This document shows, piece after piece, positions 1 to 64,000 of a stretch of 64,000 nt of DNA; position 1 is the stretch's first letter; each line of letters starts with the position of its first letter. The notes beneath the pieces are model-generated. The model had not been told where the DNA came from. It did no database searches and saw only the letters and a list, made by a program, of their open reading frames with translations. The stretch lies in assembly GCF_030164465.1 (NCBI RefSeq), contig NZ_JASNJE010000023.1:1-64000 (forward strand), read 5' to 3'. The position numbers and the translations under genes were made by a program. This DNA is from Sedimentitalea xiamensis. GTDB taxonomy: Bacteria > Pseudomonadota > Alphaproteobacteria > Rhodobacterales > Rhodobacteraceae.

Positions 1-37
1 ACCGCGTCCGAAGCGCGCCTGGCAGTGGTGCTGACAT
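1..37 (-). CDS. 5' end of a gene cut by the window edge
   Basis: An ATG at 37-35 on the minus strand is preceded, about seven bases upstream, by a perfect AGGAGG at 45-50. The reading frame stays open to the edge and gives MSAPLPGALRTR. Twelve residues are too few to identify the product. The strong ribosome binding site is the main support for a real start here. Confidence 0.5.
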   Translation of the reverse strand, partial: MSAPLPGALRTR

Positions 38-147
38 GAAACATCCTCCTGAAAAGGATGAATCACAATCGACCCCTCAAGGGAATCCCCAGCGACTCAG
101 GGTTTCCCCGAAATGCTTTAAAAGGCGCCGGCGTCAATTGCGCGCGC

Positions 148-450
148 TCACAGCGGCGCGCGGTCGATCCGGGAAAGCGCGTCGTTGACGGCGAATATCT
201 TGCCCCTCACCGCCTCGACGCCGAACCCGTTGAGCCGCGCCCTGTGCATATTCAGATAGGCTTCGGCGCTTGCCGCATCTTCGAACAGATAGATGCCGCC
301 CGCTTCGCCGGCGGCCTGATTTTCCGTCCAGATCTTCCAGATCAGGCCCGGTTCCCCGGCGATCGACCGGGCCAGATCGTCCATCGCTTCGGCCATTTCC
401 TGCCCCCATGGGCCGGAATAGGGAAAATCGACTTGCAGGATATGGGGCAT
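148..450 (-). CDS. ydhR: YdhR-family putative monooxygenase
   Basis: This 100-residue protein has the length and layout of the YdhR family, dimeric ferredoxin-like-fold proteins proposed to act as small monooxygenases on aromatic compounds. The family's hallmarks are visible: an opening LQVDFPYSGPWG segment, then EPGLIWKIWTEN, then AGGIYLFEDAASAEAYLNMH, and a C-terminal FAVNDALSRI. A GAGG sequence sits before the ATG at 450. It appears to be a single gene; the next gene on this strand, ccdB, ends about 100 bp upstream. The family is recognised with good confidence, but the substrate of YdhR proteins is not established. Confidence 0.85.
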   Translation of the reverse strand: MPHILQVDFPYSGPWGQEMAEAMDDLARSIAGEPGLIWKIWTENQAAGEAGGIYLFEDAASAEAYLNMHRARLNGFGVEAVRGKIFAVNDALSRIDRAPL

Positions 451-548
451 TGTTCGGTCCTCGTCTCAAGGGCGCCGGCCAAGGATAGCCGACAGGCGCG
501 GTTTTGCCAGTTTCGCAGAGGCGGGACGCTGTGTCGAGTTCCCGCGCC

Positions 549-839
549 CTATACACCCGCCATCAACACATCGACCGCCCGTGTGATCAGATCGCCCTGA
601 TCCGTGACGTTCCCGCTACGGCGCAGACGCGAGCGCCAGACCGCCGCGATCAGCCGTGTCGCGAGAACCAGGCGTTTGCCATCATGCTCGATTTCGGGGT
701 TCAGATAGCGCGCCGCCGGGTAGTCGGGCAAAAGCGGAATGACGACCACCGCGGGGTCCGGCGGCAGCAGGTCGCTTTCGACGACGACCATGAAAACGCC
801 GTCATACTCCGCGACATCAAAGCGGCTCAGCGGCTCCAT
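549..839 (-). CDS. ccdB: CcdB-family toxin
   Basis: A 96-residue protein that resembles CcdB, the F-plasmid toxin that poisons DNA gyrase. Family features seen are the N-terminal FDV segment, the hydrophobic VVVIPLLP stretch, the later PEIEHDGKRLVLATRLIAAV region and a short C-terminal tail (VDVLMAGV); CcdB acts through its last residues. The chosen ATG at 839 lies inside the 3' end of the upstream antitoxin gene (13-bp overlap), the usual antitoxin-then-toxin order with translational coupling. A longer frame starting further upstream would run through the antitoxin gene and is less likely. Chromosomal copies are often stability or stress modules; whether this one is active cannot be seen. 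Confidence 0.82.
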   Translation of the reverse strand: MEPLSRFDVAEYDGVFMVVVESDLLPPDPAVVVIPLLPDYPAARYLNPEIEHDGKRLVLATRLIAAVWRSRLRRSGNVTDQGDLITRAVDVLMAGV

Positions 840-1078
840 GACGAGCCGCCCGGCGCGGCGATGATGCCGGCCAGCGGATGCCGGTTTTGTTCGTGCCAGT
901 CTCTCTGGGCGGCGAAGGCTTCGGCATTGTCGTCGAGCCATCGCTGGCGGCGGGCCTCGGCAACGGCTTGCAGCAGTGCCGCCTCGGCCACTGCCGAGAC
1001 ATTGATCCCGAGCGCCCTGGCCCGGTCAAGCGCCTCGGCATCGAGCGTCAGCGACGTCTTGCGCCGGGTCGCGACCAT
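827..1078 (-). CDS. ccdA: CcdA-family antitoxin
   Basis: An 83-residue CcdA-type antitoxin. The N-terminal half (RRKTSLTLDAEALDRARALG) looks like a ribbon-helix-helix DNA-binding domain, and the C-terminal half, with RRQRWLDDNAEAF and DWHEQNRHPL, matches the flexible toxin-binding part of CcdA. I chose the ATG at 1078 because GGAGG lies about seven bases upstream; an in-frame ATG at 1099 has no such site. The gene overlaps ccdB by 13 bp. As in the family, the CcdA-CcdB complex probably represses its own promoter. That promoter would lie in the divergent gap facing the aldehyde dehydrogenase gene. Confidence 0.82.
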   Translation of the reverse strand: MVATRRKTSLTLDAEALDRARALGINVSAVAEAALLQAVAEARRQRWLDDNAEAFAAQRDWHEQNRHPLAGIIAAPGGSSWSR

Positions 1079-1241
1079 GGGTTTGCCCTCCGTCTTCATA
1101 CCGCCAATATATACCGCACGCCGACAAGGCACAAGTTTGAACCCGCCGACCAGCAGGGCGCGGTCAAATCGGCAAATGCCACGTTGTCTCTTGCCCGCGC
1201 CTGGTGCACACACGCAACGCAAGCAAGGCGAAGGACGGAAA

Positions 1242-2729
1242 ATGACGGATTGGAAAGCCCGCGCGGCGGCGCTCTATGATGGTGGCTTTCGCCCGATGTT
1301 CATCGGCGGTCAATGGTGCGAGGCGCGTTCAGGCGCGGTGATCGAGGCGCGCAACCCCGCTGACGGTTCGCTTCTGGCGACGGTGCCGCGGGGCGGGGCA
1401 GAGGACATCGACGCGGCGGTTGCGGCGGCGCGCAAGGCGCTGGAGGGGCCGTGGGCGCGGTTCACGCCGTTCGAGCGGCAGAACCTCCTGCTGCGGATCG
1501 CCGACCGGTTCGAGGCCGAATGGGAAAGCCTGTGCCTGTCGGACACGCTCGACATGGGGATGCCGATCCAGCGCACGCTGGCCAACAGCCGCCGGGTTCT
1601 GGGCATGTTGCGCTATTATGCCGGGCAGGCGGTGGCGACTCACGGCGACACCATCCCCAATTCCTTTCCCGGCGAGATCTATTCCGCCACCGTGCGCGAA
1701 CCGGTGGGCGTGGTCGGTGCCATCATTCCCTGGAACGCTCCGATCGCCGGGTCGATCTGGAAGATCGGACCGGCGCTGGCGACCGGCTGCACGGTGGTGC
1801 TGAAGCCGTCGGAAGAAGCCTCGCTGACCGTCTTGATGATCGCGCGGATCATGCAGGAGGCCGGGCTGCCCGACGGGGTGCTGAACATCGTGCCGGGGCT
1901 GGGGGCCGAGGCGGGCGCGGCGCTGGCCGCGCATCCCGGTGTCGACAAGATCGTCTTTACCGGCTCGACCGCGACCGGGCAGGCCATCGCCCGCGCAGCG
2001 ACCGGCAATCTCAAGCGGGTCTCGCTGGAACTGGGCGGCAAATCGCCGGTGATCGTCTGCCGCGACGCCGATATCGACAAGGCGGTGCCGGTGGCGGCGA
2101 TGGCGGTTTTCGCCAATTCCGGGCAGATCTGCATCGCCGGTTCGCGGCTGTTCGTGGCGCGCGAGATCCATGACGAGTTTCTCGGGCGGGTGGCCGACTA
2201 CGCGGCGGGTCTGCGGATCGGGCACGGAATCGAGGAAACCACCGAAATCGGGCCGATCATCTCGGCGCGCCAGGCCGGGCGCATCGCCGGCTATCTTGCC
2301 GCCGGCCCCAAGGAAGGCGCCCACCTGCTGACCGGCGGCGGCAGCGCCGAGGGCGGCCATCTTGCCGGCGGGCATTATTTTCAGCCCACCGTGTTCGGCG
2401 GCGTGACCGACGAGATGAGCATCGCCCGCGAAGAGATCTTCGGCCCGGTCATTTCGGCCCTGCCCTTTGACAGCATCGACGAGGTGGTGGCGCGCGCCAA
2501 TGCGACGCCCTACGGGCTGGCCGCCGGGGTGTTCTCGACCCATCTGGGCACCGCGCACAAACTGGCGCACAGGCTTCGGGCCGGGTCGGTCTGGGTCAAC
2601 ATGTATCACGCCATCGACCCGGCGGTGCCCTTTGGCGGGGTCAAGATGTCGGGCTATGGGCGAGAGGGCGGGCGCGGCCATGTGGAGGACTATCTCGACA
2701 CCAAGGCGATCTGGATCAACACCGACTGA
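1242..2729 (+). CDS. NAD(P)-dependent aldehyde dehydrogenase
   Basis: A 495-residue aldehyde dehydrogenase of normal family length that oxidises an aldehyde to a carboxylate in the cytoplasm. Seen in order: IIPWNAPIAG (cofactor domain), FTGSTATGQAI, the catalytic-glutamate motif LELGGKSPV, the catalytic cysteine in NSGQICIAGSRLF, and the late EEIFGPVIS motif. The ATG at 1242 follows AAGGA; the same frame is open for over 700 bp upstream, but that part overlaps ccdAB and has no family similarity. It starts a five-gene plus-strand run with a dehydrogenase and a TRAP transporter, so it probably handles an aldehyde made from the imported acid. The actual substrate is unknown. Confidence 0.93.
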   Translation: MTDWKARAAALYDGGFRPMFIGGQWCEARSGAVIEARNPADGSLLATVPRGGAEDIDAAVAAARKALEGPWARFTPFERQNLLLRIADRFEAEWESLCLSDTLDMGMPIQRTLANSRRVLGMLRYYAGQAVATHGDTIPNSFPGEIYSATVREPVGVVGAIIPWNAPIAGSIWKIGPALATGCTVVLKPSEEASLTVLMIARIMQEAGLPDGVLNIVPGLGAEAGAALAAHPGVDKIVFTGSTATGQAIARAATGNLKRVSLELGGKSPVIVCRDADIDKAVPVAAMAVFANSGQICIAGSRLFVAREIHDEFLGRVADYAAGLRIGHGIEETTEIGPIISARQAGRIAGYLAAGPKEGAHLLTGGGSAEGGHLAGGHYFQPTVFGGVTDEMSIAREEIFGPVISALPFDSIDEVVARANATPYGLAAGVFSTHLGTAHKLAHRLRAGSVWVNMYHAIDPAVPFGGVKMSGYGREGGRGHVEDYLDTKAIWINTD

Positions 2730-2770
2730 CCGGACACGCCCGGACAAGCGGAAAACAGGAGGACATCAAG

Positions 2771-3652
2771 GTGAAAGTCGGAATCATCGGTGTCGGGCTC
2801 ATGGGCCACGGCATTGCCCGCAACGTGCTGTTGCACGACGGGCATTCCCTCGTGTTTCTCGACCATCCGGGCAATCAGCCGGTGGACGAGCTGCGCGGGC
2901 TTGGCGCCCGTGCCTGCGCCACACCGGCGGCACTGGCCGCGGTCTGCGAGGTGGTGATCCTCTGCGTCACCGGCTCGGCGCAGGTCGAAGCCATTATCGC
3001 GGGGGAAAACGGGCTGATCTCCGGGCTGAACCCCGGCACGGTGATCGTCGATTGCTCGACCTCCCTGCCAAACTCGACCCTGCGCATGGGCGCGGCCATC
3101 CGGGAAGCCGGGGGCGATTACCTCGACGCGCCGATGACGCGCACCGCCAGACACGCCCATGAGGGGAGCCTGAACCTTCTGGTCGGGGGCGAGGCGGAGG
3201 TGCTGGACCGGGTCCGCCCGGTGCTGGACGCCTTCACCGAAACGGTGAGCCATGTCGGGCCGCTTGGCCATGGCCACCGGCTCAAGCTGCTGCATAATTT
3301 CGTCTCGGTCGGCTTCATGTCGCTGCTCGCCGAAGCGGCAGCACAGGCCGCCGATGCGGGAATCGCGCCGCAGGTTCTGGTGGATGTGCTGGCCGGCGGC
3401 GGCGGCGCCAGCGCCGCGCTCGACCGGCTGGCCCCCTATATCGTCGAAGGCGACCGCGAGGGCCTGCCGTTTGCCATCGCCAATGCACAGAAGGATATCG
3501 ACTATTATCGCGCCATGTCGGAAGACGCGGGTGCGCGGCAGACCATTGCCGACGGCGTCGCCACGGCGCTTGCCGCTGCCGCCGCTGCCGGGCATGGGCA
3601 AGCCTATGTCCCGGAACTCGTCCGCATCTTCCGGCGGGATGATATCGCCTGA
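2771..3652 (+). CDS. 3-hydroxyisobutyrate dehydrogenase-family NAD(P) oxidoreductase
   Basis: A 293-residue beta-hydroxyacid dehydrogenase. It starts with the Rossmann motif GIIGVGLMGHGIARN, continues with the substrate-side motif DAPMTRTARHAHEG, and has the catalytic-lysine region GHGHRLKLLHNF. Family members oxidise 3-hydroxyisobutyrate, tartronate semialdehyde or related hydroxyacids to semialdehydes. An aldehyde dehydrogenase gene ends 41 bp upstream and TRAP genes follow, which suggests a hydroxyacid-to-semialdehyde-to-acid sequence, but this is inferred from context. A GGAGG sits about nine bases before the ATG. Confidence 0.9.
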   Translation: MKVGIIGVGLMGHGIARNVLLHDGHSLVFLDHPGNQPVDELRGLGARACATPAALAAVCEVVILCVTGSAQVEAIIAGENGLISGLNPGTVIVDCSTSLPNSTLRMGAAIREAGGDYLDAPMTRTARHAHEGSLNLLVGGEAEVLDRVRPVLDAFTETVSHVGPLGHGHRLKLLHNFVSVGFMSLLAEAAAQAADAGIAPQVLVDVLAGGGGASAALDRLAPYIVEGDREGLPFAIANAQKDIDYYRAMSEDAGARQTIADGVATALAAAAAAGHGQAYVPELVRIFRRDDIA

Positions 3653-3730
3653 CCCCGACCGCGCGCCGGGTTGGTCTTGCCAGCGTAAATTAGCTTGTGT
3701 AGCACCGACAAAGATTAACCGGAGGATACC

Positions 3731-4711
3731 ATGACATTCACCATTCGCGGGCTGGCCGCCATCGGCGCCCTTGTTGCGATCGGCGCTCCCGCCCTTGCGC
3801 AGACCGAGATCAAGATCGGCTATGCGCTGGCGCCCGACAGCCATTACGGCGTCGCGGCACAGAAATTCGAAGAGGTTCTGCTGGCCGAAACCGGCGATCA
3901 GTTCAGCTTTACCCATTTCCCCTCCTCGGGTCTTGGCGGCGAGCGCGAGGTCATCGAAGGGCTGCAACTGGGCACCGTCGAGGCCACCATCGTGTCATCG
4001 GGCACGCTGGCCAATTTCGTGCCCGAGACCGGGGTTTTCGACATTCCCTTCCTGTTCCGCGATCTCGATCACGCGCGGGCGGTACTCGACGGGCCGATCG
4101 GGCAGGAAATCCTGGCCAGGTTCGACGATGTCGGCCTGCATGGCCTCGCCTGGGGCGAGCAGGGCTTCCGCCACATCACCAACAACCGCAACGCCATCGA
4201 GACGCCCGCCGATGTCGAGGGGCTGAAGATCCGCACCATGGAGAACCCGGTGCACCTGGCCGCGTTCAACGCCATGGGCGCGGCACCGACCCCGATGGCC
4301 TGGCCCGAGGTGATCTCGTCGCTTCAGCAGGGCGTGATCGATGGGCAGGAAAACCCGCTGTCGGTGATCGTGTCGGTCAAGCTGGACGAGGTGCAGAAAT
4401 ACCTGACGCTTTCGGGCCATGTCTATTCGCCGGCGATGCTCCTGGTGTCGCGGCCGTTCTGGGAAGGTCTGAGCGACGATCAGAAAGCCGCGTTCGAAAA
4501 GGCCGCGGCAGAAGCGGTGACGGCGATGCGCGGTTTCGTAGACGATGTCGAAACCACCGGTGTCGCGACGCTGAAAGAGCGCGGCATGCAGGTCAACGCC
4601 CTGTCGCCCGAGGAAAAGGCCAAGTTCCAGGCGGCCATCGCCTCCGCCTATGAGGGCTATTACGAGACCTATGGGCAGGAACTCGTCGATTCCATCGTGA
4701 ACTTCCAATAG
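3731..4711 (+). CDS. dctP: TRAP transporter substrate-binding protein (DctP family)
   Basis: A 326-residue periplasmic binding protein for a TRAP importer. It has a Sec signal peptide (hydrophobic core ending APALAQ, cleavage near residue 24), then the mature IKIGYALAPDSHYG start typical of DctP. The family's ligand-carboxylate segment is seen as GFRHITNNRNAIETPADVEGLKIRTMENPVH, followed by PTPMAWPEVISSLQQGVIDGQENP. GGAGG lies about six bases before the ATG. The two permease genes follow directly after a strong hairpin. TRAP binding proteins usually take organic acids; with the dehydrogenases upstream a hydroxyacid is plausible. Confidence 0.93.
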   Translation: MTFTIRGLAAIGALVAIGAPALAQTEIKIGYALAPDSHYGVAAQKFEEVLLAETGDQFSFTHFPSSGLGGEREVIEGLQLGTVEATIVSSGTLANFVPETGVFDIPFLFRDLDHARAVLDGPIGQEILARFDDVGLHGLAWGEQGFRHITNNRNAIETPADVEGLKIRTMENPVHLAAFNAMGAAPTPMAWPEVISSLQQGVIDGQENPLSVIVSVKLDEVQKYLTLSGHVYSPAMLLVSRPFWEGLSDDQKAAFEKAAAEAVTAMRGFVDDVETTGVATLKERGMQVNALSPEEKAKFQAAIASAYEGYYETYGQELVDSIVNFQ

Positions 4712-4718
4712 CTCCGTG

Positions 4719-4738
4719 CCGGCGCCTTCGGGCGCCGG
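4719..4738 (+). promoter_or_regulatory. GC hairpin with TTCG loop between dctP and dctQ
   Basis: CCGGCGCC at 4719-4726 pairs perfectly with GGCGCCGG at 4731-4738 around a TTCG tetraloop, seven bases after the dctP stop. UUCG loops are unusually stable in RNA. Only two T bases follow, so it is more likely a partial terminator or 3'-end stabiliser that keeps the binding protein more abundant than the permeases than a full terminator. The position also argues against starting dctQ at the upstream GTG (4716). Confidence 0.75.
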
Positions 4739-4760
4739 TTCGCTTGCCAGAGGCCGCAAC

Positions 4761-5288
4761 TTGAAGAAGCTCGAGCACATCATTGTGGTGCTGAACGGCT
4801 GGGCGCTGATCCTGATGCTGACCGCGATGACGCTCGTCGTCGGGGCCAATATCGCCCTGCGCTATCTGACCGCGCATTCCCTGCCCTGGGCGGATGAGGC
4901 GGCCCGGTACCTGATGATCTGGATGACCTTCGGCGGCGCCGGGCTGGTGCTGCGCATGGGCGGGCATGTGGCGATCACCAACCTGCGCGATGCGTTGCCC
5001 GACCGGGGGCAAAAGATCATGCGCGGTGCCATCGCGCTCGGGCTGCTGATATTCTTCGGCTTCATGGTCTATGTCGGCATCCAATACGCGCAGCGCATGC
5101 AATATCAGGTGACACCGGCTCTGCGCCTGCCGTTTCTCTATGTCTATGCGGCGATGCCGGTGGGCTTTGCGCTCCTGATCCTGCATCTGGCCTTTATCGC
5201 CTATCCGTTCATCACCGCCGGCAGCTACAAGCACCCCGATGGCGATGACAGCGAAACCACCCACCTGCCCGATAGCGCCAATGGCTGA
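4761..5288 (+). CDS. dctQ: TRAP transporter small permease (DctQ family)
   Basis: A 175-residue four-helix membrane protein of DctQ type. Hydrophobic segments begin near IIVVLNGWALILMLT, and the family pattern of an N-terminal helix ending ANIALRYL, then LPWADEAARYLMIWMTF, is clear. I chose the TTG at 4761 because the only longer option, a GTG at 4716, would put the intercistronic hairpin inside the coding region. An AGAGG lies before the TTG. It forms the membrane complex with DctM and energises uptake by an ion gradient. The last bases overlap the dctM start. Confidence 0.88.
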   Translation: MKKLEHIIVVLNGWALILMLTAMTLVVGANIALRYLTAHSLPWADEAARYLMIWMTFGGAGLVLRMGGHVAITNLRDALPDRGQKIMRGAIALGLLIFFGFMVYVGIQYAQRMQYQVTPALRLPFLYVYAAMPVGFALLILHLAFIAYPFITAGSYKHPDGDDSETTHLPDSANG

Positions 5289-6564
5289 GATCCTGTTCCC
5301 GATGCTGTTCCTGCTGCTGGCGCTCGGCGTGCCGGTGGCCTTCGCCATGGCGATCGCGGTCTTTACCGCGCTCAGCCTCGGCTCGACCTATCCCAACCTC
5401 GTCGTGGTCAAGGAAATGTTCGCTGGTCTCGACAGCTTTCCGCTGCTCGCCGTGCCCTTCTTCATCCTCGCCGCCGAGATCATGACCGGCGGCGCCATCA
5501 CCATGGCGGTGCTGCGGCTCGCGCAATCGCTGGTCGGGCACCTCAAGGGCGGGCTCGGCCATGCCAATGTGGTCAGTTCGGCGATGTTCGCGGGCATTTC
5601 TGGCAGCGCGCTTGCCGATGCCGCCGGGCCGGGCTCGATGATGATCCGGATGATGGAGAAAGGCGGCTATGACCGCGCCTATGCCGGGGCGCTGACCATC
5701 GCCAGCGCGGTGGTCGGGCCGATCATCCCGCCGTCGATCACCATGATCATCTATGCCATGCAGGATCAGGAGGTCTCGGTCGGATCGCTGTTCATGGCGG
5801 GCATCCTGCCGGGGATCGTGATTACCTTGGCGGTGCTGCTGGCCAACGCCCGCATGAGCCACCGGCGCGGCTATGCTTCGGACGCGCCACGGCCGCCGCT
5901 CGCGGAAATCACCCGTGTCGCGGTCTACGCGCTGCCGGCGCTGCTGCTGATCCTGCTGATCGTCGGCGGCATCCGCTTCGGCATCTTCACCCCGACCGAA
6001 GCCTCGGTCATCGCGGTGTTCTATGCGCTCATCGTCGGCATGTTCGTCTATCGCTCCTTGCGCCTGCGCGACCTGCCCGAGATCATCCTGCGCGCGGCGC
6101 TGACCTCGGCGGCGGTGCTGCTGATCCTCGGTGCGGCGCGGGCCTTTGCCTGGATCCTGATCATCGAGGGCATCCCGCAGTTCCTCGCCGAAACCATCAT
6201 CGCCTGGGATCTGTCGCCCATCGTCTTTCTGCTGGCGGTGAACCTGCTGCTCTTGGTGTTCGGCCTGTTCATGGACCCGCTGCCCGGCGTGATGATCCTG
6301 GTGCCGATCCTGGCGCCGATCAGCTTTGCCATGGGGATCGACCCCAATCACTTCGCCATCGTGGTGATCGTCAACCTGACGCTGGGCCTCACCACGCCGC
6401 CGGTGGGCAGCCTGATCTTCGTGGTCTCCTCGACGGTAAGGCTGAAACCCTCGGTGCTGATCATGGAGATGCCGCCCTTCTTCCTGGCGCTGGTGGCGGC
6501 GCTCCTCCTGATCACCTTCGTCCCGGCCCTCTCCACCTGGCTACCCGGAGTCAGCGGGTTCTGA
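5281..6564 (+). CDS. dctM: TRAP transporter large permease (DctM family)
   Basis: A 427-residue polytopic permease, the ion-coupled transport subunit of the TRAP system. It shows a dozen or so hydrophobic segments and the family motifs VPFFILAAEIMTGG, GISGSALADAAGPGSMMI and IIPPSITMIIYA, and later LTTPPVGSLIF. The ATG at 5281 overlaps the dctQ stop by eight bases; a start 42 bp further upstream is open but would add residues outside the family pattern. It is the last gene of the run; 220 bp with no recognisable gene follow before the convergent arginine deiminase gene. Confidence 0.93.
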   Translation: MAEILFPMLFLLLALGVPVAFAMAIAVFTALSLGSTYPNLVVVKEMFAGLDSFPLLAVPFFILAAEIMTGGAITMAVLRLAQSLVGHLKGGLGHANVVSSAMFAGISGSALADAAGPGSMMIRMMEKGGYDRAYAGALTIASAVVGPIIPPSITMIIYAMQDQEVSVGSLFMAGILPGIVITLAVLLANARMSHRRGYASDAPRPPLAEITRVAVYALPALLLILLIVGGIRFGIFTPTEASVIAVFYALIVGMFVYRSLRLRDLPEIILRAALTSAAVLLILGAARAFAWILIIEGIPQFLAETIIAWDLSPIVFLLAVNLLLLVFGLFMDPLPGVMILVPILAPISFAMGIDPNHFAIVVIVNLTLGLTTPPVGSLIFVVSSTVRLKPSVLIMEMPPFFLALVAALLLITFVPALSTWLPGVSGF

Positions 6565-6784
6565 CGCGATCAGGCCGCGCGGGAACGGGAGGCCCTGGCC
6601 ATGCGCGCTGCCCTGACAAATCCGTGTGCATCAAAAATATATCCGATGCCCACGGACATCAGGCGCATATGGCTATCCCCTTTGTCAGGTCATTCGGACG
6701 GAACCTGGCGGTCGCGGCGGCGGCGATCTCGGCACATACCCCCACAAATGACAATGCCCTCTCAACAAGTTTCAAATCAGCCTC

Positions 6785-8029
6785 TCAGTAGTCGACCGGG
6801 TCCCTGATGATGGGGCAGGTCATGCAGTGGCCGCCGCCACGGCCCCGGCCAAGCTCGGCCCCGGCGATGGAGATGACCTCGATCCCCTGCTTGCGCAGCA
6901 GCGTGTTGGTGTAGGTGTTGCGGTCATAGGCATAGACCACGCCCGGCGAGGCGCAGACTAGGTTGGCCCCCGAGTCCCACTGGGTGCGTTCACGCATGTA
7001 GGCGGTGCCTCCGGTTTCGACCACGCGGATCTTCCTAAGGTTCAGCGCATCTCGCACCGCATCCGTCCAGGACCCTTCATTGCGGCGGATATCCAGCTTG
7101 CCGTTGTCGCCCGGGCGCACGCTGATGGGCGTGATCGTGTCCACAATATCGGGGTAGACCAGCACACAGTCCCGGTCGGCGAAAGTAAAGACCGTGTCGA
7201 GATGCATCGCCGCGCGCAGCTTCGGCATGGCGGCGACGAGCACGTGATCGACGACATCCTGTTCAAACAGCGACTTGGCCAGCAGCGCGATCCCCTGGTG
7301 CGAAGTGCGTTCCGACATGCCGATCAGCATGGTCCGGTTGCCCGCCGGCATCACGTCGCCGCCTTCGATCGTGGCAAGCCCGTGCTCTTCTTCGGGATTT
7401 CCCCACCAGACCTTCACCTTGCCGGCGAAATCCGGGTGGTACTTGTAGATCGCCGTTGTCAGCAGGGTCTCGTCCTTGCGGGCGGGCCAATAGAGCGGGT
7501 TCACCGTGCAGCCGCCATAGACCCAGCAGGTCGTATCACGGGTGTAAAGCGTGTTGGGCAGGGGCGAGACCAGGTAGCGGCTGATGCCCGGCGAATTGCG
7601 GATCAGGTTCATCAGCGCGCCTGATTGCGCTTCGGGGAATTCCTCGACCGAGAGGCCGCCGATCAAGGTTTCGGCCAGCTCTCGGTCGGGCATCTCCTGC
7701 AGGTAGCTGCGGACGTCGTCCATCAGCTCAAGCCCGACCTCGTTGGCGGTGATCCGGTTGTCGAGGATCCAGGTGCGGGCCTCGGGGATGGCGACGGTCT
7801 GGGTCAGCAGATCGTGCATCTCGACCACATCCACGCCCCGGTCGCGCATCTTCTGTTGAAAATCCAGATGGTCACGCTTGGCAGTCTCGACCCAGAGCAC
7901 GTCGTCGAACAGCAGGTCGTCGCAGTTCGAGGGTGTCAGCCGCTGGTGTGCCCGACCGGGGGCGCAGACCATCACCTTGCGCAGTTGGCCGACTTCCGAA
8001 TGGACGCCGAAGGGTTGTTGGTCGGACAT
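6785..8029 (-). CDS. arcA: Arginine deiminase
   Basis: A 414-residue arginine deiminase, which hydrolyses L-arginine to citrulline and ammonia in the cytoplasm. Guanidino-modifying-enzyme motifs are visible: [20 protein letters not shown] at the start, [13 protein letters not shown], the catalytic-histidine segment [13 protein letters not shown], and the nucleophilic cysteine in GGGHCMTCP near residue 402. The ATG at 8029 is preceded by GGAG with seven-base spacing and fits the family start better than one 12 bp upstream. It follows an antiporter gene on the same strand by 49 bp, forming an arcDA pair. Ornithine carbamoyltransferase and carbamate kinase genes are absent from the window. Confidence 0.96.
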
Positions 8030-8078
8030 GACAATCTCCATATTGGTATAAGGTGGTCTTGAAAGGCGAAGGCGGGAT

Positions 8079-9506
8079 TCAGGGAGTAATGTGGCCGGTG
8101 ATCAGCCCGATGAGGCCGATTACCGCGCCAACAACCACGAGCCCGAAGAGCACCCGTTCCTTATGGTTGAAGTATTGCAGCTTCTGCTCGTTCCTGGCCC
8201 AGAAATAGAGAAGCGTTCCCGGCGCGAAGAGCACGGCCACGAGAATGACGTACTTCAGTCCGGCGGCCACGAACATGATCAGGGTGTAGATCACCGCGAT
8301 CCAGGCGAATATGAGGTCGCGGCGCCGTTCGCCCGGTACATCCTCGTAGCCGGTGCCGTTGCGCGCGATGATGACGCCGTAGCCTGCCACCAGAAGATAG
8401 GGGATCAGGGTGGTGACGCTGGTCATGTCGAGCATGAACCAGAAAGCGTCGCTCGACCAATAGGTCGACACCACGAACAGTGAGACCAGGATATTGGTGA
8501 CCCAGAGAGAGACGACCGGCACTTTGTTGCTGTTTTCGCGGCCGAAGGCGCTCGGCATGTCCCTGGATTGCGCCGCGGCATGGGGAACTTCCGCACAGAT
8601 GAGCGACCAGGCAAGAAAGGCACCAAGTACCGAGACTAGAACCCCAATGGAGATAAAAACCTTGCCCCATCTTCCGACCACCGCCTCAAGCGCTCCGGCC
8701 AGCGACGGGTTGCTCAGTTCGGCGATCTCGGCACGCGGCATGTTTGCGTAGGGCAGCATGGTAACGGCCAGCATCAGGCCGGTTACACCTACGAAGCCTA
8801 GGATCGTCGCCGTGCCGACATCGGCGCGAGTCTTCGCATAGCGTGAATAAACACTCGCCCCCTCAATCCCGATAAACACGAACACGGTAATCAGCATCGT
8901 GTCGCGCACCTGGGCAAACAGGGATTTGTCGGGCATACCCACGCCGCCGAAGAAGTTCTCGGCGAACTGTTGGTAGTTGAAGGCGAAGAGCATCATGAGC
9001 AGCGCAACGATGATGGGAACGATCTTTGCGATGGTCACCACGAAGTTGACGAAGGCCGCCTCCTGCACACCACGGAGGATCATGAAGTGGAAAGCCCAGA
9101 TGCCAATCAGCGAGACGGTGATCGCAACGAACGTATTGCCGCCGGCGAAGGCCGGAAAGAAGTTGCCTAGCGTTGTGCCGATCAGCACCCAGTAGAAGAC
9201 ATTCCCGAGAATGCTGCCGAGCCAGTACCCGAAGGCCGACAGAAACCCCGTATAGTCGCCGAAGCCGGCTTTGGCATAGGCGAATACGCCCGAGTCGATA
9301 TCGGGCCTGCGCTCGGCCAGCGCCTGAAACACCCGCGCCAGCATATACATGCCAGTCCCTGCTATACTCCACGCGATGATCGCCCCGAATGGTCCCGTCG
9401 CCTGGCCGAAGCGGCCGGGCAGGTTGAAGATCCCCGCTCCGACCATCGATCCCACCACCATGGCGGTCAGCGCCATCAGTGAAAATTTCTGTGATTTTTC
9501 AGCCAT
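8079..9506 (-). CDS. arcD: Arginine/ornithine-type APC-family amino acid antiporter
   Basis: A 475-residue APC-superfamily transporter with about twelve hydrophobic segments. The first helix carries [15 protein letters not shown], the substrate-binding motif of this superfamily, followed by [33 protein letters not shown], characteristic of the basic amino acid antiporter (ArcD/LysI-like) branch. The ATG at 9506 has AAAGGA upstream. Its place just upstream of arcA on the same strand points to arginine entry in exchange for a product. With no ornithine-forming gene nearby, citrulline may be the exchanged product, but this is only inferred. Confidence 0.88.
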
Positions 9507-10059
9507 CGTGGTCCTTTCAGACGAAATCATACGAACGAACGGTTGTCCAACGGGTGACTCTACTATCCCCCAAATGCGGACAGCACCTTCCGATCTTCCA
9601 TACCGAAGCGGTGCCAGTCAGGATACCAACTGCTAACGCAAGCTTATAATGCTCGCAAAACAAGCCCAGGCTATCCACTTTCCGTCAATAGTGCTCGGAC
9701 CGTCGGGCAGAACAATCCTTGGGCCGCGGTCCGGCTGGCCATTGCGTGGCAAGGGAGATCGCCATTTCGGAGGCTGCCGAACATGGTGCACGGCGGAGAT
9801 TGCAGCCGCGAAGCGTTCCAGTGCGAATGCAACACACCTTGCTTTGAATCTCGGCGGACCAAAGGCGTTCCCAGGTGTCGCGAAATGACGTTCCGACGCT
9901 TCTAACATTTCCCACACCTGGGCTGCGCATCGGACTGCCCGCATCCGATATCAGTCAGAATCTTCGAAAACGAAATACGACAAGCTCAAACCGAAGGCCG
10001 CCGCCGGGAGTCAGGCGGCCTGACGTCGATCTACACTTCGTCGATTGCCGCCCCGGGCT
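9507..10059 (-). other. Gene-free stretch upstream of arcD
   Basis: About 550 bp between the arcD start and the porin stop. It should hold the arcD promoter on the minus strand. I see no clear FNR box or convincing -35/-10 pair there. The short open frames inside have no family features or ribosome binding sites. A hairpin near the porin end is listed separately. Confidence 0.5.
9995..10021 (-). terminator. Hairpin downstream of the porin gene
   Basis: AGGCCGCC at 9995-10002 pairs perfectly with GGCGGCCT at 10014-10021 around an 11-base loop, about 38 bases after the porin stop on the minus strand. A mildly T-rich stretch (TTCGGTTTG) follows in the direction of transcription. It could end the porin transcript before the arc genes. 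Confidence 0.5.
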
Positions 10060-11262
10060 TCAGAAATCCCAGCGCGCACCGAAGAAGATCGAACTGGCGT
10101 CGAGATAGGTTGCCGTCGCATCGGCGTATTCGTATGTCCGGTATGCGAGATAGGCCTGTACCCGGGCCGCGTCGAACTGCTGCACCAAGCCTGCTCCAAA
10201 GCTGTTGGCCGACGCTCCCGTCACCGTAAAATCGGAACCGTCGTAATAGTCGATTGAGAAGGCCGTTGTACCGACACTGAACCAGTCGCCAATGAACCCG
10301 ATCTTCCCATAGGCGTAGTCGCCACCCGTATTCCGGCTGCCCGCCGCAAAGGAAAAGTTCAGGCCAGACGGCAGAAGTATGCTGAGCGCACCCGTCGTGT
10401 CGTCGCGGTCCGGAAGGCCGGGGCTTTCGCGCCGCGACCAGCCTATTCCGCCCACAAGTTCCGTACCGTTGGCGAATGTGTTCTGGTAGACGAGGGCAGC
10501 ATCATAGAAGGTGTCGTCATTGTTGGATTGCAGCACCTCCTCGCCATATGCGGCGCTGACGGTAAAGCCCGAGAATGACGGCGTGTCGTACCTGATGCGC
10601 GCGCGTCGTGTGCCATTCAGACTGGGCATCGCGTCGTCAATGGCGATGCCCGAGAGCACGCCTGCGGTGGTTCGGAACTGGAAACTGCCGGCGGTATCGC
10701 CAATCGAGTTGGCGTTCGCCAGCCAGGTGTTTGACAGGTCTAGGTCGGCGACCCCGTCCGTCGCCATGCTACCCTGCCCGGCATAAAAGCTGCCCCAATT
10801 CGCCGTCACCAGACTCAGATCGACCCGGCGGATATTGGTGCGTCTCCAATTCCATCCCGGATCCCCGGTCTGGCTGAAGTTGGCGGATTGCGGTGCCCCA
10901 AGGTTTGTTTCCAGCCAGAACCCAAAGGTGCCAATATCATACGGCTGCAACAACCTCATTCCGATGCGGGACACCGAATGCGAACTGTCGGTGAGGTTGT
11001 CGTAAGTCTGCACGCCGTCATCGAAATAGAGAAATGCCGGGTTCACGTGGCCGTAGAGCCGGACCGAGCCGCCCGAGGCGTTCTCGAAGACGGCATCGGA
11101 CAGGGCGGGCGTGGCCAGAAGGAGGGAAAGCGTCCAAAGCCCGGCGATCGGGGCCAAACCGCTGGCAGGATGGCAATGCCTTGCCCCGCCGATGTTGCCG
11201 GTTGCCATTACGGTCGTCGTGTCGCCGTCATGTTTTTCGACTTTACCTGAATTCAGATTCAT
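10060..11262 (-). CDS. Outer-membrane porin
   Basis: A 400-residue porin of the alphaproteobacterial Porin_4-like type. It has a hydrophobic export segment (WTLSLLLATPALS, cleavage near residue 57), then VRLYGHVNPAFLYFDDG, RIGMRL and repeated amphipathic strands, and ends with ARWDF, a C-terminal Phe as needed for Bam-dependent insertion. GGAGG sits about ten bases before the ATG at 11262. That start gives an unusually long, polar N-terminal region before the hydrophobic core, so the true start may be the ATG at 11208. It is isolated by about 280 bp from the antiporter gene upstream. Substrate range is unknown. Confidence 0.88.
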   Translation of the reverse strand: MNLNSGKVEKHDGDTTTVMATGNIGGARHCHPASGLAPIAGLWTLSLLLATPALSDAVFENASGGSVRLYGHVNPAFLYFDDGVQTYDNLTDSSHSVSRIGMRLLQPYDIGTFGFWLETNLGAPQSANFSQTGDPGWNWRRTNIRRVDLSLVTANWGSFYAGQGSMATDGVADLDLSNTWLANANSIGDTAGSFQFRTTAGVLSGIAIDDAMPSLNGTRRARIRYDTPSFSGFTVSAAYGEEVLQSNNDDTFYDAALVYQNTFANGTELVGGIGWSRRESPGLPDRDDTTGALSILLPSGLNFSFAAGSRNTGGDYAYGKIGFIGDWFSVGTTAFSIDYYDGSDFTVTGASANSFGAGLVQQFDAARVQAYLAYRTYEYADATATYLDASSIFFGARWDF

Positions 11263-11541
11263 CAACGAATGCCTCCCGCGATCATTGGTTCCAGCGTCTT
11301 TCCGCGAGTCTCGGTTGATCTTGCACCGGCATACGAACGCCTCCGATGCAGACCTTGTTCTCCCACGGACTACATGCGGATACCGAAAAGTACGATGATG
11401 GGGAAACCGCGGCTATCCGCATTCCGACCGAAATCGCCGCGCTCACGCGGGCGAGGCAATCAACGCCGTCGCGCCAATGCGCAACTGTCGAAGGCGGCGG
11501 CCCGCAACGTTGCCTATATCGCGGGCGCATGCTGCGGGTTG

Positions 11542-13059
11542 TTAGGCCGTCCGCGGCTCCGGCGTGCGGATCATCCGCCAGCCCATGAAGCCGAAGACCA
11601 TGGTGATGATCGGGTTCAGCAGGTTGAAGGCGGCAAACGGCAGGTAATTCACTGTCGCCACCCCCAGCGTAGCCGCCATGTAGGCGCCGCAGCTGTTCCA
11701 AGGCACCAGCGCGCTGATCACGGTGGCGGAATCGCCCACCGCCCTCGACAGTACCTCCGGCGCCAGCCGCTTGGCGCGAAAGGCGCTCTGGAACATCTTT
11801 CCGGGCATGACGATGGCGATATACTGGTCCCCCACCAGCAGGTTGGCCCCGAGCGAGGCGGCAACGACCGATGCGATGAGCCGCCCCGTGGTGCGCGCGG
11901 CCCTCAGCACCGGCTCCAGCAGCCGGTCGAGGATGCCGACCTTCTCGATGATCCCGCCGAAGGCCAGCGCCGAAAGGATGAGCCAGATGGTGATCAGCAT
12001 GCTCTCCATGCCGCCCCGGCTCAGGAGCTGGTCGAGCGCCGCAGCCCCGGTTTGCGAGACGTTGCCGCTCGCCATCGCCTTCCACACGCCCTTCAGCAGC
12101 GCGAGCGGGTAGGCGAGATCCGGATCGTTGGCGGCAAGGATCACGTTTCCGGGGTTGAGGGTGACGGCGACCAACGCACCGGCGATGGCGCCGCCCATGA
12201 TTGTCAGGAACGGCGACAGCTTCAGCAGCGCCAGCCCCAGCACCACGATGAGCGGGATGAACGGCACGAAACCGGTGTCGAAGTCCGCCGCCAGCATCTC
12301 GGTCAGCGAGGAGGCATCGAAATCTCCCGGCGAGCCCAGCATGAAGAAAAAGCCGAGGCTCAGAAGAAGCGTCGGCACCGAGGTCCACAAGGTTTCGAGG
12401 ATATGCCGGTAGAGCTCGGCGCCTGCTGCCGCCGAGGCCAGGTTGGTGGCATCCGACAGCGGCGAGGACTTGTCACCGAAATAGGCGCCGGACAACACCG
12501 CGCCCGCGGTGACTGCCGGACTCAACCCCATCTGCAGCGCCACCCCCATAAGCCCTATGCCGATGGTACCTGCTACCGTCCAGGAACTGCCAATACAGAG
12601 TGCCACGGCTGCGCAAATTAATACCACGGTAAAGTAGAAGTAGTTGGGCGAGAGTAACTGCAGCCCCCAGTAGACCATCGCCACCAGCGTTCCGCTCATG
12701 GCCCAGGTGCCGATCAGCGCCCCTACCGCGAGCAGGATAAAGAGGGCGGGCAACCCCGTACCAACGCTCTCGAGCGCCGCAGCGCGCATTTCGTCCATAG
12801 AGACGCGGTGCCGGAAGCCCACTAGGATCGCGACGATGGCAGCCATGGTCAGAGCGATCTGGTTCGGACCCTTGGCGGCTTCGTCGCCGAAAAGGAAATA
12901 GGCCAGCGCCAGCAACACGATGAGCGTGATGATGGGAACCAGCGCCCACCCGAGTTCCGGTCTCTGCGCGCCACCCGTCGACCGGGTTCGTTCGTTTGCG
13001 GTATTCAACGTGCGGCCCCCCCCTGATAGTGCCACCTTACGGAGCACCGTGGCTGTCAT
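11542..13059 (-). CDS. NhaC-family Na+/H+-type antiporter
   Basis: A membrane protein of 505 residues from the ATG at 13059, with many hydrophobic helices and the NhaC-family signature GAYFGDKSSPLSDATNLAS, preceded by IGSSWTVAGTIGIGLMG; later LGANLLVGDQYIAIVMPGKMF is also typical. NhaC relatives exchange Na+ for H+, and some exchange amino acids or organic acids. The ATG at 13059 lacks a ribosome binding site, whereas an in-frame TTG at 13008 follows a run of G residues, so the start is uncertain. It may belong functionally with the nearby arginine deiminase genes. Confidence 0.88.
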   Translation of the reverse strand: MTATVLRKVALSGGGRTLNTANERTRSTGGAQRPELGWALVPIITLIVLLALAYFLFGDEAAKGPNQIALTMAAIVAILVGFRHRVSMDEMRAAALESVGTGLPALFILLAVGALIGTWAMSGTLVAMVYWGLQLLSPNYFYFTVVLICAAVALCIGSSWTVAGTIGIGLMGVALQMGLSPAVTAGAVLSGAYFGDKSSPLSDATNLASAAAGAELYRHILETLWTSVPTLLLSLGFFFMLGSPGDFDASSLTEMLAADFDTGFVPFIPLIVVLGLALLKLSPFLTIMGGAIAGALVAVTLNPGNVILAANDPDLAYPLALLKGVWKAMASGNVSQTGAAALDQLLSRGGMESMLITIWLILSALAFGGIIEKVGILDRLLEPVLRAARTTGRLIASVVAASLGANLLVGDQYIAIVMPGKMFQSAFRAKRLAPEVLSRAVGDSATVISALVPWNSCGAYMAATLGVATVNYLPFAAFNLLNPIITMVFGFMGWRMIRTPEPRTA

Positions 13060-13316
13060 ACCGATGTCGCCAGCGATAGAAACTGGCGCGCCGAATCCCG
13101 AAATACCGGCGTCTTACTCACCGATCCGGTCTGCTCAGCGTGCTCAAGAACACGCAATTTACGACGGATCTATCGCTGGTCCTCTGTCATCGATTACATC
13201 CTCCTTCTCCAACTTGGAGCTTAAAGAAGATGTCTTGCGGGTACGTACATATCTACAAACCGGCCTACCCGCCTCAACCGGACTCGCTCTGACACTGACG
13301 TTTACCAAGCTGCAAC

Positions 13317-13718
13317 TCAGATCAAGCTCGCGCGCAGCTTTTTGTACTCCTCCTCAGTGATCGAGCCCTCGGACTTGAGCTGGTCAAGTTTTCGGATCTC
13401 ATCCGAGACACTGAATCCGATCACTTTTCTCAATTCATCCCGTGCAAGGACAGCTTGTTTCATATCGCGGTCATGCATAGCCGAGTTCTGAGTCAGCAGA
13501 TAAACGAAAACCCCGATGTAGGGCAGGACGATCAGAAAGATCACCCACATCACCTTGACGAAACCGGAAATGTCCGAGCGTCTGAACATGTCCGCCATCA
13601 CGCGGATCATGAGCCAGAACCAGATCACGAAGACGAAAATCGCCAGCATGTCCATCAAAAGGCTGGGGAAGGTTGTCCCGAACAGGTGCCCGCCACCCTG
13701 CACGACTTCATCATCCAT
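13317..13718 (-). CDS. Small membrane protein with PLDc_N-like and SHOCT domains
   Basis: A 133-residue protein. Residues about 20-45 and 58-80 form two hydrophobic helices (MLAIFVFVIWFWLMIRVMADMF and VMWVIFLIVLPYIGVFVYLL in part), the pattern of the phospholipase-D-nuclease N-terminal domain family, which is only a membrane anchor. The C-terminal 30 residues, IRKLDQLKSEGSITEEEYKKLRASL, are a clear SHOCT oligomerisation domain. AAAGGA precedes the ATG with good spacing. It stands alone between two operons. The role is unknown; many such proteins respond to envelope stress, but nothing here shows that. Confidence 0.8.
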   Translation of the reverse strand: MDDEVVQGGGHLFGTTFPSLLMDMLAIFVFVIWFWLMIRVMADMFRRSDISGFVKVMWVIFLIVLPYIGVFVYLLTQNSAMHDRDMKQAVLARDELRKVIGFSVSDEIRKLDQLKSEGSITEEEYKKLRASLI

Positions 13719-13926
13719 AGTTTCGTTTCCTTTCAGTTGAAGTCACATGTCGCCGACAGCGAGCCTTTGACGTTCGTCCGGCAATCCCCGCTGTTTTGAT
13801 GGATGCCTTTGGTTGTGGCCGTTGTCAGAATGACAGCCCAGTGCAGACAGGCTATCCGCTTCCCGACACGGTGCGACCGTAGAAATACGCCTGACCACGA
13901 TCCGGCGAGGGCCGCCTCCCGGTGAG

Positions 13927-14739
13927 TCAGGCTTCCTGTTCGAGAAAGGCCCGATCCGCTTCATCGCCGATCACGCCGGTCAGATGACGGCGCGCGGCGA
14001 GAAGCGCCGGCGCGTTCAGGTCCCGCGGCCGTTCTTCGTCGATCCTGAGTTCAGTCCGGATCCGACCGGGCCGGGCGGTCATTACCAAGATCCGGTCAGC
14101 AAGCGCCAGCGCTTCATCAATGTCATGTGTGGCAAGCAGAACGGCGCCGTTGGTCTCGCGCACCGTCTCCAGCAGGTAGCGCAGCATGCGCTGGCGCATC
14201 AGAACGTCAAGTGCGGCAAAGGGTTCATCGAGAATCAGAAGCGCCGGCTGCATCAACAGAGCCCGGGCAATCGCGGCGCGCTGCTGCATGCCGAGCGAGA
14301 GCGTATGTGGCAGTTGCCCCATCACTGGGGCGAGACCGAACTTCGCGAGCATGCCCCGGGCGGAGTCATGGCGGTCCTGCCGTGACACACCCTGCAAGGC
14401 AAGACCGAAGCTCACGTTTTCCCAGACGGTCTGCCAGGGGTAGAGGCAGGGTACCTGAAACACCATTGTCCGGGTGGGGCTGGGTCCGGCGACAGGCTGG
14501 CCCGCTGCCAAAACGGAGCCGTCGCTGGGCTGTTCGAGTCCCGCAGCCAGCCGCAGGAGCGTGGTCTTGCCACAACCCGAGGGTCCGAGGATGGCGACGA
14601 TCTCGCGGTGACCGACGTTCAGACTGAGGTCGGCCAGTGCCCGGGTCTCGGAAGGCAACCCCGGCGACCAGATCTTCCCAACGCCCCGGCAAGCCAACGA
14701 CAGGGGGCGCTCAGCGGTCAAGATACTGCCCGCCGCCAC
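13927..14739 (-). CDS. ABC transporter ATP-binding protein (NitT/TauT family)
   Basis: A 270-residue nucleotide-binding subunit. Walker A is GPSGCGKTTLLRLAAG, the Q-loop lies in MVFQVPCLYPWQTVWENV, the signature is LSLGMQQRAAIARALLMQP, and Walker B is LLILDEPFAALD. The Q-loop and the PCLYPWQTVWENV stretch match SsuB/TauB/NrtD-type proteins. Translation appears to start at a GTG (14739), 29 bp inside the permease gene, so the two are coupled. It powers the importer formed with the next two genes. The substrate cannot be told from sequence; family members take nitrate, sulfonates, thiamine precursors and others. Confidence 0.92.
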   Translation of the reverse strand: MAAGSILTAERPLSLACRGVGKIWSPGLPSETRALADLSLNVGHREIVAILGPSGCGKTTLLRLAAGLEQPSDGSVLAAGQPVAGPSPTRTMVFQVPCLYPWQTVWENVSFGLALQGVSRQDRHDSARGMLAKFGLAPVMGQLPHTLSLGMQQRAAIARALLMQPALLILDEPFAALDVLMRQRMLRYLLETVRETNGAVLLATHDIDEALALADRILVMTARPGRIRTELRIDEERPRDLNAPALLAARRHLTGVIGDEADRAFLEQEA

Positions 14740-15658
14740 CGCCGGGAAGCCAGTAAAGCGCCCGGCGCTCGATCAGGCGGAAGCCGAGATCGAAGAGGTA
14801 GCCGATCACGCCGAGAAGCACGATTGTGAAGAACACAAGCCTCGGATTGAAGCCGTTGCGCACCAGCATGACCACCTGACCCAGTCCCCGACTGACCCCC
14901 GTGGCCTCCACAAAGAGCGCCACCATCCAGGCGGCGAAAAGGTTGAGGCGCAGGATGACAAAGAGACCGGGCAGGATGGCCGGCAGAACGACTTGCAGGA
15001 AGATTTGGCGACGCGAGGCACCCATCATTCGGGCAACTTCGAGATAGGGCGCTTCGACCGCATCGATCTGGCTGACGGTGGCGAGCAGCATCAGGAAGAA
15101 GAGCGCTATGAACACCATGAAGATCGCCGGCATACTGCCGACGCCGAAGATGAAAATGGCGACGGGCAACCAGGTAACCGCCGAGACCGGGGCAAGGAAG
15201 GTAACGGTTGGAAGGGTAAGCTTGCCGAAAAGCGGCCAGTATCGTGCCGCCAGCCCCATGGTGAGCGCCGCGATGGCGGCGAGCGCAAGGCCGGCGAGAA
15301 CCCGTGTGGCCGTCGCAGTCACCGTACTCAGAACCGCCAATGCCGCAGGCCGGGCAGCGACCTCACCGGAAGTGATCAGCCAGCGATCGGAGGTGTTGAA
15401 GTGGCGTGCCTGCGCACCGAAGTCGGCAAGGAAGACATGCGGCGGAGGCAGCAGGCGCGGATCGGCGAGGCCGGCAAGCCAAGCCGCCTCCCAGATCAGG
15501 GCGAACAGCCCAACGGACAGCAGACTCCAGCACAGGCGCACACCGAACGCTCGCCACCGAGCCTTGCTCGCGCGGGCTTTCGGACCGTTTGAACAGTTGG
15601 GTCCGATACTGGCGACCGGATTGATGTCATGTATCGGCGCTTTCATGTCCCTGGGCAT
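14711..15658 (-). CDS. ABC transporter permease (NitT/TauT family)
   Basis: A 315-residue inner-membrane permease with about six helices. After a helix at LLSVGLFALIWEAAWLAG comes the DPRLLPPPHVFLADF stretch typical of SsuC/TauC, and the coupling loop EAPYLEVARMMGASRRQIFLQVVLPAILPG matches the EAA motif. The ATG at 15658 has GGAG with correct spacing; the frame is open for another 186 bp but that part has no family similarity. It overlaps the ATPase gene and lies 169 bp downstream of the binding-protein gene. Confidence 0.92.
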   Translation of the reverse strand: MPRDMKAPIHDINPVASIGPNCSNGPKARASKARWRAFGVRLCWSLLSVGLFALIWEAAWLAGLADPRLLPPPHVFLADFGAQARHFNTSDRWLITSGEVAARPAALAVLSTVTATATRVLAGLALAAIAALTMGLAARYWPLFGKLTLPTVTFLAPVSAVTWLPVAIFIFGVGSMPAIFMVFIALFFLMLLATVSQIDAVEAPYLEVARMMGASRRQIFLQVVLPAILPGLFVILRLNLFAAWMVALFVEATGVSRGLGQVVMLVRNGFNPRLVFFTIVLLGVIGYLFDLGFRLIERRALYWLPGGGGGQYLDR

Positions 15659-15827
15659 GGCGCTTCTCCTTCGCGTAGGCGCGAAACGCGCCGCAGCGCT
15701 TGGTCGGACCGGGGGGCCGCATCCCGAGGACGACGCAGGCTGCGTACGCACAACGTCCGAACCACTCAGACGCCGGCCCGGCGACCAAGGCTCTGCCAAA
15801 GCGCAGTGTTGTCGGCGATTGTTTTCT

Positions 15828-16829
15828 TCAGCAGGCGCAGTCAATCAGCTGCGGATCCGGTCGTTGTGTAATGTAGCCCATGTCGATCAGGCTGTCGGCT
15901 CGGGAAAGGATGAAATCCTCCTGGCCACGAATATCGACCTGCAGGGGCTGGTTCGCAGCGCCGAGTTTCGCGTCTTCGAGAGAAGTCTTGTAGTAAGACC
16001 CGACCATGGCGGACAAAATGGAATCGAGATCAGTTTCGCAGGCATGCTGCGCACGCATCAAAGCCTTGATGACGGCACAGATGGCCTCGGGCCGTCGTGT
16101 CTCGATGGCCTCGACCTGGGCAGTCAGCACGCAATCGGGGTAATCCTGATCGTAGATGTCACGTCCGTTCGACAGCAGATGCGCGCCGGGAACCTCGGCC
16201 AGCAGTGATGTGACATAAGGTTCGATCGATGAGATCCAGTCAAGCGCGCGGGCCTTGAACGCTTCGACCGCCTCGGGGATGGAACCCATGTAGCGGATTT
16301 CGACATCGGCCAGCGGCACGCCATTGGCACGCAGCCAGTCGAAAGCCATGACCTCGAGACTGTCCATCTGGAACGTGCCAAGTGTTGTGCCCGGAATCTT
16401 GTCCGGCCCATCGATACCGGCGCGTGCGACCAGCCCGCAGCCCTCGATCCCGCCGCCGCCGACAATACGGATGTTCGCCCCGTTCTCGATCAGGGCGATG
16501 GCACTTGCATAGGGTGTCACGCTCACGTCGACGGCCCCATTTCCTACCATCGTAATATGATCGGCGAATGTCGGAGTGGTCACGAGTTCGATTGAGACAC
16601 CGTCGTCTTCGGCCAGTTGCCGGGCATGAGCGAGGAAGAGGTCAAGGCTGCAGAAACCTGCCCCATAGGGCGCCTGGATCACCTGTGTCGAAGCCGCCGC
16701 AGCGATTGGCAAGGCACAAGTGGCGGCGGCGGCGAGACCGCCTCCGGCAAGTCTGAGCAGGGCCTGGCGGCGGTCGATCACACCAGGCCCCGGCCCAAGG
16801 GCGACGGCTTGGCGGCAATTGTGGCACAT
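15828..16829 (-). CDS. ABC transporter substrate-binding protein with Tat-type signal
   Basis: A 333-residue periplasmic binding protein of the NMT1/SsuA type. The N-terminus carries DRRQALLRLAGGGLAAAA, an RR motif plus hydrophobic segment that looks like a Tat signal, with cleavage near residue 47. The mature part has VGNGAVDVSVTPYASAIALIENGANI and PGTTLGTFQMDSLEVMAFDWL, family-typical ligand-lobe segments. The start at 16829 follows GGAG; earlier in-frame starts give an unlikely leader. Cysteines at the extreme N-terminus (MCHNCRQ) and at the C-terminus (DCAC) are unusual. It begins the importer operon. Substrate is unknown. Confidence 0.87.
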   Translation of the reverse strand: MCHNCRQAVALGPGPGVIDRRQALLRLAGGGLAAAATCALPIAAAASTQVIQAPYGAGFCSLDLFLAHARQLAEDDGVSIELVTTPTFADHITMVGNGAVDVSVTPYASAIALIENGANIRIVGGGGIEGCGLVARAGIDGPDKIPGTTLGTFQMDSLEVMAFDWLRANGVPLADVEIRYMGSIPEAVEAFKARALDWISSIEPYVTSLLAEVPGAHLLSNGRDIYDQDYPDCVLTAQVEAIETRRPEAICAVIKALMRAQHACETDLDSILSAMVGSYYKTSLEDAKLGAANQPLQVDIRGQEDFILSRADSLIDMGYITQRPDPQLIDCAC

Positions 16830-17096
16830 GGGTGGTTCTCCACGGCAACGCAACACGGATCGTTCTGCCGGAACGCGGCTCTCCTCATTCAGGCACCTGG
16901 ACCGAGACAAGAAAAGCCGGAGGCCGTCGTGTCCGAAAGCCCGGTCGTACGCCGTGATCACTGAAGCAGGATTGCACCCTTCATGCAATCCCGGCGACTT
17001 CGAATTGACAAACGATCCGACTGACCCCCGCCATGTCTTTCGCCCATTTGTTCCTCTCCGGTGACACTACGGCCTTCGTCCCCATCCTCTGATCGT

Positions 17097-17849
17097 TCAA
17101 CAGGCCGCCTGTGCGTCCAATGGCTCTGCCTGACCGGCGCCAAACGTCTGGTCCTGCCAGAACCGCCGCCTTGTCTCACTCGGGGCACAGCCATGCATCC
17201 TTGAATATGCGGCTGAAAATCGGCCCAGATGGGTGAAACCGAAGCTCATTGCGATATCGGTAATCGATCGCCGACTTCCTTCGGCAAGTATCGTGCCATG
17301 GACCGCGCGCAAGCGTCTGTCGCGCTCGAAGCTGCGCAGTGTCATCCCCATGCGTTCCTGGAAGGCACGCTGCAGCATGCGTTCGTTTACGCGCAGAACC
17401 TCGGTGATCTTGCTAACCGCCACCGGTTCGTCCGGACGTTCGGCCAGGTATTCGATGGCCGCTTCAACCAGTATGCGCTTGGACTGGCTGGTCTCCCGGG
17501 GGTTCTCGTCGACTTCCCTGACCGAACTCAACGCCTGTATCAACGCGCCCCTTACGTGATGCGCCGCGAGTTTGAGGAGATTTGGATTCTGTGCCCGCCG
17601 AACCGCGTCATTGGCCACCATCAGGCCGTGATGCATCTGTTCCTGCAGGTTGGTCTCCATCTCGGGCGCGATGCCAGGCCTGCGCAGTCCCAGACTCTGA
17701 AAGTCGCCGCCTGACATGAAACCCATGCTATAGCTTAACCCGGCGGACAAATGGTCGAAAAACCAGGACCACCTCTTGCGGAAATGGACCACGACAACGC
17801 GGGACTTGCTACCTGCTTGCCTCTGTCCCAAAGTAGCCAAAAGGTACAC
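17097..17849 (-). CDS. AraC-family transcriptional regulator, short N-terminal domain
   Basis: A regulator with a C-terminal AraC double helix-turn-helix (about residues 145-235): VSKITEVLRVNERMLQRAFQERMGMTL and then ITDIAMSFGFTHLGRFSAAYSRMHGCAPSETRRRF, the classic family end. The N-terminal region is only about 140 residues, whereas relatives of this type usually have about 200. The GTG at 17849 has no visible ribosome binding site, and an in-frame ATG at 17726 has none either, so the N-terminus may be truncated or the start misplaced. It lies between the importer genes and the aldehyde dehydrogenase gene and could regulate either. Confidence 0.75.
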   Translation of the reverse strand: MYLLATLGQRQAGSKSRVVVVHFRKRWSWFFDHLSAGLSYSMGFMSGGDFQSLGLRRPGIAPEMETNLQEQMHHGLMVANDAVRRAQNPNLLKLAAHHVRGALIQALSSVREVDENPRETSQSKRILVEAAIEYLAERPDEPVAVSKITEVLRVNERMLQRAFQERMGMTLRSFERDRRLRAVHGTILAEGSRRSITDIAMSFGFTHLGRFSAAYSRMHGCAPSETRRRFWQDQTFGAGQAEPLDAQAAC

Positions 17850-17858
17850 GATCTGCGA

Positions 17859-17883
17859 TGCCGGTCGTTGTTAACGACCGGCA
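17859..17883 (-). terminator. Hairpin after the aldehyde dehydrogenase gene
   Basis: TGCCGGTCGTT at 17859-17869 and AACGACCGGCA at 17873-17883 form a perfect 11-bp stem with a three-base loop, beginning 26 bases after the stop codon of the aldehyde dehydrogenase gene. No U-tract follows, so it may need Rho or act as an RNA 3'-end stabiliser. Confidence 0.6.
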
Positions 17884-17909
17884 CCTCACTATTACCCAAA
17901 GCGTCGAGC

Positions 17910-19430
17910 TCAGAAGAAGCCGAGCTTGTTCGGGTTGTAGCTGACCAGCATGTTCTTGGTTTGCTGGTAGTGATCGAGCATCATCTTGTGCGTTTCACGG
18001 CCGATGCCCGATTGCTTGTATCCGCCGAAGGCCGCGTGCGCCGGGTAAGCGTGATAATTGTTCACCCAGACACGTCCCGCTTCGATATTGCGGCCAAAAC
18101 GGTAGGCGCGCGTGCCATCGCGCGTCCAGACACCGGCACCCAGACCGTACATCGTGTCATTCGCGATGGCCAGCGCCTCGGCCTCATCCTTGAAGGTGGT
18201 GACTGAGACCACCGGGCCGAAGATCTCCTCCTGGAAGACCCGCATCTTGTTGTGGCCCTTCAGGATCGTCGGTTGGACATAGAAGCCGCCCGAAATGTCA
18301 CCGTTGAAGCGCGCGGCATCGCCGCCCACCAGAACCTCGGCCCCTTCTTCGACGCCGATCGTGAGATAGGACATGATCTTGTCCTGCTGCTCCTGGCTGG
18401 CCTGTGCACCCACCATGGTGTCCATGTCGCGCGGATCGCCTTGCTTGATGGCCTTCACGCGCTCGATGCAGCGGGCGATGAAGGCCTCATAGATGTCCTT
18501 CTGAACAAGCGCCCGCGACGGGCAAGTGCAGACCTCGCCTTGGTTGAAGGCGAACAGAACGAAACCCTCGACCGCCTTGTCAAGGAAGGCATCGTCCTCG
18601 GCCATCACGTCCGAAAAAAAGATGTTTGGGCTCTTGCCGCCCAGTTCGAGGGTCACCGGGATCAGGTTCTTTGTGGCGGCCTTCATGATGATGCGGCCGG
18701 TTTCGGTCGAACCGGTAAAGGCGATCTTGGCGATGCGCGGGCTTTCAGCCAGCGGCCCGCCCACATCCGGACCCATGCCGTTGACGATATTCAGTACCCC
18801 ATCGGGCAAGAGATCGGCGATGCACTCCATCAACACCATGATCGCCGCCGGGGTCTGTTCGGCCGGTTTCAACACGATGCAGTTGCCCGCCGCCAGCGCC
18901 GGCGCCAGCTTCCATGCCGCCATCAGAACCGAAAAGTTCCACGGGATGATCTGACCGACAACGCCCAGCGGCTCATGGAAGTGATAGGCCACGGTATCGT
19001 GGTCGATCTCAGACATGTTGCCTTCCTGCGCCCGCAGGACTCCTGCGAAATAGCGGAAATGATCGACGGAAAGCGGAATATCGGCCGCGGTGGTTTCCCG
19101 GATCGGCTTGCCGTTGTCCCAGGTCTCGGCGGCGGCGATCAGGTCGAGGTTCTCTTCGATCCGGTCAGCGATCTTCAGCAGGATGTTCGACCGGTCGGTC
19201 GCGCTGGTCCTGCCCCAGGCTTCCTTGGCGGCATGGGCAGCGTCCAGCGCCAACTCCACATCCTCGGCTGTGGACCGGGCCACTTCGCAGACCTTGGCGC
19301 CGGTAATCGGCGTGATGTTGTCGAAGTACCGGCCCTTCACGGGCGCTACGAACTTGCCCCCGATGAAGTTGTCGTAACGGGTCTTGAAAGGCGACGTGTG
19401 GCCGCCCGCAACCTGGGTCATTTCGTTCAT
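17910..19430 (-). CDS. Aldehyde dehydrogenase, acetaldehyde type (ExaC/AldB/AcoD)
   Basis: A 506-residue aldehyde dehydrogenase, the exact size of the ExaC/AldB group that converts acetaldehyde and other short aldehydes to acids. It opens with [25 protein letters not shown], characteristic of this group, then [35 protein letters not shown] with the general-base glutamate, and [11 protein letters not shown] with the catalytic cysteine. GGAGG precedes the ATG at 19430 with eight-base spacing. An AcoR-like regulator is encoded just upstream on the same strand, as seen for acetoin and ethanol catabolic loci. A hairpin follows the gene. Confidence 0.94.
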
Positions 19431-19553
19431 TGGGTATCCTCCATTGGTCGTCCGGTCCTCCGCCGGAGACAAACAGAGCATGTGTGAAGGCCGCCTCCGC
19501 GTCAGCCCGGCCACCCCGGCCGGCACCCTCCACCTGTCTCACCTCTGAGACAG

Positions 19554-20585
19554 TCAGCCTTGATTTCCGCCGATCCCAAGCCGCTTCATGCGCCGATAAA
19601 GCGTTGCCCGGCCCACGCCCAGCATTCGCGCGGCTTCCGAAACGTTGCCGCCCGCTCGCGAAAGTGCCCGATTCACCGCCGACCTTTCGGCCTTCTCGAA
19701 GCCCGTCGGCCCGTCGTCACGCCCGAACAGGTCGGATGCTGGAACCGAGGTGATCGGCCCGGTCGAATTCAGCCGAAACGCCTTGCGGGCGCCGCGGGTC
19801 GCACCCAGCACGAGGTCGTCTCGGTCCACTGCCAGCAGCATCGCCGCCTCGCTGTCGTCCGTATTCGCCACGATGATCCGTGCATCGGCAAAGGCGGCGC
19901 GGAAATTGTCGGTCTCGATCTGGCGGGCAGTCTGGGCCACCATCGCGGCGATCAGCTGGTTGAAAGCCTCAGTCTGGTCGGCCCTCGCCGAGGACACGTC
20001 GAGCGCGCCGATCAGTTCTCCCTCGGGGCCGAAGATAGGCGCATCCATGCAACTCATGCCGGTGTTGCGGGCGTGAAAATGCTCGTCGCGGTGAATGATC
20101 ACCCTTCGCCCTTCGGCGATGCAGGTGCCGATGCCGTTGGTGCCTTCCGAGGCTTCCGACCAGTCGGATCCTGGCGTCAACCCCCAGGCTTCGAACGTGG
20201 AAAGGTCGCTGCCTCCGGTGCGCAGGTCGAGTACCACACCTTCGGCATCGGTCAAGAGCACCCCACACCCCGAACTGCCGACCAACTGGAATAGTGTGTC
20301 GAGCTTGGGCATGGCCACGCGCAACATCGCTTCCGATCGCTCGCGCCGCTCCGTCAAGGCCTCTACCGTCACGCGCTGCACGCCTTCCTTCTGTCCCGGA
20401 TCCAGCCCGTGATGTTCAAATGATCGGCGCCACGAAGCCGCCAGTCGTGATCTGGCCGCAGCGTTCGGGTGGCTCGCAATTTCCACCACGCGCTTGATAT
20501 GCCGCGAGTCCGACGTCAATCCTGGCTTCCTCCGCGAACCGACGGTATCGCGTTTTTCATGATGCGTCGAGCGACAGCCAGACAT
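19554..20585 (-). CDS. AcoR-like GAF/Fis-type regulator without AAA+ domain
   Basis: About 343 residues. The N-terminal part matches the AcoR family: ARSRLAASWRRSFEHHGLDP, then a GAF-like sensor region (GVLLTDAEGVVLD ... TNGIGTCIAEGRRVIIHRDEHFH ... ISPSG-like FGPEGELIGALDVSS). The C-terminus is a Fis-type helix-turn-helix, ALSRAGGNVSEAARMLGVGRATLYRRMKRLG. The sigma-54-activating AAA+ domain (GAFTGA motif) that normally lies between is absent, so it probably acts with ordinary RNA polymerase. The start is uncertain: 20585 is chosen for an AGAAGA upstream, and the frame is open further up. It likely controls the downstream aldehyde dehydrogenase gene. Confidence 0.82.
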   Translation of the reverse strand: MSGCRSTHHEKRDTVGSRRKPGLTSDSRHIKRVVEIASHPNAAARSRLAASWRRSFEHHGLDPGQKEGVQRVTVEALTERRERSEAMLRVAMPKLDTLFQLVGSSGCGVLLTDAEGVVLDLRTGGSDLSTFEAWGLTPGSDWSEASEGTNGIGTCIAEGRRVIIHRDEHFHARNTGMSCMDAPIFGPEGELIGALDVSSARADQTEAFNQLIAAMVAQTARQIETDNFRAAFADARIIVANTDDSEAAMLLAVDRDDLVLGATRGARKAFRLNSTGPITSVPASDLFGRDDGPTGFEKAERSAVNRALSRAGGNVSEAARMLGVGRATLYRRMKRLGIGGNQG

Positions 20586-21189
20586 ATCTTCTTGCTCGGC
20601 TTGAGTGGGCGTCGTTTCAAAGTGGACCACCGGTGTTTCCACCGCGCGGCATGAGGCAGATAGTGCCGGTAGCGGTAATACGGCAGGGCAGAACATTGCC
20701 GAACAAAGGCGCTATTTGAATGTCAGCTTCCGGCATCCTGGCCTGACCGGTCCGCACACGCAGAGGATGTCCGGGATCCGCCCAACGCGAGCGCACCGTG
20801 ATCAACGCCGGGTCGCTGAGCGGCGTTCCTCGGAACGGCATAACCGGTTAATCGACCGTCGATAGGCCCGGGGGCGCACCCGCGCCGCGCCCGGACCCGC
20901 GGGAGGTGAGCCGACGCCTTACCCGAACGGGTCATACTCCGAGACGATCACGACTTCGTTTCCGTCGATTTCATCGGCGGGGACGGCGCCAGAGGTTCCA
21001 TCACCTGCCTCGAAGAGGGGCTATCGCATTAATCGCAGTTCTTGGGGAAGTTACGGTTTTCGAACTTGAGAAAGCCGCGTATATCGCCGTTCAAGCATCG
21101 CCGCTTTCCGCGCGACATCATTCTCTGTACCGTGCGACGGTAATTGCATTATCCGCTATCCTACCAAGACGTCGTAGTCCTCCTGGAAG
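20586..21189. other. Gene-poor stretch between the regulator and the CRISPR array
   Basis: About 600 bp with no complete recognisable gene. It contains the regulator's upstream region and the trailer end of the CRISPR array, which is more AT-rich from 21020 to 21180. The only protein-like trace is a possible gene remnant at 20919-21017, listed separately. Confidence 0.5.
20919..21017 (-). pseudogene. Possible C-terminal fragment of a broken gene
   Basis: On the minus strand, a frame running to the TAA at 20921-20919 encodes PLFEAGDGTSGAVPADEID followed by GNEVVIVSEYDPFG. Its composition and acidic, well-spaced residues look like a genuine protein end. The frame is closed by a TAG right upstream and has no start codon. 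It may be the surviving tail of a gene lost next to the CRISPR locus. I do not recognise the family, and chance cannot be excluded. Confidence 0.3.
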
Positions 21190-22921
21190 AGGTCGATCCC
21201 CGCGGGGGCGGGGGAGCCTAGTGCCGTACCTGTGTGCCGCCGATGGCCTCGGGTCGATCCCCGCGGGGGCGGGGGAGCCCGGGACAATGGCGGCGGTTCC
21301 TATCGCATCTGGGGTCGATCCCCGCGGGGGCGGGGGAGCCGGACCGCGCCGAGCTGGACGCGCTACATCACGGGGTCGATCCCCGCGGGGGCGGGGGAGC
21401 CCTGCACCGGTTTGAACCCGACCTGCGCCACCTGGGGTCGATCCCCGCGGGGGCGGGGGAGCCCCGATGACCGCGCCTGAACTACGACCCTGCCCGGGTC
21501 GATCCCCGCGGGGGAGCCCACCGCGCCCGACCCGAAATACTATCGCACATGGGTCGATCCCCGCGGGGGCGGGGGAGCCGCTGAGCGTGTAATCGGCCTG
21601 CACGGTACCCCGGGTCGATCCCCGCGGGGGCGGGGGAGCCTCCTGAATGATCCGCTGCACCGGATGTGCCCGGGGTCGATCCCCGCGGGGGCGGGGGAGC
21701 CGCCTGCACCGTGCGCTCGCCGGTGCAGATCAGGGGTCGATCCCCGCGGGGGCGGGGGAGCCTCATCGCCGGTCAGCCCCTCCAATTGCAGGAAGGGTCG
21801 ATCCCCGCGGGGGCGGGGGAGCCCGTCATGTGCGAGCCGGGATCGAAAAGTATTCGGGTCGATCCCCGCGGGGGCGGGGGAGCCAAAAACATCGGTCGCG
21901 TGAGAAAGAGGATCGCGGGTCGATCCCCGCGGGGGCGGGGGAGCCCGCTTTGTCGGGCGATGGCTGGTAAAGCGAAAGGGTCGATCCCCGCGGGGGCGGG
22001 GGAGCCACCAAAGAGGACACAAACGACGCCATTGGCAAGGGTCGATCCCCGCGGGGGCGGGGGAGCCTCGGACCGCTGCTGCATCACGGCGGAAGATCTG
22101 GGTCGATCCCCGCGGGGGCGGGGGAGCCGTCCTGCAGGACTGCGACGGCGGGCTCGACGTGGGTCGATCCCCGCGGGGGCGGGGGAGCCAGTGCATCCAA
22201 GACGGTCGGACGGCAGCGGAGCGGTCGATCCCCGCGGGGGCGGGGGAGCCCGGAGGCCGGTGAGATTGTCCACGCCGCATACGGGTCGATCCCCGCGGGG
22301 GCGGGGGAGCCCAATCAAGAAACAGCTTGAGGCTGGCGAAACCGGGTCGATCCCCGCGGGGGCGGGGGAGCCATCTTGCGCGAGGACAGCGACGAATTCC
22401 GCAAGGGTCGATCCCCGCGGGGGCGGGGGAGCCGCGAACCATTTCGCCCCCGGCGCTGACTTCCTGGGTCGATCCCCGCGGGGGCGGGGGAGCCGCGAAC
22501 CCGGCTCAGAATGCGCTTGATGCGCCGGGTCGATCCCCGCGGGGGCGGGGGAGCCCATCAGCCAGATATACCTTTAGATCCTGACCAGGGTCGATCCCCG
22601 CGGGGGCGGGGGAGCCAGTTGGCTCCGCATGAATCCTGACCAGACGCAGGGTCGATCCCCGCGGGGGCGGGGGAGCCAATGAAGAACGGAACGAAAACAG
22701 ACCAAGAATGGGTCGATCCCCGCGGGGGCGGGGGAGCCGAGAGGATCACGGCAAAGGACCGCGAACTAGCGGGTCGATCCCCGCGGGGGCGGGGGAGCCA
22801 TGACCGATACCGTTTTCAAGGAAATCCGAAAGGGTCGATCCCCGCGGGGGCGGGGGAGCCCGTGAGGCGGCGGACGGTATCCCGTTCATCGAGGGTCGAT
22901 CCCCGCGGGGGCGGGGGAGCC
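21190..22921 (-). CRISPR. Type I-E CRISPR array, 29 repeats and 28 spacers
   Basis: Twenty-nine repeats of 29 bp with a 61-bp period. Spacers are 32 bp, except the fourth from the left (21402-21434), which is 33. Read on the minus strand the repeat begins GGCTC, forms a stem CCCCGC/GCGGGG around a CCCC loop, and ends in the eight-base handle ATCGACCC, the type I-E plan cut by Cas6e. The array is therefore transcribed leftwards from the leader at 22922-22984, beside cas2; newest spacers are at the right. Variants: the repeat at 21496 lacks six bases; the repeat at 21190 (last, trailer end) and the one at 22222 differ only at the final handle base. The rest are identical, which suggests recent or active use. 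Confidence 0.98.
21496..21518 (-). repeat. Shortened CRISPR repeat with six bases deleted
   Basis: This is the sixth repeat from the left. It keeps both ends but has lost six bases from the centre, so it is 23 bp instead of 29. The stem CCCC/GGGG is left with a two-base loop, so at most a three-base-pair hairpin can form. Cas6e cleavage here is probably weak. The flanking spacers are both 32 bp. Confidence 0.95.
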
Positions 22922-22984
22922 TCTAGGAGGTAAGTATTTGGCAAGTATAAAAATGTCAAAAAGCGTGGATGTTCTGATCGATTC
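22922..22984 (-). promoter_or_regulatory. CRISPR leader and array promoter
   Basis: The 63-bp AT-rich stretch between the cas2 stop and the first repeat. On the minus strand it has a perfect -35 TTGACA (22959-22954), a 17-bp spacer and a possible -10 TACTTA (22936-22931), which would start transcription within a few bases of the first repeat. A weak ATCAG-N4-T match to an IHF site lies upstream near 22975. Position, length and base composition match type I-E leaders that direct spacer integration. Confidence 0.75.
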
Positions 22985-23272
22985 CTATTCCCGTTTTACG
23001 AGCAAAATGCCATCGGCGTCTACGATCACTTTCGGCGGCTCTCCCAGCATTTCCATCGCCAGGTCACCTGTAGCCGAAGGATCGCGCCAGACCATCACGA
23101 TGGCGCCGCGACCGAGGGTTTCGTACCAGCTCGACAGCACGTCCCAAACCCGTGTTCGTACACCTGCCGAAAGGTCCGGCGCGACATAGATGCCTGGCGC
23201 CACCTCCAACATGATCGAGGTGAGGAAGCCGCGATATCGCGCCTCGACGTCACGAGTGACCACCATCGTCAT
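22985..23272 (-). CDS. cas2: Cas2 integration subunit, type I-E
   Basis: A 95-residue Cas2e. It starts MTMVVTRDVEARYRGFLTS, continues with APGIYVAPDLSAGVRTRVWDVL and ends with VIVDADGILLVKRE, matching E. coli-type Cas2. With Cas1 it forms the integrase that inserts new spacers at the leader end. I chose the ATG at 23272; a TTG two codons upstream is possible, and no strong ribosome binding site is visible for either. It is the last gene of the cas operon; the leader follows immediately after its stop. Confidence 0.95.
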   Translation of the reverse strand: MTMVVTRDVEARYRGFLTSIMLEVAPGIYVAPDLSAGVRTRVWDVLSSWYETLGRGAIVMVWRDPSATGDLAMEMLGEPPKVIVDADGILLVKRE

Positions 23273-23309
23273 TGGCAAGGCGCGCGACCCTCAAATATTG
23301 GTTTGCAGC

Positions 23310-24185
23310 TCATGGTCCATCCTCGATCAGGGCTTTGATGCGTTCGATCATGGCTGGTATGATCCTCTCCCTGGCCAAGGTCTCTCCGGTGAGACGCCGT
23401 GCAATGCGCTCGACAGGCATGTCGGGCCTGTCCTCGGCGCGCTTGGCCGCGCGGAAGGCGCAGGGCAGAGTAACCGTCTCTCGCCAAAGGTCGGCAATGT
23501 CGAGCACAAACGACTGACCTGGGTCCTCGTGGATGAAACCCAGTTGTGGCACGGTCGCAGTCGCGCTTACGGCAATTGCCGCAGCGGCCTCGACGGCAGA
23601 GGCCGCGTGGTTGAGAGCCTGGTTGGCAAGATCGGCTGCCTGGGGATTTGCCCGGTCGTACCGGCGGCCGCGCCAAGGCACGCCAAAGCGCTCTGCGGTC
23701 AGCTTGTAACTTTCCTTGACGCGGGCTCCCTCAATGCCGCGCAACACATCGAGGGAGCGATGCGGCAAGACCTCACCCAGGCGCAGTGCGTACATGCGCC
23801 GGGCGACCATGATCCGCATGTCCTCGTCAGCCCAAATGCGCGCCTGAAGACGCGCGAGCCCGGAGCGGTCGGGGATCAGTGGCGGTGCCGTGTAGAGACG
23901 AACACCATCCTCTCCCACAGCCGCAAGCGCAGTGCGCGCATGGGCCAGCAGGCGAAGCGCGTCGTGACTGACTGTCGACCCCGGACCGAGCAGGATCATC
24001 GAGACGCCCTGAAGCGGAATGGCGTGATCGCCCTGCGCCAGAGCGTCCGGTCCGGACTCCGCGCCACGCAGAAAGGCCAGCGTTCCGTCTCGTGCGGTCA
24101 GTTGGCCACGCGCAAGATAGAGCAGCCCCGCCCTGTCCGCATGGGGAACCTTGGCGCTGTCAAGGCCCAGGCGTCCTTTCAGCAT
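23310..24185 (-). CDS. cas1: Cas1 integrase, type I-E
   Basis: A 291-residue Cas1e, the catalytic subunit of spacer integration. It starts LKGRLGLDSAKVPHADRAGLLYLARG, like other Cas1e proteins. The metal ligands are seen as the glutamate in GIEGARVKESYK, the histidine in LGFIHEDPGQSFVLDIADLWR, and the aspartate of the same segment. The ATG at 24185 has AAGGA directly upstream and lies five bases beyond the cas6e stop; the frame is open upstream but only as an antisense-like extension of cas6e. All catalytic residues appear present. Confidence 0.97.
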   Translation of the reverse strand: MLKGRLGLDSAKVPHADRAGLLYLARGQLTARDGTLAFLRGAESGPDALAQGDHAIPLQGVSMILLGPGSTVSHDALRLLAHARTALAAVGEDGVRLYTAPPLIPDRSGLARLQARIWADEDMRIMVARRMYALRLGEVLPHRSLDVLRGIEGARVKESYKLTAERFGVPWRGRRYDRANPQAADLANQALNHAASAVEAAAAIAVSATATVPQLGFIHEDPGQSFVLDIADLWRETVTLPCAFRAAKRAEDRPDMPVERIARRLTGETLARERIIPAMIERIKALIEDGP

Positions 24186-24189
24186 ATCC

Positions 24190-24981
24190 TTAGCTCCTCG
24201 GGACCGGTCGCCCCGGCGGTCGCAGCAACAGCATACCGAAACCGAAGGCTTTGTGACGGCCGACGCCGCGGCGCAAGCGATCCCTGAAGGCGTCCGGTTC
24301 GCGGACGGTAAGCGTGCCGTGCAGAATTGCGTCCGGCCCTTCAACGCCACGTCCATCCCCCCTTGCGGCCAAGCGGCGACGGAATGATGCAAGGCGGATG
24401 TCCTCGATCTCCGCGGCGCCCGCGAGGCGATCAGCAAGCCATGCGGCATAAACGGTTTCGCGACTGCGATCCGTGTCCCCCATGGCGTTCCGGTCGGGGT
24501 TGCGCAATGCGGTTGCGAGAAAAGCGTCAATCTCCGCTCCCGCCTTGAACCCGTGCCGCCGGCCCTTGTTGCGATCCGCAGGCGTTTCGATGTCGGAAGC
24601 CAGGCGCACGACCGGGCGCAGCCGAATGTCGAAGCCCAGTCGACGGCCCGGAGCGGCAACATCCGGCAGCGTCTTGGTCGCAAGGCGGGAGAGCGGCAGC
24701 GCAGCCTCAGCCGCTTCGGACAAGGCCACCATCTTTGCGGTCTCCAGCAAAGTGGCGGCATTGGCCTCGGTATAGGCCCATAACGTCCCTGTCCGGGCTC
24801 GGGGTGCGACGATCAGGCGAAACGGTTGAAGTACACCGGGGCCAAAGGTCTCACCTAGCAAGTGGTGAAGCGCCCGGCCCTCGTCAAAGGTGGCGCGCGA
24901 ACCACGGGTCCAGCCGCGCTCACCTGCTGCGCGTGCAAGAGCGGGCAAGTCGATCGGCAGCCGGGCGAGGTGAAGCGTCAC
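24190..24981 (-). CDS. cas6e: Cas6e crRNA endonuclease (CasE)
   Basis: A 263-residue Cas6e, which cuts the pre-crRNA at the base of each repeat hairpin and stays bound in Cascade. It starts LHLARLPIDLPALARAAGER as in the family, has the central RNRNKGRRHGF-like segment (DRNKGRRHGFKAGAE), and ends with the glycine-rich RNA-binding loop GVGRHKAFGFGMLLL. A histidine early in the protein (ALHHLLGE) is in the usual catalytic region. It overlaps cas5e by four bases. Confidence 0.95.
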   Translation of the reverse strand: MTLHLARLPIDLPALARAAGERGWTRGSRATFDEGRALHHLLGETFGPGVLQPFRLIVAPRARTGTLWAYTEANAATLLETAKMVALSEAAEAALPLSRLATKTLPDVAAPGRRLGFDIRLRPVVRLASDIETPADRNKGRRHGFKAGAEIDAFLATALRNPDRNAMGDTDRSRETVYAAWLADRLAGAAEIEDIRLASFRRRLAARGDGRGVEGPDAILHGTLTVREPDAFRDRLRRGVGRHKAFGFGMLLLRPPGRPVPRS

Positions 24982-25664
24982 ACCATACCCTCCACGATTG
25001 CGCGCGTTCCGCCATGCAGTCCGCTGGACCAGACGCGGCGATCAGCGACGTCCATCGCGCGAGATCCGGACGGGCCTTTATCCGCGGGCCACATGGCGGG
25101 CCTGGGTTTGTCGCGATCGATCGCGCAGAGCGCATCGTGGACGGTCGGCGCGTCAACAAATCCGCCGTTCAGCGGCGTGGATGGCAGACAGGGCTTGCGT
25201 CCAATGAAAAGGGGGCGGGCTGGACGGTCGAGAGCGTTGGCGACCTCGTCCAGTGTGGGCTGTTGATTTTCTGGATCCAGACGCAATACCACCCGAAGGG
25301 AGGCATCCAGAATATAGTCGCGCCGCCGTCGATGCGGTGCGTCGTAGCTCGCTCCCGTGCGACCTTCCGGTTGTCCGCGCGTCGTCCATCCTCGATCTGT
25401 CTTCCCGAGTTGGGCATTCTGGCTGTCGGTCAATATGTCTCCCTCCCGCAGGGCGATAGCCCCGAACAGAAGCCGGTCCTGAAGCGCCTGATGCGCGGTG
25501 CGGTCGTCCCAATCCCAGCCAAGCGCGTTTCCCAGCATTCCGGTCAACATCGAGGCCCCGGGCCAGCGTGCCGTCGGACCCACCTGGTCGATTGCGACGG
25601 CGCCAAAAGACATCATCGGCGCGCAGAGGCGCAGCACCAACCAGCGCATTTCACCGCCACTCAT
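24978..25664 (-). CDS. cas5e: Cas5e, Cascade subunit (CasD)
   Basis: A 228-residue Cas5e that caps the 5' handle of the crRNA in Cascade. Visible are the N-terminal RAMP strand RWLVLRLCAPMMSFGAVAIDQVGPTARWPGASMLTGMLGNALGW and the typical RRRRDYILDASLRVVLRL. The start ATG overlaps the cas7e stop (ATGA), and its own end overlaps cas6e. In this group Cas5e does not cut RNA. Length is normal for the family. Confidence 0.95.
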   Translation of the reverse strand: MSGGEMRWLVLRLCAPMMSFGAVAIDQVGPTARWPGASMLTGMLGNALGWDWDDRTAHQALQDRLLFGAIALREGDILTDSQNAQLGKTDRGWTTRGQPEGRTGASYDAPHRRRRDYILDASLRVVLRLDPENQQPTLDEVANALDRPARPLFIGRKPCLPSTPLNGGFVDAPTVHDALCAIDRDKPRPAMWPADKGPSGSRAMDVADRRVWSSGLHGGTRAIVEGMV

Positions 25665-26779
25665 GACAGCCGGGCTGGAAGAGTGGCGGCCCAGTCGGCC
25701 AGTTCCTTGAGCGTGCCGGGCGCCGCGCCATCCAAGGCCTCATTGCGCAGAGACAGGACGCGGCGCTCCTCACCTGTGGCATATGCGCGGTCCAGTGCGG
25801 CGAGGTGCCCGGTCAGCGCCTCGGCGGCAGATGCCATGTCAGGATCGCACGGAACGCGGAACGCCTCGGCCAAAGAGCGCGGCTGACGGTCGCCCGCTTC
25901 GAGCAGCATCAACCCCGCGCGGCCGTAGGGTGCGGTGGACCCGAGTTTCGCGCCGGGGGATACTTCGGCAATCAGATGGACGAGGTTGTGCAGGACCGGA
26001 CCGGCGAGGTCAGGCGCGGCAGACCCGAGATTATCAATCAAGCCGGGCAAGTCGACAACGACGTAGCCATAAAAGAGGCCGGAGGTCAGTTCCGTTTCCT
26101 GGATGGTGTCGGCACCTGGTTCGTCCGCGCTCAGGTCATCGACGGCCGTAAAATAATCGGATTCGCTCTCCTCTCCATGAACGGTGAACGCATGAGCGAC
26201 ATGGACAGGGGCTGTGATATTGGCGGAGGTGTCAGAGGTGACCATCCGCCCGAAGAGCGCAGCTGTAAGTCCCCCGGGCAGCGCCGTCGCTTCACGCATC
26301 GCCGCAATGTTCTTCTTGAAATCCTTGCCCCACTGCTCAGTTGCCTTGGCCGCCGCCTTCGTATCGCCCGCGGACTCTGCCACGAGACGCTTGGCCTCAT
26401 CGCGCAGCCATGCGAGCTCGCGTTCTCCGAACAGCAGGGTCTGGCGGCTTCGTTTTTCTTTGAAGCCCTTACCGCCGTAGACGGCTTCCTGAAAGGCAGG
26501 CTCTATGGCCTGAACGACTTCCGACGGTTCCAGTCCCCCCAGCACTTTGCGCGTCACCAGTTCTCGCGATCGGAACGCCTTGTCCGCACCGTTAATAGTG
26601 TGAAGCGCATGCGGATCTTCCGCCATGCGCCAATGCCGTTTGAGGCATTGCGACGAGACCCGCGTGCGAAGGGCACCGCCATAGGTCAAGCGCTTGGCGA
26701 GGCCACTGTCATCGCGGTTGAGCAAGGTCGCGGTGTAGGAGGTCAGGGTGTGGATTTGTAGAAAACGGGGTTCAGGCAT
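25661..26779 (-). CDS. cas7e: Cas7e, Cascade backbone subunit (CasC)
   Basis: A 372-residue Cas7e; six copies form the crRNA backbone in E. coli Cascade and each flips out one base in six. The family start FLQIHTLTSYTATLLNRDDSGLAKRLTYGG is clear, followed by RTRVSSQCLKRHWR. The chosen ATG at 26779 overlaps the cse2 stop by eight bases; longer in-frame starts would lie inside cse2. The GLFYGYVVVDLPGLIDNL segment is also typical. Confidence 0.96.
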   Translation of the reverse strand: MPEPRFLQIHTLTSYTATLLNRDDSGLAKRLTYGGALRTRVSSQCLKRHWRMAEDPHALHTINGADKAFRSRELVTRKVLGGLEPSEVVQAIEPAFQEAVYGGKGFKEKRSRQTLLFGERELAWLRDEAKRLVAESAGDTKAAAKATEQWGKDFKKNIAAMREATALPGGLTAALFGRMVTSDTSANITAPVHVAHAFTVHGEESESDYFTAVDDLSADEPGADTIQETELTSGLFYGYVVVDLPGLIDNLGSAAPDLAGPVLHNLVHLIAEVSPGAKLGSTAPYGRAGLMLLEAGDRQPRSLAEAFRVPCDPDMASAAEALTGHLAALDRAYATGEERRVLSLRNEALDGAAPGTLKELADWAATLPARLS

Positions 26780-27335
26780 CGGCAGGCATATCCTTTGATG
26801 TATCTGCATCGCGCTCGGCGCAATCAAGGCGGCGGTAATACGGGGCGGCAAGCGCATCCGGGCGGGAGGAGTCAAGAAAGGCCCGGGCGATGTCGGGTAC
26901 GCGAATACCTGCATCCGCGGGCTTGGACGCGGCGAGCGCACGGATCGCGCGTGTCAGCAGAATGGTGCGTTGCTTGCCGCGCGCGGCCATGAGCTGCGCC
27001 AGACGGCGCTCGCTCAACATGGGACGGGGCAGGTTCGCGCCCGGCCAGTCCCGATCGCCACCGGTGCACAGGGCTTCGCCCAGTGGGCAATCTTTGTCGT
27101 GCAGATCCGGCCGGTCTTCCGGCGCGCCTTTCGGCGTCAGGATCGCCAGCGCCCGGACGATGGACACCCAGCGATCCGGCCGGTCAGTCAGCGGCGCGTG
27201 GCGCGCGGCCAGTCGCCAATAGCCCGGCACGGCCCCGTCATCGCCCATGCGGCGCAGCGCGGCCAAGGTGCCGGGGTCCAGTCGCCTCAACTGCGCAGCG
27301 AGCGAGAGGGCAATTGCACCAGGATCATCAGGCAT
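26772..27335 (-). CDS. cse2: Cse2, Cascade small subunit (CasB)
   Basis: A 187-residue Cse2/CasB, the small helical subunit present twice in Cascade that holds the displaced DNA strand. It shows the family elements LRRLDPGTLAALRRM, YWRLAARHAPLT, RWVSIVRALAILTPKG and the conserved ERRLAQLMAARGKQRTILLTRAIRAL. It starts at 27335 inside the cas8e end (eight-base overlap) and overlaps cas7e in the same way, so all these genes are translationally coupled. Confidence 0.93.
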   Translation of the reverse strand: MPDDPGAIALSLAAQLRRLDPGTLAALRRMGDDGAVPGYWRLAARHAPLTDRPDRWVSIVRALAILTPKGAPEDRPDLHDKDCPLGEALCTGGDRDWPGANLPRPMLSERRLAQLMAARGKQRTILLTRAIRALAASKPADAGIRVPDIARAFLDSSRPDALAAPYYRRLDCAERDADTSKDMPADA

Positions 27336-28839
27336 TGGTCGTCTCCAACAGGTCCGCCTTTCGCACGGCGCTTTCCAGTCTGCTTCTCGCCCGCGTCCGG
27401 GCGCGGGGCGCATGAATGCGGGCGCAAGGGACAGTTCCAAAAGCGCGGGTCAACTCGGTGCGGGCCGTCTCGACCAGAGCAGCACGAAACGCGCGTGTCG
27501 CGGCGGTCTGCGCGTCCGGGCCCTGTTCCATCGCAGTAATCCGCGCCCAAAGGTGGTTGAAGAACACCCGGTCCGCAAAGGCGTCGAGCCGAGCGCGCGC
27601 TTCGGCGGCACGCAGGCGTTGCGGTTTGCCGACGCTCTCATAATCTCCACCTGCCGCATAAAGCGCGACCGCCTCCCGAAGCGCGGCGTCGGCCTTCTTG
27701 ATCTCGCCGAGTTGTGCTTCCGCGACCGTCGACAGGCGCGCGGGCAAATCCTTTGCCCGCCACACGCGGGCCGGCATTGGCAGGATGCGCGATTGCAGCC
27801 CGTCGGTTTTCGAGTTCCCTCGCGCCAGCGCCTCGGCCACCACCACCATGTCGCCTGCTGCCGCGCCATCAAGCCGCGCGGCAGGAGGCGCGCGCCAGTC
27901 CTTTTCCGACAGAAGTTCGACCATGCGGCGGTAGTGAAAACGACCGCCCTCACCTAGGGTCAGGGCTTTGGGCGACGCGTCCTTCACACTTACCGGTGCC
28001 CATGGATCATCAAGCACCCCGGCGAATTCCTTGGCCGCGACACGCGCCGCCTTGGACGCGGCCCGCTCGGCCCGGATTGCGCCGTCCACCTCTGTCAGCC
28101 GGATCCGTCGGCAAACCTCGATTGCGAGCGGGTCCATGTCGGACACAGGGATTTGGCGACCCTCGGGCCAAGGCAATGTCCAGAGCAGTGCCGGCCCTCC
28201 GCGCGTCAGAACTGTCGGCGCATTCCGGTTGCGCAATACGAGGTCTAGATCGCGCCGCCACCACGAGGACGGATCGGGGCGCCCGCCCGCTCCTGCGGGT
28301 GCGAGCCCCAGCATTGCCCGGCTGGACGAACCGCCGTTCATCCGCGCGATACCGAAATTGCCGCGCCCGCCATAGCCCTCGGATGTCTGGAGCGACACCA
28401 GGGCGTAGACCCAATCCTCAGGAGCGGCGTTGTCGGCGACTGCCACCTTCAGGTCGTGGTTCTTGGATGTGATCAGGAGATCAAGCGCGTCAGGCATCGC
28501 CACTGGATCCCATTTCAACTTACCCGGGTCGGGCGGCTGCAGGAAGCCGGGCCTGCTGCGATCCTTAACCACGAGAGTCCATGGCTCGGCCGCGCCATCG
28601 GTGAGAGATAGCAACAATTCCCGCCAAACGGCGACTTCCCGCGGCGGCTCGGCGTCGGGCATTTTATCCATCGCAAGAGCGGCGAGCTGTACCAGAAACA
28701 TATGCCAGGCTGCCCGCTGGTGGGCGCGAAGGCGCAAAAAGGATCGGACCTCATCGCGGGCAAGGGCGGACAACAAGCCCGGGAGCGTGCAGGAGGCACC
28801 GGGTTCGACAGAGATAACCGGGTCGGTCAGTAAACTCAC
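27328..28839 (-). CDS. cas8e: Cas8e, Cascade large subunit (Cse1/CasA)
   Basis: A 503-residue Cas8e, the subunit that reads the PAM and recruits Cas3. Family features: the N-terminal LTDPVISVE stretch, DEVRSFLRLRAHQRAAWHMFLVQLAALAM, FLQPPDPGK, LLITSKNHDLK, and the GRGNFGIARMNGGSSSRAMLGL segment. The start is a GTG at 28839 with AAGG about nine bases upstream; that AAGG lies in the tail of the second pseudo-repeat of the miniature CRISPR described for this gap. It heads the cas operon. Confidence 0.95.
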   Translation of the reverse strand: MSLLTDPVISVEPGASCTLPGLLSALARDEVRSFLRLRAHQRAAWHMFLVQLAALAMDKMPDAEPPREVAVWRELLLSLTDGAAEPWTLVVKDRSRPGFLQPPDPGKLKWDPVAMPDALDLLITSKNHDLKVAVADNAAPEDWVYALVSLQTSEGYGGRGNFGIARMNGGSSSRAMLGLAPAGAGGRPDPSSWWRRDLDLVLRNRNAPTVLTRGGPALLWTLPWPEGRQIPVSDMDPLAIEVCRRIRLTEVDGAIRAERAASKAARVAAKEFAGVLDDPWAPVSVKDASPKALTLGEGGRFHYRRMVELLSEKDWRAPPAARLDGAAAGDMVVVAEALARGNSKTDGLQSRILPMPARVWRAKDLPARLSTVAEAQLGEIKKADAALREAVALYAAGGDYESVGKPQRLRAAEARARLDAFADRVFFNHLWARITAMEQGPDAQTAATRAFRAALVETARTELTRAFGTVPCARIHAPRARTRARSRLESAVRKADLLETTNA

Positions 28840-28848
28840 CGGCCCGGC

Positions 28849-28939
28849 CCTTGTTGCCCCAAAGCACTTGGGGAAGACGATCTGAATCCGACATTTCCCC
28901 TATAGGACACGGGTCTATCCCCGGCTTCCGGGGCCGTAA
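28849..28939 (-). ncRNA. Miniature degenerate CRISPR encoding a crRNA-like Cas-regulating RNA (CreR/CreA type)
   Basis: On the cas8e strand, 28939-28911 is a 29-nt pseudo-repeat: a stem CCCCGG/CCGGGG with AAG loop, then ATAGACCC, one base different from the true handle ATCGACCC. Next is a spacer of exactly 32 nt (28910-28879), then a second hairpin (28878-28849), CCCCAA/TTGGGG, preceded by GTCTT where the real repeat has GGCTC. Cutting at the two hairpin bases would give an RNA of about 62 nt, close to the 61 nt of a normal type I-E crRNA. The last 13 bases of the first pseudo-repeat match the array repeat at 12 positions. The spacer's seed matches the cas promoter at 29080-29049. Crossing from pattern to function is inference; RNA has not been seen. 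Confidence 0.82.
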
Positions 28940-29048
28940 TGTCAGATTCACTGCCAACGTGCGCTCCGAATTGGTAACGTCTTCGCATGGCTCGACTCGC
29001 CACCATCCGTATGGAGTTAAACTCGGTATTGAAAGCAAAACGCATGTT

Positions 29049-29083
29049 AGTCTCTTTACGGAACATTCACTATATGACACGTT
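29049..29083 (-). promoter_or_regulatory. Putative Cascade target site guided by the miniature CRISPR
   Basis: On the minus strand, 29080-29070 reads GTGTCATATAG against the guide's GTGTCCTATAG. Up to position 13 only positions 6 and 12 differ, which type I-E crRNAs do not read. The total match is 19 of 32. The three bases 5' of the protospacer (29083-29081) are AAC, an AA-type PAM whose last base agrees with the last base of the repeats. The site covers the expected -10/start region of the cas8e promoter and lies 34 bp upstream of the cas3 start. Confidence 0.75.
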
Positions 29084-29107
29084 AATCAGAAGCCTTTGTG
29101 ATGTCAA
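29079..29107 (-). promoter_or_regulatory. Probable promoter of the cas8e-cas2 operon
   Basis: On the minus strand a perfect -35 TTGACA at 29107-29102 is followed, after 17 bp, by TAACGT at 29084-29079, which keeps the three most important -10 positions (TA....T). It overlaps the first codons' side of the divergent cas3 gene. The transcript would have a leader of about 230 nt that includes the miniature CRISPR. No equally good promoter for cas3 was found on the plus strand. Confidence 0.55.
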
Positions 29108-29114
29108 GGTTGCG

Positions 29115-31652
29115 ATGATGTATCGAAAGTCAGCATGGGGCAAAACCGACAGGTCCGGTCGGCCGTCTCATCACCTCGCCCATCATTCGATGGATGTTGC
29201 AGCGGTGCTTGAAGCACTCCTGCGCCATCCGATCTTGTCTGCGCGCGCAGTCGCCGCCGCCGGCACACCGCTCGGGCCGACGGAAACCGCCTGGCTTTCC
29301 GCCTTCGGCTTTCTGCATGACGTCGGGAAGCTGTCTCCACGCTTCCAAGCCAAGGCGTGGAAGGACAGGGTCGCCGGCGGGACGCGCAGCCATCTGTGGG
29401 AGGGGCTTATTTGGGCGATTCGGTTATTCGAGGGCCAGCCGCTTCTGGATGGGGCTGCCACGCCATTGATCGACCCACTCATTGAGGCAGAGGCCGAGGA
29501 GGTTTGGTTCAGTGCACTCCTTGCGCATCACGGACGACCGCTGCCTTTCAGCGAAGTGACCCTGCCCTCCGACCGGCGAACCGTTTTTCCGGACGTTCCT
29601 GGCTATGATTGGCGCGCCGAGGATCGCCGGATGGGCGAGGCGCTGCGGCTCTGGTTTCCGGAAATTTCCATGCCCCGCGCTCCGCTTCGATCCTCTCGCC
29701 TGGTTCATCTTTTCGCCGGGTTGCTGGCGCTAGCCGACTGGATTGGTTCTGACGTCCATGCCTTCCCGCATGTCCACGATTTCGACCCGAACTACGGCAC
29801 GAGAGCCCGGGCGCTTGCAGCAAAGGCCGTGGCAGCCATCGGCCTGACGGAACCGTCCTGGCCGAAGGCTGCACCGAGCTTTGAAGACCTGACCGGCCAC
29901 CCCGAGCCACGCGGTGTTCAAAAGACAATTGTCGATGTGCCAAGATCCGCCCGTCTTGTCGTGGTCGAAGCAGAGACCGGATCGGGCAAAACCGAAGCCG
30001 CGCTCATGCACTTTGCCCGGCTCAGGAGCGAGGGTTTGGTAGACGCGCTCTACTTCGCGGTGCCGACTCGTGCCGCCGCCGGGCAGTTGCATCGTCGTAT
30101 TGATGAAGCCATGGTTCGTATCGGCGGCCCGGAGGCCGTGCTGGCCGTGCCGGGCATGTTGCGGGCAGGACAGGCGAAGGGTCGGAAGCTGCCGGGTTTC
30201 CGTGTTCTTTGGGATGACGATCGTACGCATTGGGCTGCGGAGCATCCAACCCGCTTTCTCGCCGCCCCGATCGCGGTGGGCACAATCGATCAGGCACTGC
30301 TGGCCGGGTTGCGCGTCAAACATGCACCGCTGCGCGCGGCAGCTCTGACCCGCAGCCTGTTGGTCATCGATGAGGTACATGCCTCGGATGCCTATATGAA
30401 TGCCGTCGCCCGTCCGCTTGTCGCCGGGCATGTCGCACTTGGCGGACATGCCCTGCTGATGTCGGCCACACTTGGCTCGGCACAACGCGCCGCATGGCTG
30501 GGGCAGGACGTTCCTTCGCTCCACGCGGCAGAAGCCATCTGCTATCCCGCAATCTGGCACAATGCGTCTCCTTCAGTTCCCCTGCGTCCCGATCCCGAAA
30601 ATCGTGAAAAGATCGTCCATCCGGTTCTCGTGCCGACGATGGACCCGATGGAGGCCGCCCATCTGGCGGTGACCGCGGCGGCGCAGGGGGCCCGCGTCCT
30701 TGTGATACGAAACACGGTCGATGCCGCCGTCGATACATGGCGTGCTGTTACGGCAACTCGGCCAGATCTATGCTTCGCCATTCGCGGTCGCGCGACCCTG
30801 CACCATTCGCGCTTCGCCGCGGAGGATCGGCAAGCGCTTGATGCCGCGGTGGAGGACGCATTTGGTCGCGGCGGCAGCGGGAACGGAACGGTCTTGATCG
30901 GAACGCAGACGCTTGAGCAGTCGCTGGATATCGACGCGGATTTTCTGATCACCGATCTGTGCCCGATGGACGTGCTGCTGCAACGCATCGGGCGTCTGCA
31001 CCGCCATTCAGATCGAAGCAGACCTGCTGGCTTCGAGACTGCGGCCGTTCACGTCATGGTGCCGGAGGGTGGACTGGAGCCGCTGGCGATCGGTCCAAGC
31101 TTCGAGAACGGCCTTGGCGCCTGGCCTCATGCGGGCGGATACGCCGGCATCTACCTCGACCTTCGGATCCTGGAGCTGACCCGCCGGTGCCTGATCGGCC
31201 ATACGCCCTGGCGCATCCCGGCCGACAATCGGCACCTGGTCGAGGCATCAACTCATCCCGATGCTCTCGCCGGGATTGAGGCCGAAATGGGTTGGTCGGA
31301 TTACGGAATGCGAATTGATGCCAAGGCTCTGGCGGAAGGCCGCGCAGGAGGGATTGTCACGCTCGACCGGGCCGCTCCTTTCCCAGAAGCTTTCCCAGAT
31401 GCAGACGAAGCGATTCAAACTCGGCTCGGTGCCCGCGGCCCGAACTTCTGCCTTCCAAAGGGCGCTATCGGACCGTTCGGGGCACCAATTTCAACCATCG
31501 CGCCCCCCGTGCATTGGTGCCACGGGTTGACCGGTGACGAGACGGTGGAAGTTGCATTGAGCGGAACAGGCCTCACGCTGAACATCAAAGATCACTCGTT
31601 CGAATACGACACCGCAGGTTTGTCGCGAACAAGCGATCCAATCGTCAAGTGA
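29115..31652 (+). CDS. cas3: Cas3 helicase-nuclease, type I
   Basis: A 845-residue Cas3 that unwinds and degrades DNA marked by Cascade. The HD nuclease domain is at the N-terminus (HHLAHHSMD near residue 19; FLHDVGKLSPRF with His68-Asp69). The helicase follows: Walker A TGSGKTEAAL near residue 288, DEVH near 419, the SAT motif in LLMSATLGS, and motif VI QRIGRLHRH near 621. The two adjacent ATGs at 29115 and 29118 are both possible; AAGG lies five or eight bases upstream. It is divergent from the Cascade operon, so the shared 275-bp gap can control both. All catalytic motifs are intact. Confidence 0.96.
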   Translation: MMYRKSAWGKTDRSGRPSHHLAHHSMDVAAVLEALLRHPILSARAVAAAGTPLGPTETAWLSAFGFLHDVGKLSPRFQAKAWKDRVAGGTRSHLWEGLIWAIRLFEGQPLLDGAATPLIDPLIEAEAEEVWFSALLAHHGRPLPFSEVTLPSDRRTVFPDVPGYDWRAEDRRMGEALRLWFPEISMPRAPLRSSRLVHLFAGLLALADWIGSDVHAFPHVHDFDPNYGTRARALAAKAVAAIGLTEPSWPKAAPSFEDLTGHPEPRGVQKTIVDVPRSARLVVVEAETGSGKTEAALMHFARLRSEGLVDALYFAVPTRAAAGQLHRRIDEAMVRIGGPEAVLAVPGMLRAGQAKGRKLPGFRVLWDDDRTHWAAEHPTRFLAAPIAVGTIDQALLAGLRVKHAPLRAAALTRSLLVIDEVHASDAYMNAVARPLVAGHVALGGHALLMSATLGSAQRAAWLGQDVPSLHAAEAICYPAIWHNASPSVPLRPDPENREKIVHPVLVPTMDPMEAAHLAVTAAAQGARVLVIRNTVDAAVDTWRAVTATRPDLCFAIRGRATLHHSRFAAEDRQALDAAVEDAFGRGGSGNGTVLIGTQTLEQSLDIDADFLITDLCPMDVLLQRIGRLHRHSDRSRPAGFETAAVHVMVPEGGLEPLAIGPSFENGLGAWPHAGGYAGIYLDLRILELTRRCLIGHTPWRIPADNRHLVEASTHPDALAGIEAEMGWSDYGMRIDAKALAEGRAGGIVTLDRAAPFPEAFPDADEAIQTRLGARGPNFCLPKGAIGPFGAPISTIAPPVHWCHGLTGDETVEVALSGTGLTLNIKDHSFEYDTAGLSRTSDPIVK

Positions 31653-31675
31653 ACAGGATGAAATAGTCTGTGTCC

Positions 31676-32005
31676 CTATGCGGCGTGCTCGAACAGCCCC
31701 CTGATAAACGCGATTTCGCCTCTGATGTCTGGTTCTTTGTGATGGATGTGGCCGCGTTTGATGGTCCGGATCGTCTCGATCCCGCTGAGGGTCGCCTTTG
31801 CGGTTCGCAACGAGCAGAATCTCTGGCGGTATCCGATGAGCCGTTTCAGCGCGGCGTGGTCGATCTCGATCCGATCGTTCCGCCATTTTCCGTCGATATG
31901 CCGGATGCTGTCGAAATGCGGGCCATATCGGTGATTAATCTCGCGGATGACGAGCGGGTAGGCGCGTGCCTTGTCGGCGCAGATTGTCACCGGACGGTGG
32001 AGCCG
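31676..32005 (-). pseudogene. IS6-family transposase, N-terminally truncated remnant
   Basis: About 109 residues of the C-terminal half of an IS6-type DDE transposase: ICADKARAYPLVIREINHRY, then DSIRHIDGKWRNDRIEIDHAALKRLIGYRQRF and SLRTAKATLSGIETIRTIKRGHI. The N-terminal helix-turn-helix and first catalytic aspartate are missing; the sequence upstream of about 32005 is unrelated in this frame. It lies 23 bp after the cas3 stop, pointing the other way, and marks the edge of the CRISPR island. Inverted repeats were not identified. Confidence 0.85.
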
Positions 32006-32130
32006 AACGGTTAGTGTCCGAGTACGTGGTGAAATTTCCGCGCCTTCAACGGTGTAATGCGGGCGGCCATCGAGGTGTATGGTCGAGGTGGAGTTTCGAC
32101 GCTTCAACCACGAACCCTACGGAGACCCGG

Positions 32131-32355
32131 ATGACCAAAACCAACATGGACCTGTCCGAGCTTCTGGCCAAGCACGATCAGGGTGACTTCCTGCGCGGCA
32201 TTGCCGAGGCCGTTTTGCAGCTGATCATGGAGAGCGATGTCGACGGCCTGATCGGCGCCGGCCGGCATGAGCGCAGCGGCGAGTGCACATGTGCCCGGCA
32301 TGGTCGCGGAAACGAATTCCGGCGCGGCGACCGCATCGACGTCGAACAAGACTGA
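32131..32355 (+). pseudogene. IS256-family transposase, N-terminal remnant
   Basis: A 74-codon frame from the ATG at 32131 opens with TKTNMDLSELLAKHDQGDFL followed by RGIAEAVLQLIMESDVDGLIGAGRHERSGE, the characteristic start of IS256-type (Mutator-like) transposases, which are about 400 residues when whole. After GECTCARHGRGNEFRRGD the frame soon stops, and the catalytic DDE core is absent. It probably inserted beside or into the IS6 remnant; the order of events is not clear. Confidence 0.85.
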
Positions 32356-32470
32356 GGATCTCTTCAGCAGGCCAGAGGCTTCGTTAAAACTATGATCGCC
32401 TGAGCGCTTCCGACAGATTCTCCCGAGACCCTTCGCCCTGGCGCTGTTTTTGGGCCGATGCAGATTCTGG

Positions 32471-33175
32471 TCACCGCGCGCCGCGATCGAGGTCGGACTC
32501 CATCTTGTCTGCCAGACGCACCGGATTGAAGCTGATCCAACCGTAGGTTTCGCGCGCAATCAGCCTGTCGCGCTCCAGGCCTCTCAGCGCCGGACCTGCG
32601 CTGTTGCGGGAAAGCCCCGCCATTTCCCCCAGTTCCTGCTGCGAACAGGGGACCGAGATATCGGCGTCCTCGCGCATGTCTGACCCGGCAAGCCGGATCA
32701 GAGTGCCGGCAATCTTGGTCCTTGCATCCCCCTTGACCAGGCAGGACGCAAGCATCAGGGCATTGTCCAGGTGCGTCACTGTCATTTGCGCCAGTGAACG
32801 CCACAGGCGGGGGAAGCGCGACTCAAGTTCTTCGATGTCCTGAAGCGAGACGTAGCAGACTTGCATTTCCGTTCGGGCGCGGATCTCGACGCGACGCGGA
32901 GAGCCGGTGACGGCAGCCGCCTCCCCGACCCACCAGCCCGGACGGGCGATATGGCCCAGGAAGGGCGACTGGTAACCTGATGCCACCAGGACATCGGCAA
33001 ACCCCTCTGCCAGCCCGTAGATCCCGCCGGGCGGGTCGCCCAGCGAATACAGGTGGATGCCGCGCGGCACGGTACGCAACTCGCCAACTTCCAACCAGGC
33101 TCTGCGAAACGGCTCGGGCTGGGCGGCCAGCCACCCCTTGCGATGGAAGATTGCGGCGGGGTCCGGCTGAGTCAT
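32471..33175 (-). CDS. Crp/Fnr-family transcriptional regulator
   Basis: A 234-residue cAMP-receptor-type regulator. The cyclic-nucleotide-like beta barrel is seen in LRTVPRGIHLYSLGDPPGGIYGLAEGFADV and GWWVGEAAAVTGSPRRVEIRARTEMQV; the C-terminal winged helix contains ISVPCSQQELGEMAGLSRNSAGPALRGLERDRLI. No FNR-type cysteine cluster is visible at the N-terminus, so it is unlikely to bind an iron-sulfur centre. I used the ATG at 33175. A perfect palindrome lies 14 bp upstream, suggesting autoregulation, and the divergent sulfatase gene is the natural target. Confidence 0.88.
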   Translation of the reverse strand: MTQPDPAAIFHRKGWLAAQPEPFRRAWLEVGELRTVPRGIHLYSLGDPPGGIYGLAEGFADVLVASGYQSPFLGHIARPGWWVGEAAAVTGSPRRVEIRARTEMQVCYVSLQDIEELESRFPRLWRSLAQMTVTHLDNALMLASCLVKGDARTKIAGTLIRLAGSDMREDADISVPCSQQELGEMAGLSRNSAGPALRGLERDRLIARETYGWISFNPVRLADKMESDLDRGAR

Positions 33176-33189
33176 CTCGAATTCCACGA

Positions 33190-33209
33190 CTTGCACAATT
33201 ATGTGCAAG
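33190..33209. promoter_or_regulatory. Palindromic operator between the Crp/Fnr gene and the sulfatase gene
   Basis: CTTGCACA at 33190-33197 and TGTGCAAG at 33202-33209 form a perfect inverted repeat with a four-base centre. This has the size and form of a Crp/Fnr-family site, with TTGCA/TGCAA instead of the FNR TTGAT/ATCAA. It lies 14 bp from the regulator start and about 120 bp from the sulfatase start, well placed to control one or both. Confidence 0.65.
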
Positions 33210-33331
33210 CTAGCGCATGCCTCCATGATATTCAAACCTGGTGACAAGGGGCCGATTCGGCTCGGCAAATCCTATTGGACACAAGGAACCGTTCGGCTTC
33301 TTTTGCAGCCGTCGAAAACTGAGGAGCTGAC

Positions 33332-35665
<2,334 letters not shown>

Positions 35666-35686
35666 CAAAGGGCGAAGGGACAAGAT

Positions 35687-35718
35687 TGCCGTTCACGGAT
35701 GGGTTTCTGTGAACGGCA
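35687..35718 (+). terminator. Hairpin after the sulfatase gene
   Basis: TGCCGTTCAC at 35687-35696 pairs perfectly with GTGAACGGCA at 35709-35718 across a 12-base loop, 21 bases after the sulfatase stop. There is no clear run of T afterwards, so termination may depend on Rho. It separates the sulfatase from the convergent lipoprotein gene. Confidence 0.6.
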
Positions 35719-35877
35719 GCATCATTCATGGATGCAATCAACACGCAGACGGCAGCGAAAGGTTGCGGCGCCAAAGAGGCTCCCGACAACGCCGATTGCG
35801 CGGCAATGGCGACGGTGGCCGCGTATCATGCGGCCAGCCCCCGGAAGACGATGATCCAAAAACCTCACGATGGCCGG

Positions 35878-36177
35878 TCAGAGCATTCCTTCATCGGTGA
35901 GCGACTGGATTCCGGCGGTGGTTCCGTCATTGTAGGCGATGCACTGCCACGGCGCCTGGTTCTCGCCCACGCCGACCCGCACCAGCGTCCCGGCTTCGGA
36001 GAATTCCGAGCCGAGCAGCACGACATCGGGATTGTTCGTGGCGACGGTCACATCGCGCAGGCAGGCCTGTTCGGCGGTTGATGGCGTGCCGGAGGCGCCG
36101 GAACCCCCGGTATCTTCGACGCAGGCAGACAGCGACAGCGAAGCGCCGATTGCGCCGGCGATGACAAAACGTCTCAT
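35878..36177 (-). CDS. Small lipoprotein of unknown function
   Basis: A 99-residue exported protein with a lipoprotein signal peptide: MRRFVIAGAIGASLSLSAC, where LSAC is a lipobox and the cysteine (residue 19) would be lipidated. The mature part has a glycine-serine linker, then TAEQACLRDVTVATNNPDVV and a C-terminal APWQCIAYNDGTTAGIQSL, with two cysteines that may pair. It lies 33 bp after the SH3-domain gene on the same strand, so the two are probably cotranscribed. I do not recognise the family. Confidence 0.75.
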   Translation of the reverse strand: MRRFVIAGAIGASLSLSACVEDTGGSGASGTPSTAEQACLRDVTVATNNPDVVLLGSEFSEAGTLVRVGVGENQAPWQCIAYNDGTTAGIQSLTDEGML

Positions 36178-36210
36178 CTCATTCTCCTTGGCTTGATTTC
36201 TGATTTCGCG

Positions 36211-37254
36211 TCACTCGATACCGAAAATCACCGAATAGATGGCATCGCCGTTGGTCCTGTTGATGACCTCGACCACGTGATCTCCGGATTGCCACAACTG
36301 GCCCCGGTAATCGCGTTCGGTCGAAATCATGTCGAGCAGGAAGGTCCGGTCCGGATTGAATATCTGGTATGAAATCGGCGCGGATTGTGTCGTGACCCGC
36401 ACGGTCAGGAACTGGCCGTCGCGCGCGTTGAGCGAATAGCGGCGCGACTCGCCCGGCGCCAGCAGCCCGTGAAGTTCGGCACCCGATGCGCCGGCTGCGA
36501 ACTGCACCCGTTCGTCGCCGTCACCCACCGAAATCGCTGCTCCCGAACCGGCGGGCTCCGCTGCGACGCCCGACCCTTCGATCAGGAAATCGCCCGCGGC
36601 CCAGCCTTCGAAACCCGGATCGGCCATGGTCGCGACGCGGCACCACCGGCCGCCCTCGGCCATGCGGCAGCCGAGATTGCGCAGGTTCTGGCCATTGGAG
36701 AGCCGCGTGATGATGCTGGCCCCTGCCGATGGACCCGCGCGCATGTTCAGGGTGCCGCCGCCGGACACGGAGACCTGGAGAAAATCCGGTCCGCCGGCCA
36801 GACCATCGGCGAAATCGCCTTCGACGCGCGCGCCGGTTTCGCCCAGAACCGAGAGGTCCAGTGTGAATTCGGCGGTTTCGCCCCGGCGCGCGGCGGCACG
36901 ATACAGGAAGACAGCGACCGTGTATTCCCCGGAAATGTCCAGGGTGCCGGACCAATTGTTGATCGGATCGGTGAATTCACCGATCACGAACGCCTCGTCG
37001 CCGGGTCCGCTGCCGGGCGCATATACGTTGAAATAAGTCGCGGCATTGTTTGACGACAGGACGACATTCATGGTCTGCCCCGCTTCCGCCCCGAGCTTGT
37101 AGAGAACGGTATCGCGGCCGGTCACGCTGTCGCTCAGGGTCGTTCCCGTCGCGCCGGCGGGGAAGCGCACGTCTACCGCCCGATCCTGGGCCAGGGCAGG
37201 GACCGGGGCAATGAGAATGGCCGCGGCTATGAAAAGGGATCTCAGGATCTGCAA
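36211..37254 (-). CDS. Exported protein with an SH3-like domain
   Basis: A 347-residue protein with a signal peptide (LRSLFIAAAILIAPVPALA). I chose a TTG at 37254 with AGAGG upstream because earlier in-frame ATGs give a long non-signal leader. The middle (about residues 175-240) is a bacterial SH3 domain: LNMRAGPSAGASIITRLSNGQ, then GGRWCRVATMADPGFEGWAAGDFL. The two flanking halves are similar to each other in layout, each starting with an RFPAGATG / QFAAGASG segment and containing a YTVAVF / HVVEVI strand, suggesting repeated beta domains that may bind polymers. Cotranscribed with the small lipoprotein gene. Function is unknown. Confidence 0.78.
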   Translation of the reverse strand: MQILRSLFIAAAILIAPVPALAQDRAVDVRFPAGATGTTLSDSVTGRDTVLYKLGAEAGQTMNVVLSSNNAATYFNVYAPGSGPGDEAFVIGEFTDPINNWSGTLDISGEYTVAVFLYRAAARRGETAEFTLDLSVLGETGARVEGDFADGLAGGPDFLQVSVSGGGTLNMRAGPSAGASIITRLSNGQNLRNLGCRMAEGGRWCRVATMADPGFEGWAAGDFLIEGSGVAAEPAGSGAAISVGDGDERVQFAAGASGAELHGLLAPGESRRYSLNARDGQFLTVRVTTQSAPISYQIFNPDRTFLLDMISTERDYRGQLWQSGDHVVEVINRTNGDAIYSVIFGIE

Positions 37255-37464
37255 AGCAACCTCTCGCTTCTCAAGAAAGGACGGTCCAGGCACGGTTTTC
37301 TGCCAGCGCGGTTGCTGGCAGGTTATCGCAAGAGCAGGAATTTTCAAGTTTGCATCGCGACGAAGGGGAATGCCGCGATCCGGATCACTCCGGCAGGGCG
37401 GATCATCCCTGTCCAAAAGGAAAAACCGCAAACCCGGTACAGGCCAGCCGGATCCCGTGCCGCG

Positions 37465-38250
37465 TCAGCGCGCGGGCTTTCCGAGATAGGCAAAACGATA
37501 GGCCAGGGCGACGCCGCCCGCACCGCCTGCGATGTTGCCCAAAGTGACCCAGACCAGGTTGCGCACCGCATCGCCCACCGGCACCCCGGACGCCGCCAGC
37601 CATCCCTGCGGAAAGAAATACATGTTCGCGACGGAGTGTTCGAGACCCAGCAGGACGAATGCGCTGATCGGCCAGAGGATGGCCAGGATTTTCCCGCTAA
37701 CCGTCCTGGCCGCAAAGGTCAGCCATATGGCGAGACACACCAGCGCATTGCACAGAGCGCCGCGAAAGAACGCCTCGACGGGTTGCAGGGCGGCTTTCGC
37801 CTGGGAAATCCGCGCCGCGACCTCTCCCATCGGGCCGTCCAGAAGTCCGGAAAACCCGAAGGCGAGGGCAAGCCCGGCCGCGCCCGCCAGGTTTCCCAGG
37901 TAGACGACCGTCCAGCTACGCAGCAGTTCCGGCGCCGTGATTCTCCGGTCGACGGCGGCCATGACCATCAGGGCATTGCCGGTAAACAGTTCCGCGCCCC
38001 CGACAACGACCAGAACAAGGCCCAGCGAAAAGACCACGCCGCCGAGCAGCTTGTGGGGGCCGAATGCCGGATCGATGCCGGACATGACGGCGCTGTAGGC
38101 GGCTGCACCGAACCCTATGAAGGCCCCGGCGAGGATGGCGAGCACGAACATCTGAAAGAGCGGAAGCCGGGCCTTGGCGATGCCGACATCTTCCACGAGA
38201 AGCGCGATCTTCGCGGGCCCATAGGCATCATGGCTGCTGTCGTCCTTCAT
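37465..38250 (-). CDS. Formate/nitrite transporter family channel (FocA/NirC type)
   Basis: A 261-residue member of the FNT family with six transmembrane helices. Recognisable are AGAFIGFGAAAYSAVM in the first helix, GGAELFTGNALMVMA, and FRGALCNALVCLAIWLTF, followed by EHSVANMYFFP, where the histidine corresponds to the central histidine of FNT pores. FNT channels carry formate, nitrite or hydrosulfide as pentamers. The ATG at 38250 was chosen over an upstream ATG at 38283; neither has a strong ribosome binding site. It stands alone, with gaps of about 210 and 150 bp, so substrate assignment is not possible. Confidence 0.9.
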   Translation of the reverse strand: MKDDSSHDAYGPAKIALLVEDVGIAKARLPLFQMFVLAILAGAFIGFGAAAYSAVMSGIDPAFGPHKLLGGVVFSLGLVLVVVGGAELFTGNALMVMAAVDRRITAPELLRSWTVVYLGNLAGAAGLALAFGFSGLLDGPMGEVAARISQAKAALQPVEAFFRGALCNALVCLAIWLTFAARTVSGKILAILWPISAFVLLGLEHSVANMYFFPQGWLAASGVPVGDAVRNLVWVTLGNIAGGAGGVALAYRFAYLGKPAR

Positions 38251-38402
38251 GCGACCGACGATAAACCGCCCGATCCGGAACAAAAGATCTATTTCGGGTT
38301 CGCGACGTTCGTTGCACCATTTCGTCAGACCCCGGTCAGGGACAGGGTTGACCGATCACGGCAAACGGAGACCGGCCCGAACGGACCCCGGATTCCGGAC
38401 GC

Positions 38403-39020
38403 CTAGGTGCGTGCGACGATCCATGATACGGCTTCGGCCAGAAGCTGCGAGGTCGCACCATCGAACGCGGCCGCAAGCGCATCGGGATCGGTCGAAGCGG
38501 TGTTTTCGGTGACGGCGAAAGCCCGTGTGGCGACGACCCTGCTGTCGCTTTCCCGAACCAGCCGCAGAACGAGTCGGACCCGGATAACCGATGCGCGCCC
38601 GTCGGCCACCGTTTCCGCCTGAAAATCCGTCAACTCGCCCAGCACCGTGAAATCGGAAATTGGTCCGACCGGACTGCGGCCGACCGACGCGAACCTGCCG
38701 GTTTCGGTGAGTCCCCTGACCAGCAGGGTCTGGATCATGACCGGCGCCGTGTCCGCCCACCGCACTCCGGGCAGGTATTGCGCCTGAAGCGGCGCGGGCC
38801 GGATCATGATCCGGTCGGTCGCGAGCGCGCCGCTGGCGGCGGGCGCCTGGACGACAAGTTCGACAGCCCGGCGCGACGCCGACCGAGGCACCTCGGGCGT
38901 GCGCAGTTCGTAGATTTCCAGCGGTTGCGAGGCATCTCCCAATGCCGTGAGCGCGGAGCAGCCGGACAGCGCCAAGGGCAGCAAGAGACACAGGGTCGGC
39001 AGGCGCATCTTCACATTCAT
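38403..39020 (-). CDS. ABC-type transport auxiliary lipoprotein (PqiC/DUF330-like)
   Basis: A 205-residue lipoprotein with signal peptide and lipobox LSGC (cysteine near residue 21). The mature protein matches the ABC_trans_aux family: YELRTPE at the start, VVQAPAASGALATDRIMIR, WADTAPVMIQTLLVRGLTETGRF and a C-terminal amphipathic helix. Such proteins form an outer-membrane end for MCE transporters. Its ATG overlaps the stop of the MCE gene by four bases, so it belongs to the mla-type operon. Confidence 0.88.
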   Translation of the reverse strand: MNVKMRLPTLCLLLPLALSGCSALTALGDASQPLEIYELRTPEVPRSASRRAVELVVQAPAASGALATDRIMIRPAPLQAQYLPGVRWADTAPVMIQTLLVRGLTETGRFASVGRSPVGPISDFTVLGELTDFQAETVADGRASVIRVRLVLRLVRESDSRVVATRAFAVTENTASTDPDALAAAFDGATSQLLAEAVSWIVART

Positions 39021-40762
39021 CGTCTGAACTCCGGGGCGCGTGGGTCTAGGAAAAATCGGCTCGGGTCGCGTCGGATCTGCGCGAGCAATGCATCGAGATT
39101 GCTGATCAGGGCGCGGGTCTCGGTGGCAAGCCGGGCGTATTGCGGCAGCGCGGTTGCCGCGAAATTGCGGACCTCCGGGGCGCTCTCTTCGACGGCGGCC
39201 CTGACCTGGGCAAAGGCGGATTCCGCCGAACGGCTCGCGGCGCGCAGGTCTTCCGTCACGCCGGGAATTTCGTCCGCGACCCTGGCGACCGTGGCTTCGA
39301 GTTGCGACAGGGTCATGCGCAACCGTTCGGCAATTTCCGTGGCGTCTTCGTTCAGGACACGGTCCGCGCCCTGGAACGCCGATTTCGCGGCTTTCAGGGC
39401 GCGATCCCCTGTCTCCAGCGCGGCGTTGATCGCCGACAGGGTTTCGTTCGCATTGGCGAAAGTGACGCGCGCGCCGTCCAGCGTTTCTTCCGCCTTCCGG
39501 GCGAGATCATCCAGCCGGCCCGAGGCGGAAGACAGGTCCGCTCCGACAGTCGTGGCGACGCTGGAAGCGGTCTCGGTCGCCCTGCGGATATCGTCGAGAA
39601 TCGCCGGCAGGTCGGTTTCCGCCGTATCCCCGATCATCCGGATGACCGACGTGGCCTCGGTCGTGGCGATGCGGAGTTCCGCGATCAGCGGTTCAGCGCC
39701 TTCGGCAATCGCCCCATCGAGCCGTCGCGCGGCATTGTCCACGCTGGCCAGCGTTTCTTCGATCCGGCCGATCAGAGCATGCGCCGCCGCCAGGGTCTCT
39801 TTCGCTTCGCCGAGGCGCAGGTTGGCCGTCTCGCCGGTTTCGGTATAGGTTCCCATCAGGAGGTCGGCGCGGTCGCTGAGGACGGCGAAGCGGGACTGGA
39901 TGTCAGCCGCCGAACGGTCGAGCTGTCGTGTCGCGGAGGTCAGGTCTTCCCGGATATAGCGGTCGGCGCTGGCGATGGCGCCTTCCGCCCGTTCGAGCGT
40001 GTCAGAGCCTTGCGCCAGAACGTTTTGCGCGTCGGCGGACAGCGCGTCGATCGAGCCGAGCGCGGATTCCGCGGACTTGAGAACGCCGGAGGCATCGGTG
40101 GTGAGCGAATCCAGCATGTCGTTGAACCGGTCGATTTCGCGCGCGAAATCCGACACCGTGCCGCTGACCACCGAAAAGTCATCCAGCGCCTGGGCAAAGG
40201 ATGCCGACGACTGTTCGACATTCCGCAGGATGTTCTGCACGCTTTGCTGGTTCTCGCCGCCAATCAACTGCCGCAACTGCCGCACGACTTCCAGCGTTTC
40301 GGCAAGGATTTCGGGTGCATCCTGCGACAGTGATTGCAAAACCGACTGCCCCGCCTCGATCATCGGGATGTCGTCCGGCGACGCGGCGGCGAGAAGCGGG
40401 GATTCCGGCGTGCCTGCCGAGATGCCCACAAAGGATACGCCGGTCACGCCCTGCGCTTCGATCGTGGCGACACTGTCGGTGCGCACCGGGGTATCCGCCC
40501 CTACTTCGACCCTGACCCGCACGCGCCCGTCCCGCTCCGGCGACAACCGCACATCGACGACCTGCCCGACCGGCAGACCGGAAAAGCGCACGTCCGATGC
40601 GTCGCTCAGCCCGGACACCGTCGGAAAATCGATATCGAAATAGGCGAACTGCCGGTCAAGCTGGATATTCGCGAACCAGAGAAAGAACGCGAGCATACCC
40701 AGAAACCCGGACAGGGCGAAGGCGCCGATCAGGATGTAGTTGGCCCTCGTTTCCATCGTCAT
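39017..40762 (-). CDS. MCE-family lipid transport protein with long coiled coil (MlaD-like)
   Basis: A 581-residue membrane-anchored protein. Residues about 8-30 are a transmembrane helix, about 38-120 an MCE domain (VSGLSDASDVRFSGLPVGQVVDV, later GVTGVSFVGI), and the rest is mostly heptad-rich alpha helix with many Ala, Leu and Asp, which should form a long bundle spanning the periplasm as in LetB/YebT-related or actinobacterial MCE proteins. It is the substrate-channel part of a phospholipid transporter and pairs with the permease and ATPase genes upstream. Overlaps neighbouring genes by four bases on both sides. Confidence 0.92.
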   Translation of the reverse strand: MTMETRANYILIGAFALSGFLGMLAFFLWFANIQLDRQFAYFDIDFPTVSGLSDASDVRFSGLPVGQVVDVRLSPERDGRVRVRVEVGADTPVRTDSVATIEAQGVTGVSFVGISAGTPESPLLAAASPDDIPMIEAGQSVLQSLSQDAPEILAETLEVVRQLRQLIGGENQQSVQNILRNVEQSSASFAQALDDFSVVSGTVSDFAREIDRFNDMLDSLTTDASGVLKSAESALGSIDALSADAQNVLAQGSDTLERAEGAIASADRYIREDLTSATRQLDRSAADIQSRFAVLSDRADLLMGTYTETGETANLRLGEAKETLAAAHALIGRIEETLASVDNAARRLDGAIAEGAEPLIAELRIATTEATSVIRMIGDTAETDLPAILDDIRRATETASSVATTVGADLSSASGRLDDLARKAEETLDGARVTFANANETLSAINAALETGDRALKAAKSAFQGADRVLNEDATEIAERLRMTLSQLEATVARVADEIPGVTEDLRAASRSAESAFAQVRAAVEESAPEVRNFAATALPQYARLATETRALISNLDALLAQIRRDPSRFFLDPRAPEFRR

Positions 40763-41565
40763 TCTTCTCCGGTGGCAACGCGGGACGCCTGCGTTTCAGA
40801 AGCGGCGCGGGCGCGGGGGCCGTGAAAATATTCGCGCACCCAAGGATGCTCAACCTTCTGCATATCTTCAAGACTCCCCGTGACGAGAACCTTCTTCTCG
40901 GCCAGAACCGCGATACGGTCGCAGATCGCATAAAGCGTGTCGAGGTCATGGGTCACGAGGAAAACGGTAAGTTCAAGCGACCGGCTCAGGTTCCGGATCA
41001 ACGTGTCGAAGGCCGCGGCACCGATCGGGTCAAGGCCGGCGGTCGGCTCATCAAGGAAAACGATCTCGGGGTCGAGCGCGAGGGCGCGCGCCAGCCCGGC
41101 CCGTTTCCGCATGCCGCCCGAAAGTTCCGCCGGGTATTTGTCCCCTGCCGAATAGGGAAGGCCCACCATCGAGATCTTCAGATCGGCAAGGTCGCGCCGG
41201 ATCGCGGGTGCGAGGCCCGGAACCGATCGCATCGGCACCTCGACATTCTCGCGCACGGTCAGCGAAGAGAAAAGCGCGCCATCCTGGAACATGACGCCCC
41301 AGCGTTCTTCCAGCGATTCGCGCGCCGACTCCTCTTCGGACAGCACGTTCACGCCGAAAACCTCGATCGATCCGGCCTTTGGCTTCTGCAATCCGGTGAT
41401 CGACCGCAGCAGCACGGATTTCCCCGTTCCGGACCCGCCCACGACGCCGAGAATTTCGCCGCGATAGACGTCCAGATCCAGGTTTTCGTGCACCACATGC
41501 GCGCCGAACTGGTTCTTCAGGCTGCGCACGCGGATCACGGTTTCGCGGGGTCCAGAGTCCATCAT
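40759..41565 (-). CDS. mlaF: ABC transporter ATPase of an MCE lipid transporter (MlaF-like)
   Basis: A 268-residue ATPase. Walker A is GGSGTGKSVLLRSITG, signature LSGGMRKRAGLARALALDP, Walker B IVFLDEPTAGLDPIGA, and the H-loop LVTHDLDTL. The GMRKRAGLARAL signature is typical of MlaF. Translation starts with MMDSG at 41565, overlapping the permease stop (ATGA). It drives lipid movement between outer and inner membrane together with the permease and the MCE protein; direction cannot be told. Confidence 0.93.
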   Translation of the reverse strand: MMDSGPRETVIRVRSLKNQFGAHVVHENLDLDVYRGEILGVVGGSGTGKSVLLRSITGLQKPKAGSIEVFGVNVLSEEESARESLEERWGVMFQDGALFSSLTVRENVEVPMRSVPGLAPAIRRDLADLKISMVGLPYSAGDKYPAELSGGMRKRAGLARALALDPEIVFLDEPTAGLDPIGAAAFDTLIRNLSRSLELTVFLVTHDLDTLYAICDRIAVLAEKKVLVTGSLEDMQKVEHPWVREYFHGPRARAASETQASRVATGEE

Positions 41566-42692
41566 AGCCCGATCTGCGCGAAGAAGATCGAAAACATGGC
41601 GTCGGCGACGATGACCGCGAAGATCGCGGTCACGACCGCGTTCGATGTCATGCGGCCAAGCGATTCCGCGTCGCCCTTGACCTGCATTCCGGCATGGCAT
41701 CCCACGACACCGATGATCAGCGCGAAGACCGGGGCCTTCACCAGCCCGACGAAAACATGGGACACATCCGTGCCTTCGACCAACCGGGTGCGGAACATCG
41801 ACGGAGAAATCCCGAGATCGATCCAGGCCATCAGCGCGCCGCCGAACAGCCCCATGACATCGGCAATCAGGCCGAGGATCGGCAACATCACGAGAAGCGC
41901 GAGGATTCGCGGAAGGAACAGCACTGTCGCCGGGTCGAGGCCAAGGGTGCGCATCGCGTCGATTTCCTCGCGCATTTTCATCGACCCGATGGCCGCCGTG
42001 AAGGCCGAAGCCGTCCGGCCCGCGACGATGATCGCCGTCAGCAGAATTCCCAACTCCCGAAGGATCGAGATTGCGATCAGGTCCACGACGAAAACTTCGG
42101 CACCGAACTGCCGCAGTTGGGCAGACCCCTGGAATGCGAGCACCACGCCGATCAGGAAAGCCATGAGGGCGACAATCGGGACGGCGCGCAAACCGACATC
42201 CTCGGCATGGGCGACAAGGGCCGTCAGGCGAAATTCGCTCGGGTGCCGCATCACCCGGCCGAGACGGGCGAAAAAGAGGCCGAGATAGCCGGTCAGTTCG
42301 AGCAGGAACCTGGCGCCGGCAACCACGGTCTGTCCGATGCGTTCCAGAAGCGCAGCGAAATCCTTGCGGTCCGGAGGCGCCCCTTCCTTTTCGGGCATGG
42401 CGCGGCGCACGCTTTCCAGCAACTGGGCGCTTTCCGCGCTGAGGTTGCGCATCTCCATCGTGCCGCCGGAACCGGTCAGCCGCCTTTCAAGATCGGACAG
42501 GGCCCAGGCGCCGGCGGTGTCGAGACGGACGACCTTTGCCATGTCGACGACCAGACGATCGCAAGGCTTCAGGTCTCCGAGGTTTTCGTGAACCTGGGTC
42601 ACCGTATTGACGGAGAGCGTGCCGATCAGGCGCAGGACTGCCTCGCCGGTCTCGGCCGCCGGGATCATTTCGAACTGGAAATCCTGTTTCAC
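41562..42692 (-). CDS. mlaE: MlaE-family permease fused to an N-terminal STAS domain
   Basis: A 376-residue protein. The first ~95 residues are a STAS domain (LRLIGTLSVNTVTQVHENL, then KPCDRLVVDMAKVVRLDTAGAWALSDLERRL), normally the separate protein MlaB. The remainder is the MlaE permease with five or so helices, including FLIGVVLAFQGSAQLRQFG, AGRTASAFTAAIGSMKMREEIDAMRTLGLDP and HAGMQVKGDAESLGRMT. Such MlaB-MlaE fusions are known in alphaproteobacteria. First gene of the four-gene operon. Confidence 0.93.
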   Translation of the reverse strand: MKQDFQFEMIPAAETGEAVLRLIGTLSVNTVTQVHENLGDLKPCDRLVVDMAKVVRLDTAGAWALSDLERRLTGSGGTMEMRNLSAESAQLLESVRRAMPEKEGAPPDRKDFAALLERIGQTVVAGARFLLELTGYLGLFFARLGRVMRHPSEFRLTALVAHAEDVGLRAVPIVALMAFLIGVVLAFQGSAQLRQFGAEVFVVDLIAISILRELGILLTAIIVAGRTASAFTAAIGSMKMREEIDAMRTLGLDPATVLFLPRILALLVMLPILGLIADVMGLFGGALMAWIDLGISPSMFRTRLVEGTDVSHVFVGLVKAPVFALIIGVVGCHAGMQVKGDAESLGRMTSNAVVTAIFAVIVADAMFSIFFAQIGL

Positions 42693-42806
42693 GACCGGAC
42701 CATTTCCTTCTCGGCGCGCCTAGCGGCACCGCGACGCATCTTCGGCAGAAATGATCCTGCCATGTGCGTGCGGAACAGGAAAGCAGATGACATATGGCGG
42801 CGCCGA

Positions 42807-42826
42807 CCGTTGCCCAAGGGGCACGG
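42807..42826 (-). terminator. Possible hairpin after tonB
   Basis: CCG-TGCCC (42807-42815, with one bulged T) can pair with GGGCA-CGG (42819-42826) around a three-base loop, about 22 bases after the tonB stop on the minus strand. It could end the btu operon before the mla operon. No U-tract is visible, so this is tentative. Confidence 0.4.
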
Positions 42827-42848
42827 CCGGGAAGCGGACGGGCCGGTT

Positions 42849-43655
42849 TCAGGGCTGGAAGGACATCGGCAGAACGAACTGGTGAACGCCAGTCGCAAGC
42901 CCCTTGGGTGCGCTGCGAATCCGGGCGCGTTTGACAGCCGCGATGGCGGCCTGATCCAGCGCCGGGTGTCCCGATGACTTGCGGATCCTGACCGCGGACA
43001 CCGTGCCATTGCTGTGCACGGCAATCGCCAGCGTGACCGAACCCTCCACCCGCAACCCTTTCGGGAATGATTTGCGCCGTTCGATTTCAGCCCGGATCGC
43101 CTGTCCCCAGGTCGCCATCAGGGCAGGGGACTGCGAGGAGTCGGCGGCGGCCGAACGCGATGCGCCGTTGTTTCCGGCCTGGCTGCGTTGGCCGCGTCCC
43201 GCGGCCTTTTGTCCGGGGCTGGCGAGCGCGGACCGGGGTGGACTGGGTTGCGGCTGTCGCTGCGGCGGGCGGATCGAACGTTCCGGCGATGCAAAGGCGT
43301 AGTCGTGAGAAGCGCGGTCAACGGAGACGGGTGCCGACGGTTCGCTCGCTGACATGGGCAGGCTCTCGATGGCGGTCAGCCGTGGAACCGATTGTTCCGG
43401 TGCAGTCCGGCGGATCGGCGTCGGAGGGATGGCCGGATCCGGTGTCATCGGGGCGGGACTGGACGCCACGACCGGTTCGCGCTGCCATCGATCGACCAGC
43501 GCCTCCAGCGACGGGCTGCTGGCCTGGAGCGATATCAGCGCGTCGCCGCCCTCCCCGGCGCCGGGCGCGCCGCCGGAATCCGCGCCCTGCCAGACCGCGA
43601 CGTGAACGCCCGCAGCGACGGCCAGAAAGAAGCCGATTTCAACCGCGGCCCTCAT
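42849..43655 (-). CDS. tonB: TonB-family energy transducer
   Basis: A 268-residue TonB-like protein. An N-terminal hydrophobic anchor (VEIGFFLAVAAGVHVAVW) is followed by a long Pro/Ser/Arg-rich linker and a C-terminal TonB domain: EGSVTLAIAVHSNGTVSAVRIRKSSGHPALDQAAIAAVKRAR. The start at 43655 overlaps the exbD stop (ATGA). It ends the B12-uptake operon and probably serves BtuB specifically. It spans the periplasm to contact the receptor's TonB box. Confidence 0.9.
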   Translation of the reverse strand: MRAAVEIGFFLAVAAGVHVAVWQGADSGGAPGAGEGGDALISLQASSPSLEALVDRWQREPVVASSPAPMTPDPAIPPTPIRRTAPEQSVPRLTAIESLPMSASEPSAPVSVDRASHDYAFASPERSIRPPQRQPQPSPPRSALASPGQKAAGRGQRSQAGNNGASRSAAADSSQSPALMATWGQAIRAEIERRKSFPKGLRVEGSVTLAIAVHSNGTVSAVRIRKSSGHPALDQAAIAAVKRARIRSAPKGLATGVHQFVLPMSFQP

Positions 43656-44041
43656 TCCTGCCGCACCACGAGACTGAACCGCGTGACGCCGGCTTTCGCC
43701 AGGCGCGACAGGATGGACGCCAGGTCCCTGGCCGGCAATTCCGCATCGGCCCGGATCGTCACCTGTTCCACTGATTCCGCGGCTTCGATGGCGGCCCAGG
43801 CGTCTTCTCCTGTCTGGCCGCCAAGGGCGATCATCCCGGCGGCGGAAACGTACAGGGTTTCCAAGTCCGCGACCGCCTCGTCGGAATCGGCCTCCGGCAA
43901 TGTGAGATCGAAAGGCGGTGCCGGGGCGATCCGGGCCGTCATCATGAAGAAGATCAGCAGAAGAAACACGACGTTGATCATCGGAACGACGGATTCGGCA
44001 TGCGGACGGCGGCGGGAACGGGTGAACTGCATCGGCGTCAC
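43652..44041 (-). CDS. exbD: ExbD/TolR-family proton channel subunit (second copy)
   Basis: A 129-residue ExbD. After a basic N-terminus, the single helix VVPMINVVFLLLIFFMMTARI carries the ExbD pattern, but the critical aspartate of the usual PLIDVVF is Asn here (PMINVVF). The periplasmic part resembles ExbD (VTIRADAELPARDLASILSRLAKAGVTRFSLVV). The loss of Asp suggests this copy cannot carry protons by itself and may be structural. Overlaps both neighbours by four bases. Confidence 0.9.
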   Translation of the reverse strand: MTPMQFTRSRRRPHAESVVPMINVVFLLLIFFMMTARIAPAPPFDLTLPEADSDEAVADLETLYVSAAGMIALGGQTGEDAWAAIEAAESVEQVTIRADAELPARDLASILSRLAKAGVTRFSLVVRQE

Positions 44042-44415
44042 TCCACCACGGCAAGGTTCGTGATGCCGGATCGGCGCAGACTCTGCGCCACTCCGATCAG
44101 CCGTTGCAGACTGGTATCCGCGTCGGCGCGCAGCACGACCAGGTCATCGCGGTCGCGCATCAGCGGGGCCAGCCTGCCGGGCAGGTCTTCGGCGGTGAGG
44201 GGCTGGCCGTTCAACTGCAGTCCGGTTTCTGTCACGACGACCAGCCGCGGCGGGCCTTCATATGGCGCGCCACCGCCTGCAGCAGCCAGGGACAACGCCG
44301 CGTCATGGCCGAACCGCGACGCGAGCATGAAGAAGACCAGCAACAGAAACACCACATCGATCATCGGTGTCAGGCTGGGCTTGCGGCTGCGCCGTGGTTC
44401 GGAAAAGCTGAACAT
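44038..44415 (-). CDS. exbD: ExbD/TolR-family proton channel subunit (first copy)
   Basis: A 125-residue ExbD with the helix LTPMIDVVFLLLVFFMLASRF, which keeps the functional aspartate (PMIDVVF) that carries protons in ExbBD motors. The periplasmic part (VVLRADADTSLQRLIGVAQSLRRSGITNLAVV) is the normal ExbD fold. It follows exbB with a one-base overlap and precedes a second ExbD whose aspartate is replaced by asparagine, so this is presumably the active copy. Confidence 0.92.
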   Translation of the reverse strand: MFSFSEPRRSRKPSLTPMIDVVFLLLVFFMLASRFGHDAALSLAAAGGGAPYEGPPRLVVVTETGLQLNGQPLTAEDLPGRLAPLMRDRDDLVVLRADADTSLQRLIGVAQSLRRSGITNLAVVE

Positions 44416-45062
44416 CAGGCCGCCACCGTGTCCCTTGTCGCCCGGCGGGTAAACAGGCGGGTCGCCATGTCTTCCATGTCGGACTGGACCCGGTCCGCGA
44501 CGGATTCAAACCAGCTGAGCGCGATTGCCGCCGGGATTGCCACCGCCATCCCGGCGGCAGTGGTCAGCAGGGCTTCCCAGATACCGCCGGCCAGAACCGA
44601 AGGGTCGGCCTGTCCGCCGCTGGTTTCCAGCGCCTGAAAGGCGTCGATCATGCCGAGAACCGTACCCAGAAGGCCGATCAGGGGGGCGACCGTGACGATC
44701 AGTTCCAACGGACGCAGACCGGTGCGAAGCTGCTGCAATTCCCGCTGCGCCAGCCGGGCGGTTTCCTCGCGGGCCAGCTGTTCGGGCAGGGCGAGGGTCG
44801 CAAGCGTTCCCTCGACGAAACGGGCGCGCACGTTGCGCGGCGTCGTGGGCAGTGACGTTTCGGGCCGTATCCTGTCGGTGCCGTCGCAAGCCGCGGCGAC
44901 CATCTTTTCCGCCTGGGACTCCGACCATGCCCCGGCAAGGCCCAGTCTCCACAGTTTCCACAGGATGATCGCCAGCGTCAGCACGGACAGGGCCGCGATG
45001 GCCCAGAGCGCGGGACCGCCGGTGTGCAGGAATGCCAGGAGCGCGGCAATGTCGGGTTTCAT
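44415..45062 (-). CDS. exbB: ExbB/TolQ-family proton channel
   Basis: A 215-residue MotA/TolQ/ExbB protein. First helix ALWAIAALSVLTLAIILWKLWRLG, then the cytoplasmic segment, and the conserved pair of helices with LELIVTVAPLIGLLGTVLGMIDAFQAL and LAGGIWEALLTTAAGMAVAIPAAIAL, the proton-channel signature. With ExbD and TonB it powers BtuB. It starts 12 bp after the cbiZ stop and overlaps the first exbD by one base. Confidence 0.93.
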   Translation of the reverse strand: MKPDIAALLAFLHTGGPALWAIAALSVLTLAIILWKLWRLGLAGAWSESQAEKMVAAACDGTDRIRPETSLPTTPRNVRARFVEGTLATLALPEQLAREETARLAQRELQQLRTGLRPLELIVTVAPLIGLLGTVLGMIDAFQALETSGGQADPSVLAGGIWEALLTTAAGMAVAIPAAIALSWFESVADRVQSDMEDMATRLFTRRATRDTVAA

Positions 45063-45073
45063 GTCAAAATCCT

Positions 45074-45814
45074 TCAGCAGTCATTGCAACCTGTCCGCCC
45101 AGGCAGGGGCCGATGCAGTGGGTTTTGAAGGCTGCGCTGATCCTGTGCATTCGTCACCCATTCTGATCGGGCCGAGGCGAATTCGTCCATCCAGTCACGG
45201 GCGCCGGCCAGGGTTGCGCGGTAGACCGCTCGTCCGACGGCTTCGCCGATATCGGTGTGCAGCCCGGCATAGGTGCAGGTTCCGATGGGGGCCGCCACGG
45301 CGATGCAATCCGTTCCGGTCCCGGTTGCCGGACCATCGCGCAGGGGCAGCCCGACCTCGATGATGGCCGCGGTGCGGGCCTGCGTGGCGATGCTCAGCGT
45401 TTCCAGCAGACCGGTTTGCGAAAGTCCGGCGGTCAGGCGGATGGCGATGTTGATCGTGCCGCGCCCCGGATGCGCCCGAACGGTCCGGAATCCCACCCGT
45501 TCGGCATTGGTAAGCCCCACGGTGGCGACGCAATGCGCCGTGGTTCCGCCCACGCTGGCGGTGGCCTGTTTGTATCGGCCGATGTCACGCGAGGTCAGCA
45601 AGGTGACGGCGTCCGCCGCTTGCCGGTCTTCAAGTTCCTCCGACAGCCAGCGGGCGACATCGAAATCTTCGGACAGGTCGGCGTTGCGGACCTCGCGCCA
45701 GAAAATGCGGCGTGCGGTGACAAAGCCGGGCCGGTTGATCGCCCAGCTCAGAACCTGCATGTCCCCGCCGAGATCGAATTCGAGCCACGGGCGCTTCAGG
45801 GTCACGGCGGTCAT
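45074..45814 (-). CDS. cbiZ: Adenosylcobinamide amidohydrolase (CbiZ)
   Basis: A 246-residue CbiZ, the corrinoid-remodelling enzyme that removes the lower ligand-bearing side chain of cobamides (or hydrolyses adenosylcobinamide) so that the cell can rebuild its own form. Family segments: SWAINRPGFVTARRIFWREVRNADL, VGLTNAERVG, HPGRGTINIAIRL and TGTGTDCIAVAAP followed by YAGLHTDIGEAVGRAVY. The position between the B12 ABC ATPase and exbB in a B12-riboswitch operon fits the role: imported corrinoids are remodelled at once. Overlaps btuD by four bases. Confidence 0.92.
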   Translation of the reverse strand: MTAVTLKRPWLEFDLGGDMQVLSWAINRPGFVTARRIFWREVRNADLSEDFDVARWLSEELEDRQAADAVTLLTSRDIGRYKQATASVGGTTAHCVATVGLTNAERVGFRTVRAHPGRGTINIAIRLTAGLSQTGLLETLSIATQARTAAIIEVGLPLRDGPATGTGTDCIAVAAPIGTCTYAGLHTDIGEAVGRAVYRATLAGARDWMDEFASARSEWVTNAQDQRSLQNPLHRPLPGRTGCNDC

Positions 45815-46569
45815 GTGGCCACCTCCAGCGGCTGAAAGACCAGCCCTTCCGGGGTATCCTGGAACCAGGCCGTGATGCCGAAGGTCTTTCGGATCAGGTC
45901 GGGCGACAGCAGCGCGCGCGGCGGTCCGTCGGCGACCACTCCGCCCCGGTCGATGACGATCAGCCGGGTGCAGTGACGCACCGCAAGTCCGAGATCGTGC
46001 AGCGACACGAAAACGGAACGGCCCTTCCGGGCGAGTTCCGCAAAGGTTTCCATGGTCGAAATCTGGTGCGCCGGATCAAGCCCTGCGATCGGTTCATCCG
46101 CCATCAGCAGCGGGGTTTCCTGCGCCAGGGTGCGCGCGATCAGGACCCGCGCCTGTTCGCCGCCGGAGAGGCGAGTCGCCGTCCGCTGCCGCAGCTCCGT
46201 CAAACCCATCTGTTCGAGCGCCGAGTCGACCGCGTCCCGGTCCGCTCCGGTCATGCGCTGGCCGGTGGACATGTGCGGCATGCGTCCAAGCGAAACCACG
46301 GTCTGTACATCCACCGGCCAGGCGATTTCGCGGGCCTGGGGCAACCATGCGACTGCGCGTCCACGCTGGGCCGGGGCAAGGGCCGCAAGCGAACTGTGTC
46401 CGACCGAACCGATCAGACCGAGCGCGGCCCGCATCAGCGTCGTCTTGCCCGCGCCGTTGGGTCCGATCAGGCCGACCAGTTCTCCGCCGCCGATGTCGAA
46501 GGCAATGTCGCGCAGGATCGGCCTGCCGCGAAGCGTCACGCCGAAACCGGACAGGGACAGCACGGTCAC
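45811..46569 (-). CDS. btuD: Vitamin B12 ABC transporter ATPase (BtuD)
   Basis: A 252-residue FecCD/BtuD-type ATPase: Walker A GPNGAGKTTLMRAALG, signature LSGGEQARVLIARTLAQE, Walker B LLMADEPIAGLDP and H-loop SLHDLGLAV. The start is a GTG at 46569 that overlaps the btuC stop (GTGA). Longer in-frame starts lie within btuC and lack similarity. It couples ATP hydrolysis to corrinoid import with BtuC and BtuF. Confidence 0.93.
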   Translation of the reverse strand: MTVLSLSGFGVTLRGRPILRDIAFDIGGGELVGLIGPNGAGKTTLMRAALGLIGSVGHSSLAALAPAQRGRAVAWLPQAREIAWPVDVQTVVSLGRMPHMSTGQRMTGADRDAVDSALEQMGLTELRQRTATRLSGGEQARVLIARTLAQETPLLMADEPIAGLDPAHQISTMETFAELARKGRSVFVSLHDLGLAVRHCTRLIVIDRGGVVADGPPRALLSPDLIRKTFGITAWFQDTPEGLVFQPLEVAT

Positions 46570-47549
46570 AGGCCTTCCCTCCGGGTGCGGTGGATGAGAT
46601 GCAGGAACAGCGGCGCTCCGACGAGCGCGGTGACGACGCCCAGTTTCAGGTCGCGGGCGGGCAACAGGATGCGCACCGCAAGATCGGAAGCGAGAAGCAT
46701 CGCCGCCCCGCCCAGGGCCGACGCCCAAAGCAGACGTCCCGGCCGCGCCCCGACCAGCGGGCGAAGGATATGCGGCACGACCAGCCCGATGAACCCGATG
46801 GCGCCGGCGACCGCGGTCGATCCCGCCACCACGGTGGCGGTCCCGAGGATCAGGATCATGCGCATCCGGTTCAGGCGCAGGCCCATGGCTTCGGCGGCGT
46901 CCTCGCCCAGCGTCAGCGCATCGAGACCGCGCGTCAGCGTCGCGAGCATCACGGTCCCGGCAAGGATGAGAGGAAAGGCGATCCAGACATGCGCCATCGA
47001 CCTGTCCGCCAGCGACCCCATCATCCAGAACACGATTTCATTCGCGGCAAAGGGATTGGGCGACAGGTTCAGAACCAGCGATGTCAGGGCCCCAGCCAAT
47101 GCGGAAATCGCGATGCCTGCAAGGATCAGGGTCAGCGACGACCCACGCGGCCCCGCCAGAGCCAGAACCAGCAGAACGCCGATCAGCGCCCCGGTCAGCG
47201 CCGCCAGCGGCAACCCGATACCGCTTTGCACCGCCAGCCCGGTTTGCAGGGCGATCACCGCACCCAATGCGGACGCACCGGAAATGCCGATGAGTCCTGG
47301 GTCGGCCAGCGGGTTGCGCAAGTAGCCTTGCATGGCGGCGCCCGCCATCCCCAGACCCGCCCCGATCAACGCCGCCAGAATCGCCCGCGGCAGGCGGATC
47401 TCGCGCACGACCAGTGTCGATGCGCCGCCGTCCCCGCCGATCAAGGCGACGATACTGTCGACGGGACCGATAGACGCCGGGCCAACCACCAGCGCAGCGC
47501 CGAACAGCGCCAGCACCAGCAGCGACAGGATCAGGCCAAGCCGGGTCAT
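46566..47549 (-). CDS. btuC: Vitamin B12 ABC transporter permease (BtuC)
   Basis: A 327-residue FecCD-family permease with about ten helices. Typical segments are LPRAILAALIGAGLGMAGAAMQGYLRNPLADPGLIGISGASALGAV and GAIGFIGLVVPHILRPLVGARPGRLLWASALGGA. The ATG at 47549 overlaps the btuF stop (ATGA). The family includes iron-siderophore permeases too; the B12 assignment rests on the riboswitch, btuB and cbiZ in the same operon. Confidence 0.93.
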   Translation of the reverse strand: MTRLGLILSLLVLALFGAALVVGPASIGPVDSIVALIGGDGGASTLVVREIRLPRAILAALIGAGLGMAGAAMQGYLRNPLADPGLIGISGASALGAVIALQTGLAVQSGIGLPLAALTGALIGVLLVLALAGPRGSSLTLILAGIAISALAGALTSLVLNLSPNPFAANEIVFWMMGSLADRSMAHVWIAFPLILAGTVMLATLTRGLDALTLGEDAAEAMGLRLNRMRMILILGTATVVAGSTAVAGAIGFIGLVVPHILRPLVGARPGRLLWASALGGAAMLLASDLAVRILLPARDLKLGVVTALVGAPLFLHLIHRTRREGL

Positions 47550-48382
47550 GGCCGGTCCGCCGTCAAGGACTGCCTGAGGTCCGTCATCTGGCTGACGGCG
47601 TCCAGAACGAAGGGTGTCCCGCAGACCCAATCGCTGTCCGTCACGGACGCGGTGGCGGACTGCCGGCGCAGAACGGACACGACCGGATGATCCATGATCT
47701 CTTCGGACCGGGACGCGCCGGGGTATGGTTGTCCTGTCACCACCGCGTCGGGGATGTTCATCGCCAGCAGTTCGAGCGGCAGGACGCCGCCGCCTTCGTA
47801 TCCGATGTCGGCGGCGACGTTGTCGAAACCGGCCCTCGTCAGGATTTGCCCCGCCAGCGACTTGTCGCCGAGGGTGTATCCGTTGGCATAGTAGAGCGCC
47901 GCGCGCGGGCGGGCCGCGATCTCTGCCTGAAAGTCGCCGAGCCGGGCATCGAACCTGTCGACAAGCTCCGCGGCGCGATCCTGCCGGCCGAGGACCTCGC
48001 CCATCTGGATCATCCGGGCGCGCACATCGTCCAGCGAATAGGCCTGTTCAAACCGCAGGACTGGCACATCCAGCCGTCTGAGCATGTCCACCGTGGCATT
48101 GGCGCCATATTCACCCGCCAGAACGAGATCCGGCTGCATCAGATAGATCTCTTCGGCCAGACCGCTGTTGGCGGGGTAAGCCCGTGCCTGTTCGACCATC
48201 GCCGAACTGCGCGGGTCCGTCGCAAGATGGGACACGGACACCAACTGCCCGGTATCCGCGATCAGCATCGCCAACTGGTCCGTGCACAGGTTGATGGACA
48301 CGACGCGCGCGGGGGACGGATCGGCGTGCGCACCGGCCCAGGGCCAGATCAGAGCCGCCGCCCATGCCAGCCCCCGCAACAT
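47546..48382 (-). CDS. btuF: Vitamin B12 periplasmic binding protein (BtuF)
   Basis: A 278-residue class III binding protein with signal peptide (MLRGLAWAAALIWPWAGAHA). The mature protein starts ARVVSINLCTDQLAMLIAD, as BtuF-like proteins do, followed by PDLVLAGEYGANATVDMLRRLDVPVLRF and the long rigid linker helix. The ATG at 48382 begins one base past the btuB stop. It delivers corrinoid from the receptor to BtuCD. Confidence 0.9.
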   Translation of the reverse strand: MLRGLAWAAALIWPWAGAHADPSPARVVSINLCTDQLAMLIADTGQLVSVSHLATDPRSSAMVEQARAYPANSGLAEEIYLMQPDLVLAGEYGANATVDMLRRLDVPVLRFEQAYSLDDVRARMIQMGEVLGRQDRAAELVDRFDARLGDFQAEIAARPRAALYYANGYTLGDKSLAGQILTRAGFDNVAADIGYEGGGVLPLELLAMNIPDAVVTGQPYPGASRSEEIMDHPVVSVLRRQSATASVTDSDWVCGTPFVLDAVSQMTDLRQSLTADRP

Positions 48383-48383
48383 G

Positions 48384-50252
48384 TCAGAACGCGGCCCGCA
48401 ACCCGACATAGGCCGTGCGGCCCCGCGTGGCATATCCCCAGGTGTCAGAGTAGGTTTCGTCGAACAAGTTCACGATTCGGCCGGTCAGTTGCACCGCGTC
48501 GGTCAGTTCATATTGTGCCGAAAGATCGACGGTCACGTAATCGGGAAGCTCCTTGGTGTCGAAATTTCCGAAGAACTGCGTGTCGTAATTCCCCGCAACA
48601 TAGCGCAGATCGGCCGTGACCTGTCCGCGCCCGGCAAGAAATTCCTGGGTCGCGGACAGCGACAGTTCATGCTTCGGACGCCGGATCTCGATGGAACCAT
48701 CGGGGTTTCGCGCACGCAGGTAGGTATAGTCGAGTTGCAGGTTCAGACTGTCCGTCGCCTGAAGCGAGCCGGACAGTTCGACGCCCCGCCGGTTGCTTTT
48801 CCCGTCCTCGTTGATGAAGGTCGAATTGCCCGAAACCGGGTCGAAAACCGCCGTGATTTCGTCGGTCAGGTTGTCGTAGAAATAGGTGAGGCCGATGCTC
48901 CCCCTGTCGCCCCAGAACGGCACGTCCACCCCGATGTCGAAGCTTTCGTTCTTTTCCGGCTTCAGGTTGGGATTGCCCACGAACCCGAACGAATCGGCGA
49001 ACAGCTCGAAGTAGCTGGGATTGACCGACCCGGTTCCGGCAGAGGTATGAAGACGCACACCGCTTTGCGCGAATGTGTAGGAGGCCGCCAGTGTCCAGAC
49101 CACGTCGTCTTCGAAGGTCTTGTTGTCGTCATAGCGCAAGCCGCCCTGAAGGTTCAGGCCGTTTTCCAGGGCGCCGCGGTATTCCATGGCGACGGAATTG
49201 GTTTCGCGACGATATTCCGAGTTGGTCGACGACGAATCCTCTTCCCATTCCAGCAACACGTTCAAAAGGTGATCGGTGTCTGAAACCATCTGCCCGTCCA
49301 GACCGTAGCTCAGCAGGTATTTTGCGGCCTTCCGGTCCGCCTTGGTGGGATCGCCGCCATTGGTGCTGGTTTCGAAATCGGATCCTTCAAAGGTCAGGCG
49401 CTGGATCAGCCGGCCGTCCAGGGCGTCGAATTCCGCGTAGAGGCTGCCCTGGCGTTCCTGGCGTTCGGACGTCTGGTCGGGATCGTCTATGACATAGTCG
49501 GCCGGATCCATGGCCAGGAAGTTCGTTTCGTCGAAATCGGAATCCTCGTCTGATGCCCGCAACGTGAAGCCGAGCGTGATCTGCTCCGTCACGTTGTAAT
49601 CGCCGGTCAGGTTGATGGTCGAGCGCCGGATGCCGTCGTCTTCGCCATTGCTGCCGGAATAGTCGTAGCCGTCGTCGTCCAGGCGGGACAGGCCCAGGGC
49701 CAAGCCGCCGCGATCGGTCCGGAAGGAATATCGCGCGGTCGCCGCATAGCCGTCCCCGGCTTCGACCGTTCCGCCGAATTCGGTGCCGAGATTGCCTTTC
49801 TTCGTGATGATATTGATGACGCCGGCGGATGCGTTGGAGCCGTAGAAGACGGATTGCGGCCCGCGTAACACTTCGATCCGTTCGATATTCGCAGTCTCAA
49901 GTCCGGACAGGACGTATTCGTTGTCGCCGGCGGATGCCTGGACACCGTCGATCAGGATGAGCGTATGATTGGCTTCGGCGCCGCGAATGCGCACCTGCGT
50001 CAGGTTATCGCCTGTTCCGCTGACCGATACGCCGGGCACCGTGCGCAGCGCTTCCTTCACCGTGATGAATCCCCCGTTTTCGATGTCTTCGGCGGTCAGG
50101 ACGGTTGCAGAGCGCCCATAGCGTTGTTCCTCGATCGGGGTGAACCCGCCGGAAACGACGATTTCATCCAGTTCGAAGGGGGTTTGCGAAATGGCCGGCT
50201 GCGCGCAGAGTGTGGCTGCGGCAACGGTGGCGAGATGAATGGAGCGTGTCAT
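48384..50252 (-). CDS. btuB: TonB-dependent vitamin B12 receptor (BtuB)
   Basis: A 622-residue outer-membrane receptor. Signal peptide to about residue 23, TonB box FELDEIVVSG, plug domain with VKEALRTVPGVSVSGTGDNLTQVRIRGAEANHTLILIDGVQ and IERIEVLRGPQSVFYGSNASAGVINIITKKG, then a 22-strand barrel that ends in GLRAAF with a C-terminal Phe. The upstream cobalamin riboswitch fixes the substrate class. GAGG precedes the ATG; a hairpin next to it can mask the ribosome binding site. First gene of the nine-gene B12 operon. Confidence 0.95.
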   Translation of the reverse strand: MTRSIHLATVAAATLCAQPAISQTPFELDEIVVSGGFTPIEEQRYGRSATVLTAEDIENGGFITVKEALRTVPGVSVSGTGDNLTQVRIRGAEANHTLILIDGVQASAGDNEYVLSGLETANIERIEVLRGPQSVFYGSNASAGVINIITKKGNLGTEFGGTVEAGDGYAATARYSFRTDRGGLALGLSRLDDDGYDYSGSNGEDDGIRRSTINLTGDYNVTEQITLGFTLRASDEDSDFDETNFLAMDPADYVIDDPDQTSERQERQGSLYAEFDALDGRLIQRLTFEGSDFETSTNGGDPTKADRKAAKYLLSYGLDGQMVSDTDHLLNVLLEWEEDSSSTNSEYRRETNSVAMEYRGALENGLNLQGGLRYDDNKTFEDDVVWTLAASYTFAQSGVRLHTSAGTGSVNPSYFELFADSFGFVGNPNLKPEKNESFDIGVDVPFWGDRGSIGLTYFYDNLTDEITAVFDPVSGNSTFINEDGKSNRRGVELSGSLQATDSLNLQLDYTYLRARNPDGSIEIRRPKHELSLSATQEFLAGRGQVTADLRYVAGNYDTQFFGNFDTKELPDYVTVDLSAQYELTDAVQLTGRIVNLFDETYSDTWGYATRGRTAYVGLRAAF

Positions 50253-50268
50253 GTTCTTTGCCTCGGAT

Positions 50269-50287
50269 GCGACCGTGGAGCGGTCGC
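50269..50287 (-). promoter_or_regulatory. Hairpin next to the btuB ribosome binding site
   Basis: On the minus strand GCGACCG (50287-50281) and CGGTCGC (50275-50269) make a perfect seven-bp stem with a CTCCA loop, a few bases upstream of the GAGG and the btuB start. It may be the expression platform of the riboswitch, hiding the ribosome binding site when B12 is bound. The alternative antisequestering pairing was not traced. Confidence 0.4.
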
Positions 50288-50397
50288 CAGACCTGATCGG
50301 TTGTCCGGTGAGGGCAAGATGTCCCCCGCAGACGGTGAAGCCACCACGGCGGAAGATCCGCAGCCCGAAACGCCCCTCGCGTCCGGACAGGGTGATC

Positions 50398-50565
50398 GCT
50401 TCGGCAGGTCTCCTGACTTGCGGGTCAATGCTTGGCCGGACCTTCCCGTCACGGCAATCGTGACAGTGGTTTTTCCCGGCTTCGCTCGCCGCCTACAGTT
50501 GCGGGGGCAGTCCCGGATTTCGCGCTTTTGAATGGCGCGGCACCGTGTTCCCTAATTTTGAAAAT
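50398..50565 (-). promoter_or_regulatory. Cobalamin riboswitch upstream of btuB
   Basis: On the minus strand the conserved cores of the AdoCbl riboswitch appear in order: AGGGAA...GGTGCC near the 5' end (50555-50540), CCCCCGCAACTGTAG with GGCGGCGAG, AAGCCGGG, CCACTGT, GGGAAGGTCCGG, and the B12 box AAGTCAGGAGACCTGCC at 50419-50403. Ends are approximate. About 150 nt separate it from the btuB start, so control may be at translation or by termination in between. Expected behaviour is repression of the whole operon by adenosylcobalamin. Confidence 0.95.
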
Positions 50566-50713
50566 CCGGACGGCAAGCCGCTCGGACCGAAGCAGACCTC
50601 TGATAGGCCGAGTCCGTGTTCTTGTGAAGAGATTAATTTGTGCCATTGCCGGTCGGTTCGTCGGACCCGACGGGGGGGCTGGGCCGGCCCGAGATCGCGG
50701 CAAGCCTGCCCGG

Positions 50714-51622
50714 TCAGATCCTGAGGTCGGAAAACGGCACCAGCGCGCCCTTGCGGTACACGACCTGCGCGGAACAGGCCTGCGCAACGGCAATCGCCTG
50801 CGCCACGGCCGCGCCCCGGCCCAATGCGGACAGATAGGCGCCATTGAAGGAATCCCCGGCCGCTGTCGTGTCGACGACGCCTTCCACGGGCGGCACAGGG
50901 AAATCCTGCATACCTCCCTTGTTCAGCAGCAACGTCGGAAGCGGGCCATTTTTGACCACCACCTGATCCGCGCCAAGCGCGCCATATCGCCGGGCCGTGT
51001 CTTCCGGGGCCGCGTCGCCGAAATTTCGGCACTCGTCGTCAAAACTGGGAAGCACGATATCCGACAGGCCCGCCGCCCGCGAGATGACCCGGCGCATCCG
51101 GTCTGCATCGTCCCAGAGATGCGGGCGGAGGTTCGGATCAAAGGCCACGCGCGCACCGGGTTTCATCCGCGCCCGCAGGTTTCCGAGAAACAACTCGCAG
51201 TCTTCGTGGCTCAGGATCGCCAGGGTGATCCCCGAGAAATAGACAAAGTCGGCATCCGCGACCTGCGGCCAGAGGCGGTTGGCATGCCGCATCATCAGCC
51301 GCGCCGCCGACGTGTCGCGCCAGTAGCTGAACGTGCGCTCGGCACCTGTCAGATGGATGACGTAGAGACCTGGCCTTCGACCCGGTATGCGCGGAACAGA
51401 ATCGCAGCGGATACCCGCTGTGGCGGCGAATGCCAGCATCCGGTCCGAGATCGGGTCATCGCCGACGGCGGTGAAAAAGGCGACTTCGGCATCGGGACCG
51501 CCGGTGGCCTTGGCATACCATAACGTGTTGAACACGTCGCCCGCGAATCCCTGCCGAAGCAACGACCCCTCCGCGGGCGAAAGTTCGATCATGCATTCGC
51601 CGATACCGAGGATGGATGTCAT
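50714..51622 (-). CDS. PfkB-family sugar kinase (2-keto-3-deoxygluconate kinase-like)
   Basis: A 302-residue ribokinase-fold kinase. N-terminal LGIGECMIELSP and GFAGDVFNTLWYAK resemble KdgK, followed by the C-terminal PfkB signature DTTAAGDSFNGAYLSALG with the catalytic aspartate, and NGPLPTLLLNKGG. KdgK phosphorylates 2-keto-3-deoxygluconate; the sequence segments fit but close relatives phosphorylate other sugar acids. It is the last gene of the operon headed by the IclR gene, 75 bp after the unknown gene. This supports a sugar acid or keto acid as substrate of the pathway. Confidence 0.88.
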   Translation of the reverse strand: MTSILGIGECMIELSPAEGSLLRQGFAGDVFNTLWYAKATGGPDAEVAFFTAVGDDPISDRMLAFAATAGIRCDSVPRIPGRRPGLYVIHLTGAERTFSYWRDTSAARLMMRHANRLWPQVADADFVYFSGITLAILSHEDCELFLGNLRARMKPGARVAFDPNLRPHLWDDADRMRRVISRAAGLSDIVLPSFDDECRNFGDAAPEDTARRYGALGADQVVVKNGPLPTLLLNKGGMQDFPVPPVEGVVDTTAAGDSFNGAYLSALGRGAAVAQAIAVAQACSAQVVYRKGALVPFSDLRI

Positions 51623-51697
51623 GTCGCCGCTTTCATGTTCGGTTGCCGGTCCCGCGATCCCTGTCCGGGCACAGTGACACCGAAGGCCGGCGGGCGG

Positions 51698-52486
51698 TCA
51701 AGAGCGCAGGGCCGATGCCACCAGATCGCTGGCTTTCATGCCGATCCGGCCTCCGATCGTTTCGGCAGCGGGGTTGAGGGCCGAGATCGTCCCGTCGTGC
51801 CATGTCGAATGCGCGTCGCCGATGCGGGCCGACGTCGCGGCCACGGTGGCGGCGGCAACGCCCCGGTCCTGCAGGGCCGGCAGGCGCGACGTGGCCGCAC
51901 CGCCCGCGTCGTTGAAGAGCGCGAGGTGGGCATCGGTTTTCAGGGCGTTGGCCGGGTTGCCCCCGAAGATCGCGCCATGCGATCCGGTCACGACCACCTG
52001 ACCGGCGTCGTCGGGCCGCACGAGGCCGGCGGAGTCGACCAGGATCAGCCGGCGCTTTGCGCGGGGCAAGGTGATTTCCTCGCGGCCTTCGCGGATATCG
52101 GGGCAAGGGCCGTCGGGCAGCGGCGTCCGCGCCAGCAGCCTGGCGGCGGCGGCGCAGGCCATGCCGGGGGCCAGACCGGCCGCGGCCGCGCCGGCGTTGA
52201 CATGCGACAGGATGCCCCGAGCCATCATCATCCCCGCATTGCCGATATCCGCGGTGGCGTGATTCACCGCGGCCGCGGCCATGCCCTGGGCTTCCAGCCA
52301 GCGCAATCCGCCGATCCCGGCCTGCTCCAGCCCGACCCCCGCGTCGTGGAAGATCGCGGCGCGCGCGCCTGCCTGCCGGACCAGAAACGCGGCATAGATT
52401 CCGCCATGCGATCCGGTGACCGCGACCTTGCCGATGGCGTCGGGACCAAGGCGTGTCGCGCTGTCCGCCAGGATCGGGTCAGGCAA
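51698..52486 (-). CDS. Unrecognised protein with two tandem VTGSHG domains
   Basis: A 262-residue protein I cannot assign to a family. It consists of two similar halves. The first, about residues 20-110, has KVAVTGSHGGIYAAFL, AAIFHDAGVGLEQAGIGGL, GMAAAAV and ATADIGNA. The second, from about 160, has QVVVTGSHGAIFGGNP, LALFNDAGGAATSRLPAL, GVAAATV and SARIGDA. The halves share V-TGSHG, F-DAG and the A-IG-A element in the same order. No signal peptide. It overlaps the TPP enzyme gene by eight bases, so the two are probably translationally linked. A nucleotide or cofactor-binding role would fit the glycine-rich motif, but that is speculation. Confidence 0.7.
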   Translation of the reverse strand: MPDPILADSATRLGPDAIGKVAVTGSHGGIYAAFLVRQAGARAAIFHDAGVGLEQAGIGGLRWLEAQGMAAAAVNHATADIGNAGMMMARGILSHVNAGAAAAGLAPGMACAAAARLLARTPLPDGPCPDIREGREEITLPRAKRRLILVDSAGLVRPDDAGQVVVTGSHGAIFGGNPANALKTDAHLALFNDAGGAATSRLPALQDRGVAAATVAATSARIGDAHSTWHDGTISALNPAAETIGGRIGMKASDLVASALRS

Positions 52487-54206
52487 CCCGGTCGCCCTTC
52501 CTGACCTTGACCGCGCGGCTGTCCGCCGCGGGCAGCATCTTGCCCGGATCGCGGGTCACGACCACGTCCAGGACGGTGGGTCGCCCGGTTTCCGCCAGTG
52601 CCCGTTTCAACGCGCCCGCCAGCGCGTCCGGCGTTTCCACACGGATACCGAGACAGCCCATCGCATTGGCCACATCCGCATAATTGGTTTCCGCGAGATC
52701 GCTGGATTGATAGGCGCCTTCGCCATACATCAGGTGTTGCAGCGCCTTCACGTAGCCCGATGCGGCGTTGTTCACCACGATGATCGTCGGCGCCAGGCCC
52801 ATGCGGCGGGCGGTTTCGAGTTCGCCCAGCACCATGTTGAAACCGCCATCGCCGGTTATCGCGACGACGGATCGTTCCGGGGCGGCGATGCAGGCGCCCA
52901 TCGCGCCGGGAAGGCCGTAGCCGATGGATGCGAAGCCCCTGTCCGGAACGAATCCGCGGCCGGGCCTGCGGCTGTCAAACAGCAGCCCGCTCCAGTGCGC
53001 GGCGAACCCGCCGTCGGCGATCAGGATAGCATCCTGTGGCAGGTGCGTGTTCAGTTCCCCGATCATCCGCCCCATCGATACCGGCACCTCGTCGCTTTCA
53101 AGCCGCGCGCGCGCCATCTCGCGCCAGTCGTTCATGCGCGCAAGAACCCTGTCGCACCAGGCCGCGCGCGCCGCGGGCACGGTGCCGCCGGTCAGCGCCG
53201 CCTTGAGATCGCGCAGCCCTTCGCGCGCGTCGCCCCACAGCGGCAGCGTCGGCGCGTAGGTCCGGCCGATTTCCTCGGCGACGCAATCCAGGTGGATCAC
53301 CGTCTTGCCAGGCGCCGGCACGGTATAGCGCTTGGTCGCGATCTCGCCGAGCTTGCAGCCCACGACGAGAAGGCAATCGCTGTCTTCGATCAGCTCGTTG
53401 GCGATGCGGTCGTATCGCCCGAAGAGCCCGGCGCTCAGCGGGCTGGTGCAGGGAACCGCGCCCTTGCCGCTCATCGTGTGGGCCACGGGGATCCGGGCCG
53501 CTTCCGACAGGGCCGTCAGGATATCCGCAGCCTGCGAGATGTGAACGCCGCCTCCGGCCAGAACCAGGGGCCGTTCCGCCGCCGCCAGCATCGCCGCCGC
53601 CCGCGCCAGCGCCTCGGCTTCGGGGCGGCACCGCAGGGCCGGCGCTGCCTGATAACGCGGGTCGCTGTCGAAATCGCCGTCGCCGAAGCCATGGGTGCCA
53701 TGCGCCACATCCTCGGGCACGATCAGAACCACCGGACCGGGCCGTCCCGTCGTTGCGACCATGAAGGCCCGTCGCAGCAGTTCGGGGATACGGTGGACCG
53801 CCTCGACCCGGATCACCTCCTTGGCGGCAGGACGCAGGATTTCAGCCTGGTGGGTTTCCTGGGTCATGTTCTTCCAGGAGTGGTCCCGGTGGGTATCGCC
53901 GACGATCGCGACGATCGGGGATCCGGCGTTCAATGCCTCGACAAGACCCGTCACGAGATTCGTCGCTCCCGGCCCGAGCGTCGCATCGACCAGCCCGACG
54001 CGGCCCGAGACCTTGGCATAGGCGTCTGCGGCGAAAGCGCCGCAGCGTTCGTCGTTGATCAGGTGGTGGTTCAGGCCGAGACGGCGTGCGGCGTCATAGA
54101 AGGGCAGAAGCTGAAAGCCTCCCATGCCGAAGATCGGCCCGGCCCCGTGGCTCATCAGGGTGCGGGCCAAGGCCTCGCCTCCGGTCATTTCGTTGCTTTC
54201 GGACAT
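52479..54206 (-). CDS. Thiamine diphosphate-dependent enzyme, acetolactate synthase/decarboxylase family
   Basis: A 575-residue ThDP enzyme. The N-terminal domain has GAGPIFGMGGFQLLPFYDA and NDERCGAFAADAYAKVSGRVGLVDATLGPGATNLVTGL, with the glutamate that activates the cofactor (DERCG). The C-terminal ThDP-binding segment is ITGDGGFNMVLGELETARRMGLAPTIIVVNNAASG, the GDG-x25-N type motif. A central FAD-like domain (SGKGAVPCTSPL) is present. Members include acetolactate synthase, pyruvate oxidase, benzoylformate decarboxylase and others; the context with a TRAP transporter, E1 subunits and a KdgK-like kinase suggests decarboxylation or carboligation of a 2-keto acid, but the reaction is unknown. 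Confidence 0.92.
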   Translation of the reverse strand: MSESNEMTGGEALARTLMSHGAGPIFGMGGFQLLPFYDAARRLGLNHHLINDERCGAFAADAYAKVSGRVGLVDATLGPGATNLVTGLVEALNAGSPIVAIVGDTHRDHSWKNMTQETHQAEILRPAAKEVIRVEAVHRIPELLRRAFMVATTGRPGPVVLIVPEDVAHGTHGFGDGDFDSDPRYQAAPALRCRPEAEALARAAAMLAAAERPLVLAGGGVHISQAADILTALSEAARIPVAHTMSGKGAVPCTSPLSAGLFGRYDRIANELIEDSDCLLVVGCKLGEIATKRYTVPAPGKTVIHLDCVAEEIGRTYAPTLPLWGDAREGLRDLKAALTGGTVPAARAAWCDRVLARMNDWREMARARLESDEVPVSMGRMIGELNTHLPQDAILIADGGFAAHWSGLLFDSRRPGRGFVPDRGFASIGYGLPGAMGACIAAPERSVVAITGDGGFNMVLGELETARRMGLAPTIIVVNNAASGYVKALQHLMYGEGAYQSSDLAETNYADVANAMGCLGIRVETPDALAGALKRALAETGRPTVLDVVVTRDPGKMLPAADSRAVKVRKGDRVA

Positions 54207-54218
54207 GTCAACCTCGTG

Positions 54219-55520
54219 TCAAGTTATGCGATAGCCCAGAACCCTCGGCAGCCAGAGCGCGATTTCCGGAAAGGCGATGATCAGGGCCAGCGCCACGGCC
54301 ATGGCGAACAGCAGCCACCCGACCCAGCGAAAGGTGGATTCCAGAGGCACCCCGGCGATCTTGGCCGTCACCATCAGGTTGACGGCCACGGGCGGGGTGA
54401 ATTGCCCCATGGCGATGTTGATCGCCATCACCACCCCGAACCAGACGTAGGACCATTCGAAGGCGTTGATGATCGGGATCAGCAACGGCAGCGTTATCAG
54501 GTAGATGGATACCCCGTCCAGCACCATGCCGGCCAGCAGCATCACGACCATGACCAGGCAGAGGATCACCCACTGGTTGTCGCTGACCCCGAGGATCAGC
54601 TCCGCCGTGGCGGAAAACGCGCCCATGGTGGAGCCTGCCCAGGCGAACAGGCCGGCCAGCGACAGGATGATCATCAGCACGCCCGAGATCCGGGCGCTTT
54701 CCGCCAGAACGTTGTAGATGTCGCGCCAGCCCATGGTGCGGTAGAGAACGGTGCCGACGAACAACCCGTAGAACACCGCCACGACGGCGGTTTCCGTCGG
54801 AGTGAACAGGCCGGACCGCAATCCGCCCAGGATGATGACCGGCGCCATCAGTCCCGGAAGGGCGCGTTGGAAGCTGGGCCAGAAGGGCGGGCGCTTCTCG
54901 ACCTCGCCGACGCCGAAATCGTGGCGGCGGCTCAGGATCAGGGTCGGGACAGCGATGGCCACGCCGAGCAGCAGGCCCGGCAAGAGCCCGGCGGCGAACA
55001 GGGCCCGCAGATCCATGCCCGGTATGATCACGGAATAGACGATCATGGCGATCGACGGCGGAATCAGGATCGCGGTCGAGGCCGAGGCGGCGATCACGCT
55101 GGCGGTGAAAGGTTTCGGATATCCCGCCTTCACCATCGATGGCAACATCACGGTGGCGACCGCGGCGGCGTCCGCCGGGCCGGAACCCGACATGCCGCCC
55201 ATGATCATGCAGACAAGTATCGCCACCAAAGCCAGGCCGCCGCGGCGCGGCCCGATCAGAGACTGCGCGAATTCCACCAGCCGGGCGGCGACGCCGGACC
55301 GTTCGAACATCGCGCCGGTGAGGATGAAGAGCGGAATGGCGATCAGCGGATATTTGGCGACGGCGGCATAGGTGTTCGGCCCGATCATGCCAAGCGCGGT
55401 CGCATCGAGCCCGAGCCAGACCCCGACCGCGCCACCAAGTCCGAGCGCGACGGCGATGGGCGTGCCGATCAGCATCAGGCCGACGAAAACCGCCAGCAAC
55501 ATGACATTGGCCAGGATCAT
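54219..55520 (-). CDS. dctM: TRAP transporter large permease (DctM family)
   Basis: A 433-residue DctM permease. Motifs include FILTGAMFERSGVAARLVEFA, GGMSGSGPADAAAVATVMLPSM and PPSIAMIVYSVIIPG, and towards the end VAMNIAMGQFTPPVAVNLMV-like sequence. The ATG at 55520 overlaps the dctQ stop (ATGA). A longer upstream start lies inside dctQ. With the other two TRAP genes it forms the import system of the catabolic operon. Confidence 0.94.
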   Translation of the reverse strand: MILANVMLLAVFVGLMLIGTPIAVALGLGGAVGVWLGLDATALGMIGPNTYAAVAKYPLIAIPLFILTGAMFERSGVAARLVEFAQSLIGPRRGGLALVAILVCMIMGGMSGSGPADAAAVATVMLPSMVKAGYPKPFTASVIAASASTAILIPPSIAMIVYSVIIPGMDLRALFAAGLLPGLLLGVAIAVPTLILSRRHDFGVGEVEKRPPFWPSFQRALPGLMAPVIILGGLRSGLFTPTETAVVAVFYGLFVGTVLYRTMGWRDIYNVLAESARISGVLMIILSLAGLFAWAGSTMGAFSATAELILGVSDNQWVILCLVMVVMLLAGMVLDGVSIYLITLPLLIPIINAFEWSYVWFGVVMAINIAMGQFTPPVAVNLMVTAKIAGVPLESTFRWVGWLLFAMAVALALIIAFPEIALWLPRVLGYRIT

Positions 55521-56032
55521 GCGGCGCGCCCCTTGCGGAACCGCGCCCATCCCCGGCCCAGAACCCGCAGCAGAATGGCCACCGACAGGATCGGCATCCA
55601 GATCGTGTAGATCCAGGTCGGATTGCCCAGACCCGGCGTGGTTTCTTCCCAATACCATTCGGTATAGGTCACGCGGCCGCCGAAATAGATGATCAGCGAG
55701 AACATCAGCGTCGTGGCCAGAAGCGTCACAAGCTCGCACAGACGCTGCAAAGTGGCAGGCATCCGGTTCAGAAAGAACGTGATCCGGATGTGTTCATTGC
55801 CGGCGAAGGCGGCAGATGCCCCGACGAAGGTCATGAAGACGAGCAGGAACACGGAATATTCCTCGGTGAAGGCGAAGGACACGTTGGTCGCATAGCGCGC
55901 GATCACGTTCGCAAAGGAGATCAGGCAGATCAGCGCCATGGCGGCCGCGCCAAGGGCTTCCTCGATGCGCACCGGCACGATGGTGTGATCGGTTCCGGTG
56001 TCGTCGGCCGGTGTCGGGTCTGGCTGATCCAT
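55517..56032 (-). CDS. dctQ: TRAP transporter small permease (DctQ family)
   Basis: A 171-residue DctQ with four helices; characteristic is ARYATNVSFAFTEEYSVFLLVFMTFVGASAAFAGNEHIRITFF. The N-terminus is a hydrophilic, acidic stretch of about 25 residues. It starts 51 bp after the dctP stop, with a perfect hairpin in between. Overlaps dctM by four bases. Confidence 0.93.
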   Translation of the reverse strand: MDQPDPTPADDTGTDHTIVPVRIEEALGAAAMALICLISFANVIARYATNVSFAFTEEYSVFLLVFMTFVGASAAFAGNEHIRITFFLNRMPATLQRLCELVTLLATTLMFSLIIYFGGRVTYTEWYWEETTPGLGNPTWIYTIWMPILSVAILLRVLGRGWARFRKGRAA

Positions 56033-56052
56033 CCGATTGCCCCCAGGCAGAG

Positions 56053-56074
56053 GCCGGGCCCATCCGGGCCCGGC
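56053..56074 (-). promoter_or_regulatory. GC hairpin between dctP and dctQ of the second TRAP operon
   Basis: GCCGGGCCC (56053-56061) and GGGCCCGGC (56066-56074) form a perfect nine-bp stem around four bases, 9 bp after the dctP stop on the minus strand. There is no T-run after it. It stands in the same place as the hairpin in the other TRAP operon at 4719-4738 and probably protects the dctP part of the mRNA or reduces readthrough. Confidence 0.75.
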
Positions 56075-56083
56075 GCTGGTTCC

Positions 56084-57097
56084 TCAACGGTTGGCGATGG
56101 ACTGTTCGGCCAGATCGACCAGATCTGCGCCGATCTTTTCCTTCCAGGCGTCATAGACCGGGCGCGTCGCGTCCACGAAGGCCTGTCTTTCCGCGTCCGT
56201 CAGGGTGATCACCTCGACACCCTTGCCGCGGATGTCTTCGATCAGGCTCTGGTCGCCGTCGGTCAGGCCCTTGCGGGCGATCTCGATTCCGATGGCTCCG
56301 GCATCGATGGCGGCCTGGCGCAGAATTTCCTGGTCCTCTGAGGTGAAGCTGTCCCACACCTGCTGGTTCACCGCAAAGATCAGCGGGTCCGCTACGTAGT
56401 GCCACAGGGTCACGTTGGTCTGCCCCAGTTCGTGCATGTTCAGCACCGAATAGATGGTCAGGGGGTTTTCCTGCCCGTCCACCGCCCCGGTGGTCAGAGC
56501 CGGCTGCGCATCGGCCCAGCTCATCTGGGTTGGGTTCGCGCCCATGGCGCTGAACATGTCGCTGAAGATCGGCGATCCGACGACGCGCAGCTTCAGGCCT
56601 TCCAGATCCGCGGGGGTGCGGATCGGCGTCTTGGAGTTTGTCACCTCGCGGAAGCCGTTTTCGGCCCAGGCCAGCGGCACCGCGCCCTTCGCCTGGACGA
56701 TCTCGAAGATCCTTTCGCCCACCGGTCCCTGCGTCAGCGCATCCAGCGCCGCGTAATCCGGCATCAGGAAGGGCATCGAGAACAGGTTCAACTCGGTGAT
56801 CTGCGGCGACCAGTTGATGGTCGAACCGACCGCCATGTCGATCACGCCCTGCCGCATTGCGGTGAATTCGCGGGTCTGATCGCCCTGGACAAGCTGCACG
56901 CCGGGATAGATCTTCAGGTTGATCCGCCCTTCGCTGCGTTCCGCGGTCAGTTCCGCCCATTTCTCAGCGGCGATGCCCCACGGAAACGGCGCCGGCACGA
57001 CGGTGGAAACGCGGTATTCTTCCTTGTACTCCTGGGCAACGGCAGCGGTCGCGGCCAGCGTGGCCACCGCGGCGATCACGGTCTTGAAAAATTGCAT
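56084..57097 (-). CDS. dctP: TRAP transporter substrate-binding protein (DctP family)
   Basis: A 337-residue DctP with a signal peptide ending TAAVAQ. The mature protein starts YKEEYRVSTVVPAPFPWGIAAEKWAEL; further segments are GFREVTNSKTPIRTPADLEGLKLRVVGSPIFSDM and TQMSWADAQPALTTGAVDGQENP. GGGAGGACC lies before the ATG. The pattern VGSPIFSDMFSAMGANP differs from the first TRAP binding protein, so the two systems probably take different acids. It lies 43 bp after the E1 beta gene. Confidence 0.93.
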   Translation of the reverse strand: MQFFKTVIAAVATLAATAAVAQEYKEEYRVSTVVPAPFPWGIAAEKWAELTAERSEGRINLKIYPGVQLVQGDQTREFTAMRQGVIDMAVGSTINWSPQITELNLFSMPFLMPDYAALDALTQGPVGERIFEIVQAKGAVPLAWAENGFREVTNSKTPIRTPADLEGLKLRVVGSPIFSDMFSAMGANPTQMSWADAQPALTTGAVDGQENPLTIYSVLNMHELGQTNVTLWHYVADPLIFAVNQQVWDSFTSEDQEILRQAAIDAGAIGIEIARKGLTDGDQSLIEDIRGKGVEVITLTDAERQAFVDATRPVYDAWKEKIGADLVDLAEQSIANR

Positions 57098-57140
57098 GGT
57101 TGGTCCTCCCTCAGGTGTGGTGGCGGCACGGGCCGCCGGT

Positions 57141-58127
57141 TCAGGCCGCGGTGCGGGGGGCGATCAGACCCCGAACCGCGTCGATGATGCTCTCCTGGCT
57201 GACCCGCGCGCGGTCTTCGAGCGCGGGGGCATAGGCGATGGGAATGCGCGGCGCGCCCAACCGGCGCACAGGCGCTTTCAGGTCATGATGCAGGGCTTCG
57301 GCCACGCTGGCGGCGATTTCCGCGCCGAACCCGGCGACGCTGACGGATTCCTGCACGACCAGAAGCCGCCCGGTCCTTTGTACCGAGCCGAACACGGTGT
57401 CGCGATCCCAGGGCCAAAGCGTGCGCAGGTCGATGACCTCGACCTCGACGCCCTGCGCGGAAAGGGTTTCGGCCGCTATCAGGCAGACATGGCGCATCGC
57501 GGACCAGGTGACGATGGTGACCGCATCGCCGGCGCGGGCAATGGCGGCCTCACCAAGCGGCACGAGGTGCTCGCCGTCGGGCAGGTCGCCTTCCAGGACC
57601 CAGAGGTTCTTGTGCTCGAGGTAAACCACCGGATCGTCGTTCCTGATCGCGGATTTCAGCAGGCCCAGGTTGTCGGCGGGGGTCGACGGTGTCACGACGA
57701 CAAGGCCGGGGATATGGGCATACCACGCTTCCAGAGATTGCGAGTGCTGCGCTGCCGAGGACCGCCACATGCCGATCGGTTCGCGCACCACCATCGGCAC
57801 GCGCATCTGGCCGCCGAACATGAACCGCGCCTTGGCCGCCTGGTTGACCAGCTCATCCACCGCGCAGAGCGCGAAGTCGGAAAATCGCATCTCGACGATG
57901 GGCCGGGTTCCGGTCATCGCCGCACCGACCGCCGCGCCCATGATGCAGGCTTCGGAAATCGGCGTGTCGGCGATGCGGCTTGTGCCGAACATCTCCTGCA
58001 GGCCCTTGTATTGGCCAAAGACACCGCCGCGACCCAGGTCTTCGCCCAAGGCCCAGACGGATCCGTCACGCTGCATTTCCTCGATGACCGCGCGGCGGCC
58101 TGCGTTCAGATAGGTGTCTGTCGCCAT
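57141..58127 (-). CDS. 2-oxo acid dehydrogenase E1 component, beta subunit
   Basis: A 328-residue E1 beta (pyruvate/acetoin/branched-chain type). The segments GSVWALGEDLGRGGVFGQYKGL, FGTSRIADTPISEACIMGAAVGAAMTGTRPIVEMRFSDF and PAKARFMFGGQ-like NQAAKARFMFGGQMRVPMVVR are highly typical, as is VEVIDLRTLWPWDRD near the end. The ATG at 58127 shares one base with the stop of the alpha gene. Together they decarboxylate a 2-keto acid or acetoin using ThDP. No E2 or E3 gene is in this operon. Confidence 0.94.
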   Translation of the reverse strand: MATDTYLNAGRRAVIEEMQRDGSVWALGEDLGRGGVFGQYKGLQEMFGTSRIADTPISEACIMGAAVGAAMTGTRPIVEMRFSDFALCAVDELVNQAAKARFMFGGQMRVPMVVREPIGMWRSSAAQHSQSLEAWYAHIPGLVVVTPSTPADNLGLLKSAIRNDDPVVYLEHKNLWVLEGDLPDGEHLVPLGEAAIARAGDAVTIVTWSAMRHVCLIAAETLSAQGVEVEVIDLRTLWPWDRDTVFGSVQRTGRLLVVQESVSVAGFGAEIAASVAEALHHDLKAPVRRLGAPRIPIAYAPALEDRARVSQESIIDAVRGLIAPRTAA

Positions 58128-59128
58128 CAGAAAGCCCTCTCGCGGGGATCGCCCATGTCCTGCACATCGGTATAGGCCGCCTCTGGCGCGGGCCAGTCGG
58201 TGTCCCGTGCCTGCGCGGCGATATCCGTCATTTCCCGCGCCGCTTCGCCATGGGCGCGAGCCAGGTCGCCGTCCGCCATTCCGGCCAGGCGCAAGGCCGA
58301 TTCCAGGCGGGCAATCGGGCAATTTTCCCGTTGCGCCGCAACCTCGGACGCGGGGCGGTAGGTCGCCGGATCGACCGCAGTGTGGCCGGTGATGCGATAG
58401 GTCCGGCAGTGCATCAAGACAGGTCCCTTGCCTGTGCGGATGTCGGCGATTGCGGCCCGCGCCGCGGCGTCCACGGCGACAAGGTCGTTGCCGTCCACCG
58501 CGACGGCGGGAATGCCCAGGCTTTCCGCCCGTGCCCCGGCTCCACCGCCGCCGGTCATCTCGCGCGTGCGGGTGGTTGCCGAAAAACCGTTGTCTTCGCA
58601 GACAAACAGCACCGGAAGATCGAACACCCGCGCCCAGTTCAACCCTTCGAGAAACGGGCCGCGATTGATCGCCCCGTCGCCGAAGATGCAGGTCACGATC
58701 CGGTCCGACCCCTGAAGTTTCAGCCCGTGGGCCGCGCCGGTGGCGATGGGAATGTTTGCCCCCACGACCCCGTTGGCCCCGAGCATTCCGACGCCGAAAT
58801 CCGCAATGTGCATCGACCCGCCCTTGCCGCCGCAGGTGCCGCCCGCGCGCCCGAACAGTTCGCGCATCATCGCCAGCGGATCGGCCCCCTTGGCCAGGGT
58901 ATGGCCGTGGCCGCGATGGGTGGACAGCAGCAGGTCGTTCCTGTCGAGATTGGCGCAGATGCCGGCGGCGACGGCTTCCTGCCCGATGGACGGATGGATC
59001 GCGCCCAGCACCAGCCCGTCCTTCTGGGCGGCGATGGCGGCTTCTTCGAAGGCGCGGATGCGATGCATCAATTGCAGCATCGCGCCGAACCTGTCGCGGT
59101 CGAGATTATGCCCGTTATCCTGCGCCAC
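58127..59128 (-). CDS. 2-oxo acid dehydrogenase E1 component, alpha subunit
   Basis: A 333-residue E1 alpha. The ThDP and metal site is seen as FGDGAINRGPFLEGLNWARVFDLPVLFVCEDN, with the conserved RGHGHTLAKGADP and GKGGSMHIADFGVGMLGANGVVGANIPIATGAA. It matches the acetoin dehydrogenase/pyruvate E1 alpha group. It overlaps the IclR gene by 14 bp, so it is translated right after the regulator. Confidence 0.95.
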   Translation of the reverse strand: MAQDNGHNLDRDRFGAMLQLMHRIRAFEEAAIAAQKDGLVLGAIHPSIGQEAVAAGICANLDRNDLLLSTHRGHGHTLAKGADPLAMMRELFGRAGGTCGGKGGSMHIADFGVGMLGANGVVGANIPIATGAAHGLKLQGSDRIVTCIFGDGAINRGPFLEGLNWARVFDLPVLFVCEDNGFSATTRTREMTGGGGAGARAESLGIPAVAVDGNDLVAVDAAARAAIADIRTGKGPVLMHCRTYRITGHTAVDPATYRPASEVAAQRENCPIARLESALRLAGMADGDLARAHGEAAREMTDIAAQARDTDWPAPEAAYTDVQDMGDPRERAF

Positions 59129-59915
59129 CTGTCATCCTTTCCATGTCCCTGCTACCCAATGCCCGGCCGAGTTGTTCCGCCTCTGCGATCAGCAGCGCCA
59201 CCAGTTCCGACCGGCGCGGTCCGGTCATGCGTTCGCGTATGGCGGCGATGGACAGGGCCGCGACGACCCGCCCATTGGCGTCCAGCACGGGGACGCCGAC
59301 CGCGTTCATGGCGCCGACAATCCGTCCGTCGTTATAGGAATGCCCGGTGCGCTGTGTCTGGCCGATGAGCTGCGTCATCGTTTCGTCGTCATGTCCCGCA
59401 TAGGTCAGGCGGTCACGGCGGGTGGCTTCCAGAATCCGGTCGATTTCCGCGGGATTTTCAAAGGCGAGCAGGGCCAGAGATCCGGCTCCGACGCCCAGCG
59501 GTCTTCTGTCGCCCACGGAAAGCGTGAGCGTGCGGATCGGATAGGACCCGGTGCAGCGGTCCGCGCAGAGCGCCTGGTCGCCATCGCGCACGGAAAGGAA
59601 AACCGTGTCTTCCGTGGCCTCGGCCAGCCGCGCAAGGCCCGGACGGGCGAGTTCGATGATATGGAACCGCCGGGCCGAGATACCGAGCGCGAACAGTTCA
59701 TATCCCAGCCGGTAGCATTTGGCGGCCTCGTCATAATCGACATATCCAACGTCCATCAGGGCCTTGAGCAACCGCAGCGCGGTTGTCTTGCTCAGCTCAA
59801 CCGCCGTCGAGACATCGGACAGACGCAGACCGCGGGACGGCCCTTCCGAGAGCGCTTTCAGGACCAGAGCGGTCCGCCTGATCGACTGCATGGAGGTGAG
59901 TTGCGGATCTGCCAT
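59115..59915 (-). CDS. IclR-family transcriptional regulator
   Basis: A 266-residue IclR regulator. The N-terminal winged helix has RTALVLKALSEGPSRGLRLSDVSTAVELSKTTALRLLKALMDVGYV, and the C-terminal effector domain has LALFAFENPAEIDR-like text (GSLALLAFENPAEIDRIL), GRIVGAMNAVGVPVLDANGRVVAALSIAAI. It is the first gene of the large minus-strand operon and is overlapped by the E1 alpha gene. Inverted repeats between 59941 and 59984, upstream of its start, are possible binding sites. It probably senses a keto acid or sugar acid and controls the operon and itself. Confidence 0.93.
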   Translation of the reverse strand: MADPQLTSMQSIRRTALVLKALSEGPSRGLRLSDVSTAVELSKTTALRLLKALMDVGYVDYDEAAKCYRLGYELFALGISARRFHIIELARPGLARLAEATEDTVFLSVRDGDQALCADRCTGSYPIRTLTLSVGDRRPLGVGAGSLALLAFENPAEIDRILEATRRDRLTYAGHDDETMTQLIGQTQRTGHSYNDGRIVGAMNAVGVPVLDANGRVVAALSIAAIRERMTGPRRSELVALLIAEAEQLGRALGSRDMERMTGGAG

Positions 59916-59940
59916 TGCGGGTTGGTCGGACGGTCGTTGA

Positions 59941-59984
59941 TTCTGTTCCGCTCACAGAAACATATGATGCTATTTAATGGAACA
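59941..59984. promoter_or_regulatory. Inverted repeats upstream of the IclR gene
   Basis: TTCTGT (59941-59946) and ACAGAA (59954-59959) form one perfect inverted repeat. TGTTCC (59945-59950) and GGAACA (59979-59984) form a second, wider one. They lie 25-70 bp from the IclR start and are the only such elements in the 154-bp gap to the aldo/keto reductase gene. IclR proteins often bind repeats of this kind. Which repeat is functional is not clear. Confidence 0.4.
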
Positions 59985-60069
59985 CTTGATTTCCCGCGGC
60001 ACGATGTCGAGGTTCTGGCGGGGCCGGAGGGCAGGGGCGCGGCGCGTCGGGCCTGACAGCGAAAGGGTC

Positions 60070-61062
60070 TCAGCAATATCCTTCGACGCCGACCCACTGA
60101 TCGTGCGTATATCTGTCGCCATGCGCCCATCCGACCGGCAATTTCCTGTCGATTTCGGCCATGATCTCGGCGGTCATCGGAAAATCGCTGCCCGCGACGC
60201 ATTCCGCGAGATGTTCCGCCGTGCGCGTTCCGGGGATCGGGAGAAGATGTCCGCCCTGCGCCAGGGACCACGCGACCGCCAGGGTCGCAGGCGCGGTGGA
60301 CAGGTCGCTGGCCAGGTCCCGATACGCGCGGATGTGGCGCAGGTTGTGGCTGAAATTCGGCTCGGTGAACCGGGGGGTGCCCTTTCGGAAATGACCCTCT
60401 TCGAAAGTGGCGGGCTCAGGTTCGACAGAGGTGAACATCCCGCGACCGAGTGGAGAGAACGGCACGAAGGCCACGCCCAGTTCGGCGCAGGTCTGGATCA
60501 TCCCGAGTTCAGGTTGCCGCGTCCACAGGGAATATTCGCTTTGCACCGCGTCGACCGGCCCGATGGCCGTGGCCCTGCGCAGGGTGGCCGGCGAAATCTC
60601 GGAGAACCCGATACCACCAATCTTGCCGTCTTTCTTGAATCCGAGAAGGGTTTCCATGAGGTCTTCGACCGAGACATCCTGATCCCGGCGATGGATGTAG
60701 TAGAGATCGATATGTTCGAGCCCCAGCCGGGACAGGGATTTTTCGAGTTCCTTGCGCAGGTAATCCGCCTGGTTGTTGAAACCGCGTTTGCCGGTATCCG
60801 GATCACGCCAGATACCGGCCTTGGTCGCAATCGTGAAACGACTGGAATCGCCTTTGAGAAACGAGCCGATCATGTTTTCCGAAACACCCATGCCATAGAC
60901 GTTCGCGGTGTCGAGAAAGTCGACGCCAAGATCGAGCGCGGCGGACAGGGTGCGATGCGCTTCCGCTTCGGTCGTGGGTCCGTAGGACCCGCCGAAGCTC
61001 CAGCATCCCAGCCCCACTTCTGAAACGCGCGTTCCGTCCTGACGTAGCTTGCGTTTTCTCAT
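60070..61062 (-). CDS. Aldo/keto reductase
   Basis: A 330-residue AKR (TIM-barrel, NADPH-dependent) of the AKR11/12-like group. Segments: RVSEVGLGCWSFGGSYG, the catalytic DTANVYGMGVSENMIGSFL (Asp and Tyr), FTIATKAGIW with Lys, IDLYYIHRRDQDVSVEDLMETL with His, and GVAFVPFSPLGRG followed by IPIPGT-like LLPIPGTRTAEHL. The ATG at 61062 follows GAGG at proper spacing. The gene lies just before the IclR-headed operon on the same strand, separated by 154 bp. The substrate is unknown; sugar or hydroxyketone reduction is plausible. Confidence 0.93.
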   Translation of the reverse strand: MRKRKLRQDGTRVSEVGLGCWSFGGSYGPTTEAEAHRTLSAALDLGVDFLDTANVYGMGVSENMIGSFLKGDSSRFTIATKAGIWRDPDTGKRGFNNQADYLRKELEKSLSRLGLEHIDLYYIHRRDQDVSVEDLMETLLGFKKDGKIGGIGFSEISPATLRRATAIGPVDAVQSEYSLWTRQPELGMIQTCAELGVAFVPFSPLGRGMFTSVEPEPATFEEGHFRKGTPRFTEPNFSHNLRHIRAYRDLASDLSTAPATLAVAWSLAQGGHLLPIPGTRTAEHLAECVAGSDFPMTAEIMAEIDRKLPVGWAHGDRYTHDQWVGVEGYC

Positions 61063-61239
61063 TGCGGGCCTCGATGACTGGGATGTTTTCCGGTGCCTGC
61101 CTTTGTAAAGCGCAATCTTCCGGCGATGACAGCACTTTTTTGCCCGGTTGCACTTTGGGTGGCGGATGAAGCTATACTGTTGCAATCATCGGTTCAGACG
61201 CGATGCCAGCGGGTCTGGCTGGGTAGAGGGGGCAAGGGA

Positions 61240-61545
61240 ATGCGCGAGAATGACGCCAAGATCGAAGGCCGTCTGCATGGCGAGCAGTTCGAACCCGACG
61301 AGCCGGACGGCCTGCCCGCGCGGCTGGTTTTCATGGTGCTGATCGCGGTCATGATATCCGTCGCGCAAACCGTGCTGAGCCTGGCCACGGTGGTGCAGTT
61401 CGTCGTCATGCTGGGAAACCACAAGAAACCGAACGAACGGCTGGCCGATTTCGGAACCGATCTGGGCATCTGGATGGCGAAGGCGGCAAGATACCAGACC
61501 GCGGCCAGCAACGTGAAACCCTGGCCATGGACCGATCTCGACTGA
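61240..61545 (+). CDS. DUF4389 membrane protein
   Basis: A 101-residue protein: hydrophilic N-terminus, one long hydrophobic helix (LVFMVLIAVMISVAQTVLSLATVVQFVVML) then KKPNERLADFGTDLGIWMAKAARY, which matches the DUF4389 pattern (PNERL-FG). GAGGGG lies about eight bases before the ATG. Upstream open frame has no similarity. Function unknown. The gene faces away from the aldo/keto reductase gene, with 177 bp between. Confidence 0.85.
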   Translation: MRENDAKIEGRLHGEQFEPDEPDGLPARLVFMVLIAVMISVAQTVLSLATVVQFVVMLGNHKKPNERLADFGTDLGIWMAKAARYQTAASNVKPWPWTDLD

Positions 61546-61865
61546 ATCGGGCCTGTTTGCTTTCCCTGGCCCCGGAAACGGTTTCATGGCGGTCGGTTTG
61601 CGGCAAGGGGAAGCCGTTCTGCGGCGCATGCTTCGGTTGGCGGGCGGCTGCTCCACAACGCAATGGCGGGACGGGGCGGTTCATCCGGCTCGGGACAAGG
61701 CCATCTGGTTCCGCCGCCGGCAATTCGGTTTCGATCTGCCCTGTCCACCGGCCTGCGTCCGTTGTAGCAACGGGGCACCCGCCTTCCTTTCGCATGGCGC
61801 GGCTCTGGTCCGCCGTCATGCCACGCAGGAAGGGTGCGTCGGCATGTCATTTTTCAGAAGGCAGG
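61546..61865. other. Gene-free gap before the flavin reductase gene
   Basis: About 320 bp of GC-rich DNA. Frames run through it on both strands but show no family features or convincing ribosome binding sites. I see no clear promoter, repeat or hairpin here. Confidence 0.4.
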
Positions 61866-62522
61866 ATGATGGATTTCGATTTTACCCGACTACCGCCCGA
61901 GGACAGGTATCGCTTGCTGACAAACTTTGTCGGTCCCCGTCCGATCGCGCTCGTCACGACCCGTTCGGAGTGTGGCCACACGAACGCGGCGCCGATGAGT
62001 TTTTTCAACGTCTTCTCGCAGGATCCGCCGATCGTCATTCTGGGCATACAGACGCGCGGCGACGGGAACGAGAAAGACACGCTGGTCAATATTCGCCGGA
62101 CACAGGAATTCTGCGTCAACATGGTGGACATGGAGATTGCCGATGCGATGATCCTGTGCGGCATCAATTTCGCCCGCGACGTCGATGAACCGGCGTTCGC
62201 GGGGCTGGAGACTTCGGATTGCCGCCGGGTCGACGCAGCTTTCCTGACCCGGACGCCCTGCGCCATGGAATGCCGGGTCGAGAGGATCATCGACTTTCCC
62301 CGCCGCGCCATCGTGCTGGGCGAAGTGGTGGAAATGACGGTGCGCGACGATTGCCTGGATCCCCAGGGACGCTATGTCGACCCGACGACCTATCAGCCCG
62401 TCGCGCGATTGCATGCCGACAACTACATCGTGGCGGACAGGCAATTCGAACTCAAGAAACCCGTTGAGGCAGAAGCCTGGGAAGCAGCGCAAGCGGCCCC
62501 GTCGCCGAAGAAGGCCGTTTGA
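61866..62522 (+). CDS. Flavin reductase-like (DIM6/NTAB) family protein
   Basis: A 218-residue FMN-binding split-barrel protein. Family segments: YRLLTNFVGPRPIALVTTRSECG, NAAPMSFFNVFSQDPPIVILGI, KDTLVNIRRTQEFCVNMVDMEIA, and VLGEVVEMTVRDD. Such proteins are flavin reductases or flavoprotein oxygenases, often partners of two-component monooxygenases. AAGG lies before the twin ATGs (61866 and 61869). It precedes the amidohydrolase gene on the same strand by 244 bp. Substrate unknown. Confidence 0.9.
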   Translation: MMDFDFTRLPPEDRYRLLTNFVGPRPIALVTTRSECGHTNAAPMSFFNVFSQDPPIVILGIQTRGDGNEKDTLVNIRRTQEFCVNMVDMEIADAMILCGINFARDVDEPAFAGLETSDCRRVDAAFLTRTPCAMECRVERIIDFPRRAIVLGEVVEMTVRDDCLDPQGRYVDPTTYQPVARLHADNYIVADRQFELKKPVEAEAWEAAQAAPSPKKAV

Positions 62523-62766
62523 TGCCTGCTGTCCGGGTGTTCATCCCGGCGGCATCGCCGCGCCCCGTCCCGGTCATGGGCCTTTTGGCGTCCGGACGCT
62601 GGCTGCGGCCGCGAACCACCGGCCATCGGCTGGGGACGCCGGCAATGAACCATGTCCGGTTGCATGACCGGGCCGTAGCCCGCATCGGCCTGAACGGTCG
62701 TCTGGCAATACCCCGCGGCCAGATCCGGCCGCTTTCAGGAACTGGGCGCTTCGCCCCGGAGGCAGC

Positions 62767-63960
62767 ATGACCGACCTTTTGATCCGCAACCTTCGACCCC
62801 TCGGGCGGGACCGGGCCGACATGCTGATCCGCGCCGGGGTCATTGCCGAAATCGCGCCACGTATCCAGGCCCCCGGCGTCGCGACGGAAGATGCAAACGG
62901 GGCCATCGCCATCCCCGGCCTCGTCGAGGCGCATACCCATCTGGACAAGACGTTCATGGGCATGGGCTGGTATGAGAACGCGGTCGGCACAGATCTGCGC
63001 GCGATGATCGAAAACGAACGCTTTGAACGCCGCCGGCAGAACCATGACCCGGCACGTCAGTCCATGCGGCATGCACTGGCGCTTGCCGGGACCGGAACGA
63101 CCCATATCCGCAGCCATGTCGATGTGGACACGGACAACGGCCTGGCGGCCATCGAAGGTGTCCTGCAAACCCGCGAAACGCTGCGCGATCTGGTGCAGAT
63201 CGAGATCGTCGCCTTTCCGCAGTCCGGGTTGATGATCCGCCCCGGCACGGCAGCGCTTCTGGACAGCGCCATGGCGATGGGTGCGGATCTGGTCGGCGGG
63301 CTCGATCCCTGCGGCATCGACCGCGACCCCAAGGGGCATCTGGATGCGATTTTCGCGCTCGCCGACAAGTTCGGGCGCGGCATCGACATCCACCTGCACG
63401 AAGGCGGCGAACTGGGCGCGTTTTCCATGGAGATGATTCTCGAACGCACGCGCGCGCTTGGGATGAAGGGCAAGGTGGCGATTTCCCACGCCTTCTGTCT
63501 CGGAATGCCGGACTGGAACCGCACCGAGGCGCTGCTGTCGGGACTCGCGGATCAGGACGTGGCGATCCTGACCACCGGCGCGCCGTCCGCCGAGGTGCCC
63601 AAGGTCAAGCGGGTGCTGGGTGCGGGGCTGCGCATGGGCGCGGGGTGCGATGGGGTGCTGGACACCTGGAATCCCTGGAACCGCCCCGACATGCTCGACC
63701 GGGCGCGAATCGTCGCGCAGAAGAACAACATGCGGTCGGACGCGGACCTAGCGCAGGCGCTTGCGGTCTGTTCGACCGGCGGTGCGGCGGTGATGGGGGT
63801 GCGGGGACATGGCCTGGATGTCGGCTGCAACGCCGATCTGGCATTGGTTCCCGGCAGGACTTTGGCCGAAGCGGTCGCGACCGGCGGGCCGGTCGCGCTG
63901 ACCGTCAAGGGCGGCCGGGTCACAGGCCGGATGGGCAGACCGGTGGACGAGGCGCCGTGA
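62767..63960 (+). CDS. Cytosine deaminase-like amidohydrolase
   Basis: A 397-residue metal-dependent amidohydrolase. The HxH metal motif is in PGLVEAHTHLDKTFMG, followed by THIRSHVDVDTDNGLAAIEGVL, GIDIHLHEGGELGAF (metal His), AISHAFCLGMPD, and the aspartate in GAGCDGVLDTWNPWNRPDML, the pattern of the cytosine deaminase branch. The protein hydrolyses a ring amine or amide. It overlaps the next gene by four bases (GTGA), implying a coupled partner. The RBS is GGAGGC before the ATG. The substrate could be another nitrogen heterocycle. Confidence 0.92.
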   Translation: MTDLLIRNLRPLGRDRADMLIRAGVIAEIAPRIQAPGVATEDANGAIAIPGLVEAHTHLDKTFMGMGWYENAVGTDLRAMIENERFERRRQNHDPARQSMRHALALAGTGTTHIRSHVDVDTDNGLAAIEGVLQTRETLRDLVQIEIVAFPQSGLMIRPGTAALLDSAMAMGADLVGGLDPCGIDRDPKGHLDAIFALADKFGRGIDIHLHEGGELGAFSMEMILERTRALGMKGKVAISHAFCLGMPDWNRTEALLSGLADQDVAILTTGAPSAEVPKVKRVLGAGLRMGAGCDGVLDTWNPWNRPDMLDRARIVAQKNNMRSDADLAQALAVCSTGGAAVMGVRGHGLDVGCNADLALVPGRTLAEAVATGGPVALTVKGGRVTGRMGRPVDEAP

Positions 63961-64000
63961 CCCCTGACGAACGCCAGGACGGTCGGCGCGACCTCTCGGG
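63957..64000 (+). CDS. Start of a gene coupled to the amidohydrolase, cut by the window edge
   Basis: A GTG at 63957 overlaps the amidohydrolase stop (GTGA), and the frame stays open to the edge: VTPDERQDGRRDLS. The overlap resembles the many others in this window. The 14 visible residues do not identify the product. Confidence 0.5.
   Translation, partial: MTPDERQDGRRDLS

Follow-up and report, generated by a model that had tools for sequence, protein, structure and literature searches.

Guides that repress the cas genes of their own system are already known, and what is possibly new in the element described here is its embedding in a small ORF (12 of 13 loci) and the occurrence of 20-nt guides (4 of 14 loci). 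Shmakov et al. (2023, NAR) reportedly described CRISPR-derived regulatory mini-arrays, comprising standalone repeats and mini-arrays with spacers that partly match cas promoters, that of cas8 particularly; the repeats of the present element, in contrast, are degenerate and may escape a search by repeat similarity. Workman et al. (2021) are said to have found a natural single-guide RNA that makes Cas9 autoregulate by turning the effector on its own promoter, and that system differs from the present one in being of type II, in using a long tracrRNA form and in having no mini-array.

The cas-regulating RNA CreR (Liu et al. 2023, Cell Host Microbe) is described in excerpts of PMC13131331 as a mini-CRISPR beside cas genes whose guide is partly complementary to a cas promoter; the same excerpts state CreRs for types I-B, I-E and V-A, and CreR also appears in excerpts of PMC12948488 and PMC12737573. 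Measured against these excerpts, the element reported here is likewise a mini-CRISPR beside cas genes, with partial complementarity of its guide to the candidate cas promoter region. It differs from CreR in that cas3 is divergent, so that one site may serve two promoters, in that a small ORF with its end at cas8e encloses the mini-array, and in that some relatives carry 20-nt guides. Since type I-E CreRs are in print according to the same excerpts (PMC13131331), we place the element among the known CreR-type guides, and the belief of the original prediction that such a guide is undescribed carries little weight. Excerpts of the report on CreA of the CreTA module (Cheng et al. 2021, PMC8501985) state that two degenerate repeats are common in CreA, and that positions 1-5 and 7-11 of the seed are essential while 6 and 12 are free. 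The present element shares with CreA, as given there, the two highly degenerate repeats, an 8-nt 5' handle, a seed at positions 1-5 and 7-11 with 6 and 12 free, and a PAM beside the promoter, here a candidate one; CreA, however, represses a toxin RNA, and no toxin is recognisable here. For type I-B, an excerpt of PMC10989794 reports that spacers shortened to 24 bp keep repression and lose interference, and natural 20-nt guides can possibly be understood in this light. In the literature on regulatory mini-CRISPRs and crRNA-like RNAs with small ORFs or translational coupling, as far as the excerpts compared extend, no mini-array inside a small ORF was found described, the two primary papers of 2023 (Liu et al., Shmakov et al.) standing outside this comparison.

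The window, by which we mean the whole 64-kb stretch of DNA that was analysed, holds a type I-E CRISPR-Cas locus. Its minus strand carries cas8e, cse2, cas7e, cas5e, cas6e, cas1e and the array, and its plus strand carries cas3, divergent from cas8e across a gap of 275 nt. The element in this gap adjoins the cas genes of the effector it would use, with type I-E genes on both sides.

21190..22921, minus strand: real CRISPR array, repeat GGCTCCCCCGCCCCCGCGGGGATCGACCC, beyond the cas operon
23310..24761, minus strand: ORF with cas1e in its 3' part (TIGR03638, passes the NCBIfam cut-off)
24190..24981, minus strand: cas6e, predicted processing nuclease (profile match, passes the NCBIfam cut-off)
24978..25664, minus strand: cas5e (profile match, passes the NCBIfam cut-off)
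25661..26941, minus strand: ORF holding cas7e (profile match, passes the NCBIfam cut-off)
26772..27440, minus strand: ORF holding cse2 (cas11), by Pfam PF09485, with no NCBIfam match
27328..28839, minus strand: cas8e (cse1), by TIGR02547 at 67.6 bits, just under the cut-off of 70.05, and by its relatives
29115..31652, plus strand: cas3, divergent (profile match; the ATG at 29115 is the start chosen within the ORF 28851-31652)

The original prediction had pointed to a 29-nt pseudo-repeat with its stem and handle, followed by exactly 32 nt and a second hairpin, and all of these parts were found on the minus strand. They lie within a small ORF, as follows.

28911..28939, minus strand: pseudo-repeat 1, 29 nt, with stem CCCCGG/CCGGGG (28919-28933) and 8-nt handle ATAGACCC (28911-28918); 15/29 identical to the array repeat, with Cas6e predicted to cut where stem and handle meet
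28879..28910, minus strand: guide (pseudo-spacer), 32 nt, GTGTCCTATAGGGGAAATGTCGGATTCAGATC, as read in the sequence
28850..28878, minus strand: pseudo-repeat 2, hairpin CCCCAA/TTGGGG, predicted 3' handle; 11/29 identical to the array repeat
28836..29045, minus strand: small ORF, 69 aa, extending across the mini-array in full, with a TGA that overlaps the GTG start of cas8e

The two pseudo-repeats are not near-identical to the array repeat (15/29 and 11/29), as those of a canonical CRISPR array unit would be, and the architecture is crRNA-like, with two repeat-like hairpins, a 5' handle and a gap of spacer length. That this length fits real arrays, as had been predicted, is borne out by the 690 spacers extracted from 42 arrays, 680 of which are 32 nt long. 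The pseudo-handle ATAGACCC is the commonest handle among the arrays of relatives, most of which have a handle beginning ATAG; the handle of the window's own array is ATCGACCC. We scored this architecture by a rule blind to any target, which asks for a hairpin and a handle-like octamer, then 20, 26, 32 or 38 nt and a second hairpin, on 29 cas3-cas8e gaps of at least 82 nt, including the window and L004; the loci had been viewed by eye before the scan was written, and its parameters are thus set on them. The window gap scored 50.5, compared with a best score of 40.5 among 570 mononucleotide-shuffled gaps, 104 of which gave any match. Over the whole stretch, RNA fold energy is unremarkable (z -1.28), and the predicted 61-nt RNA folds partly guide-to-hairpin. 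A search of positions 27000-31000 against Rfam, up to E = 5, returned a sole match at 29824-29877, elsewhere than the mini-array and far below the gathering score.

The guide has a target inside the same cas8e/cas3 gap and on the same strand, which had gone unnoticed in the original prediction.

29064..29080, minus strand: target (protospacer) of the guide, seed 29080-29070, with positions 1-5 and 7-11 identical and 6 and 12 mismatched
29081..29083, minus strand: PAM AAC of the target (site read here, PAM derived from relatives)
29079..29107, minus strand: candidate cas8e-operon promoter, TTGACA (29102-29107), 17 nt, TAACGT (29079-29084), with a perfect TTGACA and a weak -10 (3/6), from a consensus search without shuffled control

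When guide positions 1-5 and 7-11 were searched over the 64 kb on both strands, this was the single 10/10 site besides the guide itself, the next best being one 9/10 site preceded by CTT. By simple arithmetic, a 10/10 match anywhere in the 275-nt gap is expected by chance about 5 times in 10,000, and none of 500 shuffled regions matched the window guide as well as its own region. The match is telling only at the handle end, because a search allowing every start in the window gap as a guide gives three other, inverted 10/10 pairs, none of them with an AAC PAM. The 13-nt inverted arms TGAATCTGACATT and AATGTCGGATTCA (28883-28895 and 28938-28950, minus strand), through which the 3' half of the guide could pair with RNA immediately 5' of the stem in pseudo-repeat 1, were considered as a self-target of that half and rejected, since the seed has no match there.

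The PAM of the window is inferred from relatives because its own spacers gave no protospacer: the best phage match of these spacers, at E 0.5, was not convincing; among the matches listed against plasmids there were only ones of low identity, apparently to other CRISPR arrays; and 22-nt pieces of 2 of the 26 window spacers had no exact match in viral_contigs. The 690 spacers from 42 arrays were compared with five Rhodobacter phage genomes matched by the Rhodobacter capsulatus array (L041). AAC precedes each of the five spacer-protospacer matches that have no more than one mismatch, and the twelve with at most three mismatches, 11 of which come from L041 and none from the window's own spacers, are preceded by AAC (8), AAT (2) and AGC (2). 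Four weaker matches, with 5-6 mismatches, are preceded by AAC, AAT and, twice, CGG.

PAM and seed of the target overlap the candidate promoter TTGACA-17-TAACGT, as located by the consensus search without shuffled control; a stricter promoter scan of the window gap found no promoter. With the best candidate from the same uncontrolled consensus search, the target begins at -9 to +13 of the presumed transcription start in 10 of 12 loci, the others being L056 (-38) and L024 (-60).

Relatives of cas8e drawn from genome_contigs gave 54 loci. In the target-blind scan, 12 of the 29 gaps (window included) scored 42.0-50.5, one scored 30.0 and sixteen had no match, leaving 17 of the 29 without the element. 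The guides of all twelve scan-positive loci match 9-10 of 10 seed positions in their own gap on the cas8e-sense strand, next to a PAM reading AAC in nine, TAC in two and AAT in one; ten of them carry a guide of exactly 32 nt and two, L035 and L059, one of 20 nt. A further sample of 22 loci, outside the tuning sample and scanned under slightly looser criteria that admitted additional handle forms and one extra length and set the cut at 40, added two members, L074 and L076, both with a 20-nt guide, PAM AAC and a target on the other strand; the L076 target (9/10) lies downstream of its mini-array and was missed by the scan, being found only by a whole-locus search. The family thus totals 14 loci, two of them near-copies, all with a 9-10/10 seed match and a PAM of AAC, TAC or AAT. 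The 20-nt guides of four of these mini-arrays (L035, L059, L074, L076) fall short of 32 by exactly 12 nt, or two Cas7 steps. L046 comes from Paracoccus kondratievae and L059 from Roseivivax sediminis. Among the hosts are Paracoccus, Roseivivax, Natronohydrobacter and Silicimonas, together with MAGs filed as Hyphomicrobiales, Gammaproteobacteria, Acidobacteriota and Deinococcota.

Distribution of the element is patchy. The conservation of hairpins and spacing that had been proposed as a check fails in the three nearest relatives (L016, L014 and L004; cas8e 73-77% identical, cas3 divergent), which have no such element, and holds in more distant loci. On a cas8e tree of 50 rows, from which 8 of the 54 cas8e loci were left out, the mini-array trait needs at least 12 changes and clusters no better than chance (260 of 500 shuffles as low), from which we infer that it has often been lost or gained. 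Upstream of cas3, 19 of 43 regions gave a match with scores of 30-42.0, and the 18 checked for a target reached at most 8/10. No member was accepted from a phylum sample with PF09481 (18 of the 22 further loci), the matches in L093 being repeat units of its true array, and five plasmid-borne loci showed no mini-array; the plasmid-borne candidate L102, scoring 39.0, was rejected, as it lies far upstream within a coding stretch and has chance 9/10 matches with no AAC. Scanning left out four partial loci (L077, L078, L096, L097). The Salinibacter ruber plasmid pSR118 carries between cas3 and cas8e (L103:647-1399) a DUF6364/PIN-domain pair, probably a toxin-antitoxin; no mini-array was found there. 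Upstream of a split cas8e in Pontibrevibacter (L099:1472-1505), a single hairpin is followed by AATAGAATG and is perhaps a decayed pseudo-repeat.

Guides were compared with their own and with swapped upstream regions in 12 loci, leaving out L066 as a near-copy of L046 and including L058. Against its own region the guide matched 10/10 in seven loci, 9/10 in four and 7/10 in one (L058); shuffled regions were as good in 0 of 500 for the seven 10/10 loci, in 5-9 of 500 for the four 9/10 loci and in 412 of 500 for L058. The 132 swapped guide-region pairs scored 6 (44 pairs), 7 (65), 8 (22) and 9 (1). With the guide start placed exactly at the end of the handle, the match averages 9.4; a shift by one base lowers it to 8.3 in one direction and 7.9 in the other, and larger shifts to about 6.7. 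Guides fit their own targets and not those of other loci. A comparison of 13 pairs, which leaves out L066 and L058, gave a seed identity of 96% for own and 38% for swapped pairs (0 of 10,000 permutations as high), a figure helped by targets pre-chosen as best matches; the 12-locus test provides the fair control by swapping. Agreement at positions 6 and 12 is limited to 1 and 2 of these 13 pairs, and positions 13-17 agree in 48%. Hairpin 2 pairs in 100% of cells over 10 aligned loci, and its two inner pairs show compensatory changes. The register of hairpin 1 varies from locus to locus, with 53% of cells paired in one fixed register, and since it lacks a common register clean pair counts come from stem 2 only. 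In a MAG close to Paracoccus, L058 (5680-5997) has retained the spacing and pseudo-repeat 2, has the handle ATAATCGC and no scored stem 1, and is perhaps a mini-array in decay.

The small ORF was surveyed in 13 loci (the twelve scan positives and L058, with L046, L066 and L058 closely related), following the frame in which the handle reads xAT AGA CCC. This frame is open to the cas8e start in 12 of them: it overlaps that start in nine (ATGA, GTGA or TAATG), stops within 1 nt of it in L021 and L065, and ends 9 nt short in L056. The exception is L015, where it stops 210 nt short of cas8e. In L048 a stop codon lies in frame ahead of the mini-array, and in L074, outside the 13-locus count, the frame ends 11 nt inside cas8e. 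The alternative frame, ATA GAC, ends at the cas8e start codon in 0 of 13 loci, coming nearest in L056 and L035 (13-14 nt inside cas8e), and in 11 of 13 the third frame closes within the handle itself. Upstream of the mini-array, the small-ORF frame fits host codon usage best, with summed log-odds of -1 compared with -127 and -77 over 11 loci and the best fit in 10 of the 11, a difference to which stops in the other frames add and for which the region was cut at the small-ORF frame's own start codon. Between L046 and L066, 8 of 103 sites differ before the ORF and 2 of 206 inside it; no closer relatives were found for a dN/dS estimate of the small ORF. The encoded proteins share little beyond the residues forced by the pseudo-repeats, their N-terminal parts included. 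None of 10 matched Pfam, and the window's protein had no NCBIfam match, in a kind of search that very short toxins can escape.

Judged by reading frame and codon usage, the small ORF is probably translated, and it is probably a leader coupling cas8e translation rather than a known protein. With more doubt than confidence, we raise the possibility that the element is dual-coding, a mini-CRISPR within a translated leader ORF, such that Cas6e processing would release the guide and sever the leader ORF from cas8e, uncoupling cas8e translation. If so, a second, post-transcriptional feedback loop would be contained in one element, and guides of 32 or 20 nt would be expected because the 12-nt difference keeps both the reading frame and the 6-nt Cascade period.

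Three other accounts of the element were weighed. It could be a CreTA-like module, in which the small ORF or an RNA between promoter and mini-array is a CreT-like toxin, the guide its CreA antitoxin, and cas8e merely downstream. The order of promoter, small ORF and two-pseudo-repeat guide matches that of creTA as given in excerpts of PMC8501985, and a small ORF is found at most loci; the ORF, however, passes through the guide and ends at cas8e, its N-terminal parts have little in common between loci, no shared rare-codon pattern is apparent by eye, and the searches of Pfam (0 of 10) and, for the window's ORF, NCBIfam came back empty. We consider this account improbable. That the element is instead the last repeat-spacer-repeat of an old array, now functionless, would suit the strong degeneracy of the repeats (15/29 and 11/29), the absence of the element from the nearest relatives, its patchy distribution and the decayed appearance of L058 with its 7/10 seed. 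Decay would not, however, leave 13 loci whose guides differ with both hairpins, the exact 32- or 20-nt spacing, a PAM and a seed matched over 10 nt, which makes a dying remnant very unlikely.

The mini-CRISPR likeness could also be no more than that, in a regulator-binding inverted repeat or a cas8e leader attenuator. The small ORF suggests translational control, and the 13-bp inverted arms (28883-28895/28938-28950) enclose most of pseudo-repeat 1 and pair in the window better than in any of 500 shuffles, with weaker pairings in L046, L066 and L059. Across 12 loci, however, arm pairing goes beyond about 2% of shuffles only in the window, L046/L066 and L059, and the PAM and the mismatch pattern at positions 6 and 12 are left unexplained, so this account seems extremely improbable.

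Judging from the architecture, seed match, PAM and recurrence with guide-target fit, all of them read in the DNA, the element is very probably a type I-E CreR-type Cas-regulating guide that serves Cascade-guided autorepression of the cas genes. Since the guide matches the presumed promoter region of its own system, its product is most likely an RNA directing the immune complex to lower the expression of the complex's own genes. The original prediction of a crRNA-like Cas-regulating guide for a type I-E system is thereby supported, both by the seed and PAM match in the cas8e/cas3 gap and by the recurrence of the same architecture with a locus-fitted guide at 13 further loci of type I-E, including two near-copies. 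Transcription of the minus strand would start near 29072 and run through the mini-array into cas8e. Processing by Cas6e at both pseudo-repeats would yield a crRNA-like RNA of about 61 nt, made up of the handle AUAGACCC, the 32-nt guide and a 3' hairpin. Once loaded with it, Cascade would bind AAC-GTGTC(n)TATAG (29083-29070), a site that overlaps the candidate promoter of the cas8e operon and lies upstream of the divergent cas3, and may there block transcription, the pairing past the seed presumably being too poor for Cas3 cleavage. Titration of Cascade by immune crRNAs or anti-CRISPRs would release the cas genes.

These results indicate that a guide degenerate enough to escape CRISPR finders is present in a good share of related type I-E loci, both from Alphaproteobacteria and from MAGs assigned to other phyla. 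Such guides would tie Cas expression to free Cascade, and cas expression would, if this is true, rise when crRNAs or anti-CRISPRs occupy the complex. The 14 loci with matched guide and target lend themselves to testing, and whether Cas6e exerts a translational feedback through the small ORF is a testable question as well.

Some further observations concern the surroundings of the locus. One repeat of the array, at 21496-21518, is 23 nt long instead of 29, with 6 nt missing from the loop part. A piece of an IS240-type transposase lies at 31676-32107, directly downstream of cas3. The same genome carries a second N-terminal fragment of cas8e (L002:219-542, contig C36), 49% identical over query residues 2-107 and apparently a remnant of another type I-E locus.
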